Assembly: GCA_024742305.1 (NCBI GenBank)
Contig: JANSYQ010000015.1
Span: 1 to 64,000 of the forward strand
Reading direction: 5' to 3'
Length of the DNA: 64,000 bases
Source: a bacterium
GTDB taxonomy: Bacteria > Bacteroidota > Bacteroidia > Flavobacteriales_D > Crocinitomicaceae
The notes beneath the pieces were generated by a model, which did not search any database, was not told where the DNA came from, and worked only from the letters and a program-made list of their open reading frames with translations. The position numbers were made by a program, and so were the translations under genes. Shown piece by piece: positions 1 to 64,000 of this stretch; the stretch's first letter is position 1, and every line of letters begins with the position of its first letter.

Positions 1-770
1 CTTCGTTTCCTGTTAAGCCCGTTCCGGTGATCGGTGCCAACTGGAAGCTATCACATGCCGTAACATTGGTCACTGGATCTAATACTGGTGCTGCGGTAAC
101 ATTCACCACGTACGTATCTGAACATCCGTTGGCATCCAAATAAGTTATCGTTGTTGATCCAACCGCAACTCCCGTAACGTTACCAGCATTATCAACTGTG
201 GCAACGCCCGTATTGGAGGAAGTCCAAGGAGTTGTTCCGTCAGGCGTTCCTGTTCCTGTGAGTAAAATGCTTGCTCCCGGACAAACGGATGTCGGTCCTG
301 AAATTGTTGGAGACGGATTGATTGTAATGGTAAACGATTGTTCGACTGTACATGGATTACTGACATCGTTCACGTACATCGTCATCGAAGATGAAATCCA
401 ATCGCCAGCAGCGTATTGTGTCCCTGTTCCACCCGTTCCTGAGTAGTACGCTTCGTTTCCTGTTAAGCCCGTTCCGGTGATCGGTGCCAACTGGAAGCTA
501 TCACATGCCGTAACGTTTGTAACTGGATCTAATACTGGTGCTGCAGAAACATTGACCACGTATGTGTTCGAACATCCATTGGCATCCAAATAAGTTATCG
601 TTGTTGATCCAACTGCCACTCCTGTAACGTTCCCTGCATTATCAACTGTGGCAACGCCCGTATTGGAGGAAGTCCAAGGAGTTGTTCCATCAGGCGTTCC
701 TGTTCCTGTGAGTAAGATGCTTGCTCCCGGACAAACAGATGTAGGTCCAGAAATTGTCGGAGTTGCATTA
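1..770 (-). repeat. Near-identical 450-bp tandem coding repeat
   Basis: Bases 1-320 and 451-770 match at roughly nine of ten positions in exact 450-bp register, which keeps the 150-residue protein repeat in frame. The first 60 bases of both copies are identical. Copies diverge toward the N-terminal side (after about 770), so the array continues beyond the left edge. This is consistent with recent in-frame duplication in an adhesin gene. Confidence 0.9.
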
Positions 771-3121
771 ATTGTTATTGGTTGATTGCTTGAGTTTGGG
801 CACGGTCCTGACGTTGTATACGTCACTGTATACGAACCCGGAGTTGATGCGCTCACATCAATTTGCCCTGTGCTTGCATTTATGGATAAACCAGCAGTAG
901 AGCTAAATGTTCCACCGCTCAGTCCTGTTACTGTTGGAGTTGGATCCGCAGCATCTGAACAGTAGGCAGCTTGTGGATACGTAAATGAAGCATCATCCAA
1001 CGGGTTCACTGTAACAAAAACGGAATCTATTGCGGTACATCCACCACCGACATCTAACTGAATATAGTGCCATCCACTACCTGCAATTGTAGGATCGGGA
1101 TGTGGAGATGTGGCTGCATTATCTGTCCAATAAGTTAATGTTCCCGGATCACTCCCTGCTGTTATCGCTGGTAAAGTGATATCAGCTGTGTTTGGAGCAC
1201 ACACCGGAGCTGGATCCGTAGTCACTAAGTTGGGAGATGGTGTAACGGTCACGGTAACCGGAACACGGAAAGTTCCTGGACAAACGCCCACCCAATAGGT
1301 AGTAGTCGTACCCGGGGTAACGTTATAAGTCAGTTGGTTCGTTTGACCAGCGATAGGTGTTCCACCGTACTGTACGGTGTACCAATTCAAAGTTCCCGAA
1401 TACGAACCTTGCACGGTGACGCTTGGCGCTGCCGTTTGTCCGGCACAAATCGTTACATCGTTAGGGATTAAATCATAGTAAGGTGCGGTGGACAAAGCAT
1501 CTCCGGCTGATCCATTCGTAGCACCGTTCGGTGGAAATTCTGAAAGCTGTGTTGAAGTTGTTGTTCCTGCGTTTCCTGAAACCACAGAAGTCGTCGGGGT
1601 CCCGCTTGAGTATCGAATAATACCTCCAGAACCAGCTCCACCAGGTCCCCCAGCTTCGTTTTGTTGAAACGCATTTACTTGAAGGTTTTGGTTTCCTCCG
1701 TCTCCACCAATAGCATCTATTGCAATGGTTCCTGGAATGGCTGTTGCATTTTCAATATACACGGTTCCGGCTCCTCCACCTCCACCGGCACCATCGTTAC
1801 CGACAAAAGCGTTAAAGCCCAATGGCTGATTCGTTGGATTGGAGTTTTCTCCGGGTCCTCCATTGGCTTCAATAGTTCCACCTCCAGCAACAGTTCCGTA
1901 ATTCACGATGTAGACAATTCCTCCACCGCGACCTCCGTCACCACCTTGGCCTGAGTCCTGATCACCGGCTCCACCCCCTCCTCCGAAGAAGATGCGCCCA
2001 GTATTGTAGGCTAAGGGATGACCTCCCCAACCTCCGGCATTTTTACGACCATCGCCACTCCAAGCAGCATTGTTTGGTCCAGTAACTCCGGCATTTTGGT
2101 TGCTTTGCGACAAAGAGTACCCTCCTTGACCTGCACCACTGGAAGAAGTAATTGTTGCATCCAATGCATACGCTGCGGCATATCCCGGTACTGGGTTTCC
2201 GCGTCCGTTAAATGCACCAGCACCTACTTCGGCGTTCGATCCACCACCACCACCGGCGTTAACATAAGATCCACCGCCACCACCATTAGCGATTCCGGCA
2301 ACTCCATATCTTGAATAAATGGCATCGTATTCTACGTGATAACCGCCAATACTTTCTCCTTTTTCAGAACCTTCAAAGCCTGATGGTGAGCCCAAGAATC
2401 GGTCGCTACCTTGCCCCCCAGTGCTTGCTGCACCTGGAACAAAATCTCCATCGACTTGTCCGCCGCGGAAACCATATCCGGTAGCTGTTATTGTTCCACC
2501 GGTGTTGACTGTTAGCGTTCCATCTACTTCTAAAGCTACGACACCTCCTGTTGTTCCGTTCCAAAGATTGGGAACAATAGCGGCACCGTTGTTTACCGTT
2601 AAGTTGTCAAAACGTGGAATACGAACAATCTGCACTTCGTCGGCGGCTGTATAATTGTAGGTAAGCCCGCAGGTAAGGTTTATAGTGTTTCCTCCTGATG
2701 TACTAAGAACTTCCACACGCTCGTAGCGTCCAGAATTGTTGTATGCAGTGACTTGACCAAAGGTTTCAGGGTTTACTCCAAAACCAAAGTCAAAGTATGA
2801 TTGCGGCCATGTATAGTCTCCCCATCCTGCAACAACAGGAAAGAAGTTCACATCTACCGCAGCACCGTGCATTTGCACGATTAAAATGAGATCGCCTTGT
2901 TGTAGTGGCGTTGCGCCAAAAGCTCCACCAGTCATTGCGTTACTTCCAACTGTCAGGGAAGTGGCTCCTGCATTGGCGTTAACTGTAAGATTGGTGTATG
3001 TATTGAGAACCTCAGATGCTCCTGTAACGGTGTAGCTACCGTCTTTGGCACGTTGTGCTTGGGCATCTGAAATAAAGAAAAATCCTAGTAAAACCAGGAT
3101 ATAACGTAGTATCGTTTTCAT
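1..3121 (-). CDS. Large secreted glycine-rich, Ig-like-repeat protein, 3' end outside window
   Basis: The reading frame is open from an ATG at 3121 to the left edge (1040 codons) with no stop, and I checked the frame near the start, near 2000 and near 451. Residues 1-23 are a signal peptide ending DAQAQ. About residues 250-500 are extremely Gly-rich (GGGGG runs), as in large Bacteroidota surface proteins. After that come Ig-like modules, the last two being near-identical 150-residue units with a BIG2-like core (VTGVAVGSTTITYLDANGCS). The protein is inferred to be a T9SS-exported adhesin or matrix protein; its expected C-terminal sorting domain lies outside the window, so the export route is not shown. 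A TACCTTCG box about 33 nt upstream of the start may be the -7 element. Confidence 0.85.
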   Translation of the reverse strand, partial: MKTILRYILVLLGFFFISDAQAQRAKDGSYTVTGASEVLNTYTNLTVNANAGATSLTVGSNAMTGGAFGATPLQQGDLILIVQMHGAAVDVNFFPVVAGWGDYTWPQSYFDFGFGVNPETFGQVTAYNNSGRYERVEVLSTSGGNTINLTCGLTYNYTAADEVQIVRIPRFDNLTVNNGAAIVPNLWNGTTGGVVALEVDGTLTVNTGGTITATGYGFRGGQVDGDFVPGAASTGGQGSDRFLGSPSGFEGSEKGESIGGYHVEYDAIYSRYGVAGIANGGGGGSYVNAGGGGGSNAEVGAGAFNGRGNPVPGYAAAYALDATITSSSGAGQGGYSLSQSNQNAGVTGPNNAAWSGDGRKNAGGWGGHPLAYNTGRIFFGGGGGAGDQDSGQGGDGGRGGGIVYIVNYGTVAGGGTIEANGGPGENSNPTNQPLGFNAFVGNDGAGGGGGAGTVYIENATAIPGTIAIDAIGGDGGNQNLQVNAFQQNEAGGPGGAGSGGIIRYSSGTPTTSVVSGNAGTTTSTQLSEFPPNGATNGSAGDALSTAPYYDLIPNDVTICAGQTAAPSVTVQGSYSGTLNWYTVQYGGTPIAGQTNQLTYNVTPGTTTTYWVGVCPGTFRVPVTVTVTPSPNLVTTDPAPVCAPNTADITLPAITAGSDPGTLTYWTDNAATSPHPDPTIAGSGWHYIQLDVGGGCTAIDSVFVTVNPLDDASFTYPQAAYCSDAADPTPTVTGLSGGTFSSTAGLSINASTGQIDVSASTPGSYTVTYTTSGPCPNSSNQPITINATPTISGPTSVCPGASILLTGTGTPDGTTPWTSSNTGVATVDNAGNVTGVAVGSTTITYLDANGCSNTYVVNVSAAPVLDPVTNVTACDSFQLAPITGTGLTGNEAYYSGTGGTGTQYAAGDWISSSMTMYVNDVSNPCTVEQSFTITINPSPTISGPTSVCPGASILLTGTGTPDGTTPWTSSNTGVATVDNAGNVTGVAVGSTTITYLDANGCSDTYVVNVTAAPVLDPVTNVTACDSFQLAPITGTGLTGNE

Positions 3122-3178
3122 AGTCTCAGTTTGGTCTGCTTGGTACTAAGACGAAGGTACTTAAAAAATGGTTTGCTT

Positions 3179-3664
3179 TTACGGCAAGTCAATCATCAGC
3201 TTTCCAAGGATTTGGCTCACAGCTGGGCATATTTCCGCATTTTTCAGCGTCAGGTCCATGATTTGAATCATTCGCTTGCGATCGGTGTGAGGATATTCTC
3301 GACAGGCTTGGGGTCGGATATCGTAAATAAAGCAGGTATTATCCGGTTGGAGGAAGGTACATGGTGCGGATTGAAGCACCCAGTCTTCTTCTTCATCTTT
3401 TCGAAGATAGGTATTCTCAAATGCCTCAGGGCTCATTTTCAACTTCTTAGAAATTCGTTGAATATCGACATCTCTAAAGATCGGACTCGTGGTTTTGCAA
3501 CAATTGGCACATTTCAGACAATCAATTTCCTCAAAGGCTTTTTCGTGTTGATCATGAATTACTTGATCGAGGTTTTTCGGTCGTTTCTTTTTGATTTTAC
3601 GAATATACTTGGACCGCTCTGCCTTGTTTTTCAGATGTTCGTCTAGCAAGTGTTGGTACTCCAT
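3179..3664 (-). CDS. YkgJ family cysteine-cluster protein
   Basis: This 161-residue protein has the YkgJ/UPF0153 pattern: C49-x2-C52-x2-C55-C56 followed by C102, C111, C121 and C146 in the contexts CTFL..., CFIYDIRPQACREYP and EICP. The family is predicted to bind a metal, probably zinc or Fe-S; its biochemical role is unknown. The N-terminal 45 residues are basic and helical. I start at the ATG at 3664 rather than the TTG at 3682. A terminator hairpin lies between it and the upstream gene, so it is probably transcribed alone. Confidence 0.85.
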   Translation of the reverse strand: MEYQHLLDEHLKNKAERSKYIRKIKKKRPKNLDQVIHDQHEKAFEEIDCLKCANCCKTTSPIFRDVDIQRISKKLKMSPEAFENTYLRKDEEEDWVLQSAPCTFLQPDNTCFIYDIRPQACREYPHTDRKRMIQIMDLTLKNAEICPAVSQILGKLMIDLP

Positions 3665-3700
3665 AAATTCGAAGGTATTCAATTTTGAGCATAAAAAAAA

Positions 3701-3722
3701 CCGTGTTCGGAAAGGAACACGG
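3701..3722 (-). terminator. Intrinsic terminator after the 3748-4413 lipoprotein gene
   Basis: CCGTGTTC (3701-3708) pairs perfectly with GAACACGG (3715-3722) around a 6-nt loop. On the minus strand it is followed by eight T residues (plus-strand A tract 3693-3700). Confidence 0.85.
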
Positions 3723-3747
3723 CTCCGTATTTAGGTAAGTTCTCTTC

Positions 3748-4413
3748 TTAAATCGCCCCTAGCAATTTCAACAAGAAGTAAATAATGAGTACCAAGACTA
3801 CTACTGACAAAATCCAACCGATGGTCCCTCCAATGAAAGATAACAAGGCTAGGATCACGCACACAAGTAGAACGATCAGAATGATGTTTACTAAATCACT
3901 ATTTCCACCTCTAGCCGCAGCTCGCGCCTTTTTCTTCGCTTGCTTTTTCGTCATTTTTTCTTGAGACGAAGTTCGATTATCGCTTGATTGAAAATCTTCT
4001 TGAATTTGTGAATCTGCCATTGGCGCTCGTCCTTCGTCGCTCGGCAAACCAGCCTCTGAACTTCTCAAAATTGGCTTCGATGCTGGCTCAGCTCGATCTT
4101 CTCTAACAATGATATTACTTTGTATATCTTCTGCAGGAACGAAGCGATCACGTGTATTATCTTCCGTGTGGCTTGAGTAGTTCTCCGCTTTCTTTGTCTT
4201 TGTAGACGATGATTTCACATCTTCAAATGCTATTCCTTCCTCTTCTTTTTCTGACTTGGAAGACTTCATGTTCCCCTTGCGGTTTATGTGAAATCCTTTG
4301 TTGTACTTTCTTTTTGAAATCAAGCGGTTGTTCACCACATTGTTGTTCGTCCCACAAGATGCAAATATGATCGACAATACGATCAGCAGGTTCAATCCGA
4401 GTAACTTTTTCAT
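3748..4413 (-). CDS. Lipoprotein with disordered middle and C-terminal membrane segments
   Basis: No family was recognised. The 221-residue product starts with a lipoprotein-like signal (MKKLLGLNLLIVLSIIFASC, Cys20). About residues 25-165 are Lys/Ser/Glu-rich and predicted disordered, ending in a basic KKKARAAARGG patch. Two hydrophobic helices fill residues 172-221. A lipidated N-terminus plus C-terminal transmembrane helices is an unusual topology; the N-terminus may simply be a membrane anchor. It is the only gene between folD and the terminator at 3701-3722. Confidence 0.7.
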   Translation of the reverse strand: MKKLLGLNLLIVLSIIFASCGTNNNVVNNRLISKRKYNKGFHINRKGNMKSSKSEKEEEGIAFEDVKSSSTKTKKAENYSSHTEDNTRDRFVPAEDIQSNIIVREDRAEPASKPILRSSEAGLPSDEGRAPMADSQIQEDFQSSDNRTSSQEKMTKKQAKKKARAAARGGNSDLVNIILIVLLVCVILALLSFIGGTIGWILSVVVLVLIIYFLLKLLGAI

Positions 4414-4479
4414 TTTTGTTTATTTAGTTGGTGTTTGGTTGCTATGACAATAAAAATAGGTTTAATCCCTACTTCATTG

Positions 4480-5358
4480 CTACTTATTATTTAAATCCAT
4501 TGCGCGAAGCGTGTTAATCATCAACGAAGCAATAGTCATTGGGCCGACGCCCCCCGGAACTGGAGTAATGTAGGAACATTTAGGAGCTACTTCGTCAAAT
4601 TTCACATCTCCCTTTAGCGCCCATCCGCGTTTTTTCGATGCATCCGGTACGCGTGTCGTTCCAACATCTACGATCACAGCTCCTTCTTTTACCATGTCTG
4701 CCGTTACAAACTCTGGGCGCCCAATGGCTGCAATGATGATATCTGCTTGCTTCACTACTTCCGGTAAATCCTTGGTTCTGCTGTGCGTGAGCGTAACGGT
4801 ACAGTTTCCTGGATTGCTATTGCGACTCAACATGATGGAGAGCGGTGTTCCAACAATGTTACTTCTGCCGATAATGACACAGTTTTTACCTGAAGTTTCG
4901 ATGTTATTTCTTTTCAAAAGTTCCATAATTCCCGCAGGAGTTGCTGGCAAGAAACCGGGTAAGGAAAGCACCATGTTTCCAAGGTTCATTGGATGAAAGC
5001 CATCCACATCCTTCTTGGGATCGATTGCTTCCGTCACTTTTAATTCATCGATGTGATCAGGTAAAGGAAGTTGTACGATGAATCCGTCAATCTCGGGATC
5101 GTTGTTCAATTCATCTACTTTGTGCAGCAACTCTTCTTCCGTAACATCTGATTCATAACGAATTAGCGAGCTTTCGAAGCCAATTTCGTCACATGCTTTC
5201 ACTTTGGCATTCACGTAGGTCAAAGAACCTCCATCGCTTCCTACCAGCACTGCCGCCAAATGTGGTATTTTCTTACCGTTTGACTTTCTTTCTTCTACTG
5301 CTTTTTTGAGTTCGGCGCGAATTGCTTCTGCCGTCGCTTTGCCATCGAGGAGTTGCAT
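4480..5358 (-). CDS. folD: Bifunctional methylenetetrahydrofolate dehydrogenase / methenyltetrahydrofolate cyclohydrolase
   Basis: FolD interconverts 5,10-methylene-, 5,10-methenyl- and 10-formyl-tetrahydrofolate in cytosolic one-carbon metabolism. The 292-residue length is standard. Visible signatures are YVNAKVKAC with catalytic Lys54, [20 protein letters not shown], the nucleotide-binding [11 protein letters not shown] and the C-terminal [11 protein letters not shown]. The ATG at 5358 is preferred to a GTG at 5412, because a TATCTTTG promoter box at 5380-5387 lies between them and would leave the longer start untranscribed. Confidence 0.96.
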
Positions 5359-5379
5359 GTTGATGAAGTTTGTTTTCTC

Positions 5380-5387
5380 CAAAGATA
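5380..5387 (-). promoter_or_regulatory. Bacteroidota -7 box for folD
   Basis: Minus-strand TATCTTTG matches the TAnnTTTG consensus and ends 21 nt before the folD ATG. Confidence 0.6.
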
Positions 5388-5447
5388 GAAGAACCTTTGT
5401 TTTTTGAGTCACATTTCTAGAAGGAATTCATCTTCCATGAAATGCCT

Positions 5448-5455
5448 TATATTTG
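5448..5455 (+). promoter_or_regulatory. -7 box for the 5471 outer-membrane protein gene
   Basis: TATATTTG matches TAnnTTTG and lies 15 nt before the ATG at 5471. Confidence 0.55.
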
Positions 5456-5470
5456 AATTAAAATTACCGT

Positions 5471-6037
5471 ATGAAACGATTTCTGTTTGTCATTTGCATC
5501 CTTTTTTCCCTTTCATCTAATGCTCAGAGCACTGAGGGTACTGAACTTGGTTTGGAGGGAACTTTCCACGTTTCAAATCTAGGAGGCTCGTTTGGCGTTG
5601 GCGTAAAATACGGATGGAAGTTTGGTGAATATTTTATTGCTGGACCTTCTGCACGTTACCAGCGATCATGGTTTCAAGTTGGAACGAATACCAATTCACC
5701 CACCACAACTGGATTTAACGTTTTTGGTGGCGGTGGCTTTATTCATGCTCGTTTTTTCAACGCTCTTTTTGCTGGAGCAGAAGCAGAATTATTGCATTCT
5801 CCACTTGCGGGTAATTTTGTCGTTACGGGAAGTAGTAATTGGGCTCCATCTTTGCTGCTTGGTGGAGGATTCTCCATGGAATTCAACGAGAAATGGCGAT
5901 TGAATTTGGGTATTTTCTACGATGCCATTGACCATCCGAACTCACCGTTGAGAACGCAATATTTCATGCGCAATTCTTTGGGTGCCTTGCTTCCGGTGAT
6001 TTATCGAATCAACTTTTTCTTCCCGATTGGCGAATAA
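5471..6037 (+). CDS. Secreted outer-membrane beta-barrel-like protein
   Basis: The 188-residue product has a clear signal peptide (MKRFLFVICILFSLSSNAQ). The mature part is rich in Gly and aromatic residues in alternating patterns (for example GVGVKYGWKFGEYFIAGPSARY), typical of small 8-stranded barrels of the OmpW or OmpX size class. It ends in a hydrophobic strand (INFFFPIGE). No specific family was recognised. It is divergent from folD and convergent with the FKBP genes across a shared terminator. Confidence 0.75.
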   Translation: MKRFLFVICILFSLSSNAQSTEGTELGLEGTFHVSNLGGSFGVGVKYGWKFGEYFIAGPSARYQRSWFQVGTNTNSPTTTGFNVFGGGGFIHARFFNALFAGAEAELLHSPLAGNFVVTGSSNWAPSLLLGGGFSMEFNEKWRLNLGIFYDAIDHPNSPLRTQYFMRNSLGALLPVIYRINFFFPIGE

Positions 6038-6041
6038 AAAA

Positions 6042-6065
6042 AGCCATCCGGTTTCCCGAATGGCT
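6042..6065. terminator. Bidirectional terminator
   Basis: AGCCATCCGG (6042-6051) and CCGAATGGCT (6056-6065) form a 10-bp stem with one mismatch and a TTTC loop. An A7 tract lies on the left side, giving U7 for minus-strand transcripts. It sits between two convergent genes. Confidence 0.75.
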
Positions 6066-6087
6066 CTCATTTACTATTTCTAGTCAG

Positions 6088-7053
6088 TTATTGAATCTCG
6101 AGTAATTCTACTTCGAAGATTAATGCTTCATACGGCTCAATGGGTCCACCTGGTTGTGGAGTAGCCCCATACGCCAATTCCTGAGGAATGTACAGCTTGT
6201 ACTTCGCTCCTTTTGGCATCAATTGCAAGGCTTCTGTCCACCCTTTGATCACTTGATTCACTCCAAATGTAGCTGGCTCCCCACGATCTACAGAGCTATC
6301 AAAGACAGCTCCATCAATGGTAGTACCGTGATAGTGTACCGTAACTCGTGAAGTTGCACTTGGTTTCGGTCCCGAGCCTGCTTTCAGTACCTCGTACTGC
6401 AATCCGCTTTCGGTAACTTTCACGCCGGGCTTCTTTGCGTTTTCAGCTAAGAATTTTTCTCCAGCTTCTTTGTTTCCTTTGTAAAGTTCGGCGTCTTTTT
6501 CCGCTTTCGCTGCTTGAAGTCTATCCGCTTCTGCATTAATACTTTCTTTCATTCCTTGGAAAGCGTCATCAGACACACGACTTGCTTTTTCGTTTACGCC
6601 ATCAATGAAACCTGCTTCCAACTTGTCCAAATTGATGAACGTTGTTGGTCCCAATGGAACAAAGTTCTTGTAGGTCTCATGTGCTGTGAAAATACCTACC
6701 GCTTTGCATCCTTTATCGGCAGCAGAAGCATCAAATGTAGATCCATCTCTAGATCCTCCCATCATCGTTTTTATGTATTCCATTTGTTCCATCATCTCGT
6801 CCTGAGAAAGATCACGGAATCCGGATTTGAATCCTTCGATAATGTACTTTTTGTTCTGAAGAAACTGCGCTTTGTTTGGATTCTGAGGATTGGTAATGTT
6901 CTTTGAAGCTTGATAACCAAAGTAGTACGACCACTTATCCTTGTCCGATTTCAATTCAATCGGTTTGTCCTCTTGTTTCTTTTCGTCTTCTTTTTCGTCG
7001 CTGCACGCCACCAATGTGAATGCCAACAACGCCATCATAAATAGATACTTCAT
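6088..7053 (-). CDS. FKBP-type peptidyl-prolyl isomerase lipoprotein
   Basis: This predicted periplasmic prolyl isomerase and chaperone has 321 residues. The lipobox LVACS puts the lipidated Cys at residue 17. A helical FkpA-like N-terminal region spans about residues 35-205, and the C-terminal FKBP domain (about 210-321) includes VTVHYHGTTIDGAVFDSS, FGVNQVIKGWTEALQLMPKG and the ending IFEVELLEIQ. Its start codon shares one base with the stop of the upstream FKBP gene (TAATG), so the two are coupled. The two FKBP domains are nearly identical, which points to tandem duplication. Confidence 0.93.
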   Translation of the reverse strand: MKYLFMMALLAFTLVACSDEKEDEKKQEDKPIELKSDKDKWSYYFGYQASKNITNPQNPNKAQFLQNKKYIIEGFKSGFRDLSQDEMMEQMEYIKTMMGGSRDGSTFDASAADKGCKAVGIFTAHETYKNFVPLGPTTFINLDKLEAGFIDGVNEKASRVSDDAFQGMKESINAEADRLQAAKAEKDAELYKGNKEAGEKFLAENAKKPGVKVTESGLQYEVLKAGSGPKPSATSRVTVHYHGTTIDGAVFDSSVDRGEPATFGVNQVIKGWTEALQLMPKGAKYKLYIPQELAYGATPQPGGPIEPYEALIFEVELLEIQ

Positions 7054-7652
7054 TAATTCATTTCTAAAAGTTCAACATCGAAAATCAACGCCATGTGCGG
7101 CTCGATTGGTCCACCCGGATGTGGAGACGCTCCGTAAGCCAAATCTTCAGGAATATAAAGACGGTATTTCGCTCCTTTTGGCATTAGTTGCAAGGCTTCG
7201 GTCCAACCTTTAATTACCTGGTTTACGCCGAATGTAGCCGGTTCTCCTCGTTTCACTGAGCTATCGAAAACAGTACCGTCAATTAACGTTCCGTGGTAGT
7301 GCACCGTCACCTGAGAAGTCGGTCCCGGCTTTTCACCTTCACCTTCCTCAATTACTTCGTACTGCAATCCGCTTTCTGTAACCGTAACGCCTTCTTTCTT
7401 GGCATTTTCAGCAAGAAATGCTTCTCCTTCCTCTTTATTTTTTCCAAACTTCTGCTCGGTGATTCCAGCCAAATACTTTTGAATAATTGCGTTGGCGGCG
7501 TCCGGCGTGTATTTCATTTCTTTTCCTTGGAATGCGTCGCTAATTGCTTGCGCAATGATCTCCGGAGATAATTCCTGCAGGTTTTGTTGCAAAAGGCTTC
7601 CTCCTAAACTCATTCCTACGCAGTAACTTACTGCTTCTAATTCTTGTGACAT
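7053..7652 (-). CDS. FKBP-type peptidyl-prolyl isomerase without signal peptide
   Basis: The 199-residue protein has a short helical N-terminal region (about 1-85) and a full FKBP domain (about 90-199) with HYHGTLIDGTVFDSSV and LQLMPKGAKYRLYIP. No signal peptide or lipobox is visible, so it is probably cytosolic while its downstream paralogue is an exported lipoprotein. It is the first gene of the pair. The start is supported by a TATCTTTG box 17 nt upstream and an A-rich leader. Confidence 0.92.
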   Translation of the reverse strand: MSQELEAVSYCVGMSLGGSLLQQNLQELSPEIIAQAISDAFQGKEMKYTPDAANAIIQKYLAGITEQKFGKNKEEGEAFLAENAKKEGVTVTESGLQYEVIEEGEGEKPGPTSQVTVHYHGTLIDGTVFDSSVKRGEPATFGVNQVIKGWTEALQLMPKGAKYRLYIPEDLAYGASPHPGGPIEPHMALIFDVELLEMN

Positions 7653-7669
7653 TTAGTGTTTTTTTTTTA

Positions 7670-7677
7670 CAAAGATA
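7670..7677 (-). promoter_or_regulatory. -7 box for the FKBP gene pair
   Basis: Minus-strand TATCTTTG is followed by a run of A residues and the ATG at 7652. Confidence 0.6.
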
Positions 7678-7683
7678 GCTTTT

Positions 7684-7719
7684 GAATTATGAATTAGGAG
7701 TTATGAATTATGAATTAGG
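7684..7719. repeat. Degenerate GAATTATGAATTAGG tandem repeat
   Basis: Two imperfect copies of a GAATTATGAATTAGG-like unit lie head to tail in the gap 7653-7874. A related degenerate stretch occurs at about 18254-18297. The rest of this gap holds an imperfect inverted repeat (about 7795-7822) and no gene. Confidence 0.5.
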
Positions 7720-7874
7720 CGCTGAATAGTATGGTTGGAGGCTTTGGAGTTTTGAGTTGTTCATTTGTGAATTAACAATAACGGTCTTCGAGCGTTGCTT
7801 TCGCGAAGCTTGGGCAAAGCAAAGCCTAGTCGAGAATTGAGTTATGAATTCATGAGTTTCATTATTTTGGTCGG

Positions 7875-8378
7875 ATGAAGTTGGTGACTATTCTCGTTGT
7901 TTTGTTGGGTCTTGTTGTGAGCTGCGGGGAGAACGATAAAATGAAGTCTGAAAAGGATGCGGGTGCAATTCACCAAGTAATTCAGGATTCGACCAAAATT
8001 GAAGGCTATCAGCCGGAGCACCCGATTCGGTTTCCTCATGCGGTTCATGCCGAAATTGATTGCAAATACTGTCACTACACAGGGAATGAGTCGAAAACAG
8101 CAAGTATTCCCTCTATAAACGTGTGCATGAACTGCCACCGAACTAGAGATGCAGAAACCGTAGAAACAATTGAAGAATTGTATCGGTCCTATGATTCTGC
8201 GCTCCTTGATAATGATGAATTAAGTAAACGCAAGCAAATTCAGTGGAAGAAAGTGGAAGAATTACCTGATTCTGTATTCTATAATCATGAAAGCAAGTAT
8301 TTTAGTGAGTATCACGAAAGACTTTTGAATTACAAAAGCAATGGATCATCAAGACAGTGCAGCGATTGTCATTACTAA
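7875..8378 (+). CDS. Triheme c-type cytochrome lipoprotein, ActA-like
   Basis: The 167-residue lipoprotein (LVVSCG, Cys17) has three haem-attachment motifs: C63KYCH, C84MNCH and C162SDCH. The stretch from FPHAVHAEIDCKYCHYTG through SINVCMNCH, followed by QIQWKKVEELPDSVFYNH, resembles the start of the pentahaem ActA subunit of alternative complex III. No other complex III or oxidase gene is in the window, and the protein is far shorter than ActA. It is probably a periplasm-facing electron-transfer lipoprotein; the partner is unknown. Its 3' end overlaps the convergent metZ by 4 bp. Confidence 0.8.
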   Translation: MKLVTILVVLLGLVVSCGENDKMKSEKDAGAIHQVIQDSTKIEGYQPEHPIRFPHAVHAEIDCKYCHYTGNESKTASIPSINVCMNCHRTRDAETVETIEELYRSYDSALLDNDELSKRKQIQWKKVEELPDSVFYNHESKYFSEYHERLLNYKSNGSSRQCSDCHY

Positions 8379-9589
8379 GGTTTCTCCAACGCTCCTTCAA
8401 CCGCACCCGCACTCACAACTACATTTAGCGCCCCTTCCAAATCTTCCCATATGTCATCGACGTGCTCAAGCCCAATGGAAAGTCGGACCAAACCGTCAGA
8501 TATACCTACATCTGCGCGCTGTTCGGGCGTTAATTTAGAATGGGTCGTTGACGCCGGGTGTGTTGCAATACTCCGGACATCACCCAAATTGGCTGTAAGC
8601 GAGAACATTTCAAGCGCATCCAGGAATTTCCTCCCACCATTCAGTCCAGATTTTAGTTGAAACGTAACGATTCCGCCCCCCGATTTCATTTGTTTTTTCG
8701 CAATCTCGAAATGCGGATGGGATGGTAAAAACGGATACTTTACTGAATCTACAGCATCATGTTGCTGGAGCCGTTTGGCAATTTCCAAGGCATTATCACA
8801 ATGTCGATCCATACGAACGTGCAAGGTCTCCAAGGATTTACTCAATGTCCATGCGTTAAACGGACTAATTGCTGGCCCCGAGTGGCGTGCAAATGCCTTC
8901 ACTTTGCTGATTATTTCCTCGCTCGCTAGAATCGCGCCACCCAATGTTCTTCCTTGTCCATCAATGTATTTTGTTGCGGAGTGAATGGATACATGGGCAC
9001 CAAATTTCAGTGGCTGTTGGAGATATGGCGTAGCAAAACAATTATCTACGGCTAAAATCAGGTTTTTCGCTTTGGCAATTTCACCTAACTTTTCTAGGTC
9101 GATGATGTCCAATGCCGGATTGCTAGGGGTTTCCACGTAGATAATCTTCGTGTTTACCTTCACAGCGTCGGCAAAACCTTCGTAATCATCAAAGTCGACA
9201 TAAGTTGTTTCAATATTCCATTTCGGGAAGATTTCGGTGAACAATTTGTGCGTTGAACCGAACACAGAACGGCTCGAAACAATGTGGTCTCCTGAGCTTA
9301 ACATCGCACCAAAAAACGAGAATACAGCCGCCATTCCAGTGGCTGTCGCCCAACCGGATTCTGCTCCTTCCAACGCTGCCAATTTGTTGATCAATTCCTC
9401 CACGTTTGGATTGGCATATCGCGAGTAAACATGCCCTTCCTTCTCCTCTGCAAATTGCGAGCGCATGTCTTCCGCATCCTCGAAAACATAACTACTCGTT
9501 AGGTAGATTGGAACGGAGTGCTCGTTATTCTTCGAGCGCTCATGTTGCAATCGAATGGCTTGTGTTTCTGCGTTTTTAAATGGTTTCAT
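8375..9589 (-). CDS. metZ: O-acylhomoserine sulfhydrylase (Cys/Met metabolism PLP enzyme)
   Basis: This PLP enzyme condenses O-acylhomoserine with sulfide to give homocysteine in the cytosol. The 404-residue protein shows the family signatures SSYVFEDAEDM, YSRYANPNVE, YVETPSNPALDIIDL and SATKYIDGQGR, where Lys207 is the PLP Schiff-base lysine. The MetZ assignment over cystathionine gamma-synthase rests partly on the operon, where MetX supplies O-acetylhomoserine and no beta-lyase follows. The ATG at 9589 is preferred to the TTG at 9604. The gene starts 14 nt inside osmC and is the last of the operon. Confidence 0.9.
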   Translation of the reverse strand: MKPFKNAETQAIRLQHERSKNNEHSVPIYLTSSYVFEDAEDMRSQFAEEKEGHVYSRYANPNVEELINKLAALEGAESGWATATGMAAVFSFFGAMLSSGDHIVSSRSVFGSTHKLFTEIFPKWNIETTYVDFDDYEGFADAVKVNTKIIYVETPSNPALDIIDLEKLGEIAKAKNLILAVDNCFATPYLQQPLKFGAHVSIHSATKYIDGQGRTLGGAILASEEIISKVKAFARHSGPAISPFNAWTLSKSLETLHVRMDRHCDNALEIAKRLQQHDAVDSVKYPFLPSHPHFEIAKKQMKSGGGIVTFQLKSGLNGGRKFLDALEMFSLTANLGDVRSIATHPASTTHSKLTPEQRADVGISDGLVRLSIGLEHVDDIWEDLEGALNVVVSAGAVEGALEKP

Positions 9590-9995
9590 TTTGTATGATT
9601 TCAAAAGTGATGTCGATAGATTCCTTTAATGAGGCACTCACCGAACAATATTTGTCAATGACGAGTTGAATGTTTTTCGTCAATCGGTTCGTGTCAATCT
9701 CAGGAGCCAATTCAAACTTTAAATGGATATTTTCGAAAGGAGAAGGTGTTCCTTCCACTCTATTTGCTTCAATTTCAATGTTGAATTTATCCGAATCTAT
9801 GCGTTGTTTTTCAAGAATGAGTGTAAGGTCAATAGCAATACATCCCGCCACTCCAGCAGCTACCAGCTCCATGGGACGCAATCCTTTATCGGTGCCGCCA
9901 ATATTCTTTGCTGCATCAATTGTCAGCTGGGCTCCAGCTTCATTCTCCACTTCAAAATGGAAAGGCTTTTCTACTCTTTTAAACGCTAATTTCAT
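9576..9995 (-). CDS. OsmC/Ohr family protein
   Basis: The 139-residue protein has the OsmC fold signatures, with the two redox cysteines in AAGVAGCIAIDL (Cys52) and DKYCSVS (Cys117). Family members are thiol peroxidases or handle reactive sulfur. It begins inside the YeeE-type gene (ATGA overlap) and runs 14 nt into metZ, so its translation is tied to sulfur genes on both sides. A role in handling imported reduced or persulfide sulfur, rather than general peroxide defence, is inferred from that context. The ATG at 9995 gives the normal family length. Confidence 0.9.
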   Translation of the reverse strand: MKLAFKRVEKPFHFEVENEAGAQLTIDAAKNIGGTDKGLRPMELVAAGVAGCIAIDLTLILEKQRIDSDKFNIEIEANRVEGTPSPFENIHLKFELAPEIDTNRLTKNIQLVIDKYCSVSASLKESIDITFEIIQNETI

Positions 9996-10405
9996 TTCGG
10001 TAATTTGTTTTTGATTACACCAAAAATAAGTGTTCCAATCAAGGCTCCGGCTATGCTTACCAAACCGATTTGCCAATGAAGTCCGGCAACAATAAATAAG
10101 GGCGCTGTACATGCTCCAGTTACACCCCAGCCCAGTCCGAAAAACAAACCACCCACAACATTTCCTGTTGGTTGGACAGGCTTTTTAATTGGAGCAGCAT
10201 CATTTCCGCGAATACTTTTCAGTTGGAACTTTTTGATCACCCATACACCAAGGGCACCCGTTGCAATGGCGGAACCGAGCAGTCCGTACATGTGGAAAGA
10301 TTCAAAATGAAACATTTCATTAATTCGGTTCCAATGAAACGCTTGAGAAGCAATCAAAACGGTGCCAAAACCAATTCCCAGAAGTAGGTAGATTGCTGCT
10401 TTCAT
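9992..10405 (-). CDS. YeeE/YedE-type transporter half (DUF6691-like)
   Basis: The 137-residue membrane protein has about four transmembrane segments and the conserved cysteine motif GWGVTGACTAPLF. YeeE/YedE proteins conduct thiosulfate or other sulfur species through a cysteine relay. Here the usual ten-helix protein is split into two half-size genes, this one being the second. It overlaps the preceding half gene by 4 nt (ATGA) and osmC by 4 nt, suggesting that all three products are made in step. Confidence 0.88.
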   Translation of the reverse strand: MKAAIYLLLGIGFGTVLIASQAFHWNRINEMFHFESFHMYGLLGSAIATGALGVWVIKKFQLKSIRGNDAAPIKKPVQPTGNVVGGLFFGLGWGVTGACTAPLFIVAGLHWQIGLVSIAGALIGTLIFGVIKNKLPK

Positions 10406-10887
10406 GTCGTAAAAATTAAAGGAACAATGAAGTGCGTGGCGATCAAACCGCCCACAAAGAAAAACACCGTTGTAATTAAAGAACTGAGTGCGAATTGTGA
10501 ATTCCCCATGATGCAGTGTCCTGCTGTACAGCCGTTTGCATATCGCGCGCCGAATCCGATGAAAATAGAACCGACAAAGAATATGGGAAGGAATGCATTG
10601 TCATACGCTTGAAAATAGGCTTCGCCTTCCACATTTGTACTTGGCGGAATTCCAAAATCGGTGGTGTTGAAAATCGCTACTGACGCAATGAGGATTCCCA
10701 TAACGAAAAACACCTGCCAATAATCTTTCTCTCGATTGTATTTAAAGTAGTCTACTTTTGGCAGAAGAAACGATCCCGCCACTCGAAAAGATGAGGAAAC
10801 ACCTAATTGTTTCTCTCGAATTAAGAGAAGTAATGGGACAGTTAACCCGATCAACGGTCCAGCGATATACCAAGCTAAAGGTTCCAT
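10402..10887 (-). CDS. YeeE/YedE-type sulfur transporter half
   Basis: The 161-residue membrane protein has about four to five helices and the signature GARYANGCTAGHCIMG, which carries the two cysteines expected to relay sulfur. It pairs with the 137-residue half gene that follows. It starts one base after the hom stop codon. Substrate (thiosulfate, sulfide or persulfide) cannot be read from the sequence. Confidence 0.9.
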   Translation of the reverse strand: MEPLAWYIAGPLIGLTVPLLLLIREKQLGVSSSFRVAGSFLLPKVDYFKYNREKDYWQVFFVMGILIASVAIFNTTDFGIPPSTNVEGEAYFQAYDNAFLPIFFVGSIFIGFGARYANGCTAGHCIMGNSQFALSSLITTVFFFVGGLIATHFIVPLIFTT

Positions 10888-10888
10888 A

Positions 10889-12130
10889 TTATGCTAATTG
10901 AAGTGATTCAGAAACTTCGTCAAATACGGCTTCCAGCTCCTTTCTGCTCAACAAATCTTCAGGAAGTACGATCAGTGAAAGGTTTTCACGCTTGTTTGGA
11001 TCGAGTTTTTGGAAATCTTCAAAATGAATCCAACCCGTTTGGAATGCATAGTCTTTACTTTGGTACACCTCGTCCACAGAAATAAAAGGTATTTCATCCA
11101 AAACCTCCGGATAGCGAGATCCTGCGTACACCTTCAAGTAGAAATCACTACTGAATTCTGCCTCATTGTCCTCAGACTTACGATACTCGTATTTGTAATC
11201 GAACTTCAACGCAGAAATATCAGAAAGCACGGCACTTGCAGTAGGATGACTTCCGGCACCTTTACCGATGAACAGTTGTTTGTCAGAGAAGAGTCCCTCA
11301 ACAATTACTGCGTTGAACTCGTTGTTTACTTCGTAAGCGAAGTGCGTCGAATCAATAAACTGAGGCGCGACAAATCCTACTACATTTCCACCAATTTTCT
11401 CGGCACGCGAAAGCAATTTGATTCGGTAGCCTTTTTCTAGGGCAAACTTGACATCTTGCGGCTGAATGTTTTGAATTCCGATGTTGAGTAACTTTTTGGG
11501 TTCAACACTCAATCCAAAGGTATGCTTGAGCAAGATTGCCAACTTGAACTTAGAATCGTAGCCTTGTACATCCAAGGTTGGATCGGCCTCTGCAAAACCC
11601 AATTCCTGTGCATCTTTTAATGCCGTTGCGTAATCAATTCCCTCGTTTGATTTTGTTAAGATATAGTTGGTGGTACCATTGACAATTCCTTGAATGGAAC
11701 TCAAAGAATCGTTGTTGTAGTACTCTTCCAAGTTACGAAGGATAGGAATGGATCCCGCCACTGCTCCTTCATACAGCAGAGAAACGCCGTGCTTTTTCGA
11801 TAATTCGAGTAATTCTGGTAAATGCTCTGCCACCAGTTTTTTGTTCGCTGTAACGACATCTTTCCCCAACTGAATGGCACTTTTGACAATCTCATAGGCG
11901 GCTTCGCTATCGTCTATCAGCTCGACTACCAAGTTGATTTCAGGGTCCTTGAGCACCACGTCACGGCTGAAGGAAAAATTTTCCTCAGGAATAGAGCGTT
12001 TCTTGCCTGGGTTTTTGACTACAATTGACTTTATGTGTGCGTCGATCAATTTGGATTGATTCAATACTTCGTACAGACCGGAACCTACACATCCGAATCC
12101 GATTAATCCTATTGTTAATTTCTTACTCAT
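10889..12130 (-). CDS. hom: Homoserine dehydrogenase
   Basis: The enzyme reduces aspartate semialdehyde to homoserine, the branch precursor for methionine and threonine. The 413-residue protein begins with the Rossmann motif GLIGFGCVGSG (residues 8-18). It contains VTANKKLVAEH, YEGAVAGSIPILRNL, VNGTTNYIL and LGFAEADPTLDVQGYDSKFK, all classic for the family. It is a monofunctional enzyme without a fused aspartate kinase. I do not see a clear C-terminal ACT domain, so feedback control may lie in the leader RNA instead. It follows metX by 51 nt. Confidence 0.95.
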   Translation of the reverse strand: MSKKLTIGLIGFGCVGSGLYEVLNQSKLIDAHIKSIVVKNPGKKRSIPEENFSFSRDVVLKDPEINLVVELIDDSEAAYEIVKSAIQLGKDVVTANKKLVAEHLPELLELSKKHGVSLLYEGAVAGSIPILRNLEEYYNNDSLSSIQGIVNGTTNYILTKSNEGIDYATALKDAQELGFAEADPTLDVQGYDSKFKLAILLKHTFGLSVEPKKLLNIGIQNIQPQDVKFALEKGYRIKLLSRAEKIGGNVVGFVAPQFIDSTHFAYEVNNEFNAVIVEGLFSDKQLFIGKGAGSHPTASAVLSDISALKFDYKYEYRKSEDNEAEFSSDFYLKVYAGSRYPEVLDEIPFISVDEVYQSKDYAFQTGWIHFEDFQKLDPNKRENLSLIVLPEDLLSRKELEAVFDEVSESLQLA

Positions 12131-12181
12131 TGCTACTTAATTGAAAATGAAAAAATGAAAATTTTGAATACTGTGTTTGAC

Positions 12182-13258
12182 TCAATCGAGTCGTTGTATT
12201 AATTCGTGTTTGCGCACTGTGGAGCGGAATACCGTCGGTTTGTGCTTTTTAAAATTGTTGAAGAGAAAATCTTCGAGAATGACAGACAGTTTCTTTGTTT
12301 CGACAAGGAATCCATCGTGACCGTAGCTGCTTGAAATTTCCGCATACTCAGCTCCGGGAATATGATGTGCCAAGAATTTTTGCTCTGATGGCGGGAACAA
12401 CTGATCGGAACCAATTCCTAACACTATCGTCTTTGCACGAATTTGTTTCAAGGCATCGGCATGACTTCTTCGACCTCGGCTCACATTATGACTGTCCATC
12501 ATTTTTGTTAGACTGACATAAGAATATGCGTTGAATCGACGGGCCAATTTTTCACCTTGATATTGCTGATACCCTGACGCCCGAAAATGATCGAGTTTGT
12601 CTTCGTCTGTTTCGGATTGCGTTTGTCGATAAATTGTTGGAGAGCGATAACTCAGTAGAGCGATACTTCGAGCTGCCTTCAAGCCCTGTTTCCCACCATT
12701 GATATTTCCCTTTCCGTAAGTGGAATCTGCTTGTATGGCCAAACGTTGACTTTCGTTGAATGCGATTCCGTACGGAGAATGTTGTGCATTGGTAGCGATG
12801 AGAGCTACATGTTCGAAAACCTCCGGCTGTTCGATGCTCCACTCTATCGCATGCTGCCCACCCAAGGAGCCTCCAATGAGCAGGTACACCTTTTCAATCC
12901 CCAAAGCTTTTCTTGTCGCTTCAAAAGCTCGTTGCGCATCTTTGGCGGTTACTAGAGGGAATTTATCAAGCAATGGACGCTTATTTTTCAAGGGTGTTGT
13001 TGGCCCGGTGGAACCGTAGCATGAACCGGGTGCATTCACACAAATGATGAAATACTTTTTGGGATCGAAAAGTTGATTTGCCCCGAACAAACCGTCCCAC
13101 CAATCGAGGACGTTTGTGTTTGCTGTGAGGGCATGACAGACCCAAATAACGTTGTCTTTTCGCGAATTCAGCTTTCCGAAAGTTTGATAGGAAAGCGTTA
13201 ATTCGGGTATATTTTCTCCGCCTTCCAAGCGGAAATTTTCTAAGGTAATTAATGGCAT
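12182..13258 (-). CDS. metX: Homoserine O-acetyltransferase (alpha/beta hydrolase fold)
   Basis: MetX acetylates homoserine with acetyl-CoA, the first committed step to methionine. The 358-residue protein shows CHALTANTNVLDWWDGLFG, the nucleophile elbow GGSLGGQ (Ser131) and the rest of the triad in GSDQLFPP (Asp285) and YGHDGFL (His314). It is the first gene of the methionine/sulfur operon. Its 5' leader (13259 to about 13622) carries a SAM riboswitch and a poly-cysteine leader ORF. Some family members use succinyl-CoA; the specificity here is inferred from family norms. Confidence 0.95.
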   Translation of the reverse strand: MPLITLENFRLEGGENIPELTLSYQTFGKLNSRKDNVIWVCHALTANTNVLDWWDGLFGANQLFDPKKYFIICVNAPGSCYGSTGPTTPLKNKRPLLDKFPLVTAKDAQRAFEATRKALGIEKVYLLIGGSLGGQHAIEWSIEQPEVFEHVALIATNAQHSPYGIAFNESQRLAIQADSTYGKGNINGGKQGLKAARSIALLSYRSPTIYRQTQSETDEDKLDHFRASGYQQYQGEKLARRFNAYSYVSLTKMMDSHNVSRGRRSHADALKQIRAKTIVLGIGSDQLFPPSEQKFLAHHIPGAEYAEISSSYGHDGFLVETKKLSVILEDFLFNNFKKHKPTVFRSTVRKHELIQRLD

Positions 13259-13273
13259 AACGATGTAATTTTG

Positions 13274-13295
13274 GTTGGCACCTCAACGAGGCAAC
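13274..13295 (-). promoter_or_regulatory. Hairpin just upstream of the metX start
   Basis: In the transcript GUUG (from 13295) pairs with CAAC (to 13274), and CCUC pairs with GAGG around a GUU loop. The hairpin ends 15 nt before the metX ATG and could limit ribosome access. This is a by-eye fold, not an energy calculation. Confidence 0.4.
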
Positions 13296-13305
13296 ACGAT
13301 CAAAT

Positions 13306-13321
13306 TCCGATAATTATCGGA
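13306..13321 (-). promoter_or_regulatory. 16-nt perfect palindrome between leader ORF and metX
   Basis: TCCGATAATTATCGGA is a perfect palindrome, 20 nt after the leader ORF stop. As RNA it would form a 6-bp stem with an AAUU loop. No U tract follows, so I do not call it a terminator. It could be an attenuator stem or a protein-binding site. Confidence 0.45.
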
Positions 13322-13341
13322 GCGATAAAATGGGGCGGGGA

Positions 13342-13458
13342 TTACTGCTGCATGAGCATTCGACAGCAACAACAACAGCAACAACAAGAATGCGTTGTTT
13401 CGAACGATTGATTTCGTTTGGACTGAATTCCCCTAAAATTGATTTGAACGTTTTTCAT
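13342..13458 (-). CDS. Poly-cysteine leader peptide (8 consecutive Cys codons)
   Basis: This 38-codon ORF lies between the SAM riboswitch and metX. It reads MKNVQINFRG..., then THS, eight cysteines (residues 25-32, codons TGT TGT TGC TGT TGT TGT TGC TGT), then RMLMQQ and TAA. An in-frame TGA at 13467-13465 lies just before the ATG, so the frame is closed on both sides. Runs of one amino acid in a short ORF ahead of its own pathway genes are the hallmark of ribosome-stalling attenuators. Poly-Cys upstream ORFs that respond to cysteine are known in mycobacteria. Function here is inferred; a chance (TGY)n microsatellite is the alternative. Confidence 0.8.
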   Translation of the reverse strand: MKNVQINFRGIQSKRNQSFETTHSCCCCCCCCRMLMQQ

Positions 13459-13466
13459 ATCTATTC

Positions 13467-13598
13467 ATTTATATTCTTCCGACACTATTGTCGAAATCAG
13501 GAATTGGCACCGGTTTTCCAATACTGATATTTCTATCAGCACTTAAAGTTGGTTGCCAGAGGATCTTAGAGCCTGTCTCTCCCCTCTTCTTTATAAAT
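13467..13598 (-). promoter_or_regulatory. SAM-I (S-box) riboswitch upstream of metX
   Basis: The transcript shows the S-box core in order: P1 5' strand AUUUAUA (13598-13592), AAGAAGAGGGGAGAGACAGG, CUCUGGCAACC, a P3 hairpin CUGAUA-GAAA-UAUCAG, GGUGCCAAUUCC, and a P4 hairpin CGACA-AUAG-UGUCG. The closing strand UAUAAAU (13473-13467) pairs with the first. SAM binding normally turns expression off. Here the aptamer ends only 8 nt before the poly-Cys leader start, so SAM may act by closing off that start or by steering the downstream leader folding. Confidence 0.92.
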
Positions 13599-13628
13599 CA
13601 AGATCCACCGTCGTGGCCATTGACTGCA

Positions 13629-13661
13629 CAAATCTTTTAAATTTGTTTTGGAATTCGCAAA
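13629..13661 (-). promoter_or_regulatory. Candidate promoter of the metX operon
   Basis: On the minus strand TTTG (13661-13658) is followed after 21 nt by AAGATTTG (13636-13629), a one-mismatch TAnnTTTG box. Predicted transcription start near 13622-13624 fits just upstream of the riboswitch P1 stem. Confidence 0.45.
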
Positions 13662-13692
13662 CAATTTTCCGAAAATATTTTTTTGACCCTAT

Positions 13693-14100
13693 ATGAAGTC
13701 CTCCAAATCGGTTCGAATAACGATAATTAGTACACTGGTTATCATTGCCTTATTTGTTTTTTGCTATTTCTGGTTTATTCGTCCGATGTACTTGAACAAT
13801 CTCGATCAAAATAAGACGGTTTCACTGGAAAAAGAGCAAATTATTCGTTTTGGAAAGTATCCTGACCAAGGAGAGGTCTTCAGCATCGAGTTGGAAATTA
13901 AAGGCAACGCAAAGTCAAATTTGGACATTTATTTGTCGAATGAAAATGGACCTCAGCACACGGCAGCTGTAAAAGGAAAGAACTTAGAGTTCACTTACAA
14001 AAATGACTGGTACGGTGACAGTTGCTACATCGAGATGGTACCAAGAGGAAAACGAGGTGGAAAGGCTGAGATAAATTGTCGTTTTTTGGCGTTGGAGTAG
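13693..14100 (+). CDS. Membrane-anchored small protein of unknown function
   Basis: No family was recognised. The 135-residue protein has a basic N-terminus and one membrane helix at about residues 11-30 (ISTLVIIALFVFCYFWFI), then a beta-rich exported domain (VSLEKEQIIRFGKYPDQGEVFSIELEIKG...) with two cysteines near residues 112 and 130. It is probably anchored in the inner membrane facing the periplasm. It is divergent from the metX leader and convergent with the CotH-like gene. Confidence 0.65.
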   Translation: MKSSKSVRITIISTLVIIALFVFCYFWFIRPMYLNNLDQNKTVSLEKEQIIRFGKYPDQGEVFSIELEIKGNAKSNLDIYLSNENGPQHTAAVKGKNLEFTYKNDWYGDSCYIEMVPRGKRGGKAEINCRFLALE

Positions 14101-14229
14101 TTTCAATAATTCGACTTTTGGACTGCTCGACCTTTTGATTGATTGACCGCTCGATTTTTTTTCGGCGTCTCGACAGTTTCGGCATCTCGGCTCCGTTCGA
14201 TGGCTTCAATGCTCGATGTGCTTCAATGG
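14101..14229. repeat. Degenerate ATYGARN-type simple repeat
   Basis: Read on the minus strand this 129-bp gap is a run of loosely repeated 7-9 nt units such as CATTGAAG, CATCGAG, CCATCGAA, GCCGAG and GTCGAG. No gene or clear hairpin terminator is visible. Similar junk repeats are common between Flavobacteriales genes. Confidence 0.5.
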
Positions 14230-17148
14230 TTACTTCTCGAATTGAGCGTACATAGCGTCAATGTCGAATTTTTGTGTACCAACGTACTCTTTGCCAAGGT
14301 GAATCAACTTTGATTGCTTTTCTATCAATTTCAAGGATTTGGCATCATTACGTGCTTCCAATTTTACAACGAGTTTTGCCGGTCCGTATTCGGGTTTCTT
14401 TCGGTAGGCAGCGTAAGCGATATCTGCTTTTTCGATATCAATATCCTCGACAGTAACAACTGATTCGTCCTTGGCTGCCACAGCGATATTGGCTCCATCT
14501 ACACTTACCATCAGTACTTTCAATGATGACCCTTCACCGCCAGAAATTCCCTTGTCGCCTGAATTTTCAATCATGCAATGCGTTATGTTGAATTCACTGC
14601 CGGAGAAGTCGATGCAGTCATTTCCTGTGTTCTTAAAAACAGAATAATGAACACTTCCTTTGCAGAAATCAGCATCGAAACCATCGGAGTAGGTCCCCTC
14701 AACATTACATGTATGCATTTTCACCTTGCAACGAATGGTATTCAGAGCGTCTTCACAATGATTGTTTTTAAAGGTGCAATGATCCAATTTCACATCAGCG
14801 TTGTAAAATGTCACTGCTCCCGTCAATCGCCAGTTGTCCTCAGTCATCGTTCCCAAATTATCGAAGGTGACATTGGAAAGTTCGGACGGTTGATCGCTCA
14901 AACAGACAAAACCTTGCGTTTGTTCGTTTGTTCCTCGAATCACAATTGGATTTTCGGGCGTTCCTTTTGCCATTACTGGAGCGTAAGAAACGAAGTAAGC
15001 ACCCGGACCTAAAATAATTTCTGTTCCTGGCTCAATGACTAGCTCTTCTGCATTATCGACGATAAATCCGCCATTAATACGTTTTGTTCCCGATAAAACT
15101 ACTTGCGATTTTTTAGGAGAATCGTACTGCTTGTTCCATTTAGATGCTCGGATTTTTGCTTCCGGCCATTCTTCAGGATTGCATTTGAAAATACTGTCAC
15201 CACAATTTGCTGCGCGATAGTGAATGCGTCTCGGTTTTACCGGAAAGCGAACTTCTTTTGTTGTGCCTTTCTTATATGGTTCCAAGCGTACAGGTGTAAT
15301 TGGAATCATGCCAATACCGTCACCTTTCACCGTATAACCGATTACTTCCAAAGCGTGCGAATGGTAGTTTCGAAGACTCATTTGTGCAGAACTGTCGGCG
15401 TTATACTTTTCCAAATTGGCCTTCAGGGCGATATCTTCATAGATGAAGTTTTCCGGCAGCACTCCGTAGAAGCCCTCGTATGTCACCTCAGGTTCCGTTT
15501 CAATAACTTTATTCACTCCTTTGCGAATTGACATACGGTTGAACTCGAAGTAATCGCGTGCGATTTTCATATTGGGATATTCGTAGCTGAGCAATTTCTC
15601 TACTTTTTCGATTTTCCGGCTCAGCTTTTTGTACATGTTTTTCAGGTACTTTGGATCAGAATATTTCTTCAAGTAATGCGCGTATCTTTCCCGAAGTCTG
15701 TCATCCTTTAAAATTCTTCGGGTAAGAATGTATTCACTATCCTCAGGCGATTTCAGTGAGATGAGGTCGTGTTTTTTGAGTAGGAGATTGTACTCCATAA
15801 AACAATCAAATGCGATGGGCTCCAATTTTTGTGTAATCGGATTAAAGTAAAAACGCTGATTGTGCCAAGTAAGTCCATGCTTTCCTCCTGTTAACTCGAG
15901 AAGCGCCAAATATTTTGCCATGGACTCTATATCCATGTACTCACTGACATTTTCGGATCCTTGACGGTATCTTTCCATCAGCGATTGTCCTTCTAAAAAC
16001 TGCGCAAATAAGGTCGGAGTGCGTTTCGTTCTTCCCTTCTTGAAAACCGAAATTTCTGCAGATTCTATAATTGGAGCGCCGGTAAACTTTCCGGTTTCCA
16101 TCATGTTTTTATTCACTGCCCACATACCCGACTCATCGAATTTCATGATTGGTCCTTCCCTACGCTTTCTCGATTCTAACAGTTGTTTGTCGAAGTGCTC
16201 TTCCAGTGCATACACACCACAGTTTTTTCCATTGATGACAACGGGAATTAATTCATAGCGTGTGGTTAAAATACCTTCTTCTTCGAAAAGTTGATGTGCA
16301 AACCACTCCATGCCGTAGGAGCGTGTTTGTGGATGCTGAATGGAAAAGGTTTTAAGCCCGTCGAATGCATATCCATCGCCCATTTTGATTCTATACGAAA
16401 CTTTTGCGGTTTCAAGGTGATCGGTCCAATCGCCTTTCAAACGAAGTTCAACGGGCGCTTTTTCACCGTTTACATCCACAAAGGCTTGAATGTACTCCTT
16501 TTGATCATCGGCAATTACTCCTTGTGCCAATGCCGTTTTCCTGAATCCATTCAAGGTGTCCATCGCTGGTTTGGGAATTTCTATCCGTAATACTTTCGAT
16601 TGCTGGGAGATCTTTGGCTTCTTAGTATTCCTGTAAACTTCGATTTTCAGATCATCAAAGTAGGTAGATGTCTCACCCAAATTGTACGCGTATATATTGA
16701 CCTCTTTTAGGTCGCGTTCAGCAATAAACAGGGTTCTTACCTTTCCCCATTTTCCTTGTATCTCAGATAAATGACCGCTTGACTCATAATTGTTGTCGTT
16801 GCCCTTTTCACAAACGACCAAAGCCCCGCTTTTGGCATCAACATTCTTCCACACTTCCGCGTTAATCACCGTACCAGCCTTTACATCTTTCAATGTAAAA
16901 CCAAACCCATACGCGTGACTTTTGTTTAGCTTGAGAGCGTACTTTCCCGAGCGGTGTTTTTCCGTAGAGCGATAATCCGCACCATCGAATTCAATTCCAT
17001 TCTTGCCAATTAACTTATCGCCTGACACCTTCTCCGCATCGCACGACAGAAATATTGGATTCTTTGTGTCATTGACATCAATGGAAGGTTCGGAGCAGCC
17101 TGTGATTAGCACCGCCAATACACTTAGCACGTTCAATAGTCGTTTCAT
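14230..17148 (-). CDS. CotH-like kinase domain plus beta-helix lipoprotein
   Basis: The 972-residue lipoprotein (LITGC, Cys18) has an N-terminal beta-sandwich-like region (about 20-190), a CotH-type domain (about 190-560) and a parallel beta-helix (about 690-930) with repeated short turns such as FYNADVKLDHCTFKNNHCED and CKVKMHTCNVEG. CotH signatures include LRLKGDWTDH, NGKNCGVYALEEHFDKQLL and LEPIAFDCFMEYN. CotH proteins are atypical protein kinases in spore coats and fungal adhesins, and the Bacteroidota versions are largely uncharacterised. Whether it phosphorylates anything is unknown. The start at 17148 is chosen over a TTG at 17157. Confidence 0.85.
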   Translation of the reverse strand: MKRLLNVLSVLAVLITGCSEPSIDVNDTKNPIFLSCDAEKVSGDKLIGKNGIEFDGADYRSTEKHRSGKYALKLNKSHAYGFGFTLKDVKAGTVINAEVWKNVDAKSGALVVCEKGNDNNYESSGHLSEIQGKWGKVRTLFIAERDLKEVNIYAYNLGETSTYFDDLKIEVYRNTKKPKISQQSKVLRIEIPKPAMDTLNGFRKTALAQGVIADDQKEYIQAFVDVNGEKAPVELRLKGDWTDHLETAKVSYRIKMGDGYAFDGLKTFSIQHPQTRSYGMEWFAHQLFEEEGILTTRYELIPVVINGKNCGVYALEEHFDKQLLESRKRREGPIMKFDESGMWAVNKNMMETGKFTGAPIIESAEISVFKKGRTKRTPTLFAQFLEGQSLMERYRQGSENVSEYMDIESMAKYLALLELTGGKHGLTWHNQRFYFNPITQKLEPIAFDCFMEYNLLLKKHDLISLKSPEDSEYILTRRILKDDRLRERYAHYLKKYSDPKYLKNMYKKLSRKIEKVEKLLSYEYPNMKIARDYFEFNRMSIRKGVNKVIETEPEVTYEGFYGVLPENFIYEDIALKANLEKYNADSSAQMSLRNYHSHALEVIGYTVKGDGIGMIPITPVRLEPYKKGTTKEVRFPVKPRRIHYRAANCGDSIFKCNPEEWPEAKIRASKWNKQYDSPKKSQVVLSGTKRINGGFIVDNAEELVIEPGTEIILGPGAYFVSYAPVMAKGTPENPIVIRGTNEQTQGFVCLSDQPSELSNVTFDNLGTMTEDNWRLTGAVTFYNADVKLDHCTFKNNHCEDALNTIRCKVKMHTCNVEGTYSDGFDADFCKGSVHYSVFKNTGNDCIDFSGSEFNITHCMIENSGDKGISGGEGSSLKVLMVSVDGANIAVAAKDESVVTVEDIDIEKADIAYAAYRKKPEYGPAKLVVKLEARNDAKSLKLIEKQSKLIHLGKEYVGTQKFDIDAMYAQFEK

Positions 17149-17154
17149 TGGACG

Positions 17155-17162
17155 CAAAAATA
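17155..17162 (-). promoter_or_regulatory. -7 box for the CotH-like gene
   Basis: Minus-strand TATTTTTG matches TAnnTTTG and ends 6 nt before the ATG at 17148. Confidence 0.55.
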
Positions 17163-17224
17163 ATGCTTTCGCGCAAGAACGTCTATTTAGTTTTCACGGT
17201 TGGATTTATTTGTACCTTTAGATC

Positions 17225-18253
17225 ATGAAGCTTCAAAACGTTGCCTACTCGCTGATCATAACTGCGTTGGTGGTCCTATTGTTGATTGTGGCAGAACCAA
17301 TTATAGTTCCGTTTGTCATTGCAATTCTTATTTGGTTTGTGGTGAAAAAAACGCGAAACCTCTTGGATAAAATTGGCTTTTTCAGACAATATATTCCTCG
17401 TTGGATCAAGACCTTGTTGGCATCTGTATTCATTTTCACCGTATTATTTTGGGCCGCTCGAATTCTCATCTATAACATTGAAATTTTAGGCGAATCTTAT
17501 GACGAATATGCTTCGAATGTGGAAATTCTAGCGGCTGAAATCCGTTCGCTTACGGGGTACGATTTGAAATCGGAAATGGCCGAATTCATAACATCTTTTG
17601 AAGCAGGAAGTTACCTCGAAGGAATTATCAATTCGATATCGGGAATTCTTGGAAACATGGTGATGATTATTTTCTACATCATCTTCATTTTGATTGAAGA
17701 ATCCTTATTTGAACGAAAACTAGCGTTGATTGCCGCTGATTCTGATCACCCGGAAGGAACGAAAAACACCTTGGCGAAAATTGATAAGACGATGTCGCGC
17801 TATATCGGATTGAAGTCATTGATTGCGCTTTGCACTGCTACTTTGGGGTATGTTGTATTTCATTTTGTGGGATTGGAGGCTCCCGTTTTTTGGGCGTTTT
17901 TGCTTTTTATGTTCAATTTTATCCCTAGTGTGGGACCGATTTTGGCCTCCATATTACCCGCCTTATTTTCTCTCTTGCAATTCGGAGACTTCACCGGATT
18001 CTTGATTATCATCATCGCATTGACCTCCATTTCTGTTCTTATTGGAAACTTCCTCGAACCACGATTGATGGGGAATACGCTCAACATCAGTCCGCTTGTG
18101 GCGGTACTTTCTTTGGCCGTTTGGGGTGCCTTGTGGGGAATTACAGGGATGCTATTAAGTGTACCAATTACCGTGGCGCTTATCATCATTTTCTCTCAGT
18201 TCCCAAATACACGTTCTATTGCGATATTGCTTTCTGAGAAGGGACGAGTTTGA
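17225..18253 (+). CDS. AI-2E family transporter
   Basis: The 342-residue inner-membrane protein belongs to the AI-2E/PerM/TqsA family, whose members export autoinducer-2 or other small solutes or exchange ions. It has two N-terminal helices, a soluble helical stretch (about 90-150) and about five more membrane segments. The family core motif is visible as FMFNFIPSVGPILASILPAL (about 232-251), followed by GNFLEPRLMGNTLNISPLVAVLSL. The gene is divergent from the CotH-like gene with 76 nt between starts. Substrate cannot be assigned. Confidence 0.9.
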   Translation: MKLQNVAYSLIITALVVLLLIVAEPIIVPFVIAILIWFVVKKTRNLLDKIGFFRQYIPRWIKTLLASVFIFTVLFWAARILIYNIEILGESYDEYASNVEILAAEIRSLTGYDLKSEMAEFITSFEAGSYLEGIINSISGILGNMVMIIFYIIFILIEESLFERKLALIAADSDHPEGTKNTLAKIDKTMSRYIGLKSLIALCTATLGYVVFHFVGLEAPVFWAFLLFMFNFIPSVGPILASILPALFSLLQFGDFTGFLIIIIALTSISVLIGNFLEPRLMGNTLNISPLVAVLSLAVWGALWGITGMLLSVPITVALIIIFSQFPNTRSIAILLSEKGRV

Positions 18254-18769
18254 TAATTAGGAATGAGGAATTTTGAATGATGAATTATGAATGAAGTTAT
18301 AGTAACTCTCTCGAGAATTGCAATAAATCCTCTTTTTATTCCTTTTGCAAAAGTGTAATTTATGCGTAGAATTTGGCTTTCCCCTTCAGGTGGTAATTGC
18401 CTAGATATTGGTAAGATGCCCACAGTTGAGAGTCTACCACAAAGGCACGAAACGCACGGAGTATAGCTCAGAACCTAGGACTAGTAAAGAACACGGAGGA
18501 TTATGACTACGTCATAATAATAGTGCCCCTTCTGAACCAGCTTTTTCTTACTTCTCGTTGTGTTCCTTGCTCCTTTGCAGAAGCTCCTACGACGCAATAC
18601 TTGGCTATTAAGGAGTAGCTTCGGCGAAAGAATTGTGCCTTTGTGGTGAAAAAAAGTAGCCTTGCCGTTATCTAGGAAGTTGCCCTTTTGGAACGTTTAT
18701 GCTGAAGCTTCAACGAAAGAATAGGGGGACTAGAGGGGGAGGATAATAACGGGGAATTGAACCTCTTTC
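18254..18769. other. 516-bp intergenic gap with repeats
   Basis: No coding ORF was found. The left end (18254-18297) is a degenerate GAATTATGAAT-type simple repeat. The middle (18436-18647) is a palindromic dispersed element listed separately. The right end up to lhgO's stop shows no clear signal. Confidence 0.6.
18436..18647. repeat. 212-bp dispersed palindromic element, copy A
   Basis: The element is bounded by perfect 13-bp inverted ends, ACCACAAAGGCAC (18436-18448) and GTGCCTTTGTGGT (18635-18647). Sixty-five bases in from the left end it has an inner palindrome, TTATGACTACGTCATAA (18501-18517). A second, partial copy lies at 25970-26050 with the same spacing. It encodes nothing and shows no target-site duplication. 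It resembles a non-autonomous MITE-like repeat. Confidence 0.7.
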
Positions 18770-19978
18770 CTACAATTCAAAATGCTCTTCTACCTTGTCT
18801 GTGATATATCCGCCGATGGCCAATGATGCAGTAGCAGCTGGTGATGGAGCATTCAGAACGTGAATGGATTTTCCGTGGTATTCAATACGGAAATCGTCCC
18901 GAGTATCGCCGTCTTGACGTAATAGCAGAGCACGCACTCCCGATCGTCCTGGTTTGATATCGTCCATGGTTAAAGATGGAATCATTCGCTGAAGCGTTTT
19001 CAGGAATAACTTTTTCGAAAATGCGCGTCTGTATTCGTTGATTCCGAACTTCATGTTCTTGAAGAACAACTTCCAAGTTCCGTTGTAGGTCAATGCATCC
19101 CACGTGTCTCTGAAGGAGAAGTCCGTTTTACCGTAGCCCTCTCTTTTGAAGGTAAACACCGCGTTTGGTCCACACTCAATTTCGCCATTTGTCATGCGGG
19201 TAAAATGCACCCCCAGGAATGGAAAGTCAGGATTTGGCACCGGATAAATCAGATTCTTCACTTTGTGCTTACCTTGCTCGGTAAGTTCGTAATAATCACC
19301 GCGGAATCCTACCACTTTTTCCTTCAACCTAACGCCATCTTTCTTCGCCATTCGATCTGCTTGCAAACCAGCACAGAAAATCAAATAGCGCGCCTCGTAA
19401 TCACCTTTGTTGGTATATACTTTTGCTACTTCTCCTGAAGAATCCACGTCTTTCACTTCGTGTTCCAAGCACAACTTGCTTTCCGGCTGCATTTTTAAAG
19501 CGAGTTCAACCATTTTCGCCGTCATGCCTCGGAAATCAACAATTCCCGTCACTGGCACCCAGATCCCACCAATTGACTCCACGAAAGGCTCGTGTTCCTT
19601 CACTTCTTCTCCGGTAAGTTTTTTGATTCCCTCAATACCGTTTTTCTTTCCTGTTTCGAAGATTTTATCGAGATACGGTAATTCAGCTTCGTCTGTAGCT
19701 ACAACTACTTTTCCGCAAACGTCGTGATCGACACCATGTTCAGCGCAAAACTTAACGAGTTCCTTTCGACCTTTGATGCAATTTTCGGCTTTCAGCGACC
19801 CCGGCGTATAGTACAGTCCCGAATGGATCACACCTGAGTTATGACCTGTTTGATGATCTGCTAACAGCGCTTCTTTCTCAAACAAAACAATTTTCTTTTC
19901 AGGGTGTTTTTGTTGTAGTTTGTAGAGCGTTGCAGCTCCAACGATTCCACCTCCGATAATTGCTATATCATACGTCAT
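18770..19978 (-). CDS. lhgO: L-2-hydroxyglutarate oxidase
   Basis: This FAD enzyme oxidises L-2-hydroxyglutarate, a by-product of central metabolism, to 2-oxoglutarate. The 402-residue protein begins with the dinucleotide motif IAIIGGGIVGAATLYKL (residues 5-21) and has the family hallmark HNSGVIHSGLYYTPGSLKA, plus a C-terminal SGVRALLLRQDG and HVLNAPSPAATASLAIGGYI. It lies alone on the minus strand, divergent from the acyltransferase gene. Confidence 0.95.
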   Translation of the reverse strand: MTYDIAIIGGGIVGAATLYKLQQKHPEKKIVLFEKEALLADHQTGHNSGVIHSGLYYTPGSLKAENCIKGRKELVKFCAEHGVDHDVCGKVVVATDEAELPYLDKIFETGKKNGIEGIKKLTGEEVKEHEPFVESIGGIWVPVTGIVDFRGMTAKMVELALKMQPESKLCLEHEVKDVDSSGEVAKVYTNKGDYEARYLIFCAGLQADRMAKKDGVRLKEKVVGFRGDYYELTEQGKHKVKNLIYPVPNPDFPFLGVHFTRMTNGEIECGPNAVFTFKREGYGKTDFSFRDTWDALTYNGTWKLFFKNMKFGINEYRRAFSKKLFLKTLQRMIPSLTMDDIKPGRSGVRALLLRQDGDTRDDFRIEYHGKSIHVLNAPSPAATASLAIGGYITDKVEEHFEL

Positions 19979-20005
19979 GCTTCCGGATTTTACCTAATTT
20001 GCGTG

Positions 20006-20013
20006 CAAAATTA
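20006..20013 (-). promoter_or_regulatory. -7 box for lhgO
   Basis: Minus-strand TAATTTTG matches TAnnTTTG and lies 27 nt before the lhgO ATG. Confidence 0.45.
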
Positions 20014-20026
20014 ATCAAAGAGAGCG

Positions 20027-21160
20027 TTGAACTCACAGAATACTTCGAATTTATCGCGTCCGTACTTCGAGAATCTGAATGGATTACGTGCCATTGGTGC
20101 GCTGGCTGTATTTGTATTCCACGCTTTTCTGCTAGGGAATGAAATTTGGGGAGATTTCTATCATTCCACTTACTTTCAAGCAGCGGTACAGGTTTTTGGA
20201 AAAGGAAATTACGGCGTAAGCTTGTTCTTTGTCCTCAGCGGTTTTTTGATTACTTATCTTCTACTGCACGAAGCAAAATCGAAAGGAAAAATTGCCGTTT
20301 TTGGTTTTTTCATGCGCCGATTGTTGCGTATTTGGCCGGTATATTTCCTCGTGGTTGGATTCGGATTTCTACTCTACCCACATCTGCCTTACGGTATTCA
20401 GACCTCGAATTCGGGCTGGATGTACGCTTTTTTTCTCTCTAATATTGAGGAAATTAGAAACGGATACCGCGATGCTGTGAACTTTCTCACGATTACTTGG
20501 TCGGTAAGTATTGAAGAGCAATTTTACATGGCTTGGGTGGCTCTCATGGCGATTTTTCCTTTTATGAGAAAAGCAAAAGGATTTCTTCCTTATTTACTGA
20601 TGCTTGCAGTAGGAAGTGTTGTATTTCGTTGGATGTATGCCGATGACTTCAGCGTTTTGTACTATCATACATTCGCTGTAATGAGCGACCTTGCTTTGGG
20701 AGGAATTGCCGCCTACGCATGTTTTCATTGTAACTTTCAGAAATATACTTCCGATGTACCCAAATGGATGAATGTCTTGATTTACTTTCTCGGCATTGGA
20801 TTGATTTTAGCCACACGTAAAGTCTTTGTCGGCGACTTCATTGTTATCGAAAAGTTGATCTTAGGCTTCTTCTTCGTGTACGTAATTCTCGATCAAACGT
20901 TTGGCAAGCACTCCTTTTTCAATGCAGATAAAATTCCGACCTTTTTCAGGCTAGGTACGATCAGTTACGGCTTCTACATGTACCACTGTATTGTGATTTA
21001 CTACGTACAGCAGTTTTTCAAGGAAATGAACTGGACGGATAACCCTGTGCATTTCGTCTTATTTTTCATGACTTCGCTTCTATTGACCACCGTTGTTAGT
21101 ACGTTGAGTTATCGACTGGTTGAGCTTCCGATATTGAGAATGAAAAAGCACTTTAAATAG
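20027..21160 (+). CDS. Acyltransferase 3 (OafA/YrhL) family membrane protein
   Basis: The 377-residue integral membrane protein has about ten helices and the family start RPYFENLNGLRAIGALAVFVFHAF, with the catalytic-type His32 in the FHAF motif. Other family features are SLFFVLSGFLITYLLL, RLLRIWPVYF and TWSVSIEEQFYMAW. Such enzymes acetylate or acylate surface polysaccharides or lipids. The only usable start is a TTG at 20027, because an in-frame TAA sits 15 nt upstream and no ATG or GTG precedes the conserved region. The partner glycan is unknown. Confidence 0.9.
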   Translation: MNSQNTSNLSRPYFENLNGLRAIGALAVFVFHAFLLGNEIWGDFYHSTYFQAAVQVFGKGNYGVSLFFVLSGFLITYLLLHEAKSKGKIAVFGFFMRRLLRIWPVYFLVVGFGFLLYPHLPYGIQTSNSGWMYAFFLSNIEEIRNGYRDAVNFLTITWSVSIEEQFYMAWVALMAIFPFMRKAKGFLPYLLMLAVGSVVFRWMYADDFSVLYYHTFAVMSDLALGGIAAYACFHCNFQKYTSDVPKWMNVLIYFLGIGLILATRKVFVGDFIVIEKLILGFFFVYVILDQTFGKHSFFNADKIPTFFRLGTISYGFYMYHCIVIYYVQQFFKEMNWTDNPVHFVLFFMTSLLLTTVVSTLSYRLVELPILRMKKHFK

Positions 21161-21173
21161 CTCCTTCTTTTTA

Positions 21174-22883
21174 TTACCTCTGCTCCACAGGTTTGATCGT
21201 TCCAACTGGAAGTAAGTTGTGCGTCGGCTCATAATACGGACTTCTTTTATACAAAAAGTATAATTGTGCCCAAGTGGATTTCGCGAACTCTGGATCGGTT
21301 TCCTTTTTGATTTCAAACTCTTTTTTCAGGTGCGCATCTTCCTCTAACATTTTGGCTGCGACATCCTCAAAAACATACGGCGAAAAGTACTCTTTCTGCT
21401 GAACGTAGCTATCAAAGTAATTCCACGCAAAGTAGCTGTCAGGGGCGTCGGGTATAAGAACCGAAAGAATAAAACGTCGATTCGCTTGGTTCATTGGAAT
21501 GATCACATCTCCCGGCTTTACATTTACGTACATCCCTTCCAATTCGCAATCAATCTCTCGGTGTAAAAAATGCCCTTCATACGGCTGATTCCCACTTTTA
21601 AATGCGGTTACTCGAAATTGTGAAGCATATATTCTCTCCTCCGCATCAGCAACTCGCATTTCTACTTTGTTTGCTTGTAGTCGTTTGATCACCTCATCGC
21701 ATTGACCCCCAACAAAAAAGTAAGGTGGAATTTGCATTGAGTCTTGCGCCACATAGTGATTGAAGTACGGAACTTCCTTCTCATAGGGCTTGTCGCGGTG
21801 GTATTTCAATCGAGGCTCACCTGTAATTGTACTCTTTGGGTACGAGTGCTCAAAACCTTTGAAAATCATCGGAATACTGTCATTCTGTAACTCGTAGTTG
21901 TAATGAAAAGTCGACAAGCTGAGGTCCCATTCTTTCGCTTCTTTTCGGTTGAGTTCAATCACTTTCTTGTTTTCCTTCATCCAATCGATGGTAGCCGTTA
22001 AGAACGTATGCGTTGCCTGCACTCTTTGCGGAAACGGTTTCAGCATGTGTGTTTCAGTGGTAAAGCTGATTGCATTAAACAAAGATGCATAGCCCATGGC
22101 GTAGCGTGGCAGATCGTTAAAAACCTCAATTCCATTTTCAGGAACGGCGTTTCTCGTGTGTACATATGGCGTCAAATCAAATCCCCCTTCCGAACATTTC
22201 TCGTGGAGCTTGGGAATCATTTCATCGTGCATGAGGTATGCCAATGAAGGCGCCATGCGCTCTCGTACCGAAGCAATGTACGTCATTGTGTATTGATAAT
22301 CCGCTCCGTTCGAAACATGCGTATCAATGAAAACATCAGGGTCCAAAGCGTGATAAATCTTCGCAAAAGTTTCCATGTTTTTTGAGTCCATTTTGATGAA
22401 ATCACGGTTCAAATCCAAGTTTTGAGCGTTTCCACGAAAACCGTATTCTTCTGGTCCCACTTGATTGGCGCGACTGGTACTCGATCGATTCATCATTCCT
22501 CCCACATTGTACGCCGGGATTATCGCAATTGTTGGAATATCGGAAGGTTTTCCTGCTTCAATCCAATCATCGATCCAAATCAGACAAGCATTTATTCCGT
22601 CTGGCTCTCCTGGGTGAATGGCATTATTGATCAAAAGTGTGGTACCGTTTCGTGCCTTTTCAAACGATTCGGTGGAGTCTTGAGCAGCGTTGATCAGCAC
22701 GACGTAAATAGGCAAACCATAGTCACTTGGTCCCATCTCATACAATTCAATCTCGTCATGCTCGGTCTCTAAACCCTTGTAAATTTCAATCAACTCAGGG
22801 TATGTTGGAGACGTGTTTCCATCCCATTGCGCCGAGGAAATAAATGTCCATCCCAAAAAACAAGCGAAAACTAAATGCTTCAT
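21174..22883 (-). CDS. Secreted M14 family zinc carboxypeptidase
   Basis: The 569-residue protein has a signal peptide (MKHLVFACFLGWTFISSAQ). The M14 zinc site is seen as NNAIHPGEPDG (His90 and Glu93) with a later histidine in DPDVFIDTHVSNG, and the probable catalytic glutamate lies in ISFTTETHMLKPF. The C-terminal 200 residues form an extra beta-rich region of unknown role. It probably trims peptides or muropeptides outside the cytoplasm. It converges on the acyltransferase gene with only 13 nt between stops. Confidence 0.9.
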   Translation of the reverse strand: MKHLVFACFLGWTFISSAQWDGNTSPTYPELIEIYKGLETEHDEIELYEMGPSDYGLPIYVVLINAAQDSTESFEKARNGTTLLINNAIHPGEPDGINACLIWIDDWIEAGKPSDIPTIAIIPAYNVGGMMNRSSTSRANQVGPEEYGFRGNAQNLDLNRDFIKMDSKNMETFAKIYHALDPDVFIDTHVSNGADYQYTMTYIASVRERMAPSLAYLMHDEMIPKLHEKCSEGGFDLTPYVHTRNAVPENGIEVFNDLPRYAMGYASLFNAISFTTETHMLKPFPQRVQATHTFLTATIDWMKENKKVIELNRKEAKEWDLSLSTFHYNYELQNDSIPMIFKGFEHSYPKSTITGEPRLKYHRDKPYEKEVPYFNHYVAQDSMQIPPYFFVGGQCDEVIKRLQANKVEMRVADAEERIYASQFRVTAFKSGNQPYEGHFLHREIDCELEGMYVNVKPGDVIIPMNQANRRFILSVLIPDAPDSYFAWNYFDSYVQQKEYFSPYVFEDVAAKMLEEDAHLKKEFEIKKETDPEFAKSTWAQLYFLYKRSPYYEPTHNLLPVGTIKPVEQR

Positions 22884-22912
22884 AAGTACGTTCTATCTGA
22901 TTCGAAATTACG

Positions 22913-22920
22913 TAATTTTG
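22913..22920 (+). promoter_or_regulatory. -7 box for trmD
   Basis: TAATTTTG matches TAnnTTTG and ends 4 nt before the trmD ATG, predicting a leaderless or almost leaderless mRNA. Confidence 0.55.
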
Positions 22921-22924
22921 ACCT

Positions 22925-23600
<676 letters not shown>

Positions 23601-23617
<17 letters not shown>

Positions 23618-24143
23618 AGCACTTCGAAACGGAGGAATCATCCTCTACCCTACGGACACAACTTGGGCGCTGGGTTGTGATGCGCGGAACGAAAATGCCT
23701 GCCAAAGAATTCAAGAAATTACCGGCTCTTCAGAAGGGATGTTGCTCCTTGTAGACGGATTCCCGATGGTAGAACGCTACGTTCCTGAATTTCCGGAAGT
23801 TTGCTACGATTTGGTCGATTTTGCGACCAAGCCGCTCACGGTTATTTATCCGAATGCCAAAGAGTTATCTCCCCAAGTTTTGGGCAAAGATGGATCCGTA
23901 GGAATAAGAATTACGCAAGATTCTATTGGTTTAAAACTGATCAGAAGCATTCGTAAACCTTTGGTTGCCGCAGGGATTCCCTCCGGTCAAGGATGGCTCT
24001 GTCGAAAATTTGATGACATACCCGCAGAAATCGTAGAGAAAGTAGATGCGATCGTAGAAGAGCGCCAAAACGAGAAGATGAAACCGCTTTCGCAAATCAT
24101 TAAAATTGGATTGGGAGGTGAAGTAAAAGTGCTGCGGAAGTAA
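23601..24143 (+). CDS. Sua5/YciO/YrdC family protein (threonylcarbamoyl-AMP synthase-like)
   Basis: The 180-residue protein carries the YrdC fold, seen in the N-terminal [25 protein letters not shown] and the core [16 protein letters not shown] and [11 protein letters not shown]. TsaC-type members make threonylcarbamoyl-AMP for t6A37 in tRNA, and YciO members are of less certain role. The short single-domain form does not decide between them. The 17-nt overlap with trmD suggests a tRNA-modification pair. Confidence 0.88.
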
Positions 24144-24181
24144 TCTCCAAAAAGGATCGTTCTGCCTCTGTTCGAAAATCG

Positions 24182-24189
24182 TACTTTTG
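24182..24189 (+). promoter_or_regulatory. -7 box for the glycosyltransferase gene
   Basis: TACTTTTG matches TAnnTTTG and ends 5 nt before the ATG at 24195. Confidence 0.5.
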
Positions 24190-24194
24190 CGCCC

Positions 24195-25208
24195 ATGCAA
24201 GAACAACCCTTGGTTTCCATCGTGATGGCGGTTAAAGATACCGAGCCATATTTGCCCGCTTGTTTGGACTCCATTCTCGCTCAAACCTATCAAAATTGGG
24301 AGTTGATTGCCGTGAACGATCATTCTTCCGATGCCACACCACAAATACTTCAAGAATACGCAAATAAAGATGCTCGCATTCGTTACTTCGACAGTGATCA
24401 ACCGAGATTGATTCCGACCTTACAAGTGGGATATCGCCATGTGAGAGGAACGCTTTTAAATCGTATGGATTCCGATGATAAAATGCCTCACGATAAAATC
24501 GAAACCTTGGTTTGTGAGTGGCAAAAATATGGCAAAGGGCATGTGATAGCGGGTGGAACTGAACACTTCGTCGACGAGGGCGAAGTTGGAGATGGATTTC
24601 TGAAATACGAGCGATGGCTAAATCACGTGGCCGCAAATAACTTACATTACCAAGAAATTTACCGAGAATGCGTTATCCCCTCGCATTGCTGGATGTTGCA
24701 TAAGGAAGATTTTGATGCCGTGGGCGCTTTCGATCCGATAATTTATCCCGAAGATTACGACTTGTGTTTTCGCATGTACCGTCATGGATTAAAAGTGATT
24801 GGTATCGACAAAATATTGCACCATTGGCGCGATCGATCGAATAGAATTTCGAGAACTTGGGACGAATACAAAGACAATCGGTATTACGACATGAAATTGC
24901 GTTTTTTCTTTGAGTTGGATCGAAAAAAGGAACGTCCGCTTGTTGTTTGGGGTGCTGGAAGAAACGGAAAAGATCTTGTGAAAGGTATTCTTGAATATGA
25001 AAAAGATATCGAGTGGGTTTGCGATAACGAAAATAAAATCGGTAAGGACATTTACGACATACGCATGCGCCACTTCGACGATGTTCCCAAAATGAACTCC
25101 CCCCAAATCCTGATTCCCGTCGCCTCGCCGGACGCCAAAATTGAAATTGAAAAGCAGCTTCAATCTTGGGGTAAAAAACCAGTAGAAGATTATTGGTTTT
25201 TCAATTAA
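24195..25208 (+). CDS. Family 2 glycosyltransferase with C-terminal nucleotide-binding-like domain
   Basis: The 337-residue protein has a GT-A domain (about 1-230) with VSIVMAVKDTEPYLPACLDS, NDHSSDATPQIL and the metal-binding DSDD at residues 92-95. The later segment IYPEDYDLCFRMYRHG is typical of the acceptor part. Residues about 240-337 add a second Rossmann-like segment that starts PLVVWGAGRNGKDLV. This second domain is seen in some polysaccharide-locus glycosyltransferases. Sugar and acceptor are unknown, and no other glycan genes adjoin. Confidence 0.88.
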   Translation: MQEQPLVSIVMAVKDTEPYLPACLDSILAQTYQNWELIAVNDHSSDATPQILQEYANKDARIRYFDSDQPRLIPTLQVGYRHVRGTLLNRMDSDDKMPHDKIETLVCEWQKYGKGHVIAGGTEHFVDEGEVGDGFLKYERWLNHVAANNLHYQEIYRECVIPSHCWMLHKEDFDAVGAFDPIIYPEDYDLCFRMYRHGLKVIGIDKILHHWRDRSNRISRTWDEYKDNRYYDMKLRFFFELDRKKERPLVVWGAGRNGKDLVKGILEYEKDIEWVCDNENKIGKDIYDIRMRHFDDVPKMNSPQILIPVASPDAKIEIEKQLQSWGKKPVEDYWFFN

Positions 25209-25770
25209 CCTTTAACGCTCGTTCCAATTGTAGGAAGTGTCGTTCGTTATGACATAAAATGAATTCGCACGCTTCAGGAATGTTGAATCGAACAACGGCT
25301 CCAATCGCTGAGTTGAATTTCTTCAAGGAAATACTGCCTGTTCGGTAGACTTCCACCCACGACTTCAATTCCTGTAGAACCTTGTAAAGTTGAGAAAGAA
25401 TCAATTGAGCATCCTTTTCCATTACTTCAGAAACATTCAAAACGGGCTTGAATTGCTTCGTCGTTTTCATTTTGAATTTGATACTTCCTTTTTTGGGTGG
25501 AAATCGTTTGATAAGAAAAGAAGGAATTGCCGATGCTTTGAACTCGGACGGTACATCTCCGTTACCAGGTTTGGCAAGTGCTGCATTCACCTTATCGCGA
25601 TAGGCTTGATGTCCAAGAACCATGTGTTTTGCCACTTCTATCGGGCTCCATGATTTGGGATTCGGGCGTTGTGTTAATTCTGAAAGTGATCGCGTGTTGA
25701 TTTGTTCCAATCGGTTCTCTAGATCGTTAATTCGTTGAATTTGATGCGCGGGCTTGATGATAGTACTCAT
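25201..25770 (-). CDS. DinB-like (DUF1569) metalloenzyme-fold protein
   Basis: The 189-residue protein has the four-helix DinB/YfiT pattern, with PKSWSPIEVAKHMVLGHQAY near residues 40-60 and a C-terminal CEFILCHNERHFLQLERAL. Histidines in the AKHM, LGHQ and NERHF contexts are the likely metal ligands. Family members include bacillithiol and mycothiol transferases, but most are uncharacterised. It overlaps the convergent glycosyltransferase by 8 bp. Confidence 0.8.
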   Translation of the reverse strand: MSTIIKPAHQIQRINDLENRLEQINTRSLSELTQRPNPKSWSPIEVAKHMVLGHQAYRDKVNAALAKPGNGDVPSEFKASAIPSFLIKRFPPKKGSIKFKMKTTKQFKPVLNVSEVMEKDAQLILSQLYKVLQELKSWVEVYRTGSISLKKFNSAIGAVVRFNIPEACEFILCHNERHFLQLERALKVN

Positions 25771-26134
25771 TTCTTTTTTTCTGTAAAATTCTCAAGTCTA
25801 CACAAGAGAAAAATTGATCTGTATCAAGAAATTATCTTGGGCAACGAGAATTTGCCGATTGGTAAACATTCAATCAAGACATGGACTTATAAATAAATTA
25901 ATTTGAGACACTATTATTATTTGGATATTAATTCACTGATATTCAATAATATTAAAAAGATTATTATTCACCACAAAGGCACTGAGAGCACCAAGGAAAG
26001 TAGGTGAAATTCATTTTAGGGAGGCGCACAATATTATGACTTTGTCATAATCGCTCAGTGAGCTTTTCCCATATTGGGCTTTAATAATACGCTCCGTCTT
26101 CGTCATAAAATTCACATATATGTTTTGCCCAATA
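25771..26134. other. 364-bp intergenic gap
   Basis: No ORF of note was found. The left part (25771-25965) is AT-rich and would hold the promoter of the DinB-like gene on the minus strand. The partial dispersed repeat copy B occupies 25970-26050. Nothing recognised lies between 26051 and the Crp-like gene's stop. Confidence 0.5.
25970..26050. repeat. Dispersed palindromic element, partial copy B
   Basis: The copy begins ACCACAAAGGCAC (25970-25982), identical to the left end of copy A at 18436. Sixty-four bases later it has TTATGACTTTGTCATAA (26034-26050), matching copy A's inner palindrome apart from its 3-nt centre. The right-hand inverted end is missing. Confidence 0.65.
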
Positions 26135-26728
26135 CTAGGAAGTCGCTGTATCAGAAATTTGCTTTCGCATTCGACTGAATGTTTCCGGAGTCATATTTAG
26201 GTAGGATGCTAGATATTTCTGAGGAACCGTTAGTAGTTTCTCCGGACATCGCTTCATAAAAACATCAAAGCGTTCTTTTGCGTCCATGGTTATCAACTCC
26301 ACCTCACGCTGTACCCGACCAATCAATAAATCTTGGTGCACCAGTCGTCCCCACTCGTTAAACTCAGGGTATAAATCAAATAAAGCATCGTACTGAGTTT
26401 TGTTCATACGAAGTAACTTCGAGTCTGTAAGTGCTTCCAAAAAGTAGTGCGATCCAGTTTCTTTTAGAAAGGAATCATAAATACCGGAAAAACTTCCATC
26501 AAAGGAAAATCCTATTACTTTTCTATCTCCTTTTGGAGTAAGAATATACACACATTGGACGCCTTCAAGTACCACGTAAAAATAACGCTCTACCTTTCCA
26601 GCCTCGGTGATAAAACTCCCCCTCCGATGCTCGACAGGTTCCCAAAAACTCAAGAATTCCGAATGTCGACTCTCGGATATTTCCAAGGGTCGGAAGGCAT
26701 TTCTAATGATTTCGTAGTGTGCTTTCAT
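26135..26728 (-). CDS. Crp/Fnr family transcriptional regulator
   Basis: The 197-residue protein has a cyclic-nucleotide-binding-type beta-barrel (about 20-115, with YFYVVLEGVQCVYI and GSFSGIYDSFL), a long dimer helix, and a C-terminal helix-turn-helix (VPQKYLASYLNMTPETFSRMRKQ). The recognition helix ETFSRMRK matches the common Bacteroidota Crp-like subgroup. The effector is unknown; the canonical cAMP-contacting Arg is not evident. It overlaps the upstream hydrolase gene by 4 nt. Confidence 0.9.
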   Translation of the reverse strand: MKAHYEIIRNAFRPLEISESRHSEFLSFWEPVEHRRGSFITEAGKVERYFYVVLEGVQCVYILTPKGDRKVIGFSFDGSFSGIYDSFLKETGSHYFLEALTDSKLLRMNKTQYDALFDLYPEFNEWGRLVHQDLLIGRVQREVELITMDAKERFDVFMKRCPEKLLTVPQKYLASYLNMTPETFSRMRKQISDTATS

Positions 26729-27660
26729 TTCGTAATTCCAAGGAATACCTCAATAAGGATGTTAAACTCTTTTTTATGTGTCATGTTCGGCATGTGAGCC
26801 GCGCCTTCAATCACTTTCAACTTTGCGTTCTCACCAAAATAATCGGCAAGTTGTTCTCCTGTGGAAATTGGCACGACTTTATCTTCCTCTCCCCAAATAA
26901 GCAGAATCGGCATGTTGAAATGATACTCCCGCTTTCGGTACTTTTCCATGTCGGCAAGAAGTCCGCCAATCAATTGACGCTTGTCTTCTAAATTGTACGC
27001 ATACGACTCTTTGTGAAAGTCCTCTAAAAAAGCCGCGGGGATGTTTCGATTTTTCCCAGTTGCTAGAAACAACAATTTGTTCAAACCCTCAGGTTCAGAC
27101 GGCACAAACAACTCTTCGATAGACGGCGTTTCAAAATAATCTATGACTTTGTTGATATCACTACTGTCTGCAAACTTAGTCGGCGTATCGAATAGGACCA
27201 TTTCCGTAATCGTTCGCCCCGTTTGACTTGCTAATTCCGCACTAACCAAACCGCCGTACGATACGCCCATTAGCGCACAAGTATCTACGTTTAGATGACT
27301 CAGCAAGGCCTCCAAGGTTTCCACTTGTCCCTCCACCGAATAATTTGCCGAATCGGGTACAGTTCTTCCAAAATAATTCAAATTCGGGGCAATTACGCGG
27401 TACTTGCGTGACAGGAGCTTCACTTGTTTGTACCACTGGTACTTTGTCGAGGCTCCAAAACCATGCACCAAAAGTAAGTTGGGTTTGGTAGAATCGGCGC
27501 TATCCCAATATTCTATTTTCGCTCCATTTTCCACTTCTTCGAAGTTGAGTTTCATCTCAGCCCTTTTCATCTTTCCATTTAAATGCCGCTCGGCAATTTT
27601 GTATGTAGAGCAAGAGATGAGTCCCATGAGTAAGATGAATAATGTGAGTAGTTTCAACAT
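26725..27660 (-). CDS. Alpha/beta hydrolase lipoprotein
   Basis: The 311-residue protein starts MLKLLTLFILLMGLISC, a lipoprotein signal with lipidated Cys17 or Cys18. It has the hydrolase oxyanion motif LLVHGFGAS, the nucleophile elbow MGVSYGG (Ser135), and late acid and base positions in LLIWGEEDKVVP and IEGAAHMPNMTH. The substrate is unknown. The ATG at 27660 is chosen over the TTG at 27705 because a TAGCTTTG promoter box lies between them. It is the first gene of an operon with the Crp-like regulator. Confidence 0.88.
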   Translation of the reverse strand: MLKLLTLFILLMGLISCSTYKIAERHLNGKMKRAEMKLNFEEVENGAKIEYWDSADSTKPNLLLVHGFGASTKYQWYKQVKLLSRKYRVIAPNLNYFGRTVPDSANYSVEGQVETLEALLSHLNVDTCALMGVSYGGLVSAELASQTGRTITEMVLFDTPTKFADSSDINKVIDYFETPSIEELFVPSEPEGLNKLLFLATGKNRNIPAAFLEDFHKESYAYNLEDKRQLIGGLLADMEKYRKREYHFNMPILLIWGEEDKVVPISTGEQLADYFGENAKLKVIEGAAHMPNMTHKKEFNILIEVFLGITK

Positions 27661-27663
27661 AGT

Positions 27664-27671
27664 CAAAGCTA
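27664..27671 (-). promoter_or_regulatory. -7 box for the hydrolase/Crp operon
   Basis: Minus-strand TAGCTTTG matches TAnnTTTG and ends only 3 nt before the ATG at 27660, predicting a leaderless transcript. Confidence 0.55.
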
Positions 27672-27848
27672 ATGATTGTTGTTTACTAATTCTAGAAATG
27701 TACAATACTACAATTAGCTAATTAGGCAAATGTCTAATTACCAAATGTTAAATCACTAGGAAATCAACTTAAAAAACAGTAATTTCTTAAATCTCCTTCT
27801 TCTCCACTACCCTTTACATTTTAGACTTCATAATACTCAAGATTCCCT

Positions 27849-27856
27849 TATCTTTG
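27849..27856 (+). promoter_or_regulatory. -7 box for cca
   Basis: TATCTTTG ends 8 nt before the ATG at 27865. Confidence 0.55.
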
Positions 27857-27864
27857 CCCCCGCA

Positions 27865-29295
27865 ATGTCGATGAATTACAGCTCATATCTGCAACACCCC
27901 GTTTTTAAAGTTGCTTCGGAAATTGTGACCGAAGAAGGACTTGAAGCCTACGTAATTGGTGGCTACGTTCGAGACTTGATACTAGGACGCCCCTCCAAGG
28001 ACATAGATATTGTGGTAGTTGGAAACGGTTTGGATCTCGCGGAAAAATGTGCCAAGAAATTGCGCGTAAAGAAAGTCTCACTTTTTCAACGATTCGGAAC
28101 TGCGCAGTTTGTTTACAAGGATTTGGAAGTCGAGTTTGTTGGGGCGCGAAAAGAGTCGTATCGAAGCGATTCGAGAAAACCTGTTGTTGAAGATGGCACC
28201 CTTCAAGACGACCAAAACCGCCGTGATTTCACCATTAATGCACTAGCGCTCAGTCTACACAAGGATTCTTTCGGTGATCTCATTGATCCGTTCGGGGGCA
28301 TGGAAGATTTGGAGAATCAAGTCATCCGCACGCCATTGGAACCAGCGAAAACGTATAGTGATGATCCCTTGCGAATGATGCGCGCCGTTCGATTTGCATC
28401 ACAACTGAACTTCAAGATTGAACGAAAAAGCCTCGAAGCCATCTCTGAAAACGCCCATCGTTTGGAAATCATTTCCCGAGAGCGTATCATGGATGAATTC
28501 AATAAAATTGTACTTAGCAATCCACCGTCAAGAGGAATAAAGTTGCTTTACGCGACGAAGCTTCTGCATGAATTCTTCCCTGAAATGGTGAAGCTCCAAG
28601 GAATTGAGAATCGGAACGGTAAGGCACACAAGGACAATTTCTATCATACGTTAGAAGTTCTAGATAACATCAGTGAAAAAACGGACAATCTTTGGCTACG
28701 CTGGGCAGCAATTCTCCATGATATTGCCAAACCTCCTACCAAGAGGTTCGATGAAAAAGTAGGCTGGACCTTCCACGGACATGAGGATTTAGGCGCTAGA
28801 ATGGTCCCGAAAATCTTCAAACGATTAAAACTACCCTTGGACCATAAGATGAAGTACGTTCAAAAATTGGTTCGCTTGCACCTGCGCCCAATTGCTTTGG
28901 TCAAAGGACATGTCACGGATTCCGCTGTGAGAAGGTTATTATTTGAGGCTGGAGATGATATTGAAGATTTGATGCTGCTGTGTAACGCCGACATCACCTC
29001 CAAGAATGAATTCAAAGTCAAACGCTACAAAAAGAACTTTGAAATCGTCGAGCAAAAGCTACGTGCTGTGGAGGAAAAAGATCGTGTACGCAACTTCCAA
29101 CCTCCGGTATCAGGCGATCTCATCATGAAAACATTTGATCTGAAGCCATGTCATGAAATTGGCGTGATAAAATCAAGAATCAAAGAAGCAATTCTCGAAG
29201 GGGAGATAGAAAACGATGCAGATCAAGCCTATAAACTCATGCTAGAAATTGGCGAGGAAATCGGTTTGAAAATTTCCGGTAAAGCTGAGCAATAA
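27865..29295 (+). CDS. cca: CCA tRNA nucleotidyltransferase with HD domain
   Basis: The enzyme adds or repairs the 3'-CCA of tRNA. The 476-residue protein has the class II nucleotidyltransferase head (VIGGYVRDLILGRPSKDIDI, metal-binding DID), the RRDFTINALAL motif and the RMMRAVRFASQLNF helix. An HD phosphohydrolase domain follows (about 250-370, with HTLEVLDN and AAILHDIAKP). A second ATG lies 6 nt downstream, and the first is taken. Confidence 0.95.
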   Translation: MSMNYSSYLQHPVFKVASEIVTEEGLEAYVIGGYVRDLILGRPSKDIDIVVVGNGLDLAEKCAKKLRVKKVSLFQRFGTAQFVYKDLEVEFVGARKESYRSDSRKPVVEDGTLQDDQNRRDFTINALALSLHKDSFGDLIDPFGGMEDLENQVIRTPLEPAKTYSDDPLRMMRAVRFASQLNFKIERKSLEAISENAHRLEIISRERIMDEFNKIVLSNPPSRGIKLLYATKLLHEFFPEMVKLQGIENRNGKAHKDNFYHTLEVLDNISEKTDNLWLRWAAILHDIAKPPTKRFDEKVGWTFHGHEDLGARMVPKIFKRLKLPLDHKMKYVQKLVRLHLRPIALVKGHVTDSAVRRLLFEAGDDIEDLMLLCNADITSKNEFKVKRYKKNFEIVEQKLRAVEEKDRVRNFQPPVSGDLIMKTFDLKPCHEIGVIKSRIKEAILEGEIENDADQAYKLMLEIGEEIGLKISGKAEQ

Positions 29296-29299
29296 TCGT

Positions 29300-29307
29300 T
29301 AAATTTG
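29300..29307 (+). promoter_or_regulatory. -7 box for the 29324 gene
   Basis: TAAATTTG lies just after the cca stop codon and 17 nt before the ATG at 29324. Confidence 0.45.
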
Positions 29308-29323
29308 TCGGCTTATTCTTTGA

Positions 29324-29860
29324 ATGAACACGATGGCAGGATTAAAATTTCGCGTACTTCTAGACTCCAATGATTCGAACGAAATCTTTCGCGATATTCT
29401 GATTGATGCAGCTACCGACTTCGAATCGTTTTACCGTGCAATTTTAGATGCTTACCAGTTTTCGGACGATCAAATGGCATCGTTTTACATGTCGAATGAA
29501 AATTGGGACAAAGGACACGAGATATCGATTTTCGACATGGGATTTGGCGAGGATCCGGACCAAATAATGCCGAGTGTTATGAAAAACTCCATCCTAGCCG
29601 ATTACGTTCAAGACGAGGACCAAAAAATCATCCTTGTACACGACTTCATTCGCATGTGGATTTTCCTCATTGAGTTGATTGAAGTACAAGAAGAAAGCCC
29701 TGAATACCCGAAGGTGGTTCTTTCTGTCGGAAATGCTCCTGCAGAAACATCCAAAACCGGTGAAGAAGACATCACTTTTGAAACCGATTCTGAGTTTGAT
29801 GGTGAAGAAGACGACGACGAATTTGGTTTCAACGACTTTGAAGACTCCTACGATTACTAG
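29324..29860 (+). CDS. pRiA4b ORF-3-like (IS1096 TnpR-like) protein
   Basis: The 178-residue protein starts with LKFRVLLDSNDSNEIFRDILI, followed by DFESFYRAILDAYQF, matching the pRiA4b ORF-3/IS1096 passenger fold. These proteins are widespread single genes of unknown function despite the family name, and no insertion sequence is present here. The last 40 residues are very acidic (Asp/Glu-rich), as in many Bacteroidota members. The gene is followed after 2 nt by a methyltransferase gene. Confidence 0.8.
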   Translation: MNTMAGLKFRVLLDSNDSNEIFRDILIDAATDFESFYRAILDAYQFSDDQMASFYMSNENWDKGHEISIFDMGFGEDPDQIMPSVMKNSILADYVQDEDQKIILVHDFIRMWIFLIELIEVQEESPEYPKVVLSVGNAPAETSKTGEEDITFETDSEFDGEEDDDEFGFNDFEDSYDY

Positions 29861-29862
29861 TC

Positions 29863-30573
29863 ATGGAAGGACTTCTGAACGATCCCATCGGTCAAGCAAT
29901 TCAAGATTACGTTTCCAATGATTTTGACGAGAATATTATCGTCTCTTCCGATATCTGCGACGATGACGTTATTCCCGTTGAAATGCTCTTTCGTTCGTAT
30001 AAAGAAATGCCAAAAATCGAGCAAGTCGCCTTATCTCTATGTAAAGGCAAAGTACTGGATGTTGGAGCTGGAGCTGGGGTTCACGCCAAATACCTTTTAA
30101 ATCAAGGAGTTACTGCCGAAGCGATTGATATCAGTCCAAGAGCTGTGAAATACATGAAAAACGAAGGTATTTCTGCCCGTTACGCAAATTTCTTCGAAGA
30201 ATCCAGTGGCGACTACGATACACTGCTTCTACTAATGAACGGCATTGGAATTGCTGGGACATTGTCCAAATTAGACGCCTTCTTATTACACGCTAAGAAA
30301 CTGGTTGCCGCCCATGGAAAAATTATCTGTGACTCAACGGATATCAAGTATCTTTACGAAGATGAAAACGGCGGAATGTGGGTCGATTTGAGTAGCGAGT
30401 ACTACGGAAACTTCCAGTTTCAAATGAGCTACAAAGATCACCAAACCGAAACTTTTGACTGGCTTTATGTAGATTTTGACAACTTACAGGAAGCTGCTAA
30501 AAGAACTGGCTGGAAAGCGGAAAAACGCTTCACTGACGACGATCACTATCTCGCCGAATTAACTTTACTTTGA
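29863..30573 (+). CDS. Class I SAM-dependent methyltransferase
   Basis: The 236-residue protein has the SAM-binding motif VLDVGAGAGVHAKYL (about residues 64-78), motif II AEAIDISPRAVKYMK and the motif IV region YDTLLLLMNGIGIAG. The Asn-Gly in motif IV is compatible with a small-molecule or RNA methyltransferase. The substrate is unknown. It is likely cotranscribed with the upstream pRiA4b-like gene and the downstream TraB/GumN gene. Confidence 0.87.
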   Translation: MEGLLNDPIGQAIQDYVSNDFDENIIVSSDICDDDVIPVEMLFRSYKEMPKIEQVALSLCKGKVLDVGAGAGVHAKYLLNQGVTAEAIDISPRAVKYMKNEGISARYANFFEESSGDYDTLLLLMNGIGIAGTLSKLDAFLLHAKKLVAAHGKIICDSTDIKYLYEDENGGMWVDLSSEYYGNFQFQMSYKDHQTETFDWLYVDFDNLQEAAKRTGWKAEKRFTDDDHYLAELTLL

Positions 30574-30591
30574 ACTACCAATAAGTAACAC

Positions 30592-31509
30592 ATGAAATAT
30601 ATTTACTTACTATCGACTTTGCTGATTTTTGCCAACTTCGGCTGTTCTCAATCCAACGAAACAAAGAAGGAAGAGGTTATACGTCCAAAATTGGAGGAAG
30701 GCACGAAGAACTCCTTGCTCTGGATGGTCACCAAAGAAAATACCCAAGACACATCTTTCGTTTTTGGTACGATGCACTTAATTCAAAAAGAATATTTCTT
30801 CTTTCCCGACTTGCTCAAAGATCTAATCAAAACCTCAGACAAAGTAGTGTTAGAGGTAGGTGATGACATCAACAATCCCTTAAAAGCCATGGCGCTACTA
30901 CGATTGGAAGAAGGAAAGTCGCTGTTTGATTTCTTCAACGAAAAACAAAAAGATAGCATCCTGGAGTGGGCACAAAGCGATTTAGGAATGACGGAAGAAT
31001 CATTTACTACCATGTTTGGACAAATGAAACCTTTCGCAGTTGTTTCCTTGGCTTCGGCAGAAGATATGTTGAGTGATTCAGAGTCTTACGAGCAAACAAT
31101 CATGGGCATTCAGAAGAAAGCAGAAATTCCGTTGGAAGGACTTGAAACCCTAGAAGAACAAATGGGTATTTTCGATGATTTGACCGATGAAGAACAGGCA
31201 ACGATGGTCATGGACGCCATTCGCGGTGGTGATGATGCCGATCAGCAGTTGGAAGATATGCTCAGAATGTACCAGTCTCAAAACATTGATTCCATGTACC
31301 TCATGATTCATGACGAAGGCGATGTAATCGCCGATAAGGAAAGTGAATTTCTCACCAATCGAAATTTAAAATGGATTCCGCGCATGGAAACTTTAATGGA
31401 TGGAAAACGTGTATTTTTCGCCGTCGGCGCAGCACATTTAGGAGGCGAGCAAGGAGTATTAGAATTGCTTCGTGAAAATGGCTACACCGTAACGTCCATC
31501 AAACTATGA
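30592..31509 (+). CDS. TraB/GumN family lipoprotein
   Basis: The 305-residue protein has a lipobox (ANFGCS, Cys18) and the TraB/GumN fold, seen in SFVFGTMHLIQKEYF, KVVLEVGDD and the C-terminal FFAVGAAHLGGEQGVLELLR. Two GxxH motifs (GTMH and GAAH) are the probable metal-dependent active site shared with Tiki-type proteases. The substrate is unknown. It overlaps the following FKBP gene by 4 nt. Confidence 0.9.
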   Translation: MKYIYLLSTLLIFANFGCSQSNETKKEEVIRPKLEEGTKNSLLWMVTKENTQDTSFVFGTMHLIQKEYFFFPDLLKDLIKTSDKVVLEVGDDINNPLKAMALLRLEEGKSLFDFFNEKQKDSILEWAQSDLGMTEESFTTMFGQMKPFAVVSLASAEDMLSDSESYEQTIMGIQKKAEIPLEGLETLEEQMGIFDDLTDEEQATMVMDAIRGGDDADQQLEDMLRMYQSQNIDSMYLMIHDEGDVIADKESEFLTNRNLKWIPRMETLMDGKRVFFAVGAAHLGGEQGVLELLRENGYTVTSIKL

Positions 31510-31955
31510 TTCGAATTGTAGTCATATCGTTGTTGGGCCTTTTGCTGTTCTCTTGCGGTGAAACTTACTCAAAAGAGGAAAGGAATGAATTCGATGAGAG
31601 AATCGAGCGCTACCTTAAAAAGAAGAAAATTAAATGCACACGATCATCCTCGGGATTGTACTATAAAATTTTGAATCCTGGTGAAGGCGATTTAATCAAA
31701 CTTAAAGATCGCGTTAGCTTCACTTACAAAGGCACTTTTTTAAGCGGAAAAGTATTCGATGAGCAGATAGAACCTGTGGAATTTGACGTGCAAACACTCA
31801 TTGGAGCATGGAAAGAAGTGATGCTGCATCTACGTCCGGGAGGGAAAGCATTCCTTGTTACACCGCCCCAATTGGGATACGGTGAACACGATTTAGACGA
31901 CATTCCACCCAACTCTATTTTGGTCTTCGAACTGGAGGTAAAATCCGTCCTTTAG
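31506..31955 (+). CDS. Short FKBP-type isomerase lipoprotein
   Basis: The 149-residue protein starts MIRIVVISLLGLLLFSCG (Cys17) and has one FKBP domain (about 45-149: RVSFTYKGTFLSGKVFDE, LRPGGKAFLVTPPQLGYGE, NSILVFELEV). It is diverged from the tandem pair at 6-7.6 kb and resembles the GldI-type gliding isomerases only in size and lipidation. It is probably a periplasmic folding factor, cotranslated with the TraB/GumN protein. Confidence 0.85.
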   Translation: MIRIVVISLLGLLLFSCGETYSKEERNEFDERIERYLKKKKIKCTRSSSGLYYKILNPGEGDLIKLKDRVSFTYKGTFLSGKVFDEQIEPVEFDVQTLIGAWKEVMLHLRPGGKAFLVTPPQLGYGEHDLDDIPPNSILVFELEVKSVL

Positions 31956-32004
31956 AATTTATCAACATTTCCTAACATTCGTTGCCAAATCAATTTCTAA
32001 GAGT

Positions 32005-32012
32005 TATTTTTG
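32005..32012 (+). promoter_or_regulatory. Promoter of sucD
   Basis: TATTTTTG at 32005-32012 has a TTG 20 nt upstream (31982-31984), fitting the -33/-7 arrangement, and leaves a 33-nt A-rich leader before the ATG. Confidence 0.6.
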
Positions 32013-32045
32013 GTGGCATTATAAACAGGAAAAAACATCGCAAAC

Positions 32046-32924
32046 ATGAGCGTTTTAGTAAACAAAGATTCAAAAGTAATTGTGCAAGGGTTCACCGGAA
32101 GTGAAGGAACTTTTCACGCGGGTCAGATGATTGAATACGGAACCAACGTTGTTGGAGGAGTAACACCGGGCAAAGGTGGTCAAACCCATTTGGATCGTCC
32201 TGTTTTTAATACTGTTGCAGACGCGGTAACAAATACAGGAGCTGATGTTTCTATCATTTTCGTTCCACCTGCATTTGCAGCAGACGCAATCATGGAAGCA
32301 GCCAATGCAGGAATTAAAGTGATCGTTTGTATCACCGAAGGAATTCCAGTGAACGATATGGTTCGTGCGAAAGAATACATTGCTGGTTACGACTGCACAC
32401 TGATCGGACCTAACTGTCCGGGAGTGATTACTGCGGGAGAAGCGAAAGTGGGAATTATGCCCGGATTCGTTTTCAAACAAGGAAAAATCGGAATCGTTTC
32501 TAAATCGGGTACACTTACCTATGAAGCAGCAGATCAAGTAGCAAAAGCAGGATTGGGAATTACAACGGCTATCGGAATTGGTGGTGACCCAATTATTGGA
32601 ACGACAACCAAGGAAGCGGTGGAATTGTTGATGAACGATCCTGAAACAGAAGGAATCGTTATGATTGGTGAGATTGGAGGTAACTTGGAAGCTATCGCCG
32701 CTCGTTGGATCAAAGAAAACAGCAAAAAACCAGTTGTTGGATTTATCGCAGGTGAAACTGCACCTAAAGGTCGTACAATGGGACACGCCGGAGCTATCGT
32801 TGGTGGAGCCGATGATACTGCGGAAGCAAAAAAACGCATCATGAGCGAATGTGGAATTCACGTGGTTGACTCTCCAGCACAAATCGGTGCAAAAATGGCA
32901 GAAGTATTGGGCGTGACTGTGTAA
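32046..32924 (+). CDS. sucD: Succinyl-CoA synthetase alpha subunit
   Basis: The TCA-cycle enzyme subunit binds CoA and carries the phosphohistidine. The 292-residue protein has [29 protein letters not shown], the CoA site IGPNCPGVI, the [10 protein letters not shown] motif and the active-site GHAGAIVGG near residue 248. The beta subunit gene is not adjacent, as is common in Bacteroidota. It is a single-gene unit with its own promoter and terminator. Confidence 0.97.
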
Positions 32925-32950
32925 ACAGTGCCACAATTAAAAATAATTGG

Positions 32951-32978
32951 AATGGCGATTTCTTCGGAGATCGCCATT
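32951..32978 (+). terminator. Terminator of sucD
   Basis: AATGGCGAT (32951-32959) pairs with ATCGCCATT (32970-32978); the stem extends inward to a TTCG loop, with a T-rich tail after it. Confidence 0.85.
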
Positions 32979-33145
32979 TTTATTAGTGATTGACGAAATT
33001 TGATAAATTGCTTCAACGCAAAAACGCGTTTAAGAAGTCATGCATTGATTAGTTTTTACAGTTTTTTATCCTTAAATTCTAGCAAAGGGAGTCCATATTA
33101 GCACCTCGAATCGTAACCTAGCACTCTGCCTCACGTTTTAAACAC

Positions 33146-33760
33146 ATGAAAACAATCTTCCTTATACTCTTTACTTCGCTTTTTAATTTCGGCTGGTCTC
33201 AAAACAAACTAATTCTCACAAACGACAACAAAAAAGTCAAGGTTAAAATTGGGTACGATATCCGTATTGAAATGGTAACTAAAGATGCTCGGGATCTTTA
33301 CGGAAGCGTTCAAGGTTTTACTCAGGAAGAATTACTTCTTCAAATGCCACAAAAAATTCAGACTGTGGACACCATCCCTGAGAAAGATTTTAACCGCAAG
33401 CTTAAAAAAGAAGGGTGGGAAATTGTCGATTATCCATACTATCGTGCTAAAAACTGTAATGTAATTATTGGAATAATGGCTCCCGGAGAAGTTAAAACCA
33501 TTCCATTCTCAGAAATAGACGGACTGAGTATTACTGGAATGACCCCCGTACTAAATACAGCCTACGTGATTTACAACGCTGGTATTGTTTCTATAACCGC
33601 AGCCCCATTTACTGGAATTCGCTCAGACCGATATCATTGGCCGTCGTTCTTCTCATCTATCTCAGGTGGATTTGCTGCAATGCTCGTTGGTTTCTTAACC
33701 TATGCAAGTGTTGATGATTCTATAAGTGATTTCCAAAATTACCAACGCGAATTGAAATGA
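33146..33760 (+). CDS. Secreted/membrane protein of unknown function, first of a related pair
   Basis: The 204-residue product has a signal peptide (MKTIFLILFTSLFNFGWSQ), a beta-rich part with KVKVKIGYDIRIEM and YGSVQGFTQEELLL, and one or two C-terminal hydrophobic stretches (about 130-195). No family was recognised. The next gene, one base downstream, has the same layout and a matching IQGF(T)-x-(D/E) segment, so the two look like paralogues. Confidence 0.65.
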   Translation: MKTIFLILFTSLFNFGWSQNKLILTNDNKKVKVKIGYDIRIEMVTKDARDLYGSVQGFTQEELLLQMPQKIQTVDTIPEKDFNRKLKKEGWEIVDYPYYRAKNCNVIIGIMAPGEVKTIPFSEIDGLSITGMTPVLNTAYVIYNAGIVSITAAPFTGIRSDRYHWPSFFSSISGGFAAMLVGFLTYASVDDSISDFQNYQRELK

Positions 33761-33761
33761 T

Positions 33762-34283
33762 ATGAGATCAAAACTGGTAAATATCAAAAGGTGGTCCATG
33801 ATGTTGGCGCTGCTGATTGTGTGGATGCCACGAACCTCTCTTTCACAAACAAAACTGAAGATTCGAGAAGGAATTCGCAGTCACACATTTAAAGTGAATG
33901 ATAAAATCAGAATTTGTAGAGACGGATTCTACGAATTCGACTTTGAAGAAGCAGCGACCATTCAAGGATTTACAGCTGACGCCATTATTTTGGGAGAAGA
34001 GGGTGAATACCGAGACACAGTTGCCATCAGTGATTTATATAAAGTAAGTACGGAATCAAAAAACTTTCAATTCGACGATTGGGTACTAATCCCTGTCGGT
34101 GTATCTTTCATTGCACTTTACATCAGTCCATTTACTGGCTTTACGAACGAAGGTTATGAACCAAAGAATGTTTTAATCGTTGGAGGAAGTGCCATTGCAT
34201 TCAACGGAATCCTATTTGGCATTGGTTCCATCGGAAGAGCCAAAGCATTCACACTATGTGAAGCAAAAATTAAAATGAAATAA
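33762..34283 (+). CDS. Secreted/membrane protein of unknown function, second of a related pair
   Basis: The 173-residue protein has an N-terminal membrane or signal segment (about 12-29), a beta-rich domain (KVNDKIRICRDG, ATIQGFTADAIILGEEG) and two C-terminal hydrophobic segments (ALYISPFTGF and GGSAIAFNGILFGIG). It resembles its upstream neighbour, including an SPFTGF versus APFTGI stretch. Function is unknown. A strong terminator follows. Confidence 0.65.
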   Translation: MRSKLVNIKRWSMMLALLIVWMPRTSLSQTKLKIREGIRSHTFKVNDKIRICRDGFYEFDFEEAATIQGFTADAIILGEEGEYRDTVAISDLYKVSTESKNFQFDDWVLIPVGVSFIALYISPFTGFTNEGYEPKNVLIVGGSAIAFNGILFGIGSIGRAKAFTLCEAKIKMK

Positions 34284-34357
34284 ATAACCACCTTTCCCAA
34301 CCTTTTCCTATTTGCCTCCGTTTCATACTGTACTACAGACATGGAAACTTGTTTCTA

Positions 34358-34384
34358 CTCCGGTTCATGGGTTTTGAATCGGAG
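34358..34384 (+). terminator. Terminator after the paralogous pair
   Basis: CTCCGGTTCA (34358-34367) pairs with TGAATCGGAG (34375-34384) with one G-T wobble, followed by eight T residues. Confidence 0.85.
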
Positions 34385-34443
34385 TTTTTTTTGGCACATT
34401 CTCTGCAATCATAATGTTATATTTAACGCAGAAACACCAACAA

Positions 34444-35517
34444 ATGAAAACCTTACTTTCTTTCGGATTTATCGTTTTTGGAATATCACTTTCCTTTGCA
34501 CAACCCAATAATTTGGTTTCCGCCAATATCTATCTTCAAGAAAAACAACTTGAGGAAGCAAAAGAAAAAATCGACGCTGCTAGTGAGCACCCAAAAACAG
34601 CAGATCAAGCCAAAACTTGGCAGTTGCGTGGTAAAACCTACATGGCAATTCACAGCGACATGACCTCTACGGGCAAAGACTATGGAATAAGTAAAAGCGA
34701 AGCGCTGTTGGAAGCCTCGGCCTCTTTCCGTAAAGCTCTTGGACTTAATACAGATCGTATTGATGTAAGTCGTCTTCGGTCAGAGTATCAAATTACCGGA
34801 AACTACATGCTTAATGAAGGTGTTGTGTTATATAACGACAAAAAATATAATGATGCGGTTACTCTTTTCAAAGGCACAGTAGCCGTTCAAGAATATTTTG
34901 ACATCGTAGATAGTTTGGCGCTCTTCAATGTAGCGATGGCAAATGAGAAAGCTGGAAACAACGACGAGGCGATCAAATACTATACGAAATGCGCCACTAT
35001 TGGATACAATTCTAGTGCTTCCTATCAGTCAGTGGTGAGTCTTTTAAGAAAAGAAGGAAAAACGGATGAAGCCATGAAAATGGTGGAAGAAGGACTGAAT
35101 AATAATCCCGAAGACGTCAACTTATTAATTGCGAAAATCAATCTTTTGCTTTCCAAAGAAGACTTCAAAGGTGCCTTATTTACAATTGATCAAGCGATAG
35201 TGGAAATGCCGGACAATCCCGACTTGCATTTTTCACGAGGAACACTTTTGGAATCCAGCGACATTCAAGAAGCCATGGCATCGTACGAACGTGCTATTGA
35301 GGCGGACCCTGAGCATATTAACGCATTGTACAACTTGGGGGCAGCTTATTACAATCAAGCAGTAGAGTTACGCAATGCAGAAGGTGCGACAAATCGAACC
35401 GGTGTAGAAGAACTTAAAATGTCTAGAAAGTATTTGCAAAGAGTTCAGGAGCTATCCCCAGGAAATAAGGCTGTTGAAAACTCTTTAAGCGTAATCAAGG
35501 ATATTCTTGAAGACTAA
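34444..35517 (+). CDS. Secreted TPR-repeat protein
   Basis: The 357-residue protein has a signal peptide (MKTLLSFGFIVFGISLSFAQ) and at least seven TPR-like helical pairs, the clearest being ALFNVAMANEKAGNNDEAIKY and ASYERAIEADPEHINALYNL. It is likely a periplasmic or outer-membrane scaffold. The ATG at 34444 is chosen over 34414 because it gives a proper signal peptide and a TATATTTA box lies between the two. Confidence 0.82.
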   Translation: MKTLLSFGFIVFGISLSFAQPNNLVSANIYLQEKQLEEAKEKIDAASEHPKTADQAKTWQLRGKTYMAIHSDMTSTGKDYGISKSEALLEASASFRKALGLNTDRIDVSRLRSEYQITGNYMLNEGVVLYNDKKYNDAVTLFKGTVAVQEYFDIVDSLALFNVAMANEKAGNNDEAIKYYTKCATIGYNSSASYQSVVSLLRKEGKTDEAMKMVEEGLNNNPEDVNLLIAKINLLLSKEDFKGALFTIDQAIVEMPDNPDLHFSRGTLLESSDIQEAMASYERAIEADPEHINALYNLGAAYYNQAVELRNAEGATNRTGVEELKMSRKYLQRVQELSPGNKAVENSLSVIKDILED

Positions 35518-35529
35518 TAACCACTCGAT

Positions 35530-36228
35530 TTGACGAAAACGTATTTCAACTGGAGCACAGGAAAGGATTCCGCGCTGGCATTGTATCATCTTTTAAACGA
35601 CGACAACTATCAGGTGGATCAATTGCTGACAACAGTGAACAGTTCTTATGATCGTGTTACCATGCACGGATTGAGAAGGTCGCTCATGCAGGCACAAATA
35701 GATGAATTGAAAATTCCCTACACCACGGTTGAGTTGCCGGAAAGCATAGACATGAAAACCTATGGGGAAATCATGAAAAGGAGTGTTCAGTCATTAAAAG
35801 ATCAAGGTTTTTCTACGGCAGGTTTTGGAGATATCTTTTTAGAAGATTTGCGCGAATATCGAGAAAAGCAATTGAAAGCTTTGGATATCAGCTGCATCTT
35901 TCCCCTTTGGAAGCACGATACCAAGGAGCTCATGGAGGAGTTTATTTCTTTAGGCTTCAAGGCGATTGTCATCTGTATTAACAATCAACTGCTAGACGAA
36001 TCTTTCGTGGGGCGAGAGTTAGACACTTCCTTTCTAAAAGATTTGCCTGATAACGTTGACCCTTGCGGAGAAAATGGCGAGTTCCATACCTTCTGCTACG
36101 ATGGACCTATTTTCCAAAAACCAATAGCCTTCGAAATTGGAGAGAAAACCTATCGGGAATACCCAGCGCCAAACAAAGGTGAACCCAATTATGGGTATTG
36201 GTTTTGCGATTTGTTACCGAAAGATTGA
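35530..36228 (+). CDS. PP-loop ATP pyrophosphatase, Dph6/DUF71 family
   Basis: The 232-residue protein has the PP-loop NWSTGKDSALALYHL (residues 7-21), the family block LELPES-like VELPESIDMKTY, and TAGFGDIFLEDLREYR. The C-terminal half has DPCGENGEFHTFCYDGPIF, a signature shared with eukaryotic diphthine-ammonia ligase. Bacteria lack diphthamide, so the amidation substrate is unknown. The start is a TTG at 35530, with an in-frame stop just upstream and no ATG. Confidence 0.88.
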   Translation: MTKTYFNWSTGKDSALALYHLLNDDNYQVDQLLTTVNSSYDRVTMHGLRRSLMQAQIDELKIPYTTVELPESIDMKTYGEIMKRSVQSLKDQGFSTAGFGDIFLEDLREYREKQLKALDISCIFPLWKHDTKELMEEFISLGFKAIVICINNQLLDESFVGRELDTSFLKDLPDNVDPCGENGEFHTFCYDGPIFQKPIAFEIGEKTYREYPAPNKGEPNYGYWFCDLLPKD

Positions 36229-36404
36229 AACTGTTCATCTCGGCTAGTTTTGGGTACTTCAAAAGCTCAGTAAGACTCCGCTTGATAAATTTTTCGGTTC
36301 CACTAACAACGAATTTCGACAAATCATCCTTTTAATACGTCCCTTCTCCCTAAAAATTAGGACGCTTAATAATACTTTGTAAATTAGAGTCAAAATAAAC
36401 GCAC

Positions 36405-37313
36405 GTGGCAACTACGATACTGAAAACAGAAGGCCTCACAAAAACCTTTAAAGGATTCAAAGCTGTGGACGGATTGAACATTGAGATTCAACCCCAAATG
36501 GTGTACGGATTGTTAGGTCCGAACGGAAGTGGCAAAACAACAACATTGGGGATGCTCCTCGGAGTAATTCGTCCTAGCGAAGGCTCTTTTTCTTGGTTTG
36601 AAAACGGACAGAAGGATGAAAACCGTAAACGGATTGGTGCATTGCTGGAGACACCCAACTTTTACCCCTACCTCACGGCGGTTCAAAACCTGGAGATCAC
36701 GGCAAAAATCAAGGACATTCCGAACCCAAAAGGAGAAATTGAACGTGTTTTGAAGGTGGTGGATCTTTTTGATCGAAAGGATACCAAATTCAGTACTTAC
36801 TCGCTTGGGATGAAACAACGCCTTGCCATCGGAGCAACACTTTTGGGCGATCCTGAATTGTTAGTTTTAGACGAACCAACGAACGGATTGGACCCGCAGG
36901 GAATTAAGGACATCCGCGATTTGATTATCAAAATTGGGAAAGAAGGAAAAACGATTTTGATTGCCTCGCACATCTTGGATGAAATCGAAAAAGTATGTAC
37001 GCATTGTGCTATTCTTCGTAAAGGTCAGCTGATTAAAACAGGAACCATAGCTCAAATCATTGGGAACGAGGATGTACAGCTGATCAAAGCACATGCAGAA
37101 GATATGGACAAGCTCCGATCTTTTGTTAACAGTAAAAATGACTACAGTATTTACAGAGACAACGAAGATGCTTTTATTATTTCAGCCGCACATGGCATGA
37201 AAGCAAGCGATTTTAATAAACATTGCTTTGATAACGGAATCGTTTTGAATCAACTCTCAACATTTAATGAAACCTTGGAAGATCAATTCCTGCAAATTGT
37301 AAAGACGTCATGA
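36405..37313 (+). CDS. ABC transporter ATP-binding protein
   Basis: The 302-residue ATPase has Walker A GPNGSGKTTTLG, signature YSLGMKQRLAIG, Walker B LLVLDEPTNGLDPQG and the switch histidine in IASHILDE. It belongs to the DRA/NatA-like group of ABC-2 exporters. The start is a GTG at 36405. It overlaps the permease gene by 4 nt, and the two form an exporter whose substrate is unknown. Confidence 0.95.
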   Translation: MATTILKTEGLTKTFKGFKAVDGLNIEIQPQMVYGLLGPNGSGKTTTLGMLLGVIRPSEGSFSWFENGQKDENRKRIGALLETPNFYPYLTAVQNLEITAKIKDIPNPKGEIERVLKVVDLFDRKDTKFSTYSLGMKQRLAIGATLLGDPELLVLDEPTNGLDPQGIKDIRDLIIKIGKEGKTILIASHILDEIEKVCTHCAILRKGQLIKTGTIAQIIGNEDVQLIKAHAEDMDKLRSFVNSKNDYSIYRDNEDAFIISAAHGMKASDFNKHCFDNGIVLNQLSTFNETLEDQFLQIVKTS

Positions 37314-38077
37314 TGAAATTAGCCTTAATCGAATGGATGAAATTACGTCGTTCTGCAACGGCGATTGCCATATTGTCTGTATTTGCAGTTGCAATTCCTT
37401 TGGTATATTACTTATTAACGTTGATCGCCATACCGGTTGGACCTATGATTTGGAGATTTCCTGAATCTGCTTTCCAGCCGCCAGAGGCATATCACTATGT
37501 GACTTATATCGGAAGTTGGTTCAATTTGATGGTTGGGGTAATCATTATTGTGTTTACCACAAATGAAATTAAGTTTCGCACGCAACGTCAGAACGTTATT
37601 GATGGATTAAACAAACGCCAAGTTATCTATGCGAAGTTTCTAACGGTTATTGAATTGGCTTTGGTAGTAACCTTGTACGCGTTCTTAATCTCAGTTCTTA
37701 CGTGTTTGATCACCGGGTTTGAAGGAAGTTTGTTTGACGGTATAGAGTACATCGGTTACTATTTTGTCTCGTCGCTGGGATACTTTTCTTTCGCATTTCT
37801 ATTTGCGAGTTTATTGAAACTGCCTGCGCTTGCAACTATACTCTATATTTTCTCTACGTTTGTTGAGGGATTAGCTTCCATACCATTGAGCAAATACGCA
37901 GTGTATGAGTTTCTTCCATTACGTTCGTTCTCAGAGTTAATTTCTTCACCCATTCTTCCAAATGGACAAACAGAAGATAGAATGCTCGATATTGCAGAGC
38001 GCTGTGGAGTTGCCGGGATCTACATTGCCCTCTTCTTCGTGATCTCTTATTGGGTATTGAAACGAAGAGACATCTAA
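37310..38077 (+). CDS. ABC-2 type permease
   Basis: The 255-residue membrane protein has about six transmembrane helices and the ABC-2 features TNEIKFRTQRQNVIDGLNK and the ending FFVISYWVLKRRDI. It pairs with the ATP-binding protein upstream. A second ATG three bases on is an equally good start. Confidence 0.88.
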   Translation: MMKLALIEWMKLRRSATAIAILSVFAVAIPLVYYLLTLIAIPVGPMIWRFPESAFQPPEAYHYVTYIGSWFNLMVGVIIIVFTTNEIKFRTQRQNVIDGLNKRQVIYAKFLTVIELALVVTLYAFLISVLTCLITGFEGSLFDGIEYIGYYFVSSLGYFSFAFLFASLLKLPALATILYIFSTFVEGLASIPLSKYAVYEFLPLRSFSELISSPILPNGQTEDRMLDIAERCGVAGIYIALFFVISYWVLKRRDI

Positions 38078-38084
38078 TTTCCGC

Positions 38085-38603
38085 ATGAACGAAATTCGCG
38101 AACAAATACTCGCCTTTCGCTGGGGAAGGGATAAATCCGCGTACATCAATTATTTTACAGATCAACCGGAAAGGCTGGAAGGACTGTTGGAGTGTATTTA
38201 TAGCTTGGAAAAGTATCCAATTAAAGAATATGCCTCTTACATTCTGACGCACATTCTGAAGAGCAAAAAAATAAGCGGGCTTCCATTTTACAACGATTTG
38301 GCAGACGTACTCTTCAAAACAGACGACCAAACCGTGTTACGGAATGTCTTAAACTGTTTGAACGAAATTGGCATTCAAGAATATCGCGAATCTGAACTAT
38401 TCGACCTCCTTCTTGGATTCATCGCGGATGCTTCAAACAAAGTGGCACTTCAAGTGTACTCCATTCGATGGCTGATTCAAATTTGTGAAAAGTACCCGGA
38501 ACTCGTTCCTGAAGTTCGGGAGGTGATCCACATCAACAGCGAAGGGAAAACAGCTGCCTATAAAGTTGGAATGCGCGATTTTGGTAAGAAATTCAAGGAT
38601 TAG
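38085..38603 (+). CDS. Helical HEAT-like protein of unknown function
   Basis: The 172-residue protein is all-helical and cytosolic, with about five helical pairs resembling HEAT/armadillo repeats (for example EGLLECIYSLEKYPIKEYAS, LRNVLNCLNEIGIQEYRESE and ALQVYSIRWLIQICEKYPEL). No catalytic motif is visible. It lies 7 nt after the ABC permease and is probably cotranscribed. Its 3' end overlaps the opposite gene by 11 bp. Confidence 0.75.
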   Translation: MNEIREQILAFRWGRDKSAYINYFTDQPERLEGLLECIYSLEKYPIKEYASYILTHILKSKKISGLPFYNDLADVLFKTDDQTVLRNVLNCLNEIGIQEYRESELFDLLLGFIADASNKVALQVYSIRWLIQICEKYPELVPEVREVIHINSEGKTAAYKVGMRDFGKKFKD

Positions 38604-39303
38604 TAATGATCTTTACGTTTCTTCCATCAACTGTAAACTCTGACGGTTCTAAATTTTCATAGACCATTTTGTAGCGCGACAAGAATACCAGTATATTATA
38701 GGGTAGGTATAGATGAATCCTCACCTCATTGACATTGGGAGGGACAACCCAGTAACGTTTTTCACCCAGCAGTCGCGCCAAATCGATTGGACAAACAGCT
38801 AATGAATCTGAATTAGTGCGACACTTATCCAATGAACTATACTTTTTTAGAAACTCGTGCCCACTATCAACGACCTCGTAAAGAAACTTAACACTCGAAT
38901 CGTCTTTCAATGAATGATCAGGAATTAATTCTCTTTTCCAAAAATCGGCATATTCAATATCGGGATAACGAGCATTAGACCAAGTCATGCTATCATTACG
39001 TGCCACTAATCTTGTAGATATGACAAGAGAACTATCATTATTCACAAACTCAACTTCTTTAATCAGACCCAGCTGATTTAATTCCTTCGGGTATAAATAG
39101 ACAACGTCATTTTTTAGTTTGTAGTCTCCCAAAGTGATTTTGGACCTTCCCTCGCACCCTCTTTCATAAGCAAAACTGGAATCGTCGTAAAGAAAGTACG
39201 TACCCGTACAGAACCCTGATGAATATCCGAATTGATCCACAATTGTCTGTGCTCTCACCGCAAAGCTTGCCACAAAGAAGCTAATTATTACAAAAAATTT
39301 CAT
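38593..39303 (-). CDS. Secreted protein of unknown function
   Basis: The 236-residue product starts MKFFVIISFFVASFAVRAQ, a signal peptide, followed by a mixed alpha/beta domain with four cysteines. No family was recognised. I place the start at 39303, where the signal peptide begins, rather than the ATG at 39318. It overlaps the convergent HEAT-like gene by 11 bp. Confidence 0.65.
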   Translation of the reverse strand: MKFFVIISFFVASFAVRAQTIVDQFGYSSGFCTGTYFLYDDSSFAYERGCEGRSKITLGDYKLKNDVVYLYPKELNQLGLIKEVEFVNNDSSLVISTRLVARNDSMTWSNARYPDIEYADFWKRELIPDHSLKDDSSVKFLYEVVDSGHEFLKKYSSLDKCRTNSDSLAVCPIDLARLLGEKRYWVVPPNVNEVRIHLYLPYNILVFLSRYKMVYENLEPSEFTVDGRNVKIITNP

Positions 39304-39451
39304 CTGAAATGAAAACATTAATCCTCACAAAAGTTACGAAAATCCATCAATTTCATAAAACCAAAAAAAAATTAACAAATTTTTCATCTGCTCTCAAACC
39401 CCTATTAAAACTGGGGAAATCCCTCACCCCTTACTCTTCCTTCTATTTTTT

Positions 39452-39461
39452 ATAGTACTAT
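39452..39461. promoter_or_regulatory. Upstream ATAGTACTAT operator half of PadR-PspC promoter
   Basis: ATAGTACTAT is a perfect 10-bp palindrome. An identical copy lies 52 bp downstream at 39504-39513, and the -7 promoter box sits between them. Confidence 0.6.
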
Positions 39462-39488
39462 GCATTGCATAATACATTTTTTTACACA

Positions 39489-39496
39489 TATCTTTG
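39489..39496 (+). promoter_or_regulatory. -7 box of the PadR-PspC operon
   Basis: TATCTTTG matches TAnnTTTG and predicts transcription start near 39500, leaving about 45 nt of leader before the ATG at 39547. The second ATAGTACTAT copy lies within that leader. Confidence 0.6.
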
Positions 39497-39503
39497 TAAT
39501 GAG

Positions 39504-39513
39504 ATAGTACTAT
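39504..39513. promoter_or_regulatory. Downstream ATAGTACTAT operator copy
   Basis: This is the second perfect copy of the palindrome at 39452-39461, placed just after the predicted start of transcription, where bound repressor would block the polymerase. Confidence 0.6.
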
Positions 39514-39546
39514 TCGTATTTACACGAAACGAAAAAAAGTAAAAAA

Positions 39547-39882
39547 ATGAAGTTGGAAAATACAAAGGCTCAAATGCGGAAGGGAATTCTAGAGTTCTGT
39601 ATTCTTTCCATCCTTGATCAGAAAGAGGCGTATCCATCCGAAATACTGGATGCTCTTAAAGACGCCAAACTGATTGTGGTAGAAGGAACACTTTACCCTC
39701 TCCTTACACGCTTGAAAAATAGTGAGCTACTAACCTACCGCTGGGAAGAGTCCCCATCTGGACCACCCCGCAAATATTACTCCCTAACGAAAATGGGGAA
39801 AACATTTTTAGAAGAATTGGACGGAACCTGGACTGAACTGAATTCAGCCGTTATCAAAATCACCAAAAACAACCAGAAATGA
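39547..39882 (+). CDS. PadR family transcriptional regulator
   Basis: The 111-residue protein is a minimal winged-helix PadR repressor (QMRKGILEFCILSILDQKEAYP, EGTLYPLLTRLKNSELL, PRKYYSLTKMGKTFLEELDGTW). Such PadR genes often lie before PspC-domain genes in Bacteroidota, probably as an envelope-stress switch. Twin ATAGTACTAT sites around its promoter suggest autoregulation. It overlaps the next gene by 4 nt (ATGA). Confidence 0.94.
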   Translation: MKLENTKAQMRKGILEFCILSILDQKEAYPSEILDALKDAKLIVVEGTLYPLLTRLKNSELLTYRWEESPSGPPRKYYSLTKMGKTFLEELDGTWTELNSAVIKITKNNQK

Positions 39883-41465
39883 AAAAGACAGTATCCGTAA
39901 ATATCAAAGGCACAAACTTCTTAGTAGAGGAAGATGCTTATGAAATGTTGCAAGACTATATTGACCGTTTGACAGCGGCGCTTGGGACAGAAGAAGGAAG
40001 TCAGGAAATCATTGAGGATATCGAATTGCGCATCGCTGAAATTTGTACTTCTATGCTAAACGATTCGAAATCTGTGGTTGAATTGGCTGATATCGAAGAG
40101 ATTTTGAAAACTTTGGGAGATCCAAGCGATTACGTGGAGCATGACGCAACAGAATCTGCTCGCACTGAATCGTATACCTCAAGTTCCTCATCGAATGAAC
40201 GTGGTGAAAGACGCTTGTTCCGCGACCCTGAATCGGCGATGCTTGGTGGTGTTTGTGCAGGATTTGCCAATTATTTTGGAATCGACGTTGTCATCATGCG
40301 CGTGATTTTTGTCTTGTTACTTTTCACAGGAATTGCAGTTCCTATGTACATCGTTCTTTGGATTATTGTGCCAAAAGCTGAAAGTACCATTGACCGCTTA
40401 CGCATGAAAGGGCGCCCGATTAATGTAGAAACGGTAAAAGAAGAAGTAGATCAGGCAGCAGAACGCGTTCGTGCTGGATCGAAAAACTTAGCAGATCGCG
40501 TTAGAAATGACGCACACTACAACAAACGCATTAATCGCGGTAAGCGAATTCTAGCTACCATTGCCGGCTCAGGATTCATCTTTTTTGGGTTTATGTTCCT
40601 CATCGGCTTTATCATCTTTTTCGTTCAGGGGTTCGAATTTCTACCCGTAAAAGGAGATGGCGGATTTATGTCGATCACAGAATACGGTGAACTGAGTTTG
40701 AACAGTCCAGCGGATGTAAAATGGATGTGGATCGGTGGTTTGTTAGGAGCCATTAGCGGAATTCTTTTCTTATTTTCCATGGGCGTTTTGCTCATCTTCC
40801 GATTGTTTAATAAGTGGACAAAACTTGCGCTCGGTGCCTTGTTCTTTTTGGGCTTTTCTGGAGCAATCATTTGCGCCGTTGTAGGTGTTAAAGCCGGACG
40901 TGATTGGGCGGCTGAAACGGAAATCAAAGATGAAGCGGTTCTCATAGATGCCGAACAATTGACCATAATCCCTTACGATGGTGTTTTGAATAGTAAGTCA
41001 GGAAAAACAGTAAAAAACACACGCAACATTGGATGGTTTGGAGTTCACGGTAAATCACTAAGCAAGTACGGTGTACATTTGGAATACACACCTTCACCCG
41101 ACTCACTTTTCCATATTACAAAAGTATATCGAGCAAGTGGTTACTCTTCGAAAAAAGCGAGAGAAAGAAGTCAGAACATCAATTACCGCATCGACGTGGA
41201 AGGTGATTCACTGTTCATGGATACGAAGTATTTGTTCCCAAAAGAGGATAAACTACGTGGACAAGAAGTGGAGTTACGGATTCAAATTCCTACCGGAAAA
41301 TCAGTCTTGATTGACAATAGAATTATCCGTTTGGGCGATGACCATAAAAACAATTTAGGAGGTCAAGTTTACCGAGAAGAAGGAGAAGTAAGAAGCGATG
41401 GCCGATACGAGCATGGCGACCATGATCACGAATACGATCACCACGAAGTAAACATCAATTATTAG
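39879..41465 (+). CDS. PspC domain membrane protein
   Basis: The 528-residue protein starts with a cytosolic helical segment (about 1-90, HAAS/DUF1700-like). A PspC domain follows at about 110-170 (RRLFRDPESAMLGGVCAGFANYFGIDVVIMR...). Then come a linker, about three further helices (215-345) and an exported beta-rich C-terminal region ending in His/Asp-rich sequence. PspC homologues sense envelope stress. A role as the anti-regulator or effector of the PadR pair is inferred from the coupling. Confidence 0.9.
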   Translation: MKKTVSVNIKGTNFLVEEDAYEMLQDYIDRLTAALGTEEGSQEIIEDIELRIAEICTSMLNDSKSVVELADIEEILKTLGDPSDYVEHDATESARTESYTSSSSSNERGERRLFRDPESAMLGGVCAGFANYFGIDVVIMRVIFVLLLFTGIAVPMYIVLWIIVPKAESTIDRLRMKGRPINVETVKEEVDQAAERVRAGSKNLADRVRNDAHYNKRINRGKRILATIAGSGFIFFGFMFLIGFIIFFVQGFEFLPVKGDGGFMSITEYGELSLNSPADVKWMWIGGLLGAISGILFLFSMGVLLIFRLFNKWTKLALGALFFLGFSGAIICAVVGVKAGRDWAAETEIKDEAVLIDAEQLTIIPYDGVLNSKSGKTVKNTRNIGWFGVHGKSLSKYGVHLEYTPSPDSLFHITKVYRASGYSSKKARERSQNINYRIDVEGDSLFMDTKYLFPKEDKLRGQEVELRIQIPTGKSVLIDNRIIRLGDDHKNNLGGQVYREEGEVRSDGRYEHGDHDHEYDHHEVNINY

Positions 41466-41520
41466 CGTTGTATCCATTTTTCATAAGTACAGTTTTAGGT
41501 TATAGACAACAACAACGCGG

Positions 41521-41543
41521 GCGGTTCGAATTTTTCGGACCGC
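41521..41543 (+). terminator. Terminator of the PadR-PspC operon
   Basis: GCGGTTCGAA (41521-41530) pairs with TTCGGACCGC (41534-41543) with one G-T wobble, followed by six T residues. Confidence 0.85.
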
Positions 41544-41600
41544 TTTTTTGTTACTTATTTTTTTCTCGGCATTACCCTAATAAATCTAAAAACCAATATC

Positions 41601-41774
41601 ATGAAAAAAGCCGCGTTTATTTTGAGTACGTTTTTCGTAAGTCTAACCTTATTAGCAATTTTGTTTAAGGTCATGCATTGGCCGGGTGCCGGAATCGCTT
41701 TAGTATCGGGAGTGGCCGGTCTCGCACTGATTGGATTACCTCTATTTGCAATATACCGCTACCAAAAAGCTTGA
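41601..41774 (+). CDS. 57-residue GldL-like two-helix membrane protein
   Basis: This small ORF runs from an ATG at 41601 to TGA at 41772-41774. It encodes a basic start (MKKAAFIL), a first membrane helix, LFKVMHWPGAG, a second helix and a basic tail (YRYQKA). The motif F-K-x-M-H-W-P-G-A is characteristic of GldL, the inner-membrane T9SS/gliding motor subunit, but full GldL is about 200 residues. Terminators lie on both sides, so it is its own transcription unit. Whether it joins the motor or is only a GldL-like fold is unknown. Confidence 0.78.
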   Translation: MKKAAFILSTFFVSLTLLAILFKVMHWPGAGIALVSGVAGLALIGLPLFAIYRYQKA

Positions 41775-41802
41775 TCCGTATAGTTTTAGTTAGGTACAGC
41801 TG

Positions 41803-41826
41803 AGCGTCGTTTGTTTAAGCGACGCT
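41803..41826 (+). terminator. Terminator after the GldL-like gene
   Basis: AGCGTCG (41803-41809) pairs perfectly with CGACGCT (41820-41826), followed by a T6 tail. Confidence 0.85.
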
Positions 41827-41977
41827 TTTTTGATGATGAGTGAAATGGGTTTGGTAGACTAGATGAACTCATCACTCATAATTTGCACACTAGATGCTCA
41901 AATTCGACACCGTGCCTCCGGCAGGCAGATTGTATATTTCTATTAATTTCAAAAAATAATTCTGAACTTCTACAAAT

Positions 41978-42487
41978 ATGCGCGCGTACCTCTTACTCCT
42001 TCTACTCCCTTTACTATCCCTAGCTCCATCCAAGGAAAACTTCATCAAAAACTTTCACAAAGTTGACAATCAACTCTACCGTTCTGCGCAACCTTCAAAA
42101 AAAGAGATGCAATGGGCTGAAGAAAAAGGCATTAAAACAATCATTAATCTCAGAAATGTCATTGACGACAAACATGAAATTAAAGGAACTAACCTAATCC
42201 AGGTCAGAATTCCGTTGAAGGCGAAAAAGCTCACGTATGACGACATTGTCATCACTCTTTCAGCCATAGAAGCCGCTGAGAAACCGGTTCTCATTCATTG
42301 TCTGCACGGTTCAGATCGCACAGGTTGCATGGTTGCGGCATATCAGATGTACAAAGGAATGGAGAAACAAAAGGCGATAACTCAGTTCCTTGAAGAAAAG
42401 TACGGCTACAATCGAAAACTCTTCCCAAACATTCTTGAACTATTGGAATCAATCGATGTGAATCAATTGCGCAAGGATATTCGATAA
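41978..42487 (+). CDS. Secreted dual-specificity/tyrosine phosphatase-like protein
   Basis: The 169-residue protein has a hydrophobic N-terminus (MRAYLLLLLLPLLSLAPS), probably a signal peptide. It has the Cys-x5-Arg phosphatase loop HCLHGSDRTG (Cys108, Arg114) and the substrate-positioning YRSAQPS-like motif seen in bacterial DSP and YbaK/PTP members. A general-acid Asp candidate lies in the DDI segment (88-90). The substrate (phosphoprotein, sugar or inositol phosphate) is unknown. Confidence 0.88.
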   Translation: MRAYLLLLLLPLLSLAPSKENFIKNFHKVDNQLYRSAQPSKKEMQWAEEKGIKTIINLRNVIDDKHEIKGTNLIQVRIPLKAKKLTYDDIVITLSAIEAAEKPVLIHCLHGSDRTGCMVAAYQMYKGMEKQKAITQFLEEKYGYNRKLFPNILELLESIDVNQLRKDIR

Positions 42488-42500
42488 AATGTTAAAATAC

Positions 42501-42570
42501 TTCGACCAAAGCATTAAATTGAATTATCAAATACCCATATCGTTCATTTAAAGTTTCATAGTTGGTCGAA
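42501..42570. promoter_or_regulatory. Inverted repeat upstream of the T9SS operon promoter
   Basis: TTCGACCAA (42501-42509) and TTGGTCGAA (42562-42570) are perfect 9-bp inverted copies with 52 nt between them. They end just upstream of the predicted -7 box (42577-42584). This could be a looping operator or an AT-rich stem. Confidence 0.4.
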
Positions 42571-42576
42571 AAGACA

Positions 42577-42584
42577 TAAATTTG
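42577..42584 (+). promoter_or_regulatory. -7 box of the T9SS cargo operon
   Basis: TAAATTTG matches TAnnTTTG; the leader to the ATG at 42643 is about 55 nt. Confidence 0.5.
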
Positions 42585-42642
42585 CAGCCTAACTAACTGG
42601 TGAATTGTCAAACAATAGCCAATTGCCTAAAAGACACTACTT

Positions 42643-45600
42643 ATGATGGCCCTATTCAGGAGTCTACTACTTATCGGGGTGACCTTACTCTCAGGAAATG
42701 TATTTTCCCAGCAAGACACTATTTTTTGGTTTGCCGCACCAGAAGTTTCAGCTTCCGCAGGAGATACCCCAATCTTCCTTAGATTCATGACCTACGGAAA
42801 TGCAGCAGACGTAACGGTTTCGCTTCCAGCAAATGGAGGGTTTACGCCAATTACAGTAAGCATTCCAGCGAACTCCGTAGATAGCGTTAACCTTACTTCT
42901 TTTTTGGCTCAAATCGAAAGCCCCGCAGGAGATGTTGTCTCTAATAACGGGATTCGAGTGGTAGCAACCGAGGAGATCAGTGCGTTCTACGAATTGAAAA
43001 ACGCAACCAATAAAGAACTGTTTTCATTAAAAGGAAACAAAGGTTTAGGCGATAACTTCTATACACCATTTCAACGATTTTGGGACAATGGATCAACGAC
43101 ACCCGCCTCCTTTTCTTCCATTGATATCGTTGCGACAGAGAATAATACAACGGTATTGATTACACCTAGAACCGCAATCATAGGACATGCTCAAGACGTC
43201 ACGTATTCCGTAGTATTAAATCAAGGGGAAACGTACAGTGCGCGGGACATGAACGTGTCAGCGGCATCCAGCTTGGCAGGCTCCATCGTCTCCTCCGACA
43301 AGCCAATTTCTGTAACTGTGTTCAGTGGAGCTTTAACAAACGGTGGGTGTACAAGCACTATGGGAGATCAAATTACCCCGGAAGATTTCACAGGACGCAA
43401 CTTTATTGTGCAAGGAGCGACAGGAGGAAATGATCGTATCTATATTTTGGGAACTCAAAATGGAACCAATATTACCGTTGAAAACTCTACTACCACCAAT
43501 GCTACTATCAGCTGGGGAGAAACGTTTGAGCTTGCTACAACGGACGCCATCAACTACATCAGTACCAACAAGCCAGTGTATGTTTGGCACACAACTGGAT
43601 ATGGATGCGAATTGAGCGGTGCGCAAGTTCCTAATTTATTGTGTGCAGGAAAATACAGTAGTGCATTCACGCGCACAACCACGGACTCCATTGGACTGGT
43701 AATATACACAAGAACCGGGTTCGAAGGTCAATTTGCTTTGAACGGAAACGGAGCGTTGATTCCATCTGCTGCGTTCAATCCGGTTCCGGGAACGGCGGGA
43801 GCATACCAAGCAGCTGTAATTTATTACAACACAAGCGATGTACCTGTTAATTCATACAACGAGGTAACCAATACCGGAGATATCTTCGGAATGGCCGTAA
43901 TCGCTGGAAATGACGGAAATGGGAGCGGCTACGCTTATCTCTCAGAATTTACTTCGTATCCGTTTATTGAAGCCGGACTCAATGATACCGTATGTGCCAA
44001 TACCACCTTCCCAATTAACGGAAGTATTGGTGGCGGTGACGTAACTGGCGTTTGGAGCACTAGTGGATTTGGAACCTTCAGCTCTGCCACTAATGTTCTA
44101 AATAACGTATACGTGCCAAGTGCATTGGATACACTCATATCGCCTATCAATGTCATACTTACAACCACAGGTTCTTGCCCTGTTTTGAAAGACACCATTG
44201 TACTTGAAGTGGAAACCGCACCAATCGTTAGTGCTTCAGCTGATCAATCACTTTGTGAGAACAACGCTATTGCAACATTGGCAGGTTCAATTCAAGGAGG
44301 CGCAACGACCGGATATTGGAGTACGAATGGAACAGGCTCTTTCCTTCCCGACAGTTCTGCTTTGGATGCACAATATGTCCCTTCAGCGACTGATATAAAC
44401 AACGGAGGTGTGGAACTTGTGCTCATTTCAACCAACGTAGGCTCTTGTATTCCAGAATCGGATACGATGAACATTACCTACACGCAAGGACCAACAGTGG
44501 ATGCAGGACCTCAAGACACCGTTTTTGTATGCGAAAATAACGCCGTGGTCAATTTGAATGGAACCGTGAGTGGAGTTACCACTACGGGGAAATGGATTTC
44601 CAGTGGAAACGGTATTTTCTCTCCAGACAACCTTGACCTCAACGGCACCTATCAACCTAGCTTTGCAGACATTTCATCAGGGGAAATTTGGATCTATTTA
44701 GAATCCACTACCAACCAAAATTGTATAGCCGTACAAGACAGTTTCCTCGTTCAATTTACACCAGCACCGACGGTAGACGCCGGAGCAGGAATCCTATCTT
44801 GTTCAAACGACGCTGCCGTTACCTTGAATGGTGTAATTGGTGGCGCAACAACAACAGGTGTTTGGACGGGTGGAAATGGAACGTTTACAGCCGATTCAAC
44901 AGACCTTAATGCTACATACACGCCAACAGCAGCAGAAGTCTCCAACGGATTCTTGTTCCTAACACTAACATCAACCAATAATCTTGGGTGTACAGCTGAA
45001 ACAGACATCGTTCAAATTGAGTTTGTTGCACCGCCTACGGCTAACTTTAGTGTAAATGATGTCTGCCTGAACGAGCAAACGATATTCACAGATTTCTCAA
45101 ACGCAGGTTTCGGAGCAATTGACACGTGGCAGTGGGATTTTGGATCGGCCGGCGCAACTTCTAACAATCAGAATGATGTGTACACGTATGCTTCGCCAGG
45201 AACCTATGATGTTGAGTTGATCGTGACATCCGTACATGGATGCTCCGACACAATCACCCAGCAAACAGAAGTATTCGACATTCCAGTTGCGGATTATACC
45301 TATACCGCCAATTGTAACAACAATCAAGTTTTGGTGCAGTTCACTGATGCTTCAACCATTTCTAACGGAACCATTAACTTTTGGTTCTATGATTTTGGAG
45401 GACAAGGAACCTCAGCCACGGCGAACCCCTTGCAACCGTTTGCGTCCAATGGAGATTTCACCGTGTTACATTATGTAGAGACAACGGACGGATGTCGGGA
45501 CTCAATTTCGCAAATCGTTAGCATTCCGCCGGCACCGATTGCGAATTTTTCATACAACACAAACAATGGGCTAAATATCGGTGCGGTATTCAACTTCATC

Positions 45601-46077
45601 AACACTTCTACGAATGCAACTTCATACGATTGGGACTTCGGTAATGGAAACACCAGTATAGATGAGGACCCGAATAATACCTACTTCGCCAACGGCAACT
45701 ATTTGGTAACATTAACCGTTGAAAACGGATTGGGCTGTACCGACAGTACTTCCGAGATCATCTCAATTAATACGGTAACCAATGAAATTAGCACCTTGAT
45801 TCCGAATGCCATTTCACCGAACGGAGACCTGCGTAACGATGTTTGGAAATTGGAATTTTTGGAACTCCTCTACCCGAACGCCCGAGTGGAAATCTTTAAC
45901 GAATGGGGACAATTGATATTTGAATCAGATGGATACGATGTTCCATGGGACGGGCGATTCAACAACGAATATGTACCAGACGGAACGTATTACTATATCA
46001 TCGACCTAAAGGACACTGATGATCCCGAAACCGATATTTTCAAAGGAGCATTGCTCGTACTAAAAGAACGAAACTAA
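42643..46077 (+). CDS. T9SS type B cargo with IgGFc-binding-like and PKD domains
   Basis: The 1144-residue secreted protein has a signal peptide (1-22), an IgGFc-binding-like N-terminal domain (about 24-435, with GGCTSTMGDQITPEDFTGR), four 85-90-residue Ig-like repeats (about 438-795, pattern DAG..C..N..V.LNG...GATTTG.W), three PKD domains (about 797-875, 879-960, 963-1045) and the type B C-terminal domain (about 1051-1144, IPNAISPNGDLRNDVW, VEIFNEWGQLIFES, YYYIIDLKD). It should be exported by T9SS and held at the surface. The PorP/SprF gene downstream shares one base with its stop (TAATG). Confidence 0.93.
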   Translation: MMALFRSLLLIGVTLLSGNVFSQQDTIFWFAAPEVSASAGDTPIFLRFMTYGNAADVTVSLPANGGFTPITVSIPANSVDSVNLTSFLAQIESPAGDVVSNNGIRVVATEEISAFYELKNATNKELFSLKGNKGLGDNFYTPFQRFWDNGSTTPASFSSIDIVATENNTTVLITPRTAIIGHAQDVTYSVVLNQGETYSARDMNVSAASSLAGSIVSSDKPISVTVFSGALTNGGCTSTMGDQITPEDFTGRNFIVQGATGGNDRIYILGTQNGTNITVENSTTTNATISWGETFELATTDAINYISTNKPVYVWHTTGYGCELSGAQVPNLLCAGKYSSAFTRTTTDSIGLVIYTRTGFEGQFALNGNGALIPSAAFNPVPGTAGAYQAAVIYYNTSDVPVNSYNEVTNTGDIFGMAVIAGNDGNGSGYAYLSEFTSYPFIEAGLNDTVCANTTFPINGSIGGGDVTGVWSTSGFGTFSSATNVLNNVYVPSALDTLISPINVILTTTGSCPVLKDTIVLEVETAPIVSASADQSLCENNAIATLAGSIQGGATTGYWSTNGTGSFLPDSSALDAQYVPSATDINNGGVELVLISTNVGSCIPESDTMNITYTQGPTVDAGPQDTVFVCENNAVVNLNGTVSGVTTTGKWISSGNGIFSPDNLDLNGTYQPSFADISSGEIWIYLESTTNQNCIAVQDSFLVQFTPAPTVDAGAGILSCSNDAAVTLNGVIGGATTTGVWTGGNGTFTADSTDLNATYTPTAAEVSNGFLFLTLTSTNNLGCTAETDIVQIEFVAPPTANFSVNDVCLNEQTIFTDFSNAGFGAIDTWQWDFGSAGATSNNQNDVYTYASPGTYDVELIVTSVHGCSDTITQQTEVFDIPVADYTYTANCNNNQVLVQFTDASTISNGTINFWFYDFGGQGTSATANPLQPFASNGDFTVLHYVETTDGCRDSISQIVSIPPAPIANFSYNTNNGLNIGAVFNFINTSTNATSYDWDFGNGNTSIDEDPNNTYFANGNYLVTLTVENGLGCTDSTSEIISINTVTNEISTLIPNAISPNGDLRNDVWKLEFLELLYPNARVEIFNEWGQLIFESDGYDVPWDGRFNNEYVPDGTYYYIIDLKDTDDPETDIFKGALLVLKERN

Positions 46078-47066
46078 TGAAGTCGAACTACTTACTTATA
46101 TTATTCGCCGTCGGCTTCTCCTTTATTGGATGGAGTCAACAGCTTGCAGGATACTCGAATTTCTTGATGAACGATTATTACTTCAACCCGGCAATTGCAG
46201 GAAGTGAAGAAACACACGAGGCCAATATTTCCTACAGAAATCAATGGGTTGGATTTAACGGGGCTCCCACACTAATTATGGGGAACTTTATGGGATCGTA
46301 TAAAAATGAAGGCAAGGTCGGATACGGAGCGTCCGTAATTTCGGAACGAAAAGGAATTACGGGAAATACTACCGTTTATGTGAATTACGCCTATCATTTT
46401 AAACTTTCGGAAAACCTCAAATTAGGATTGGGTGTTCAACCCGGATACATGCAGCACCGTGTGCGTTTGTATGATGCAATTATCGCTGATGCCGGAGATG
46501 ACGTGCTCACTGGAACCATTTACTCGGCCAATGCTATCGATGTAAATGCCGGATTCAACCTACACTCGCCAAAGTTTTTCTTGATGGGATCTTTTCAGCG
46601 CCTGTTGGGAAGACAAATTCAGTTCACCAGCTACAACACAAACCTAGATTTTCACTACAACACGATCGCTGGGTACAACTTTAACTGGAAGAACGAGAAG
46701 AAAAAGGACAATCAAATTCAACCGAGTATCATGGTGCGATATGTACGTCCATTGCCAGTACAATACACAGCAATGTTGCGCTATACATTCGACGACAAAT
46801 ACTGGGCAGGATTGCTGTATCGATCCGATGACGCTGTTGGAATTGCCGCAGGTATGCGCATCAAAGAGCGCGTCAATGTCGGCTATAGTTTTGATTACAC
46901 ACTCTCCAAACTGAGCAATTATCAGGTTGGATCACATGAAGTTATGCTATCCTTTGTGCTCACCAAAAGAAAGCAGTCGCTAGACGACGAAGACGATGAA
47001 TTGAACAAAAGTATCCTTGAAGAAATTCAAAAGGATATTGATGAGCGCGAAAACGAAAAGAAATAA
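46077..47066 (+). CDS. PorP/SprF family T9SS outer-membrane protein
   Basis: The 329-residue protein has a signal peptide (MKSNYLLILFAVGFSFIGWSQ), the family opening QLAGYSNFLMNDYYFNPAIAGS and a beta-barrel mature part. SprF is needed to secrete SprB in Flavobacterium, and PorP/SprF proteins in general partner type B cargo. Here it directly follows such a cargo gene with TAATG coupling. The C-terminus ends in a charged tail (DDEDDELNK...). Confidence 0.94.
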   Translation: MKSNYLLILFAVGFSFIGWSQQLAGYSNFLMNDYYFNPAIAGSEETHEANISYRNQWVGFNGAPTLIMGNFMGSYKNEGKVGYGASVISERKGITGNTTVYVNYAYHFKLSENLKLGLGVQPGYMQHRVRLYDAIIADAGDDVLTGTIYSANAIDVNAGFNLHSPKFFLMGSFQRLLGRQIQFTSYNTNLDFHYNTIAGYNFNWKNEKKKDNQIQPSIMVRYVRPLPVQYTAMLRYTFDDKYWAGLLYRSDDAVGIAAGMRIKERVNVGYSFDYTLSKLSNYQVGSHEVMLSFVLTKRKQSLDDEDDELNKSILEEIQKDIDERENEKK

Positions 47067-47078
47067 AAGAAAGTAGCT

Positions 47079-50000
47079 ATGAAACGAATGAAATACGTCC
47101 TACTGCTTTTCATGTTAGCCAAAATGGCGTTTACCAATGTCCAAGCACAAGTAGATACCGTTTTTTGGTTTGCAGCACCATGGGTAACACCAGATCACGA
47201 TAACAACGTACAGATGGCGTTCCGAATCTCTACGCTCGGAGCTCCAGCAACGGTTCGCATTCAAATGCCAACGGCAACTTACGATACTACTTTTGTGGTT
47301 CCGGCAAGTAGCTTGGTTTCTGTAGATCTTAATCATTTGGTGAACGATTTAGAAAGTGCACCGGCTGATGCCATTCTAACCTCAGGATTCAAAATAACCT
47401 CGGACGAGTTTATCACCGTGGTCTACGACTTCATTTCCGATCTTGTGACCATAACACCATCAAGCCCCAACAATCCCGAGACGTATTCCCTCAAAGGGCA
47501 AAACGGAATGGGAACCGAATTCGTAACGCCGTTCCAAACCTTATGGAACAACCGAGACTTAAATAACGACAGAAATGGAGACGGTGTCGTAACCGATCCC
47601 CGACAATTTTTCTCCGTCGTAGCAACGGAAGACAATACCACTTTATGGATTACTCCAAAATGTGATGTTGTAGGACACCCGGCAAACGTTACTTACTCGG
47701 TTACACTGCCTCTTGCCGGAAATGTTTATACCTGCGAGAACGTCGTCATGACAACGAGCAACCCAGGCAGTAGTTTGAGCGGGTCAATCGTTGTTTCAGA
47801 CAAACCAGTTTCGGTTACCATTAATGACGATTCCGTAAATCCTTCCGGCGGTGGAGGTTGCTTCGACTTAATGGGAGATCAAATCGTACCCACGGACGTA
47901 ATTGGAACCGATTACATTGTCAATATTGGCTTTTTGAATGCTGGCTCGAACGAATCCATATTCATTATTCCAGCCGAAAACTTTACCAACATCACCATTG
48001 ATGATGGAACTGTGACCAACACCTTGGCAAATCAAGGGGAAACAGTTCAATATTCCATCACGCAACCACTGACTTCCATCAGTACAGACAAGCCTGTTTA
48101 TTTGGTGCACATGTCAGGGTACGGTTGTGAATTAGGTCTAGCGATCCTGCCTCCACTAAACTGTGCGGGATCGGATGAAGTTTCTTTCTCTCGAAACAAT
48201 GATCAACAGTTCTTATTAAACCTATTGTGCGCTGCCGGCGATGAAACTTCTTTCACACTCACAGGACCAGGAACAGGAACGATCAACCCTGCATCCTTTA
48301 ATCCAGTTCCCGGAACCGGAGGTGCTTGGGTAGGAGCACAAATTGATTTTAGTACCACAGAAATTCCAAGTGGAACGCAGAATACCATTTCCAACTCTGC
48401 AGGATTCTTCTCCATGGGGGTAATCAACGGAGGTCCCACAACAGGATGTCTCTATCATTACATGTCTTCATTCCAACGAAAAGTAATTACGAGAGGCGGA
48501 AACGACACCACGCTTTGTAGTGCCGAAAATCAAGTTCAGTTGAACGGAAATGTTTCTGGTGGAACAACAACGGGAATTTGGACAGTATTGGACGGTACAG
48601 GAACACTGAATACGCCAACAAACTTAGTAACTACATACGATCCAAGCCCCGGGGATTACACACAAGGGTTTGTCACCTTTGTTTTGACTTCAACAGGAAA
48701 CTGTGAGCCTAAGTCGGATACAATGCAAGTGACCTACGTGCAATCGCCTGATGCTGATGCCGGACCGGATGATTCTTACTGTAAAAACAACGTTGGAGCC
48801 ATTCCGATTAGTGCCAGTGTACAATTCGCCTCTGGAGGAAGCTGGTCAGGCGGAACTGGTGGTGCTTTTGGAAACTCCGGAAGTCTCAGTACAACCTACA
48901 CACCTTCTCCAACAGAATTGGCGGCAGACAGCGTTGAGTTGTATTTTACCTCAGCGGGAAGTTTGTTCGCTTGTCCCGATTATCAGGATACGATGGTCAT
49001 TTACTTTACCGATCCTCCAGCAGTTAGTGCCGGTGCCGATTTGGTATTGTGCTCTAGCGAAACAGAAATCAACTTAGCTGGATCTATTACGGGAGCCACA
49101 ACATCGGGAACTTGGACCACCTCCGGTTTTGGAGCCTTCTCTCCTACCGCAGATAATCCAGTAACGGACTACCTAATCAGTGCTTCGGATGTTTCCACTG
49201 GAAATATCTTACTCACTCTTACGAGTACCAACAACGGAAATTGTTTGGCGGAGCAAGACAGTATTCAAGTGAACTTTATTGATGAACCAGTGGTGACAAT
49301 CACTTCTAACGACTCGGTTTGTTCCAACTTGAACCTGATGGATCTTACGGGTACTATTTCTGCTGGATTCAGTCCAAACTGGACAACTACCGGGTTTGGT
49401 TCGATTGTGAATCCAACATCCATTAACACACAATACAACATTGCGACAGTAGATACAGCACTTGGGTACGTAGATGTATTTTTATCATCCGTTCCGGGAA
49501 TTTGTCCAGCTGTGACAGATTCCATTCGCGTATTCTTTATTGACCCGCCACAAGCAGTTGCCGGACCCGATCAAGAATTCTGTAGCAATGAAGTGGTTGC
49601 TTTGAATGGTGCTGTGAATGGGGTAATTAACACGGGAACTTGGTCATCAAGTGGTACTGGAAACTTCTCACCGAGTCCAAACTTTGTTATTACAAATTAT
49701 TATCCATCGGCGGGAGACATTGGTAATGGAAGTGTCACGCTTACCTTAACCGCTGCGAGTGCGCTTGGTTGTCCAGCTGATTTCGATGCCGTTGTGGTTA
49801 CTTTCAAAGATATTCCAACGGCCAATTTCTCCGTAACGGAAGAGTGTGAAGGTGATAACACGGCCTTTACGGATTTGTCTACGGTGAATTCAGGAACGAT
49901 CAATTCTTGGCAGTGGAACTTCGGTTCGGGAGGAACATCCTCGGTTCAAAATCCAATTCACACGTACAATGGCTCGGGTAACTATAATGCTACCTTAATT

Positions 50001-50816
50001 GCTGGATCAGACAACAACTGTTACGATACAATCACCATTCCAGTGACGGTAAATCCGGTTCCTGTGGCCAACTTTAACCCAACTGTGGCTTGTGAGAACT
50101 TACCCATTACGTTCTCTGATTTATCGTTCATTTCAAGCGGTTCCATTAACTCTTGGTATTACGACTTTGGACCTGACTTCAGTACGGACCAAAATCCAAC
50201 GTATACGTTCAATGCACCGGGATTGCAACAAGTAACCTTAACGGTAACTTCGGACCTTGGTTGTGTGGATGACACGACCATGCAAATGACAATTAACCCT
50301 GCTCCTGATGCAGATTTCAACTACGCTCCAAATCCAGCATTGGTACTGGAAAATGTAGACTTCTTGGATATCTCTACAGGAATTGGAATCAACCAATGGT
50401 TCTGGGATTTCGGTGATGGTGAGGCAGATAATATTCAAAATCCAACGCATGCCTACAATGAAGGCGGCGATTACACCATTTATCTCATTGTAACGGACGC
50501 CAACGGTTGCGTGGACACAACATCCAAAGACATCACCGTAGCACTACCACCAGTGGTTCCTTCCGGTTTTACACCGAATGGAGATAATGAAAATGATGTA
50601 TTCTTAATTCGTGGAGGTCCGTTCAAAGATGTCGACTTCCGAGTATACAACAATTGGGGAGAACTAATTTTCCAATCCTTTGATGCAAACGAAGGTTGGG
50701 ACGGAACATTCAACAATCAACCTGCACCATTGGGCGTGTACACGTGGACATTTACTGTCACGATGACGAACAACGCAGTAATAAAACAATCGGGTGATGT
50801 CACCCTCATACGTTAG
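47079..50816 (+). CDS. T9SS type B cargo, second paralogue with IgGFc-binding-like and PKD domains
   Basis: The 1245-residue secreted protein has a signal peptide (1-24), an IgGFc-binding-like domain (about 26-465), five Ig-like repeats (starting near 472, 556, 646, 736 and 823), three PKD domains (near 912, 994 and 1075) and a type B C-terminal domain (about 1159-1245, VPSGFTPNGDNENDVF, FRVYNNWGELIFQS). It has the same plan as the cargo at 42643 with one more repeat, so the two arose by duplication. Repeats are diverged, unlike those at the left window edge. Confidence 0.93.
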   Translation: MKRMKYVLLLFMLAKMAFTNVQAQVDTVFWFAAPWVTPDHDNNVQMAFRISTLGAPATVRIQMPTATYDTTFVVPASSLVSVDLNHLVNDLESAPADAILTSGFKITSDEFITVVYDFISDLVTITPSSPNNPETYSLKGQNGMGTEFVTPFQTLWNNRDLNNDRNGDGVVTDPRQFFSVVATEDNTTLWITPKCDVVGHPANVTYSVTLPLAGNVYTCENVVMTTSNPGSSLSGSIVVSDKPVSVTINDDSVNPSGGGGCFDLMGDQIVPTDVIGTDYIVNIGFLNAGSNESIFIIPAENFTNITIDDGTVTNTLANQGETVQYSITQPLTSISTDKPVYLVHMSGYGCELGLAILPPLNCAGSDEVSFSRNNDQQFLLNLLCAAGDETSFTLTGPGTGTINPASFNPVPGTGGAWVGAQIDFSTTEIPSGTQNTISNSAGFFSMGVINGGPTTGCLYHYMSSFQRKVITRGGNDTTLCSAENQVQLNGNVSGGTTTGIWTVLDGTGTLNTPTNLVTTYDPSPGDYTQGFVTFVLTSTGNCEPKSDTMQVTYVQSPDADAGPDDSYCKNNVGAIPISASVQFASGGSWSGGTGGAFGNSGSLSTTYTPSPTELAADSVELYFTSAGSLFACPDYQDTMVIYFTDPPAVSAGADLVLCSSETEINLAGSITGATTSGTWTTSGFGAFSPTADNPVTDYLISASDVSTGNILLTLTSTNNGNCLAEQDSIQVNFIDEPVVTITSNDSVCSNLNLMDLTGTISAGFSPNWTTTGFGSIVNPTSINTQYNIATVDTALGYVDVFLSSVPGICPAVTDSIRVFFIDPPQAVAGPDQEFCSNEVVALNGAVNGVINTGTWSSSGTGNFSPSPNFVITNYYPSAGDIGNGSVTLTLTAASALGCPADFDAVVVTFKDIPTANFSVTEECEGDNTAFTDLSTVNSGTINSWQWNFGSGGTSSVQNPIHTYNGSGNYNATLIAGSDNNCYDTITIPVTVNPVPVANFNPTVACENLPITFSDLSFISSGSINSWYYDFGPDFSTDQNPTYTFNAPGLQQVTLTVTSDLGCVDDTTMQMTINPAPDADFNYAPNPALVLENVDFLDISTGIGINQWFWDFGDGEADNIQNPTHAYNEGGDYTIYLIVTDANGCVDTTSKDITVALPPVVPSGFTPNGDNENDVFLIRGGPFKDVDFRVYNNWGELIFQSFDANEGWDGTFNNQPAPLGVYTWTFTVTMTNNAVIKQSGDVTLIR

Positions 50817-50818
50817 CA

Positions 50819-51811
50819 ATGAAAAAGCGCATACTTATACTACTGATCTTGGCGTTGGGCAGCTTTCGTTCTAACGCACAAGACGCTCACCTTTCGATGT
50901 ACGATGCGGCACCATTATTCTTGAATCCTGCTATGACAGGTGTTTTTCAAGGCGATTGGCGCGTTCACGGACAGTACCGAACTCAATGGAAAGCCGTTAA
51001 TTTCAAACCTTATAACTCGGCGTTGATCAGCTTTGACAAACCGTACAAAAAGTGGGGATTTGGCGGTCAGGTTACGAATTTCCGTGCCGGAATAGGAAAC
51101 TACAACGCTTTGCAAGGGTTAGCATCCATTGCATACACCACGTCGATGGATCGAAACAAAAACCATAACATCTCTTTCGGTGTTCAGGCAGGATTGACCC
51201 AAAAAACATTGGAATATCAATTGTTGACCTTCAACAATCAATACACCACGAATAACGGAGGTGAATTCGACCCTACCATTAGTGCCAATGAGAATTTCGC
51301 AGGACAATCATTGATTACACCAGCAGTGAATGCCGGCATCCTCTACTTTTTCGCGAAGCAAGAAAGTCGTTTCAATCCATTTCTTGGAGTTTCCGCCTTC
51401 AACTTGACAGAACCACAGGAAACCTTCATGAGTTTTGATAACCGATTACCGATTCGTTATTACGGACACGTCGGGATGCGCATCAATATAACCGAGACTT
51501 TCTACGTGCTTCCAAAAGTGCTTTACATGCGGCAACGTGAGTTCCAAGAGCTAACCATAGCTGCTGATTTGGGATACTATCTAAAAGGGAGCGATATGTA
51601 TTTATTGGCTGGTGCCGTGTATCGAAATGCTGATGCCGCTATTGTTTCGGTGGGAGCCAAAATGGATCGATTCATTGCACGCATTGGTTATGACGTCAAT
51701 GTTTCGTCTCTAACTACAGCCTCTAATGGTCGCGGAGGATTTGAAATGTCCTTTACCTACATGCACTTAAAAGACCGAAAGAAAACCGATAAAATTTGTC
51801 CAAGATTATAA
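50819..51811 (+). CDS. PorP/SprF family T9SS outer-membrane protein, second copy
   Basis: The 330-residue protein has a signal peptide (MKKRILILLILALGSFRSNAQ), the opening AHLSMYDAAPLFLNPAMTGVF and a barrel with repeated aromatic strands. It starts 2 nt after the second cargo and is adjacent to the OmpA gene. Presumed partner of the cargo at 47079. Confidence 0.93.
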   Translation: MKKRILILLILALGSFRSNAQDAHLSMYDAAPLFLNPAMTGVFQGDWRVHGQYRTQWKAVNFKPYNSALISFDKPYKKWGFGGQVTNFRAGIGNYNALQGLASIAYTTSMDRNKNHNISFGVQAGLTQKTLEYQLLTFNNQYTTNNGGEFDPTISANENFAGQSLITPAVNAGILYFFAKQESRFNPFLGVSAFNLTEPQETFMSFDNRLPIRYYGHVGMRINITETFYVLPKVLYMRQREFQELTIAADLGYYLKGSDMYLLAGAVYRNADAAIVSVGAKMDRFIARIGYDVNVSSLTTASNGRGGFEMSFTYMHLKDRKKTDKICPRL

Positions 51812-53953
51812 ATGGAAACGATGAAAAAACTAGTTCTATTACTGATTTTAGCGCTTCCTGCATTGTCGTTCGGACAATCAAGAAAAGTATGGTTGTATCA
51901 TGCTGACAACTACTACGAAGCTCAGGATTACTACAACGCTTTGCTCAACTATCAGAATGCGCTTAGCGACTCTATCGGGCTTCAGGAGGCTACAATTCCC
52001 TACGAGGTAACTTTGGGTAAATTAGCACTCAAGTCGAAAGAAAAGCGAGAGCTAGACTCAGCTCGAACTGTTCCCCTGCGCGATTATATCGAACATCAAA
52101 TTGCCTCTTGCCATTTGAAAACCTTCGATTATGGCAAAGCAGTAGATCATTTTGCCAAAACATCCACATTTAAGTCGTACCCGGAAGATGTCTATCATTA
52201 TGGATTGGCACAAATGAATGTCGGAAATCATGAAGAAGCGGTGAAACTGTTTGAATCGTACATTGCTTCTGACAATTATTCCGATTCCCTCTTGAGAAGT
52301 GCCCAGCTTTTAATTACGGGATGTTACTACGCCTTGAAAGACTTGAAGGTATACCATAAGATGGAAGTCAAACTGGCGGACACGAGCGTATTCAACAAAG
52401 GGACGGCATCTTTTGCTCCTGCCTACTTTGGAAATGATAACCGCGTAATGTTCACAAGCGCGCGCGAAGGTGGTGTCCTTTTCGATCCGGAAAAACAGGA
52501 CTCACGTTATCTCTGCGATTTGTATTGGACACAACGGAATGAGAATGGAGAATGGCAACCGGCTAGAAATTTTGGTCGCCCCCTAAACTCTTCTCGTCAC
52601 GATGCTTCCGGCGCATTCAGCAGTCTCAAACGAAACGAACAACAAAGCATCATTTACTTTACCAAATGGAGCGATGACAACCGTAAAGAGCAATACATCT
52701 ACTTCGCACGGATGCAAAATATGCTCTTCTTCGAATCATTCAAACTACCGGAATCAGTAAATGTGCCGGGCTACAAGAGCATCAATCCATTCGTTTCCTT
52801 GGACGAAACAAAACTGTACTTTTCGAGTAACCGCCCCGGTGGCGAAGGAGGAATGGATCTATGGTTGATTGACCTTGATGAGAACGGTTACCCTGTGGGA
52901 GAAGCGCGCAACCTCGGTCGTCCAGTGAATACTGTTCTGGACGAAGTAAGTCCTTTCTTTCACGAGGCCTCCTCTACCCTGTTTTTCAGTTCCAACGGAC
53001 TAAATTCTATCGGTGGATTGGATATTTTCAAAGCCACGTACGATCGAGATAACAAATCGTTCCAACAACCGGAAAACATGGGACAACCGATCAATTCAAG
53101 TATGGACGATTCCTACTTGGTTTGGGATGCGCTTATGGAAAAAGGCTTCTTTGCGAGCGATCGTGCAGATTGTGAGAATGGTCACTGTTACGACATTTAC
53201 GAAATTACCAACGAACCTATTCTTATTACGCTCGAAGGTGTTAGTTACGATTCCGAAACCTACGAAGTTCTTCCGAATGCCAAGTTGAATTTTAAGGACA
53301 TCAACAGTAAAATTCCTTTTGAAAACAGAGAGGTGATTACTGATGAAAACGGTTACTACAAATTGACCATGGAGCGGCAGCAGCAAGTCTATATCAAAGC
53401 GACAAAGCAAAAGTACTTCGCAACGGCGGAGTCTGTTTCCACGATGCCCATTACGACGAGCGCTAGTCTAATACAAGATTTTTACCTCAACCCTATCCCG
53501 GATGATGAAATCGAACTGGATGGAATTGAGTACGGGTTCGACTCCTCTGCCTTGCGACCACGATCGATGGAAGTTTTGGATCAGCTCTACAATCTTTTGG
53601 TATTGAACGAAAACCTCGTAGTGGAAATCAATTCGCACACCGATAACCGCGGTAGCGACGATTACAACAGAAAACTTGCACAACGCCGTGCGAATTCTTG
53701 TGTGGAGTACTTGATTGAGAAAGGAATTCCTGCAGAGCGATTGGTGGCAAAAGGATATGGTGAAGATCAACCGAACTACTTGAAAGACGAGAAAAAGAAA
53801 CCGGTATTGGACCAAAATGGGAAAAGGATTTATCTGACCATGAAGTACATTGATAGTCAAACCGATGAAGATTTGAAGGAAGAGTTCCACCAGCGGAACA
53901 GGCGAACTTCCTTTACCGTTGTTGGTGAAGGGTTCAAGCAGGAGAGTCGATAG
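51812..53953 (+). CDS. PorE-like OmpA family protein (TPR, PD40 propeller, CRD, OmpA)
   Basis: The 713-residue protein has a signal peptide (1-22), TPR helices (about 25-190), a PD40/WD40-like propeller (about 195-465, with LYFSSNRPGGEGGMDLWLI), a carboxypeptidase-regulatory-like domain (about 468-555) and an OmpA-type peptidoglycan-binding domain (about 565-705, with INSHTDNRGSDDYNRKLAQRRA). This order is that of PorE, which tethers T9SS outer-membrane complexes to peptidoglycan. It starts directly after the second PorP/SprF gene and closes the operon. Confidence 0.92.
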   Translation: METMKKLVLLLILALPALSFGQSRKVWLYHADNYYEAQDYYNALLNYQNALSDSIGLQEATIPYEVTLGKLALKSKEKRELDSARTVPLRDYIEHQIASCHLKTFDYGKAVDHFAKTSTFKSYPEDVYHYGLAQMNVGNHEEAVKLFESYIASDNYSDSLLRSAQLLITGCYYALKDLKVYHKMEVKLADTSVFNKGTASFAPAYFGNDNRVMFTSAREGGVLFDPEKQDSRYLCDLYWTQRNENGEWQPARNFGRPLNSSRHDASGAFSSLKRNEQQSIIYFTKWSDDNRKEQYIYFARMQNMLFFESFKLPESVNVPGYKSINPFVSLDETKLYFSSNRPGGEGGMDLWLIDLDENGYPVGEARNLGRPVNTVLDEVSPFFHEASSTLFFSSNGLNSIGGLDIFKATYDRDNKSFQQPENMGQPINSSMDDSYLVWDALMEKGFFASDRADCENGHCYDIYEITNEPILITLEGVSYDSETYEVLPNAKLNFKDINSKIPFENREVITDENGYYKLTMERQQQVYIKATKQKYFATAESVSTMPITTSASLIQDFYLNPIPDDEIELDGIEYGFDSSALRPRSMEVLDQLYNLLVLNENLVVEINSHTDNRGSDDYNRKLAQRRANSCVEYLIEKGIPAERLVAKGYGEDQPNYLKDEKKKPVLDQNGKRIYLTMKYIDSQTDEDLKEEFHQRNRRTSFTVVGEGFKQESR

Positions 53954-54002
53954 AAATTGCATTCACCGAAAATCCCTATCTTTCCCGGACTAAATAGTGC
54001 GT

Positions 54003-55013
54003 ATGCAGCAGGACCATCAAAGTGTAATTTTTGATCTTATTAAACGTGAAATTCAAGGCAAGGATTCCTTGGGAAATGTTGTAGGAGAAATCTTGAATAT
54101 TAGTCAGGATGCAGTGTACCGACGCTTTCGTGGCGAAACACACCTCACGATTTACGAACTCGAGAAACTGTCAAAGCACTTTAACATCTCTTTGGATACG
54201 CTGTTTAGCATCAATAAGAATAAGGTACTTTTCGAATATCAACCCATATCGGGTTACGATTTCAGTATGGGCCTATACCTGCGTAATATGTTGCGTGCTT
54301 TGGATGCCTTGAAAGATCAAAAAAAGCCTGAATTGGTGATTTCCGTGAACAATACACCCATCATTCAGTTACTGAACTTTCCCCATTTGATTCGTTTCAA
54401 ATTGTTTTTTTGGGCGAAAACGCACTTGCAAATCGAGGAATACAAGGACCAAAAATTCCAGTACGATAAGTTCGACCCAGAAGTATTCAGCATTGGTCAA
54501 GATGTACTTCGATTGTACTGCAAAGTTCCTTCTAGAGAAATCTACGACCCGGAATTATTACGAGGATTCGTTCGAGAGGTATATTATTATTTCGAATCAC
54601 AGCAGTTTGAAGATCCCACGTACGCCATTTACATTTTAGACTTGTTGGATCGCTTTGTGGACCACCTGAAGGCACAGGCAGAAGTAGGAAAGAAATTCAT
54701 CGCCACAACCGAACCGCCTGCCTCCGGTAATGATTTCGAAATGTATCACAACGAAACACTCAACGGAAATACCACCATTTACTACCGTACCGATTCTTTT
54801 GAAGGTCTGTACTTCGGGCACAATTTGATGAACTCGGTGCACACCATCGATAAGGCCTACATTGATGACTCACTTTCCGTATTAAACAAACAAATGGCGA
54901 ATTCAAGCGTCATTAGTAGCACCAACGAAAAAGAACGCAATCTTTATTTCGGACAGCTGAAAAACTTCATTGCCACCTTTAAAAAGAAGATGGAAATGGA
55001 GCTTCACATGTGA
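54003..55013 (+). CDS. HTH (BetR-like) transcriptional regulator of unknown effector
   Basis: The 336-residue cytosolic protein has a helix-turn-helix in residues about 10-60 (DSLGNVVGEILNISQDAVYRR, LTIYELEKLSKHFNISLDTL). The remaining 270 residues are helical with no recognised ligand motif. Such BetR-like proteins are frequent in Flavobacteriales and uncharacterised. The ATG at 54003 and a GTG at 53997 are both possible starts. A 17-bp inverted repeat 45 nt after its stop is a candidate binding site. Confidence 0.78.
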   Translation: MQQDHQSVIFDLIKREIQGKDSLGNVVGEILNISQDAVYRRFRGETHLTIYELEKLSKHFNISLDTLFSINKNKVLFEYQPISGYDFSMGLYLRNMLRALDALKDQKKPELVISVNNTPIIQLLNFPHLIRFKLFFWAKTHLQIEEYKDQKFQYDKFDPEVFSIGQDVLRLYCKVPSREIYDPELLRGFVREVYYYFESQQFEDPTYAIYILDLLDRFVDHLKAQAEVGKKFIATTEPPASGNDFEMYHNETLNGNTTIYYRTDSFEGLYFGHNLMNSVHTIDKAYIDDSLSVLNKQMANSSVISSTNEKERNLYFGQLKNFIATFKKKMEMELHM

Positions 55014-55057
55014 TTTTCACAAGTAACCCCCCTCTTTTTTTATTCCTCCTCCTCTGA

Positions 55058-55074
55058 TTTGCGAAATTCGCAAA
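55058..55074. promoter_or_regulatory. 17-bp inverted repeat TTTGCGAA-A-TTCGCAAA
   Basis: Perfect 8-bp arms are separated by one base, between the HTH gene and the promoter at 55126. It may be an operator for the HTH regulator or a terminator stem without a U run. Confidence 0.5.
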
Positions 55075-55125
55075 AACAGAATTCCCTGCACTGAAATTCA
55101 GTAATCGAACCCCATAGTTTGACCG

Positions 55126-55133
55126 TAGATTTG
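55126..55133 (+). promoter_or_regulatory. -7 box upstream of the 43-codon ORF and the 55321 gene
   Basis: TAGATTTG matches TAnnTTTG and is 22 nt before the ATG at 55155. Confidence 0.5.
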
Positions 55134-55154
55134 GATCAACAAAAGTTCAAAACT

Positions 55155-55286
55155 ATGCAACGATTGAAGCAAATAGCACCTTCTAAAGAATCTCTAAAAG
55201 AGCAAATGATTCGAAGCTTACGCGGTTGGACGCTGCGCTTCATCGTGAATGTCCTGATTCCATTTACAGGCTATGCACATGTTTGA
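55155..55286 (+). CDS. Possible 43-residue small protein
   Basis: This ORF starts 21 nt after a TAGATTTG box. It encodes a basic helix (MQRLKQIAPSKESLKEQMIRS) followed by a weakly hydrophobic segment (FIVNVLIPFTGYAHV). Its stop lies 34 nt before the ATG of the next gene. No homologue was recognised and no amino-acid run suggests attenuation. It could be a small membrane-associated peptide or a chance ORF. Confidence 0.4.
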   Translation: MQRLKQIAPSKESLKEQMIRSLRGWTLRFIVNVLIPFTGYAHV

Positions 55287-55320
55287 AAAAATTGAAAATG
55301 AATACTGTAAAATAAAAACC

Positions 55321-56526
55321 ATGAAATCAATTATTACACTTATCGCCCTTGTACTTGCCACGACCTTTACGTCGAAGGCCCAAAGTCAAACTATTGCCGT
55401 CGGATATCCGGCGATATCGGGCATGAATCTCGATTCCCAAATTGCAACGAAATTGCTTCGTTATGAGTTAATCAAACTCGATAAGTACTCCGTTTACGAT
55501 GAGTACGACATGAAGGAAGCCATCGCACAAGATCCAAGTTTGCAAGAGGAATGTTTGAGCACCAATTGTCTCATTCGAATGGGAAAGCAGTTGAATGTAG
55601 ATTACACCATTTCAGGAAGCATAGACAAAATTGGAGACATGATTGTCATCAACCTGAAAATGATTGATGTGAAATCTCAGAAGCTTCACAAAACGGAAAT
55701 GTTTGAATTTGCCGACCAGGAACACGAGTTACAACGCATGATTTCCATTGTTCTGTGCAAAATGCACGATGTCCCAACCGACAATGTTCTAGTGGATAGA
55801 TTGGAATACAAAAACGATGTTGTAGCCTCGAAAAGCGTTGGGAAAATGAACAATTCAGGTCCGCGCATTGGTGCTGGAATGATGACCGGAGACTTCCGTG
55901 AATTTGCTACACGTCCGTTCGATCAAGGAGGATTGGCTATTCAGCCTGTAGTGTCTATGATCGGATATCAATTCGAAGCACAGTACGTTGGTACCGAAAA
56001 CTTCTCTGGATTGTTCGAATTTTTGGTGAATATCAACGGATTGGAACAAGGTCAGTTCATGCCTTCTGTGACAGTACTAAATGGATTCCGCTTTGGAAAA
56101 GCTGGTTGGGAGTTTGCCTTTGGCCCGGGATTTAGCCTGGAAAGAAAATCGTATGGATTCTTTGATACAAAAGGTTCGTTCGGAAATGCTGGAAACTACA
56201 TCAGTGACGAGGACTGGAACCAGTATGTAGATCGAAATTATCAGGACCCGAATGCGTATCCTGAATTCTACTCCAACGGATACTTTGTTCGACCGGATGT
56301 AAGTCAAATTGACGCTGATTACAACATGGACTCCAAATTTTTAGATCGTCGAGGTGCTACACATCTAAGTACAATGTTCGTATTTGCCTTCGGACGCACA
56401 TTCAGAGCAGGTGCGTTGAACATCCCGGTGAATGTCTTTTACACCTCACGTCGCGGTGGCGGACTCGCTGGAATCAACGTAGGATTCAACGTCACAAAGT
56501 CTAAAACAAAATTATACAGAGATTAA
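55321..56526 (+). CDS. Secreted protein with CsgG/LpoB-like N-terminal domain
   Basis: The 401-residue product has a signal peptide (MKSIITLIALVLATTFTSKA). Residues about 30-140 follow the CsgG/LpoB/TolB-N plan (CLSTNCLIRMGKQLNVDYTI, SGSIDKIGDMIVINLKMIDV). The rest is rich in Gly and aromatic residues like an outer-membrane barrel (for example GWEFAFGPGFSLER). The start at 55321 is chosen over 55273 for its signal peptide. Function is unknown. A terminator follows. Confidence 0.8.
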   Translation: MKSIITLIALVLATTFTSKAQSQTIAVGYPAISGMNLDSQIATKLLRYELIKLDKYSVYDEYDMKEAIAQDPSLQEECLSTNCLIRMGKQLNVDYTISGSIDKIGDMIVINLKMIDVKSQKLHKTEMFEFADQEHELQRMISIVLCKMHDVPTDNVLVDRLEYKNDVVASKSVGKMNNSGPRIGAGMMTGDFREFATRPFDQGGLAIQPVVSMIGYQFEAQYVGTENFSGLFEFLVNINGLEQGQFMPSVTVLNGFRFGKAGWEFAFGPGFSLERKSYGFFDTKGSFGNAGNYISDEDWNQYVDRNYQDPNAYPEFYSNGYFVRPDVSQIDADYNMDSKFLDRRGATHLSTMFVFAFGRTFRAGALNIPVNVFYTSRRGGGLAGINVGFNVTKSKTKLYRD

Positions 56527-56562
56527 CCCTAACCACTTTTTCAACCCCGGGGGTTAAGCCAT

Positions 56563-56585
56563 GGAGGAAGTATTGCGCTTCCTCC
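56563..56585 (+). terminator. Terminator after the CsgG-like gene
   Basis: GGAGGAAG (56563-56570) pairs perfectly with CTTCCTCC (56578-56585) around a 7-nt loop, followed by a T5-6 tail. Confidence 0.88.
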
Positions 56586-56663
56586 TTTTTTATTGCGTTA
56601 ATCTTCATTAAATAATTGAGTCACCTATTAAAAAATCGTACTTTCAAAAGTAAACCTGAATGT

Positions 56664-58220
56664 ATGAAACAGTTTCTCGTCGTTTTCTTCTTTGGTGTAC
56701 AACTAGCATCTGCGCAAGTCTCTAAAGGCGCAACTTTTGAAGTGGACCAAGTGAAACAGAATCATGTTCCATTAAAAACTACCTCGCTAGATACGATACT
56801 TCAAAACAGGTTTCTAAAAAAAATTATTGCAATACCAACGTCTAGTCAGGGAAAGAAAGTAGCGGCAACTTGGCAGAATGGACTTGTTGAAACTGTTCAT
56901 ATTTCCTTTGCTGAGCACCGCCCATTGATCTTATCGCCGGATGATATTTGGCTGGCTATTTGTCAGGGGTTCGGAAATCACATCGCCGTTACTTCGGACG
57001 AAATGAAAATGAATTTGATTAGTGAAAGAGCTCCCGAAGAAATTCGTGTATTCATTCGTGATTTGGCTGAAGGAGATCCGAATGGTTGGGAGACAATGGT
57101 CAATGGATTTAACGATAGCCTTGACATCTATCTAAAAGAAAACGCTGTTTCTTTAGTAAATCAAAAATTCAGTACAACTACCCCAGTTATTACCACGGCG
57201 TATCAAATCACCTTAATGGATGCTGTAAAATCTTACTTCAGTTTTGCAGTTGAATCAGGCTGTGGAATTCCATCTGTCACCCTACTAGGTACCACCGAGG
57301 ATTGGCAGAAAATCTATGATCAGTTAGACAGATTTAATGCTTTTGGCTTAGAATTTTGGACAAGAGAATTGAAGCCTGTTATACAAGAGTTCATCGATGC
57401 GTCAAAGGGTAAAGAACATAGAGAGTTTTGGCAATCCATTTATAAACATGAATCATTCTATACAAAGTCTACAGTAACTGGATGGATTCATAAGTTCTTC
57501 CCTTACCTAACACAACAGCAACTAATCGATGGAGATGCCATGGAACAACGGGAATTAGAGTTTAAGGATACCTACGTTCGAAACCCATACATTGCTGGCA
57601 AGAACTATCTCCTTTCAGATGTCGGCACTTCAGACTTTCCCAAAGGATATGTATCCGTGCCATTTATTTGGGATGAATTTGATCCCGAAACAAGACAAAT
57701 CACACAACACAAACTCAGGTTATACGCCGGATTCCTTGGCATCGAGCAACACGAAAACTTAGCTTTGTCACCAAACATTTCATGGTGGATTGTGAGGGAA
57801 TCTTCACTACGATTGGATTATATCTACTGGAATAACGAAGGAACCAACATCTCCGAAAGATTGGAGCAAGAATATCTGTGGAAGCCGGGAATCATCGATT
57901 CTACTGAGGCCATACATCTTCCTATTTTCGCCCCTTATAAAAACCCAGATTACCATGCTGGAATCGCTTCACTACGTAGAGAATTAAACAAAAAAGGGCT
58001 AGATTCTTACGGAGCTTCAACCTTAAAGATCATCTCCACTTTTGATGGAGGAACAATTTTTCATTCCGTTGAAGGTCCATTAAGTTCAAGAGAGGCAGAA
58101 ATTAAAACAATTATTGAAAAATCTGATTGGTTGTGGACACCGGCAACAGCCAAAGTTAAACCTTTGTTTAGTGAAGTACGAACTGCTCCTGCCAACTATC
58201 TAATTGAACTAAAACTATAA
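56664..58220 (+). CDS. DUF4419 family secreted protein
   Basis: The 518-residue protein has a signal peptide (MKQFLVVFFFGVQLASAQ) and the DUF4419 features ISFAEHRPLILSPDDIWLAI, FIWDEFDPETRQ and a central VESGCGIPSVTLLGTTEDWQ. The family is of unknown function and widespread in bacteria and fungi. The 56664 ATG is preferred to the TTG at 56616. Its neighbours suggest nothing further. Confidence 0.85.
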   Translation: MKQFLVVFFFGVQLASAQVSKGATFEVDQVKQNHVPLKTTSLDTILQNRFLKKIIAIPTSSQGKKVAATWQNGLVETVHISFAEHRPLILSPDDIWLAICQGFGNHIAVTSDEMKMNLISERAPEEIRVFIRDLAEGDPNGWETMVNGFNDSLDIYLKENAVSLVNQKFSTTTPVITTAYQITLMDAVKSYFSFAVESGCGIPSVTLLGTTEDWQKIYDQLDRFNAFGLEFWTRELKPVIQEFIDASKGKEHREFWQSIYKHESFYTKSTVTGWIHKFFPYLTQQQLIDGDAMEQRELEFKDTYVRNPYIAGKNYLLSDVGTSDFPKGYVSVPFIWDEFDPETRQITQHKLRLYAGFLGIEQHENLALSPNISWWIVRESSLRLDYIYWNNEGTNISERLEQEYLWKPGIIDSTEAIHLPIFAPYKNPDYHAGIASLRRELNKKGLDSYGASTLKIISTFDGGTIFHSVEGPLSSREAEIKTIIEKSDWLWTPATAKVKPLFSEVRTAPANYLIELKL

Positions 58221-58247
58221 TTCGTTTCAAGTGGTGAACGGGATTTG

Positions 58248-58255
58248 TATCTTTG
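58248..58255 (+). promoter_or_regulatory. -7 box for the DnaQ/GIY-YIG gene
   Basis: TATCTTTG ends 4 nt before the GTG start at 58260, so transcription would begin at or next to the start codon. Confidence 0.55.
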
Positions 58256-58259
58256 CGTT

Positions 58260-59630
58260 GTGCACTACGCTATTGTAGATATCGAAACAACAGGAGGAAG
58301 TCCAAAAAGCTCTAAAATCACGGAAATTGCCATCTTCAAACACAATGGAAAGCGTGTAATTGATGATTATGTGACCTTGGTCAATCCGGAAATGACCATT
58401 CCTCAGTTCATTGTTCAATTGACTGGCATCAACGATCAAATGGTTCAAGATGCTCCGAAATTCTACGAAATTGCCAAGGATATCATCGAGTTTACGCAGG
58501 ATTGCGTTTTTGTAGCGCACAATGTCGCATTCGATTACAATGTCATTCGTGCCGAATTCAAATCTCTTGGGTATGATTATCGTCGACCGCATTTGTGCAC
58601 CGTTCGGGCTTCTCGTTACGTGCTCCCCGGACACGATTCCTACAGCTTAGGTAAACTGACAAGAGCATTAGGTATTGAGCTAATTGGTCGACACCGAGCG
58701 GGAGGCGATGCATTCGCTACATCGGAATTGTTCACTCTCCTCATGGAAACGGATGCCAAGAACCTGCAAACCTTTGTTCAGGAGGAAGTCAACCCGAAAC
58801 GATTGCACCCCAACTTGGATTTGAACGATCTTGACGAAATCCCTAACAAAACGGGGATTTATAAGTTCTTTAATGAGACCAACGAGCTGATTTACATCGG
58901 CAAGAGCATTCATATTCGAAAACGGATCGATCAGCATTTGCGCAACAATTCTTCCAAGAAAGCGATTAAAATGCAGAAAGAAATCACACGAATTGAGTTC
59001 GAATTAACCGGTTCAGAGTTGATTTCACTTTTGCGTGAATCGTACTTGATCAAACAACACAAACCCATTTACAATCGTTCGCTCCGTCGTCACTTATTTC
59101 CTTATGGATTGTACAGCTATACAGACGATACGGGTTACCTCCGATTGTTCATAGCCAAAGTGTCTTCCATGAATGAGCCAGCTATTACCAGTTTCAATAC
59201 GAAGCGTGAAGGAGTAGCATTTTTGGAGCGTCAAGTAGAAGCCTATGATCTCTGCACGAAACTATGCGATTTATACAAATCACAATCTTCTTGTTTCCAG
59301 TACACCATTAAAAATTGCTTGGGAGCCTGCATTGGAGAGGAAGCGGTCGAATCTTACAATGCGCGTTGCCAGCAATTAATTGATCGACTGACCTTGAATG
59401 GTGAAAGTTTCTACATCATCGACAAAGGGCGCCAGCGAAGTGAAAAAAGTTTGGTGTTGGTTGAAAACGGTGGGCTTACTGGCATGGGATATGCTCCTTT
59501 CCACTTTAAAAAGCAACCACCTCAGCAGTGGAAGTCGTATTTGGACATTATGCCCGATGACCGCGACGCTCGCACTATTCTGAACTTGTTCTTACGAAAG
59601 AATGAAAAGCATGAGATTGTTCAGTTGTGA
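58260..59630 (+). CDS. DEDDh exonuclease fused to GIY-YIG endonuclease domain
   Basis: The 456-residue protein has a DnaQ-type exonuclease (about 1-165: AIVDIETTGG with Asp7 and Glu9, FVAHNVAFDYNVI, HRAGGDAFAT) and a UvrC/Cho-like GIY-YIG nuclease (about 195-280: KTGIYKFFNETNELIYIGKS, YLIKQHKPIYN). There is no C-terminal helix-hairpin-helix pair, so it is Cho-like rather than UvrC. The fusion is known in bacteria and is predicted to act in DNA repair. The GTG at 58260 is chosen because the TTG at 58245 lies within the promoter. Confidence 0.92.
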   Translation: MHYAIVDIETTGGSPKSSKITEIAIFKHNGKRVIDDYVTLVNPEMTIPQFIVQLTGINDQMVQDAPKFYEIAKDIIEFTQDCVFVAHNVAFDYNVIRAEFKSLGYDYRRPHLCTVRASRYVLPGHDSYSLGKLTRALGIELIGRHRAGGDAFATSELFTLLMETDAKNLQTFVQEEVNPKRLHPNLDLNDLDEIPNKTGIYKFFNETNELIYIGKSIHIRKRIDQHLRNNSSKKAIKMQKEITRIEFELTGSELISLLRESYLIKQHKPIYNRSLRRHLFPYGLYSYTDDTGYLRLFIAKVSSMNEPAITSFNTKREGVAFLERQVEAYDLCTKLCDLYKSQSSCFQYTIKNCLGACIGEEAVESYNARCQQLIDRLTLNGESFYIIDKGRQRSEKSLVLVENGGLTGMGYAPFHFKKQPPQQWKSYLDIMPDDRDARTILNLFLRKNEKHEIVQL

Positions 59631-59647
59631 AGAAATGTCTCTTGCAG

Positions 59648-62014
59648 CTACTTCTTCTCCACAAAGTACATCTCAATCGCACCCTTGTTTTTCGCCTCTA
59701 CTTTTCCGCGATGTTCAGTGGTGAATTCGCCATTGAGTTGCGCTTTCGTTTCTCCTGAAATATTCACCTTCCCTATCGCTCCGCTGGATTCCATTCGTGC
59801 GGCGGTGTTTACCGTATCTCCCCAAATGTCATAGGCAAACTTCTTAATGCCAATAACCCCCGCCACAACAGGACCAGAGTGCACTCCAATTCGGATGTTC
59901 CAAGTTGGATTTTCAGGTTTTAGTCCTGCATTAAACTCATTAATGAAATCGCGCATTTCTATGGCTGCCTTGATGCTTCTAGCAGCATGATCTTCCAATG
60001 GATCGGGCAATCCCGCAGCAAACATGTATGCATCCCCAATGGTTTTGATACGCTGCAGTCCATGCCGCTCAATAATTTTATCAAACTCGAGGAACATGGC
60101 GTCCAACTGTGCTACCAAATCTTCCGGTGAAAGTTTCTCCGAAATCATGGTGAAGCCTGAAAAGTCCGTAAATCCTACACTAATTTCATCGTACAAACGT
60201 GGCTTGGCCGCACCATTTGCTTTCAACTCTTCGGCAACAGAATGAGGAAGAATGTTCAAAAGCAAACTATCCGACTTTTCTTTCTGAATCTCAATCTCCT
60301 TTTTGCTTTCCGCAATGATTGCGTTTTGCTCTTCGATGCGCTTTTTACGCTTACGCAACTGACGATAGGCGATTAGAATCACCAACAAAATTAGAATGAA
60401 GAACAAAAGAACTCCAAATATGAGCTGCAAACGGTTCTGATATCTTTGTCTTTCCGCTTCGCGCCGTTGCTCTTCAGCTTCACGCAAAGAGGCTTGTCGT
60501 TTTGCTTCAATTTCCAGTAATTCAATTTCTTTTTCTTTATCCGATGCCAAGAGTCGCTCCTTCTCAAGCTCTAGTTCCTTGAGTTCATTATCCCGCTGAA
60601 TCAACTCCAGTTCTCGTTGCTTGGCCTGAACTTTCAGCTCTTCTTCTTGCAGCTGGAGCAAGCGTACTTTTGCTTCTTGTTGAGATATTGCCAACTCTTG
60701 TTCTTTTAACTGGCGCTCCGTACGTTCTTGTTCTGCAGCCATTCGAGCTCGCTCTTCCGCCAAACTAATGATCTCAATTTCGTTTTGCGCCCAAACTACA
60801 CGAAGCTGCTTCTCTATTTGTTCCGCTCGATACTGATTCGATTTTAGTCGATCTTCCTCTGCTCTTTCAAGAGTTAACAAGGAGTCACGTATGGAAAGGT
60901 ATCGCTTGTAGCTTTTCAAACTGCTCTCGTAATCAAATTGATCTTCGTAGTACAGAGACTGAATTTCATGGCTTTTGGCCTCTTCCGCTTTCAGCTTATA
61001 TTTTCGTTCAATTTCAAATGCCGTATTCAACATATTCTGCGCATTGAACGGGTCTTGGCTATGGAAGTAACTCAAGGACATCATATTGCGACAGCTCGCA
61101 AGAGATTTCCAGTCGGATAAGTTCGTGTACAAATCATGCGCCGCTTGAAAACAGACCATGGCGGAGTCAGACCTTCCTTGATTGTGCAATATTAAGCCTA
61201 GGTTGTAGTTTGCCGCAGCTTTCAATTCGGCATGGTCCGGCTTCGCGGTTTGCAGCGTATTGAGGAAGGCATTTTTGGCTTCATTCGTATTGCCAAGGAA
61301 CTTATAAACGAAACCAACATTGTTCCATGCTATAGGAACGAATCTGCTGTGCTTTGTACCTTTGGCGATTCGCACGATGTTCTTGTATGCATCCAACTCT
61401 TCATTGTAGGCACTCAAGCTGTGGTAAACTTCCGCCTTTTCCTTGTAGAGTGTGATGCGCTGAAAATCAGTCAGCCATTCTTCTTCAAACTGTAACTTTC
61501 GGGCGATAATTAGGGCGCTATCGCTTTGATTCGCATACTGAAATGAACGTGTGAGCCAAATGCCTGCTTCGTATTTATTCTGAATGGAAATGCCGTTCAG
61601 CAAGAACCCTTGTTCAAAGTTCTCAATCGCTTTCTCGTAGATTTTTTCATCAAAATACAAGAGTCCCAGCTGTTGATACGCGGCTGCTTTTTCTTTATTA
61701 CTTCCTCTTTTTTCTTGAATTTGAACAATACGATAAGCGTACTCCAAACGGTCATCGAAAACCTTATCGTTCTTGTGATATTGCACCAACCCACGGCATG
61801 CCTCTAACTCGCCCTCGTAGTATAAAATGGAACGAGCAATTTGAACAGCTCGATAATAGTAGAAGAAAGAGCTGTCTCGATTAGAGTGATTGGCCGCCTT
61901 TTCGTTGTATGTGTCTACCGTCGCCTTCGTTTTCTCCGATTCATTGATGCGCACATTTTGCGACCATGCAGTTACGGTCCCAAACAACAAGGCTATGACA
62001 AGAACAATTCTCAA
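59648..62014 (-). CDS. TPR class III adenylate cyclase with coiled coil and membrane helix
   Basis: The 788-residue protein has a signal peptide (1-19), five to seven TPR repeats (about 45-370), a long Glu/Arg/Gln coiled coil (380-525), one membrane helix (about 530-550) and a cytosolic class III cyclase domain (about 595-770). The cyclase has both metal-binding Asp (FTDFSGF, GDAYMF), substrate-specifying Lys and Asp (RIKTIGD, AYDIWGD, typical of ATP), and the transition-state N-x3-R (VNTAARM). The start is a TTG overlapping the receptor's stop (TTGA). The TPR side should be periplasmic. Confidence 0.9.
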   Translation of the reverse strand: MRIVLVIALLFGTVTAWSQNVRINESEKTKATVDTYNEKAANHSNRDSSFFYYYRAVQIARSILYYEGELEACRGLVQYHKNDKVFDDRLEYAYRIVQIQEKRGSNKEKAAAYQQLGLLYFDEKIYEKAIENFEQGFLLNGISIQNKYEAGIWLTRSFQYANQSDSALIIARKLQFEEEWLTDFQRITLYKEKAEVYHSLSAYNEELDAYKNIVRIAKGTKHSRFVPIAWNNVGFVYKFLGNTNEAKNAFLNTLQTAKPDHAELKAAANYNLGLILHNQGRSDSAMVCFQAAHDLYTNLSDWKSLASCRNMMSLSYFHSQDPFNAQNMLNTAFEIERKYKLKAEEAKSHEIQSLYYEDQFDYESSLKSYKRYLSIRDSLLTLERAEEDRLKSNQYRAEQIEKQLRVVWAQNEIEIISLAEERARMAAEQERTERQLKEQELAISQQEAKVRLLQLQEEELKVQAKQRELELIQRDNELKELELEKERLLASDKEKEIELLEIEAKRQASLREAEEQRREAERQRYQNRLQLIFGVLLFFILILLVILIAYRQLRKRKKRIEEQNAIIAESKKEIEIQKEKSDSLLLNILPHSVAEELKANGAAKPRLYDEISVGFTDFSGFTMISEKLSPEDLVAQLDAMFLEFDKIIERHGLQRIKTIGDAYMFAAGLPDPLEDHAARSIKAAIEMRDFINEFNAGLKPENPTWNIRIGVHSGPVVAGVIGIKKFAYDIWGDTVNTAARMESSGAIGKVNISGETKAQLNGEFTTEHRGKVEAKNKGAIEMYFVEKK

Positions 62015-64000
62015 TTCAATCGGAAGTTTAGTCCAAATTTAAATACGCGTCCATATTGAGGGTTGTACCCCCACGAATTGGACAAAGAAGCGGCAGGAAT
62101 CCCCGTTTGGAACGAGTTCATCACATTGTTCGCTCCCATAAACAAACTCAATTGTCGGAATAATTTTTTGTGGATGAAAATATCCATATTGTAATTGACT
62201 CCATTGAATTCAGAATATTCTACTCGGTTGTTTCGAACGTAGATATCGGAAATGAACTCGCCGAAAATATTATTGTTTACAGAAACCGTGAAACCTTTGA
62301 ATTCTACAATTGCGTTAAATTTCACGGCGCGTGTCGGTACAAAACGATAGTTCTCGGTCGCCTCCACGAAATCCGTTACATTTTGTTCACTTTCAATTTC
62401 CTCGAAGCCTGACGAAAACTCAAATGATCCCATCAATCGCAGGGAAACGTTTTTCCAACTGTGTTGAAATTCTCCAACAACCATAAGTGCGTTTAAAAAG
62501 GAAATAGTTCCTTCGGCGCGGTTATTAAAGTACCCATATCCAAAACGAAAATCAGGAGGAAGCGCTCCTCCAGGAGGAGGATCTAAGGTCGTTTGGCGCG
62601 TAATTCGATTGTACACCACGTGATTGTAATACCTTCCTGAAAAACGTAGGTTGGGCATAGCATTCCAAACGGCTCTGAACTCGAAGCCTTGTAGTCTTTC
62701 CGTTTTAAGCTCATCTCTTTTCCGCTTCAGTTCCAAATTATCGAAAGTTGGTGGCTGATTTTGGAAAGCAGGGTCGTCTCCACGCTGCCAATAGTTGTTG
62801 TATAAGTGATACGATCGCGGCGTTCTGTGCCCACCTCCGAAATTCGCAATTAAGTTCCAACGCTTGTTCGGTTTATAAATCAATCCAAACTTAGGAGTAA
62901 AGCGCACACCATCCGTTGTATTTACATCCACACGGGCCGCTCCTTCCATGTTCAATTTACCATTCTTTGTTTTATAAAGAAAGTGTACAAATCCTGCTAC
63001 ATTGATAACATCGTATCGTGGAATCATTGTAGTATCTCCAATGGCACTAATGGTGTCGGAAGCAATCGATTCTTTCGCCACAGTGCTAGGATTCAAATCT
63101 GCACCGGTCAAATTAAAGGAATTGGTTTCAAGATGTACGCGTCTTCCTAGGTGACTCGTGAATGGATTGGTGACACTATACATTCCTGTGGATCCAAATG
63201 CCATTTTGAAGCGGTCGTTGAATCGTATAATCCCCTGATAATCTGCGCGCAGATCGAGTGAACGACCAAAAACAAAGTTTCTTCCGGCTGCGAGAGAGTC
63301 GCGAATGGCAACGTAATTAGAATTCTCTAAAGTCTCGTAGTAAATAGTAGAAAGAGATGTCCTCGATGAAAAGCGTCTTTTGTTGTCGTGCACAAAGCGA
63401 AGTCCGACAGAGTTAATATTTTCTCCTAAAAGCGTTGATGGGTCAGAGTAAGAGATAGCTAGGGGCGAAAAACCGAACGCAGCATGTTCTTCACGAAACA
63501 TGTTCATTGCGAAAAGTTCAAATCCTCTGAACTTGATATTTCCCCCTATCAATCTACTCGATCTCGTTAGGGTATTTACCTCCGGGATCGCTTTATCATC
63601 TTTGTCGGGAAGGTAGTATTGTCTTTCCCATTGATTGAGTGAGTCCACATCAATTAATATCGAGTCTCGCTGAAACAAAAGATACGTATCTGAAGCACGT
63701 TGACTGGACGCGAAAATTTGATAATTCACCACATTCTTTCCTTTTCCGGCCATTCCGCCTAAGGTCAAATTAATGTCGGTTGTTGCTGGAGTCGCTCCAC
63801 TTACATCTGCCCATGCAAAAACCGGTCGATCTACTTCGGGAAGCACAATATTGATTACACCTGCCATGGCATCGGAACCATAGGTTGACGAAGAAGGCCC
63901 TTGTACAATTTCGATGTATTCGGCATGTCGAATCGGCAATTGCGCAGCGATGGGCATGGATATTACGCCTTCGGGTTTTATCGGAATACCATTGATAAGA
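62011..64000 (-). CDS. TonB-dependent receptor, 5' end outside window
   Basis: The frame is open to the right edge. The visible part starts in the plug (INGIPIKPEG, IEIVQGPSSSTYGSDAMAGVINIVL). The rest is a TonB receptor barrel ending in YGRVFKFGLNFRLN. The N-terminus, including signal peptide and TonB box, lies outside, so the real start is not at 63957. The substrate is unknown. Its stop codon overlaps the TTG of the cyclase gene, giving the pair translational coupling. Confidence 0.92.
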   Translation of the reverse strand, partial: LINGIPIKPEGVISMPIAAQLPIRHAEYIEIVQGPSSSTYGSDAMAGVINIVLPEVDRPVFAWADVSGATPATTDINLTLGGMAGKGKNVVNYQIFASSQRASDTYLLFQRDSILIDVDSLNQWERQYYLPDKDDKAIPEVNTLTRSSRLIGGNIKFRGFELFAMNMFREEHAAFGFSPLAISYSDPSTLLGENINSVGLRFVHDNKRRFSSRTSLSTIYYETLENSNYVAIRDSLAAGRNFVFGRSLDLRADYQGIIRFNDRFKMAFGSTGMYSVTNPFTSHLGRRVHLETNSFNLTGADLNPSTVAKESIASDTISAIGDTTMIPRYDVINVAGFVHFLYKTKNGKLNMEGAARVDVNTTDGVRFTPKFGLIYKPNKRWNLIANFGGGHRTPRSYHLYNNYWQRGDDPAFQNQPPTFDNLELKRKRDELKTERLQGFEFRAVWNAMPNLRFSGRYYNHVVYNRITRQTTLDPPPGGALPPDFRFGYGYFNNRAEGTISFLNALMVVGEFQHSWKNVSLRLMGSFEFSSGFEEIESEQNVTDFVEATENYRFVPTRAVKFNAIVEFKGFTVSVNNNIFGEFISDIYVRNNRVEYSEFNGVNYNMDIFIHKKLFRQLSLFMGANNVMNSFQTGIPAASLSNSWGYNPQYGRVFKFGLNFRLN

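Follow-up and report, generated by a model that had tools for sequence, protein, structure and literature searches.

Some bacterial regulatory RNAs are combined with a short open reading frame (ORF), as in the mgtA and mgtC leaders of Salmonella and in the upstream ORF (uORF) of a mycobacterial B12 riboswitch. This background is covered in part by PMC3641672. Leaderless polycysteine short ORFs are described in mycobacteria (Canestrari et al. 2020, pmid 32181921, as cited in PMC13236596 and PMC9094748), and in Actinobacteria the leaders of cys genes, which precede sulfur genes, consist of a short ORF with Cys codons clustered in runs shortly before its stop codon, with no conserved intrinsic terminator (PMC1262725). 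The uORFC-8-2 motif, located before cysS in Rhodobacterales, contains a tandem-Cys uORF that was proposed to sense Cys-tRNA (PMC8632094). Among SAM-I riboswitches, that of the met operon of Xanthomonas campestris acts mainly at the level of translation and receives a second input related to amino acids (PMC7270179). For the amino-acid operons of Flavobacterium psychrophilum, leader peptides are mentioned in general terms, and the available portion of that paper contains no Cys leader behind a SAM riboswitch (PMC9723704). A search of the open-access literature returned no description of a composite of a SAM riboswitch and a Cys leader.

Here, we describe such a composite in a stretch of 64,000 nucleotides from a bacterium of the family Crocinitomicaceae (assembly GCA_024742305.1, contig JANSYQ010000015.1, positions 1 to 64,000), hereafter called the window. 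We consider it likely that the leader of its metX operon is a two-input RNA switch, in which translation of a short leader ORF would be gated by SAM and stalling of the ribosome at Met and Cys codons would raise expression of the operon.

A Cys-rich leader ORF behind a SAM-I riboswitch

The features of the locus are summarized in Table 1. The leader ORF, which encodes the 38-residue product MKNVQINFRGIQSKRNQSFETTHSCCCCCCCCRMLMQQ, extends from an ATG at positions 13458–13456 to a TAA at positions 13344–13342 of the reverse strand, with an in-frame TGA 6 nt 5΄ of the ATG and a gap of 83 nt to metX (13258). The initial annotation had reported these 38 codons, eight consecutive Cys codons among them, 83 nt before metX, and each of these details was confirmed exactly from the sequence. 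It had recognized the Cys leader itself. The adjoining SAM-I riboswitch had escaped it, as had the high share of Met codons next to the Cys codons and the occurrence of the leader outside Flavobacteriales.

Table 1. Features of the metX locus and its leader region in the window
Feature	Position	Strand	Basis or remark
SAM-I (S-box) riboswitch aptamer, GGCAACCAACTNNAAGT-core subtype	13466..13599	(-)	Rfam RF00162, 64.4 bits
P1 3΄ strand, TATAAAT	13467..13473	(-)	base-paired to ATTTATA, 13598-13592
Leader peptide ORF, 38 codons	13342..13458	(-)	ORF translation; position and Met/Cys-rich end kept in relatives
Eight Cys codons in a row	13363..13386	(-)	sequence; run kept in frame in relatives
Hairpin between leader stop and metX	13299..13326	(-)	-7.0 kcal/mol, without U-tract; not a consensus terminator
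Second short hairpin 5΄ of metX, CCTC-GTT-GAGG	13280..13292	(-)	sequence
metX, homoserine O-acetyltransferase, operon gene 1	12182..13258	(-)	NCBIfam TIGR01392, 9e-97, under curated cut-off
hom, homoserine dehydrogenase	10889..12130	(-)	PF00742, PF03447; NF004976 over cut-off
YeeE/YedE (Sulf_transp) half, C-terminal profile part	10402..10887	(-)	PF04143, 8.5e-16
YeeE/YedE (Sulf_transp) half, N-terminal profile part	9992..10405	(-)	PF04143, 2.2e-06
OsmC-like protein	9576..10112	(-)	PF02566; true start probably further in
metZ, O-succinyl/acetylhomoserine sulfhydrylase family	8375..9604	(-)	NF006003 over cut-off

In sequence and structure, the aptamer belongs to RF00162, its score of 64.4 bits exceeding the gathering threshold of 44.4 bits; the covariance model R1 of the longer SAM-I form defined below (class 2) gives 147 bits at 13455–13599, the window being one of the sequences of that model. 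By homology, the RNA is a SAM-I riboswitch, and a response to SAM is predicted. Because the 3΄ strand of P1 ends 8 nt 5΄ of the leader ATG, binding of SAM should hinder initiation of leader translation. At the 70 loci compared below, this spacing is 6–15 nt, with a mode of 8–9 nt.

The Cys codons of the window (13386–13363) read TGT TGT TGC TGT TGT TGT TGC TGT. A genome scan revealed runs of at least six TGY codons at three further places in the same genome, one of which (C23) is a Gln run on the opposite strand, and the Cys run is therefore weak proof by itself; in the other frames, it reads as Leu or Gln. Its conservation at 70 homologous loci, however, places it beyond chance.

Further along the operon, the YeeE/YedE transporter (9992–10887) is divided into two genes, of which the upstream one corresponds to the C-terminal part of PF04143.

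Conservation of the leader in related genomes

SAM-I riboswitches were found in 50 of 60 related genomes, many of which carry two copies. Two forms were distinguished: a short, high-scoring form, mostly directly 5΄ of metH, and a longer, lower-scoring form 5΄ of metX, the latter being termed class 2. The class-2 core, TCTGGCAACCAACTNNAAGT, occurs in 75 of the 240 genomes of the family, versus 3 genomes matched by a reversed-pattern control. We extracted 91 class-2 loci, of which 70, mostly from Crocinitomicaceae, have a leader ORF. The leader was defined as the first ATG at least 4 nt past P1 that opens 10–60 codons with a gene downstream, irrespective of composition, except at four loci of genus g2, for which the sequence itself guided the choice of a minimal leader (MKKRMCCC). 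The set of 70 leaves out four loci at which the operon is lost or metX is broken, and it includes some loci that are close homologues of one another.

At least three Cys codons were present among the last 16 codons at 62 of the 70 loci; the two alternative frames reached this number at 12 loci and 1 locus of the 70. Cys accounts for 31.7% and Met for 11.8% of these last 16 codons, against ~0.6% and ~0.2% of the remaining leader, and the last Cys codon lies no more than 3 codons from the stop at 65 loci. The ratio of TGT to TGC is 183:175, and in alignments of related pairs, 35 Cys codons differ synonymously, 73 are identical and 16 have changed from Cys to another residue. These results bear out the proposal of the initial annotation that a Cys leader peptide precedes a methionine/sulfur operon, together with its expectation of in-frame conservation with shifts between TGT and TGC. 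The leaders resemble known amino-acid leader peptides in that the putative regulatory codons are concentrated near the stop and upstream of the cognate biosynthetic operon. Typical ends are ..RMCSCMCCCRC, ..MRMHMCCCMCCCC, ..QMCCCCCC, ..MCCMCCCCCMC and ..MRMRCCCCMC, and in a genome matching Fluviicola taffensis (G142) the leader ends in ..LLTKMCCCCCC.

A microsatellite or chance repeat was rejected on the basis of the tests of frame, synonymous change and position. A Leu or Gln reading of the repeat was rejected as well, those frames not being conserved at the 70 loci.

The longest Cys run per leader ranges from 0 to 8 codons. Absence of the run in close relatives, which the initial annotation had named as evidence against its proposal, was observed once: in one of the two genomes closest to that of the window, G021 (metX 85% identical), a single Cys remains near the leader end. 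The leader of G018 (metX 83% identical) contains CYCCCCC. Most Cys codons are also lost at L050 (G008) and L056 (G028), with the operon intact. The Cys run can disappear while the operon stays.

RNA structure between the leader and the first gene

In the proposed switch, leader initiation would be hindered by SAM bound to the aptamer, and the leader would be translated when SAM is low. If charged Cys-tRNA or Met-tRNA is scarce, the ribosome would pause at the Met/Cys-rich end and cover RNA that may otherwise pair with a segment between the leader and the operon; release of this segment would either expose the region where translation of the first gene begins or prevent Rho-dependent termination. 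High expression would be expected when SAM and cysteine/methionine are both scarce, and intrinsic termination forms no part of the mechanism.

Structure predictions support the pairing step in part. The Cys-run segment matched its own downstream segment better than the downstream segments taken from other loci (mean rank 0.235, n = 56), whereas the N-terminal part of the leader, used as a control, did not (mean rank 0.487). At Fluviicola-type loci, a helix can form between the Met-Cys codons, AAAUGUGUUGU, and ACAACACAUUU just 5΄ of the metX ATG, the pairing varying from G-C to G-U only, and when a ribosome was simulated on the first Cys codon, the metX start became more accessible in the prediction (0.70, up from 0.47). 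At metY-type loci, one segment can be paired either by the leader end or by a downstream 3΄ arm. Because of the kinship among these loci, their independence is overstated by the counts. In the window, a ribosome on the Cys codons gave no predicted gain in metX start accessibility (0.76 to 0.74), no special complementarity was detected between the Cys run and the downstream region (z = +0.7), and the intergenic region did not fold better than shuffled sequences (z = –0.3). Across all near loci, the gain in accessibility was not significantly greater than that for a ribosome step further upstream (Wilcoxon test, P = 0.39). Consensus folding of the metY group yielded 0 pairs, and downstream structures differ by genus, without a common consensus.

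A long hairpin follows the leader stop at the metY-type loci L245, L250–L252, L260–L263, L244, L209 and L049, with GGGCC(C) near its apex and a 5΄ arm that could also pair with the last codons of the leader. In G021, a hairpin is placed like that at 13280..13292 in the window.

Rho-dependent control, by which an untranslated or promptly released leader would expose an unstructured stretch to Rho and a stalled ribosome would shield it, is a tentative and rather unlikely explanation of the leader. It would agree with the absence of intrinsic terminators above the chance level and with the presence of CCCCGCCCC after the leader stop codon in the window, and the same idea was put forward for mycobacterial Cys leaders, which also lack terminators (PMC1262725); however, the gaps of many relatives are AT-rich, without C-rich stretches.

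Classical transcription attenuation, in which a stall at the Cys codons would shift the RNA ahead of metX between an antiterminator and an intrinsic terminator, with the riboswitch as an addition, appears improbable. Hairpins are located 20–45 nt before metX at many loci of genus g1, two mutually exclusive helices can form at metY-type loci, and one locus (L049 of G035) has a hairpin with a T-rich tail. Terminators with a U-tract, however, were found at 2 of 63 near loci (1.35 expected) and 2 of 25 far loci (2.3 expected), and none was found on the coding strand of the window between the leader and metX, while the 38–42 nt gap of Fluviicola-type loci folds to nothing. Because intrinsic terminators are no commoner than expected by chance, this explanation is not supported. 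Together with the z value for intergenic folding given above, these counts do not support terminator-type attenuation at 13274–13321, the region whose folding the initial annotation had taken to change upon stalling; no terminator with a U-tract was found in that region. Assignment to the trp-type transcription attenuators was likewise rejected, given the lack of a U-tract terminator in the window and the chance-level frequency in the family.

Downstream genes and specificity of the leader

The gene behind a class-2 leader is nearly always metX (then hom), metY or hom. By contrast, the same Cys test was passed only once among the 49 SAM-I loci with a short aptamer, of which 32 have metH. Loss of the leader, or of its Cys run, is seen where no met operon follows the riboswitch, in G017, in G012 and at the second copy of G028, whereas G013, with a broken metX, still has a leader; 3 of these 4 loci therefore lack the leader or the run. 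Relic class-2 aptamers whose met operon is gone or whose metX is broken were noted at L057, L062, L060 and L058.

Where the leader is missing, in genus g2 and some loci of g37, it is metX whose ATG is located +8 to +12 nt after P1. The start position beside P1 is therefore the fixed element, which fits gating of initiation by the riboswitch at that position.

Other arrangements were also observed. In genus g2, a class-2 riboswitch is combined with the minimal leader MKKRMCCCCYEK at L230, L265 and L269 and with MKKRMCCCYYAN at L228, and the gene behind looks like an amino-acid (leucine/glutamate-type) dehydrogenase; at L264, a similar dehydrogenase-like gene follows the riboswitch without a clear leader. 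At L120, L122, L141, L149, L156 and L163, in Sphingobacteriales-like and other Bacteroidota MAGs, the Cys leader is separated from metX by a conserved ORF of ~75 codons, and two members of this group searched against Pfam gave no match.

Occurrence across Bacteroidota

The class-2 covariance model was scanned over 395 genomes of the phylum and detected further SAM-I loci; reading of the sequences behind them revealed the riboswitch-leader pair in other families of the class Bacteroidia, as did four named metX contigs. The pair occurs 5΄ of metY in Pedobacter sp. ISL-64 and Pedobacter kyungheensis (leaders ending in ..TCMCCCIQ), in Adhaeribacter aquaticus (..CCCCCISMC) and in a high-GC genus (..RMRLCCCTPCCCCC), and leaders were also found in a Cytophagaceae MAG (..KACCC), in several f14 genomes (..CMCMCCCCC) and in f19 (..CCICICCPCCC). 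Because GC-rich genomes carry the leader too, descent of a shared DNA repeat alone is disfavoured. When the loose core CTCTGGCAACCNNNNNNAAGT was used as a search pattern across the phylum, the matches were mostly noise. Genomes of the high-GC genus g82 (L310, L318, L331, L339) contain several SAM-I loci each, and short ORFs with Cys codons are found there ahead of a cysH-like and an ATP-grasp-like gene as well.

This recurrence bears on whether the riboswitch regulates alone, with the ORF as a passenger in the form of a TGY microsatellite. The variable length of the Cys run and the few intact loci without it (G021, L050, L056) would suit a passenger, but this reading is very improbable in view of the in-frame, position-specific Met/Cys enrichment at 62 of 70 loci, the balanced use of TGT and TGC with synonymous drift, the recurrence in Pedobacter, Adhaeribacter and high-GC genomes amid unrelated surrounding sequence, and the near absence at short-aptamer loci. 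That the ORF encodes a functional small peptide (e.g. thiol- or metal-binding) rather than a sensor is scarcely credible, for although the product is rich in Cys and its start codon holds a conserved place, its N-terminal part differs from genus to genus, leaders range in length from 12 to ~50 codons, and conservation is confined to the Met/Cys codons close to the stop.

Given the recurrence of the riboswitch-leader pair in many Bacteroidota, a single mRNA probably informs the cell about the supply of both SAM and cysteine/methionine. Whether a SAM-gated two-input switch is widespread in the class Bacteroidia, perhaps ancestrally, and operates free of terminators by unmasking the downstream start codon is, in our judgement, an evenly balanced question.

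Comparison with known systems

Both halves of the leader are regulators of known kinds, and their composite is, as far as we searched, undescribed in the open-access literature. If the proposal is true, many Bacteroidota read a metabolite and tRNA charging in series on one RNA for methionine synthesis. With the composite as a concrete signature, leader peptides can be sought in Bacteroidota, and attention is drawn to short ORFs of 12–50 codons in Pedobacter, Fluviicola and their relatives. The arrangement may further account for the lack of an obvious expression platform at class-2 SAM-I loci.

The mgtA and mgtC leaders and the uORF of the B12 riboswitch differ from the present case in ligand, codons, phylum and genes. 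The uORFC-8-2 motif is also different, having two Cys codons, a terminator with a U-run, cysS as its target and no riboswitch (PMC8632094). The SAM-I riboswitch of X. campestris shares with the proposed switch a second input, although that input is uncharged initiator tRNA binding the expression platform, with no leader peptide (PMC7270179). Like the leaders of mycobacteria and other Actinobacteria, the leader described here has a Cys run near the stop of a short ORF, sulfur genes downstream and no conserved intrinsic terminator. The mycobacterial ORFs, however, are leaderless and precede cys operons, and none is reported behind a riboswitch in the available portions of the sources; the present ORF, by contrast, has a full SAM-I aptamer 5΄ of its ATG, contains Met codons in addition to Cys codons and precedes methionine genes.
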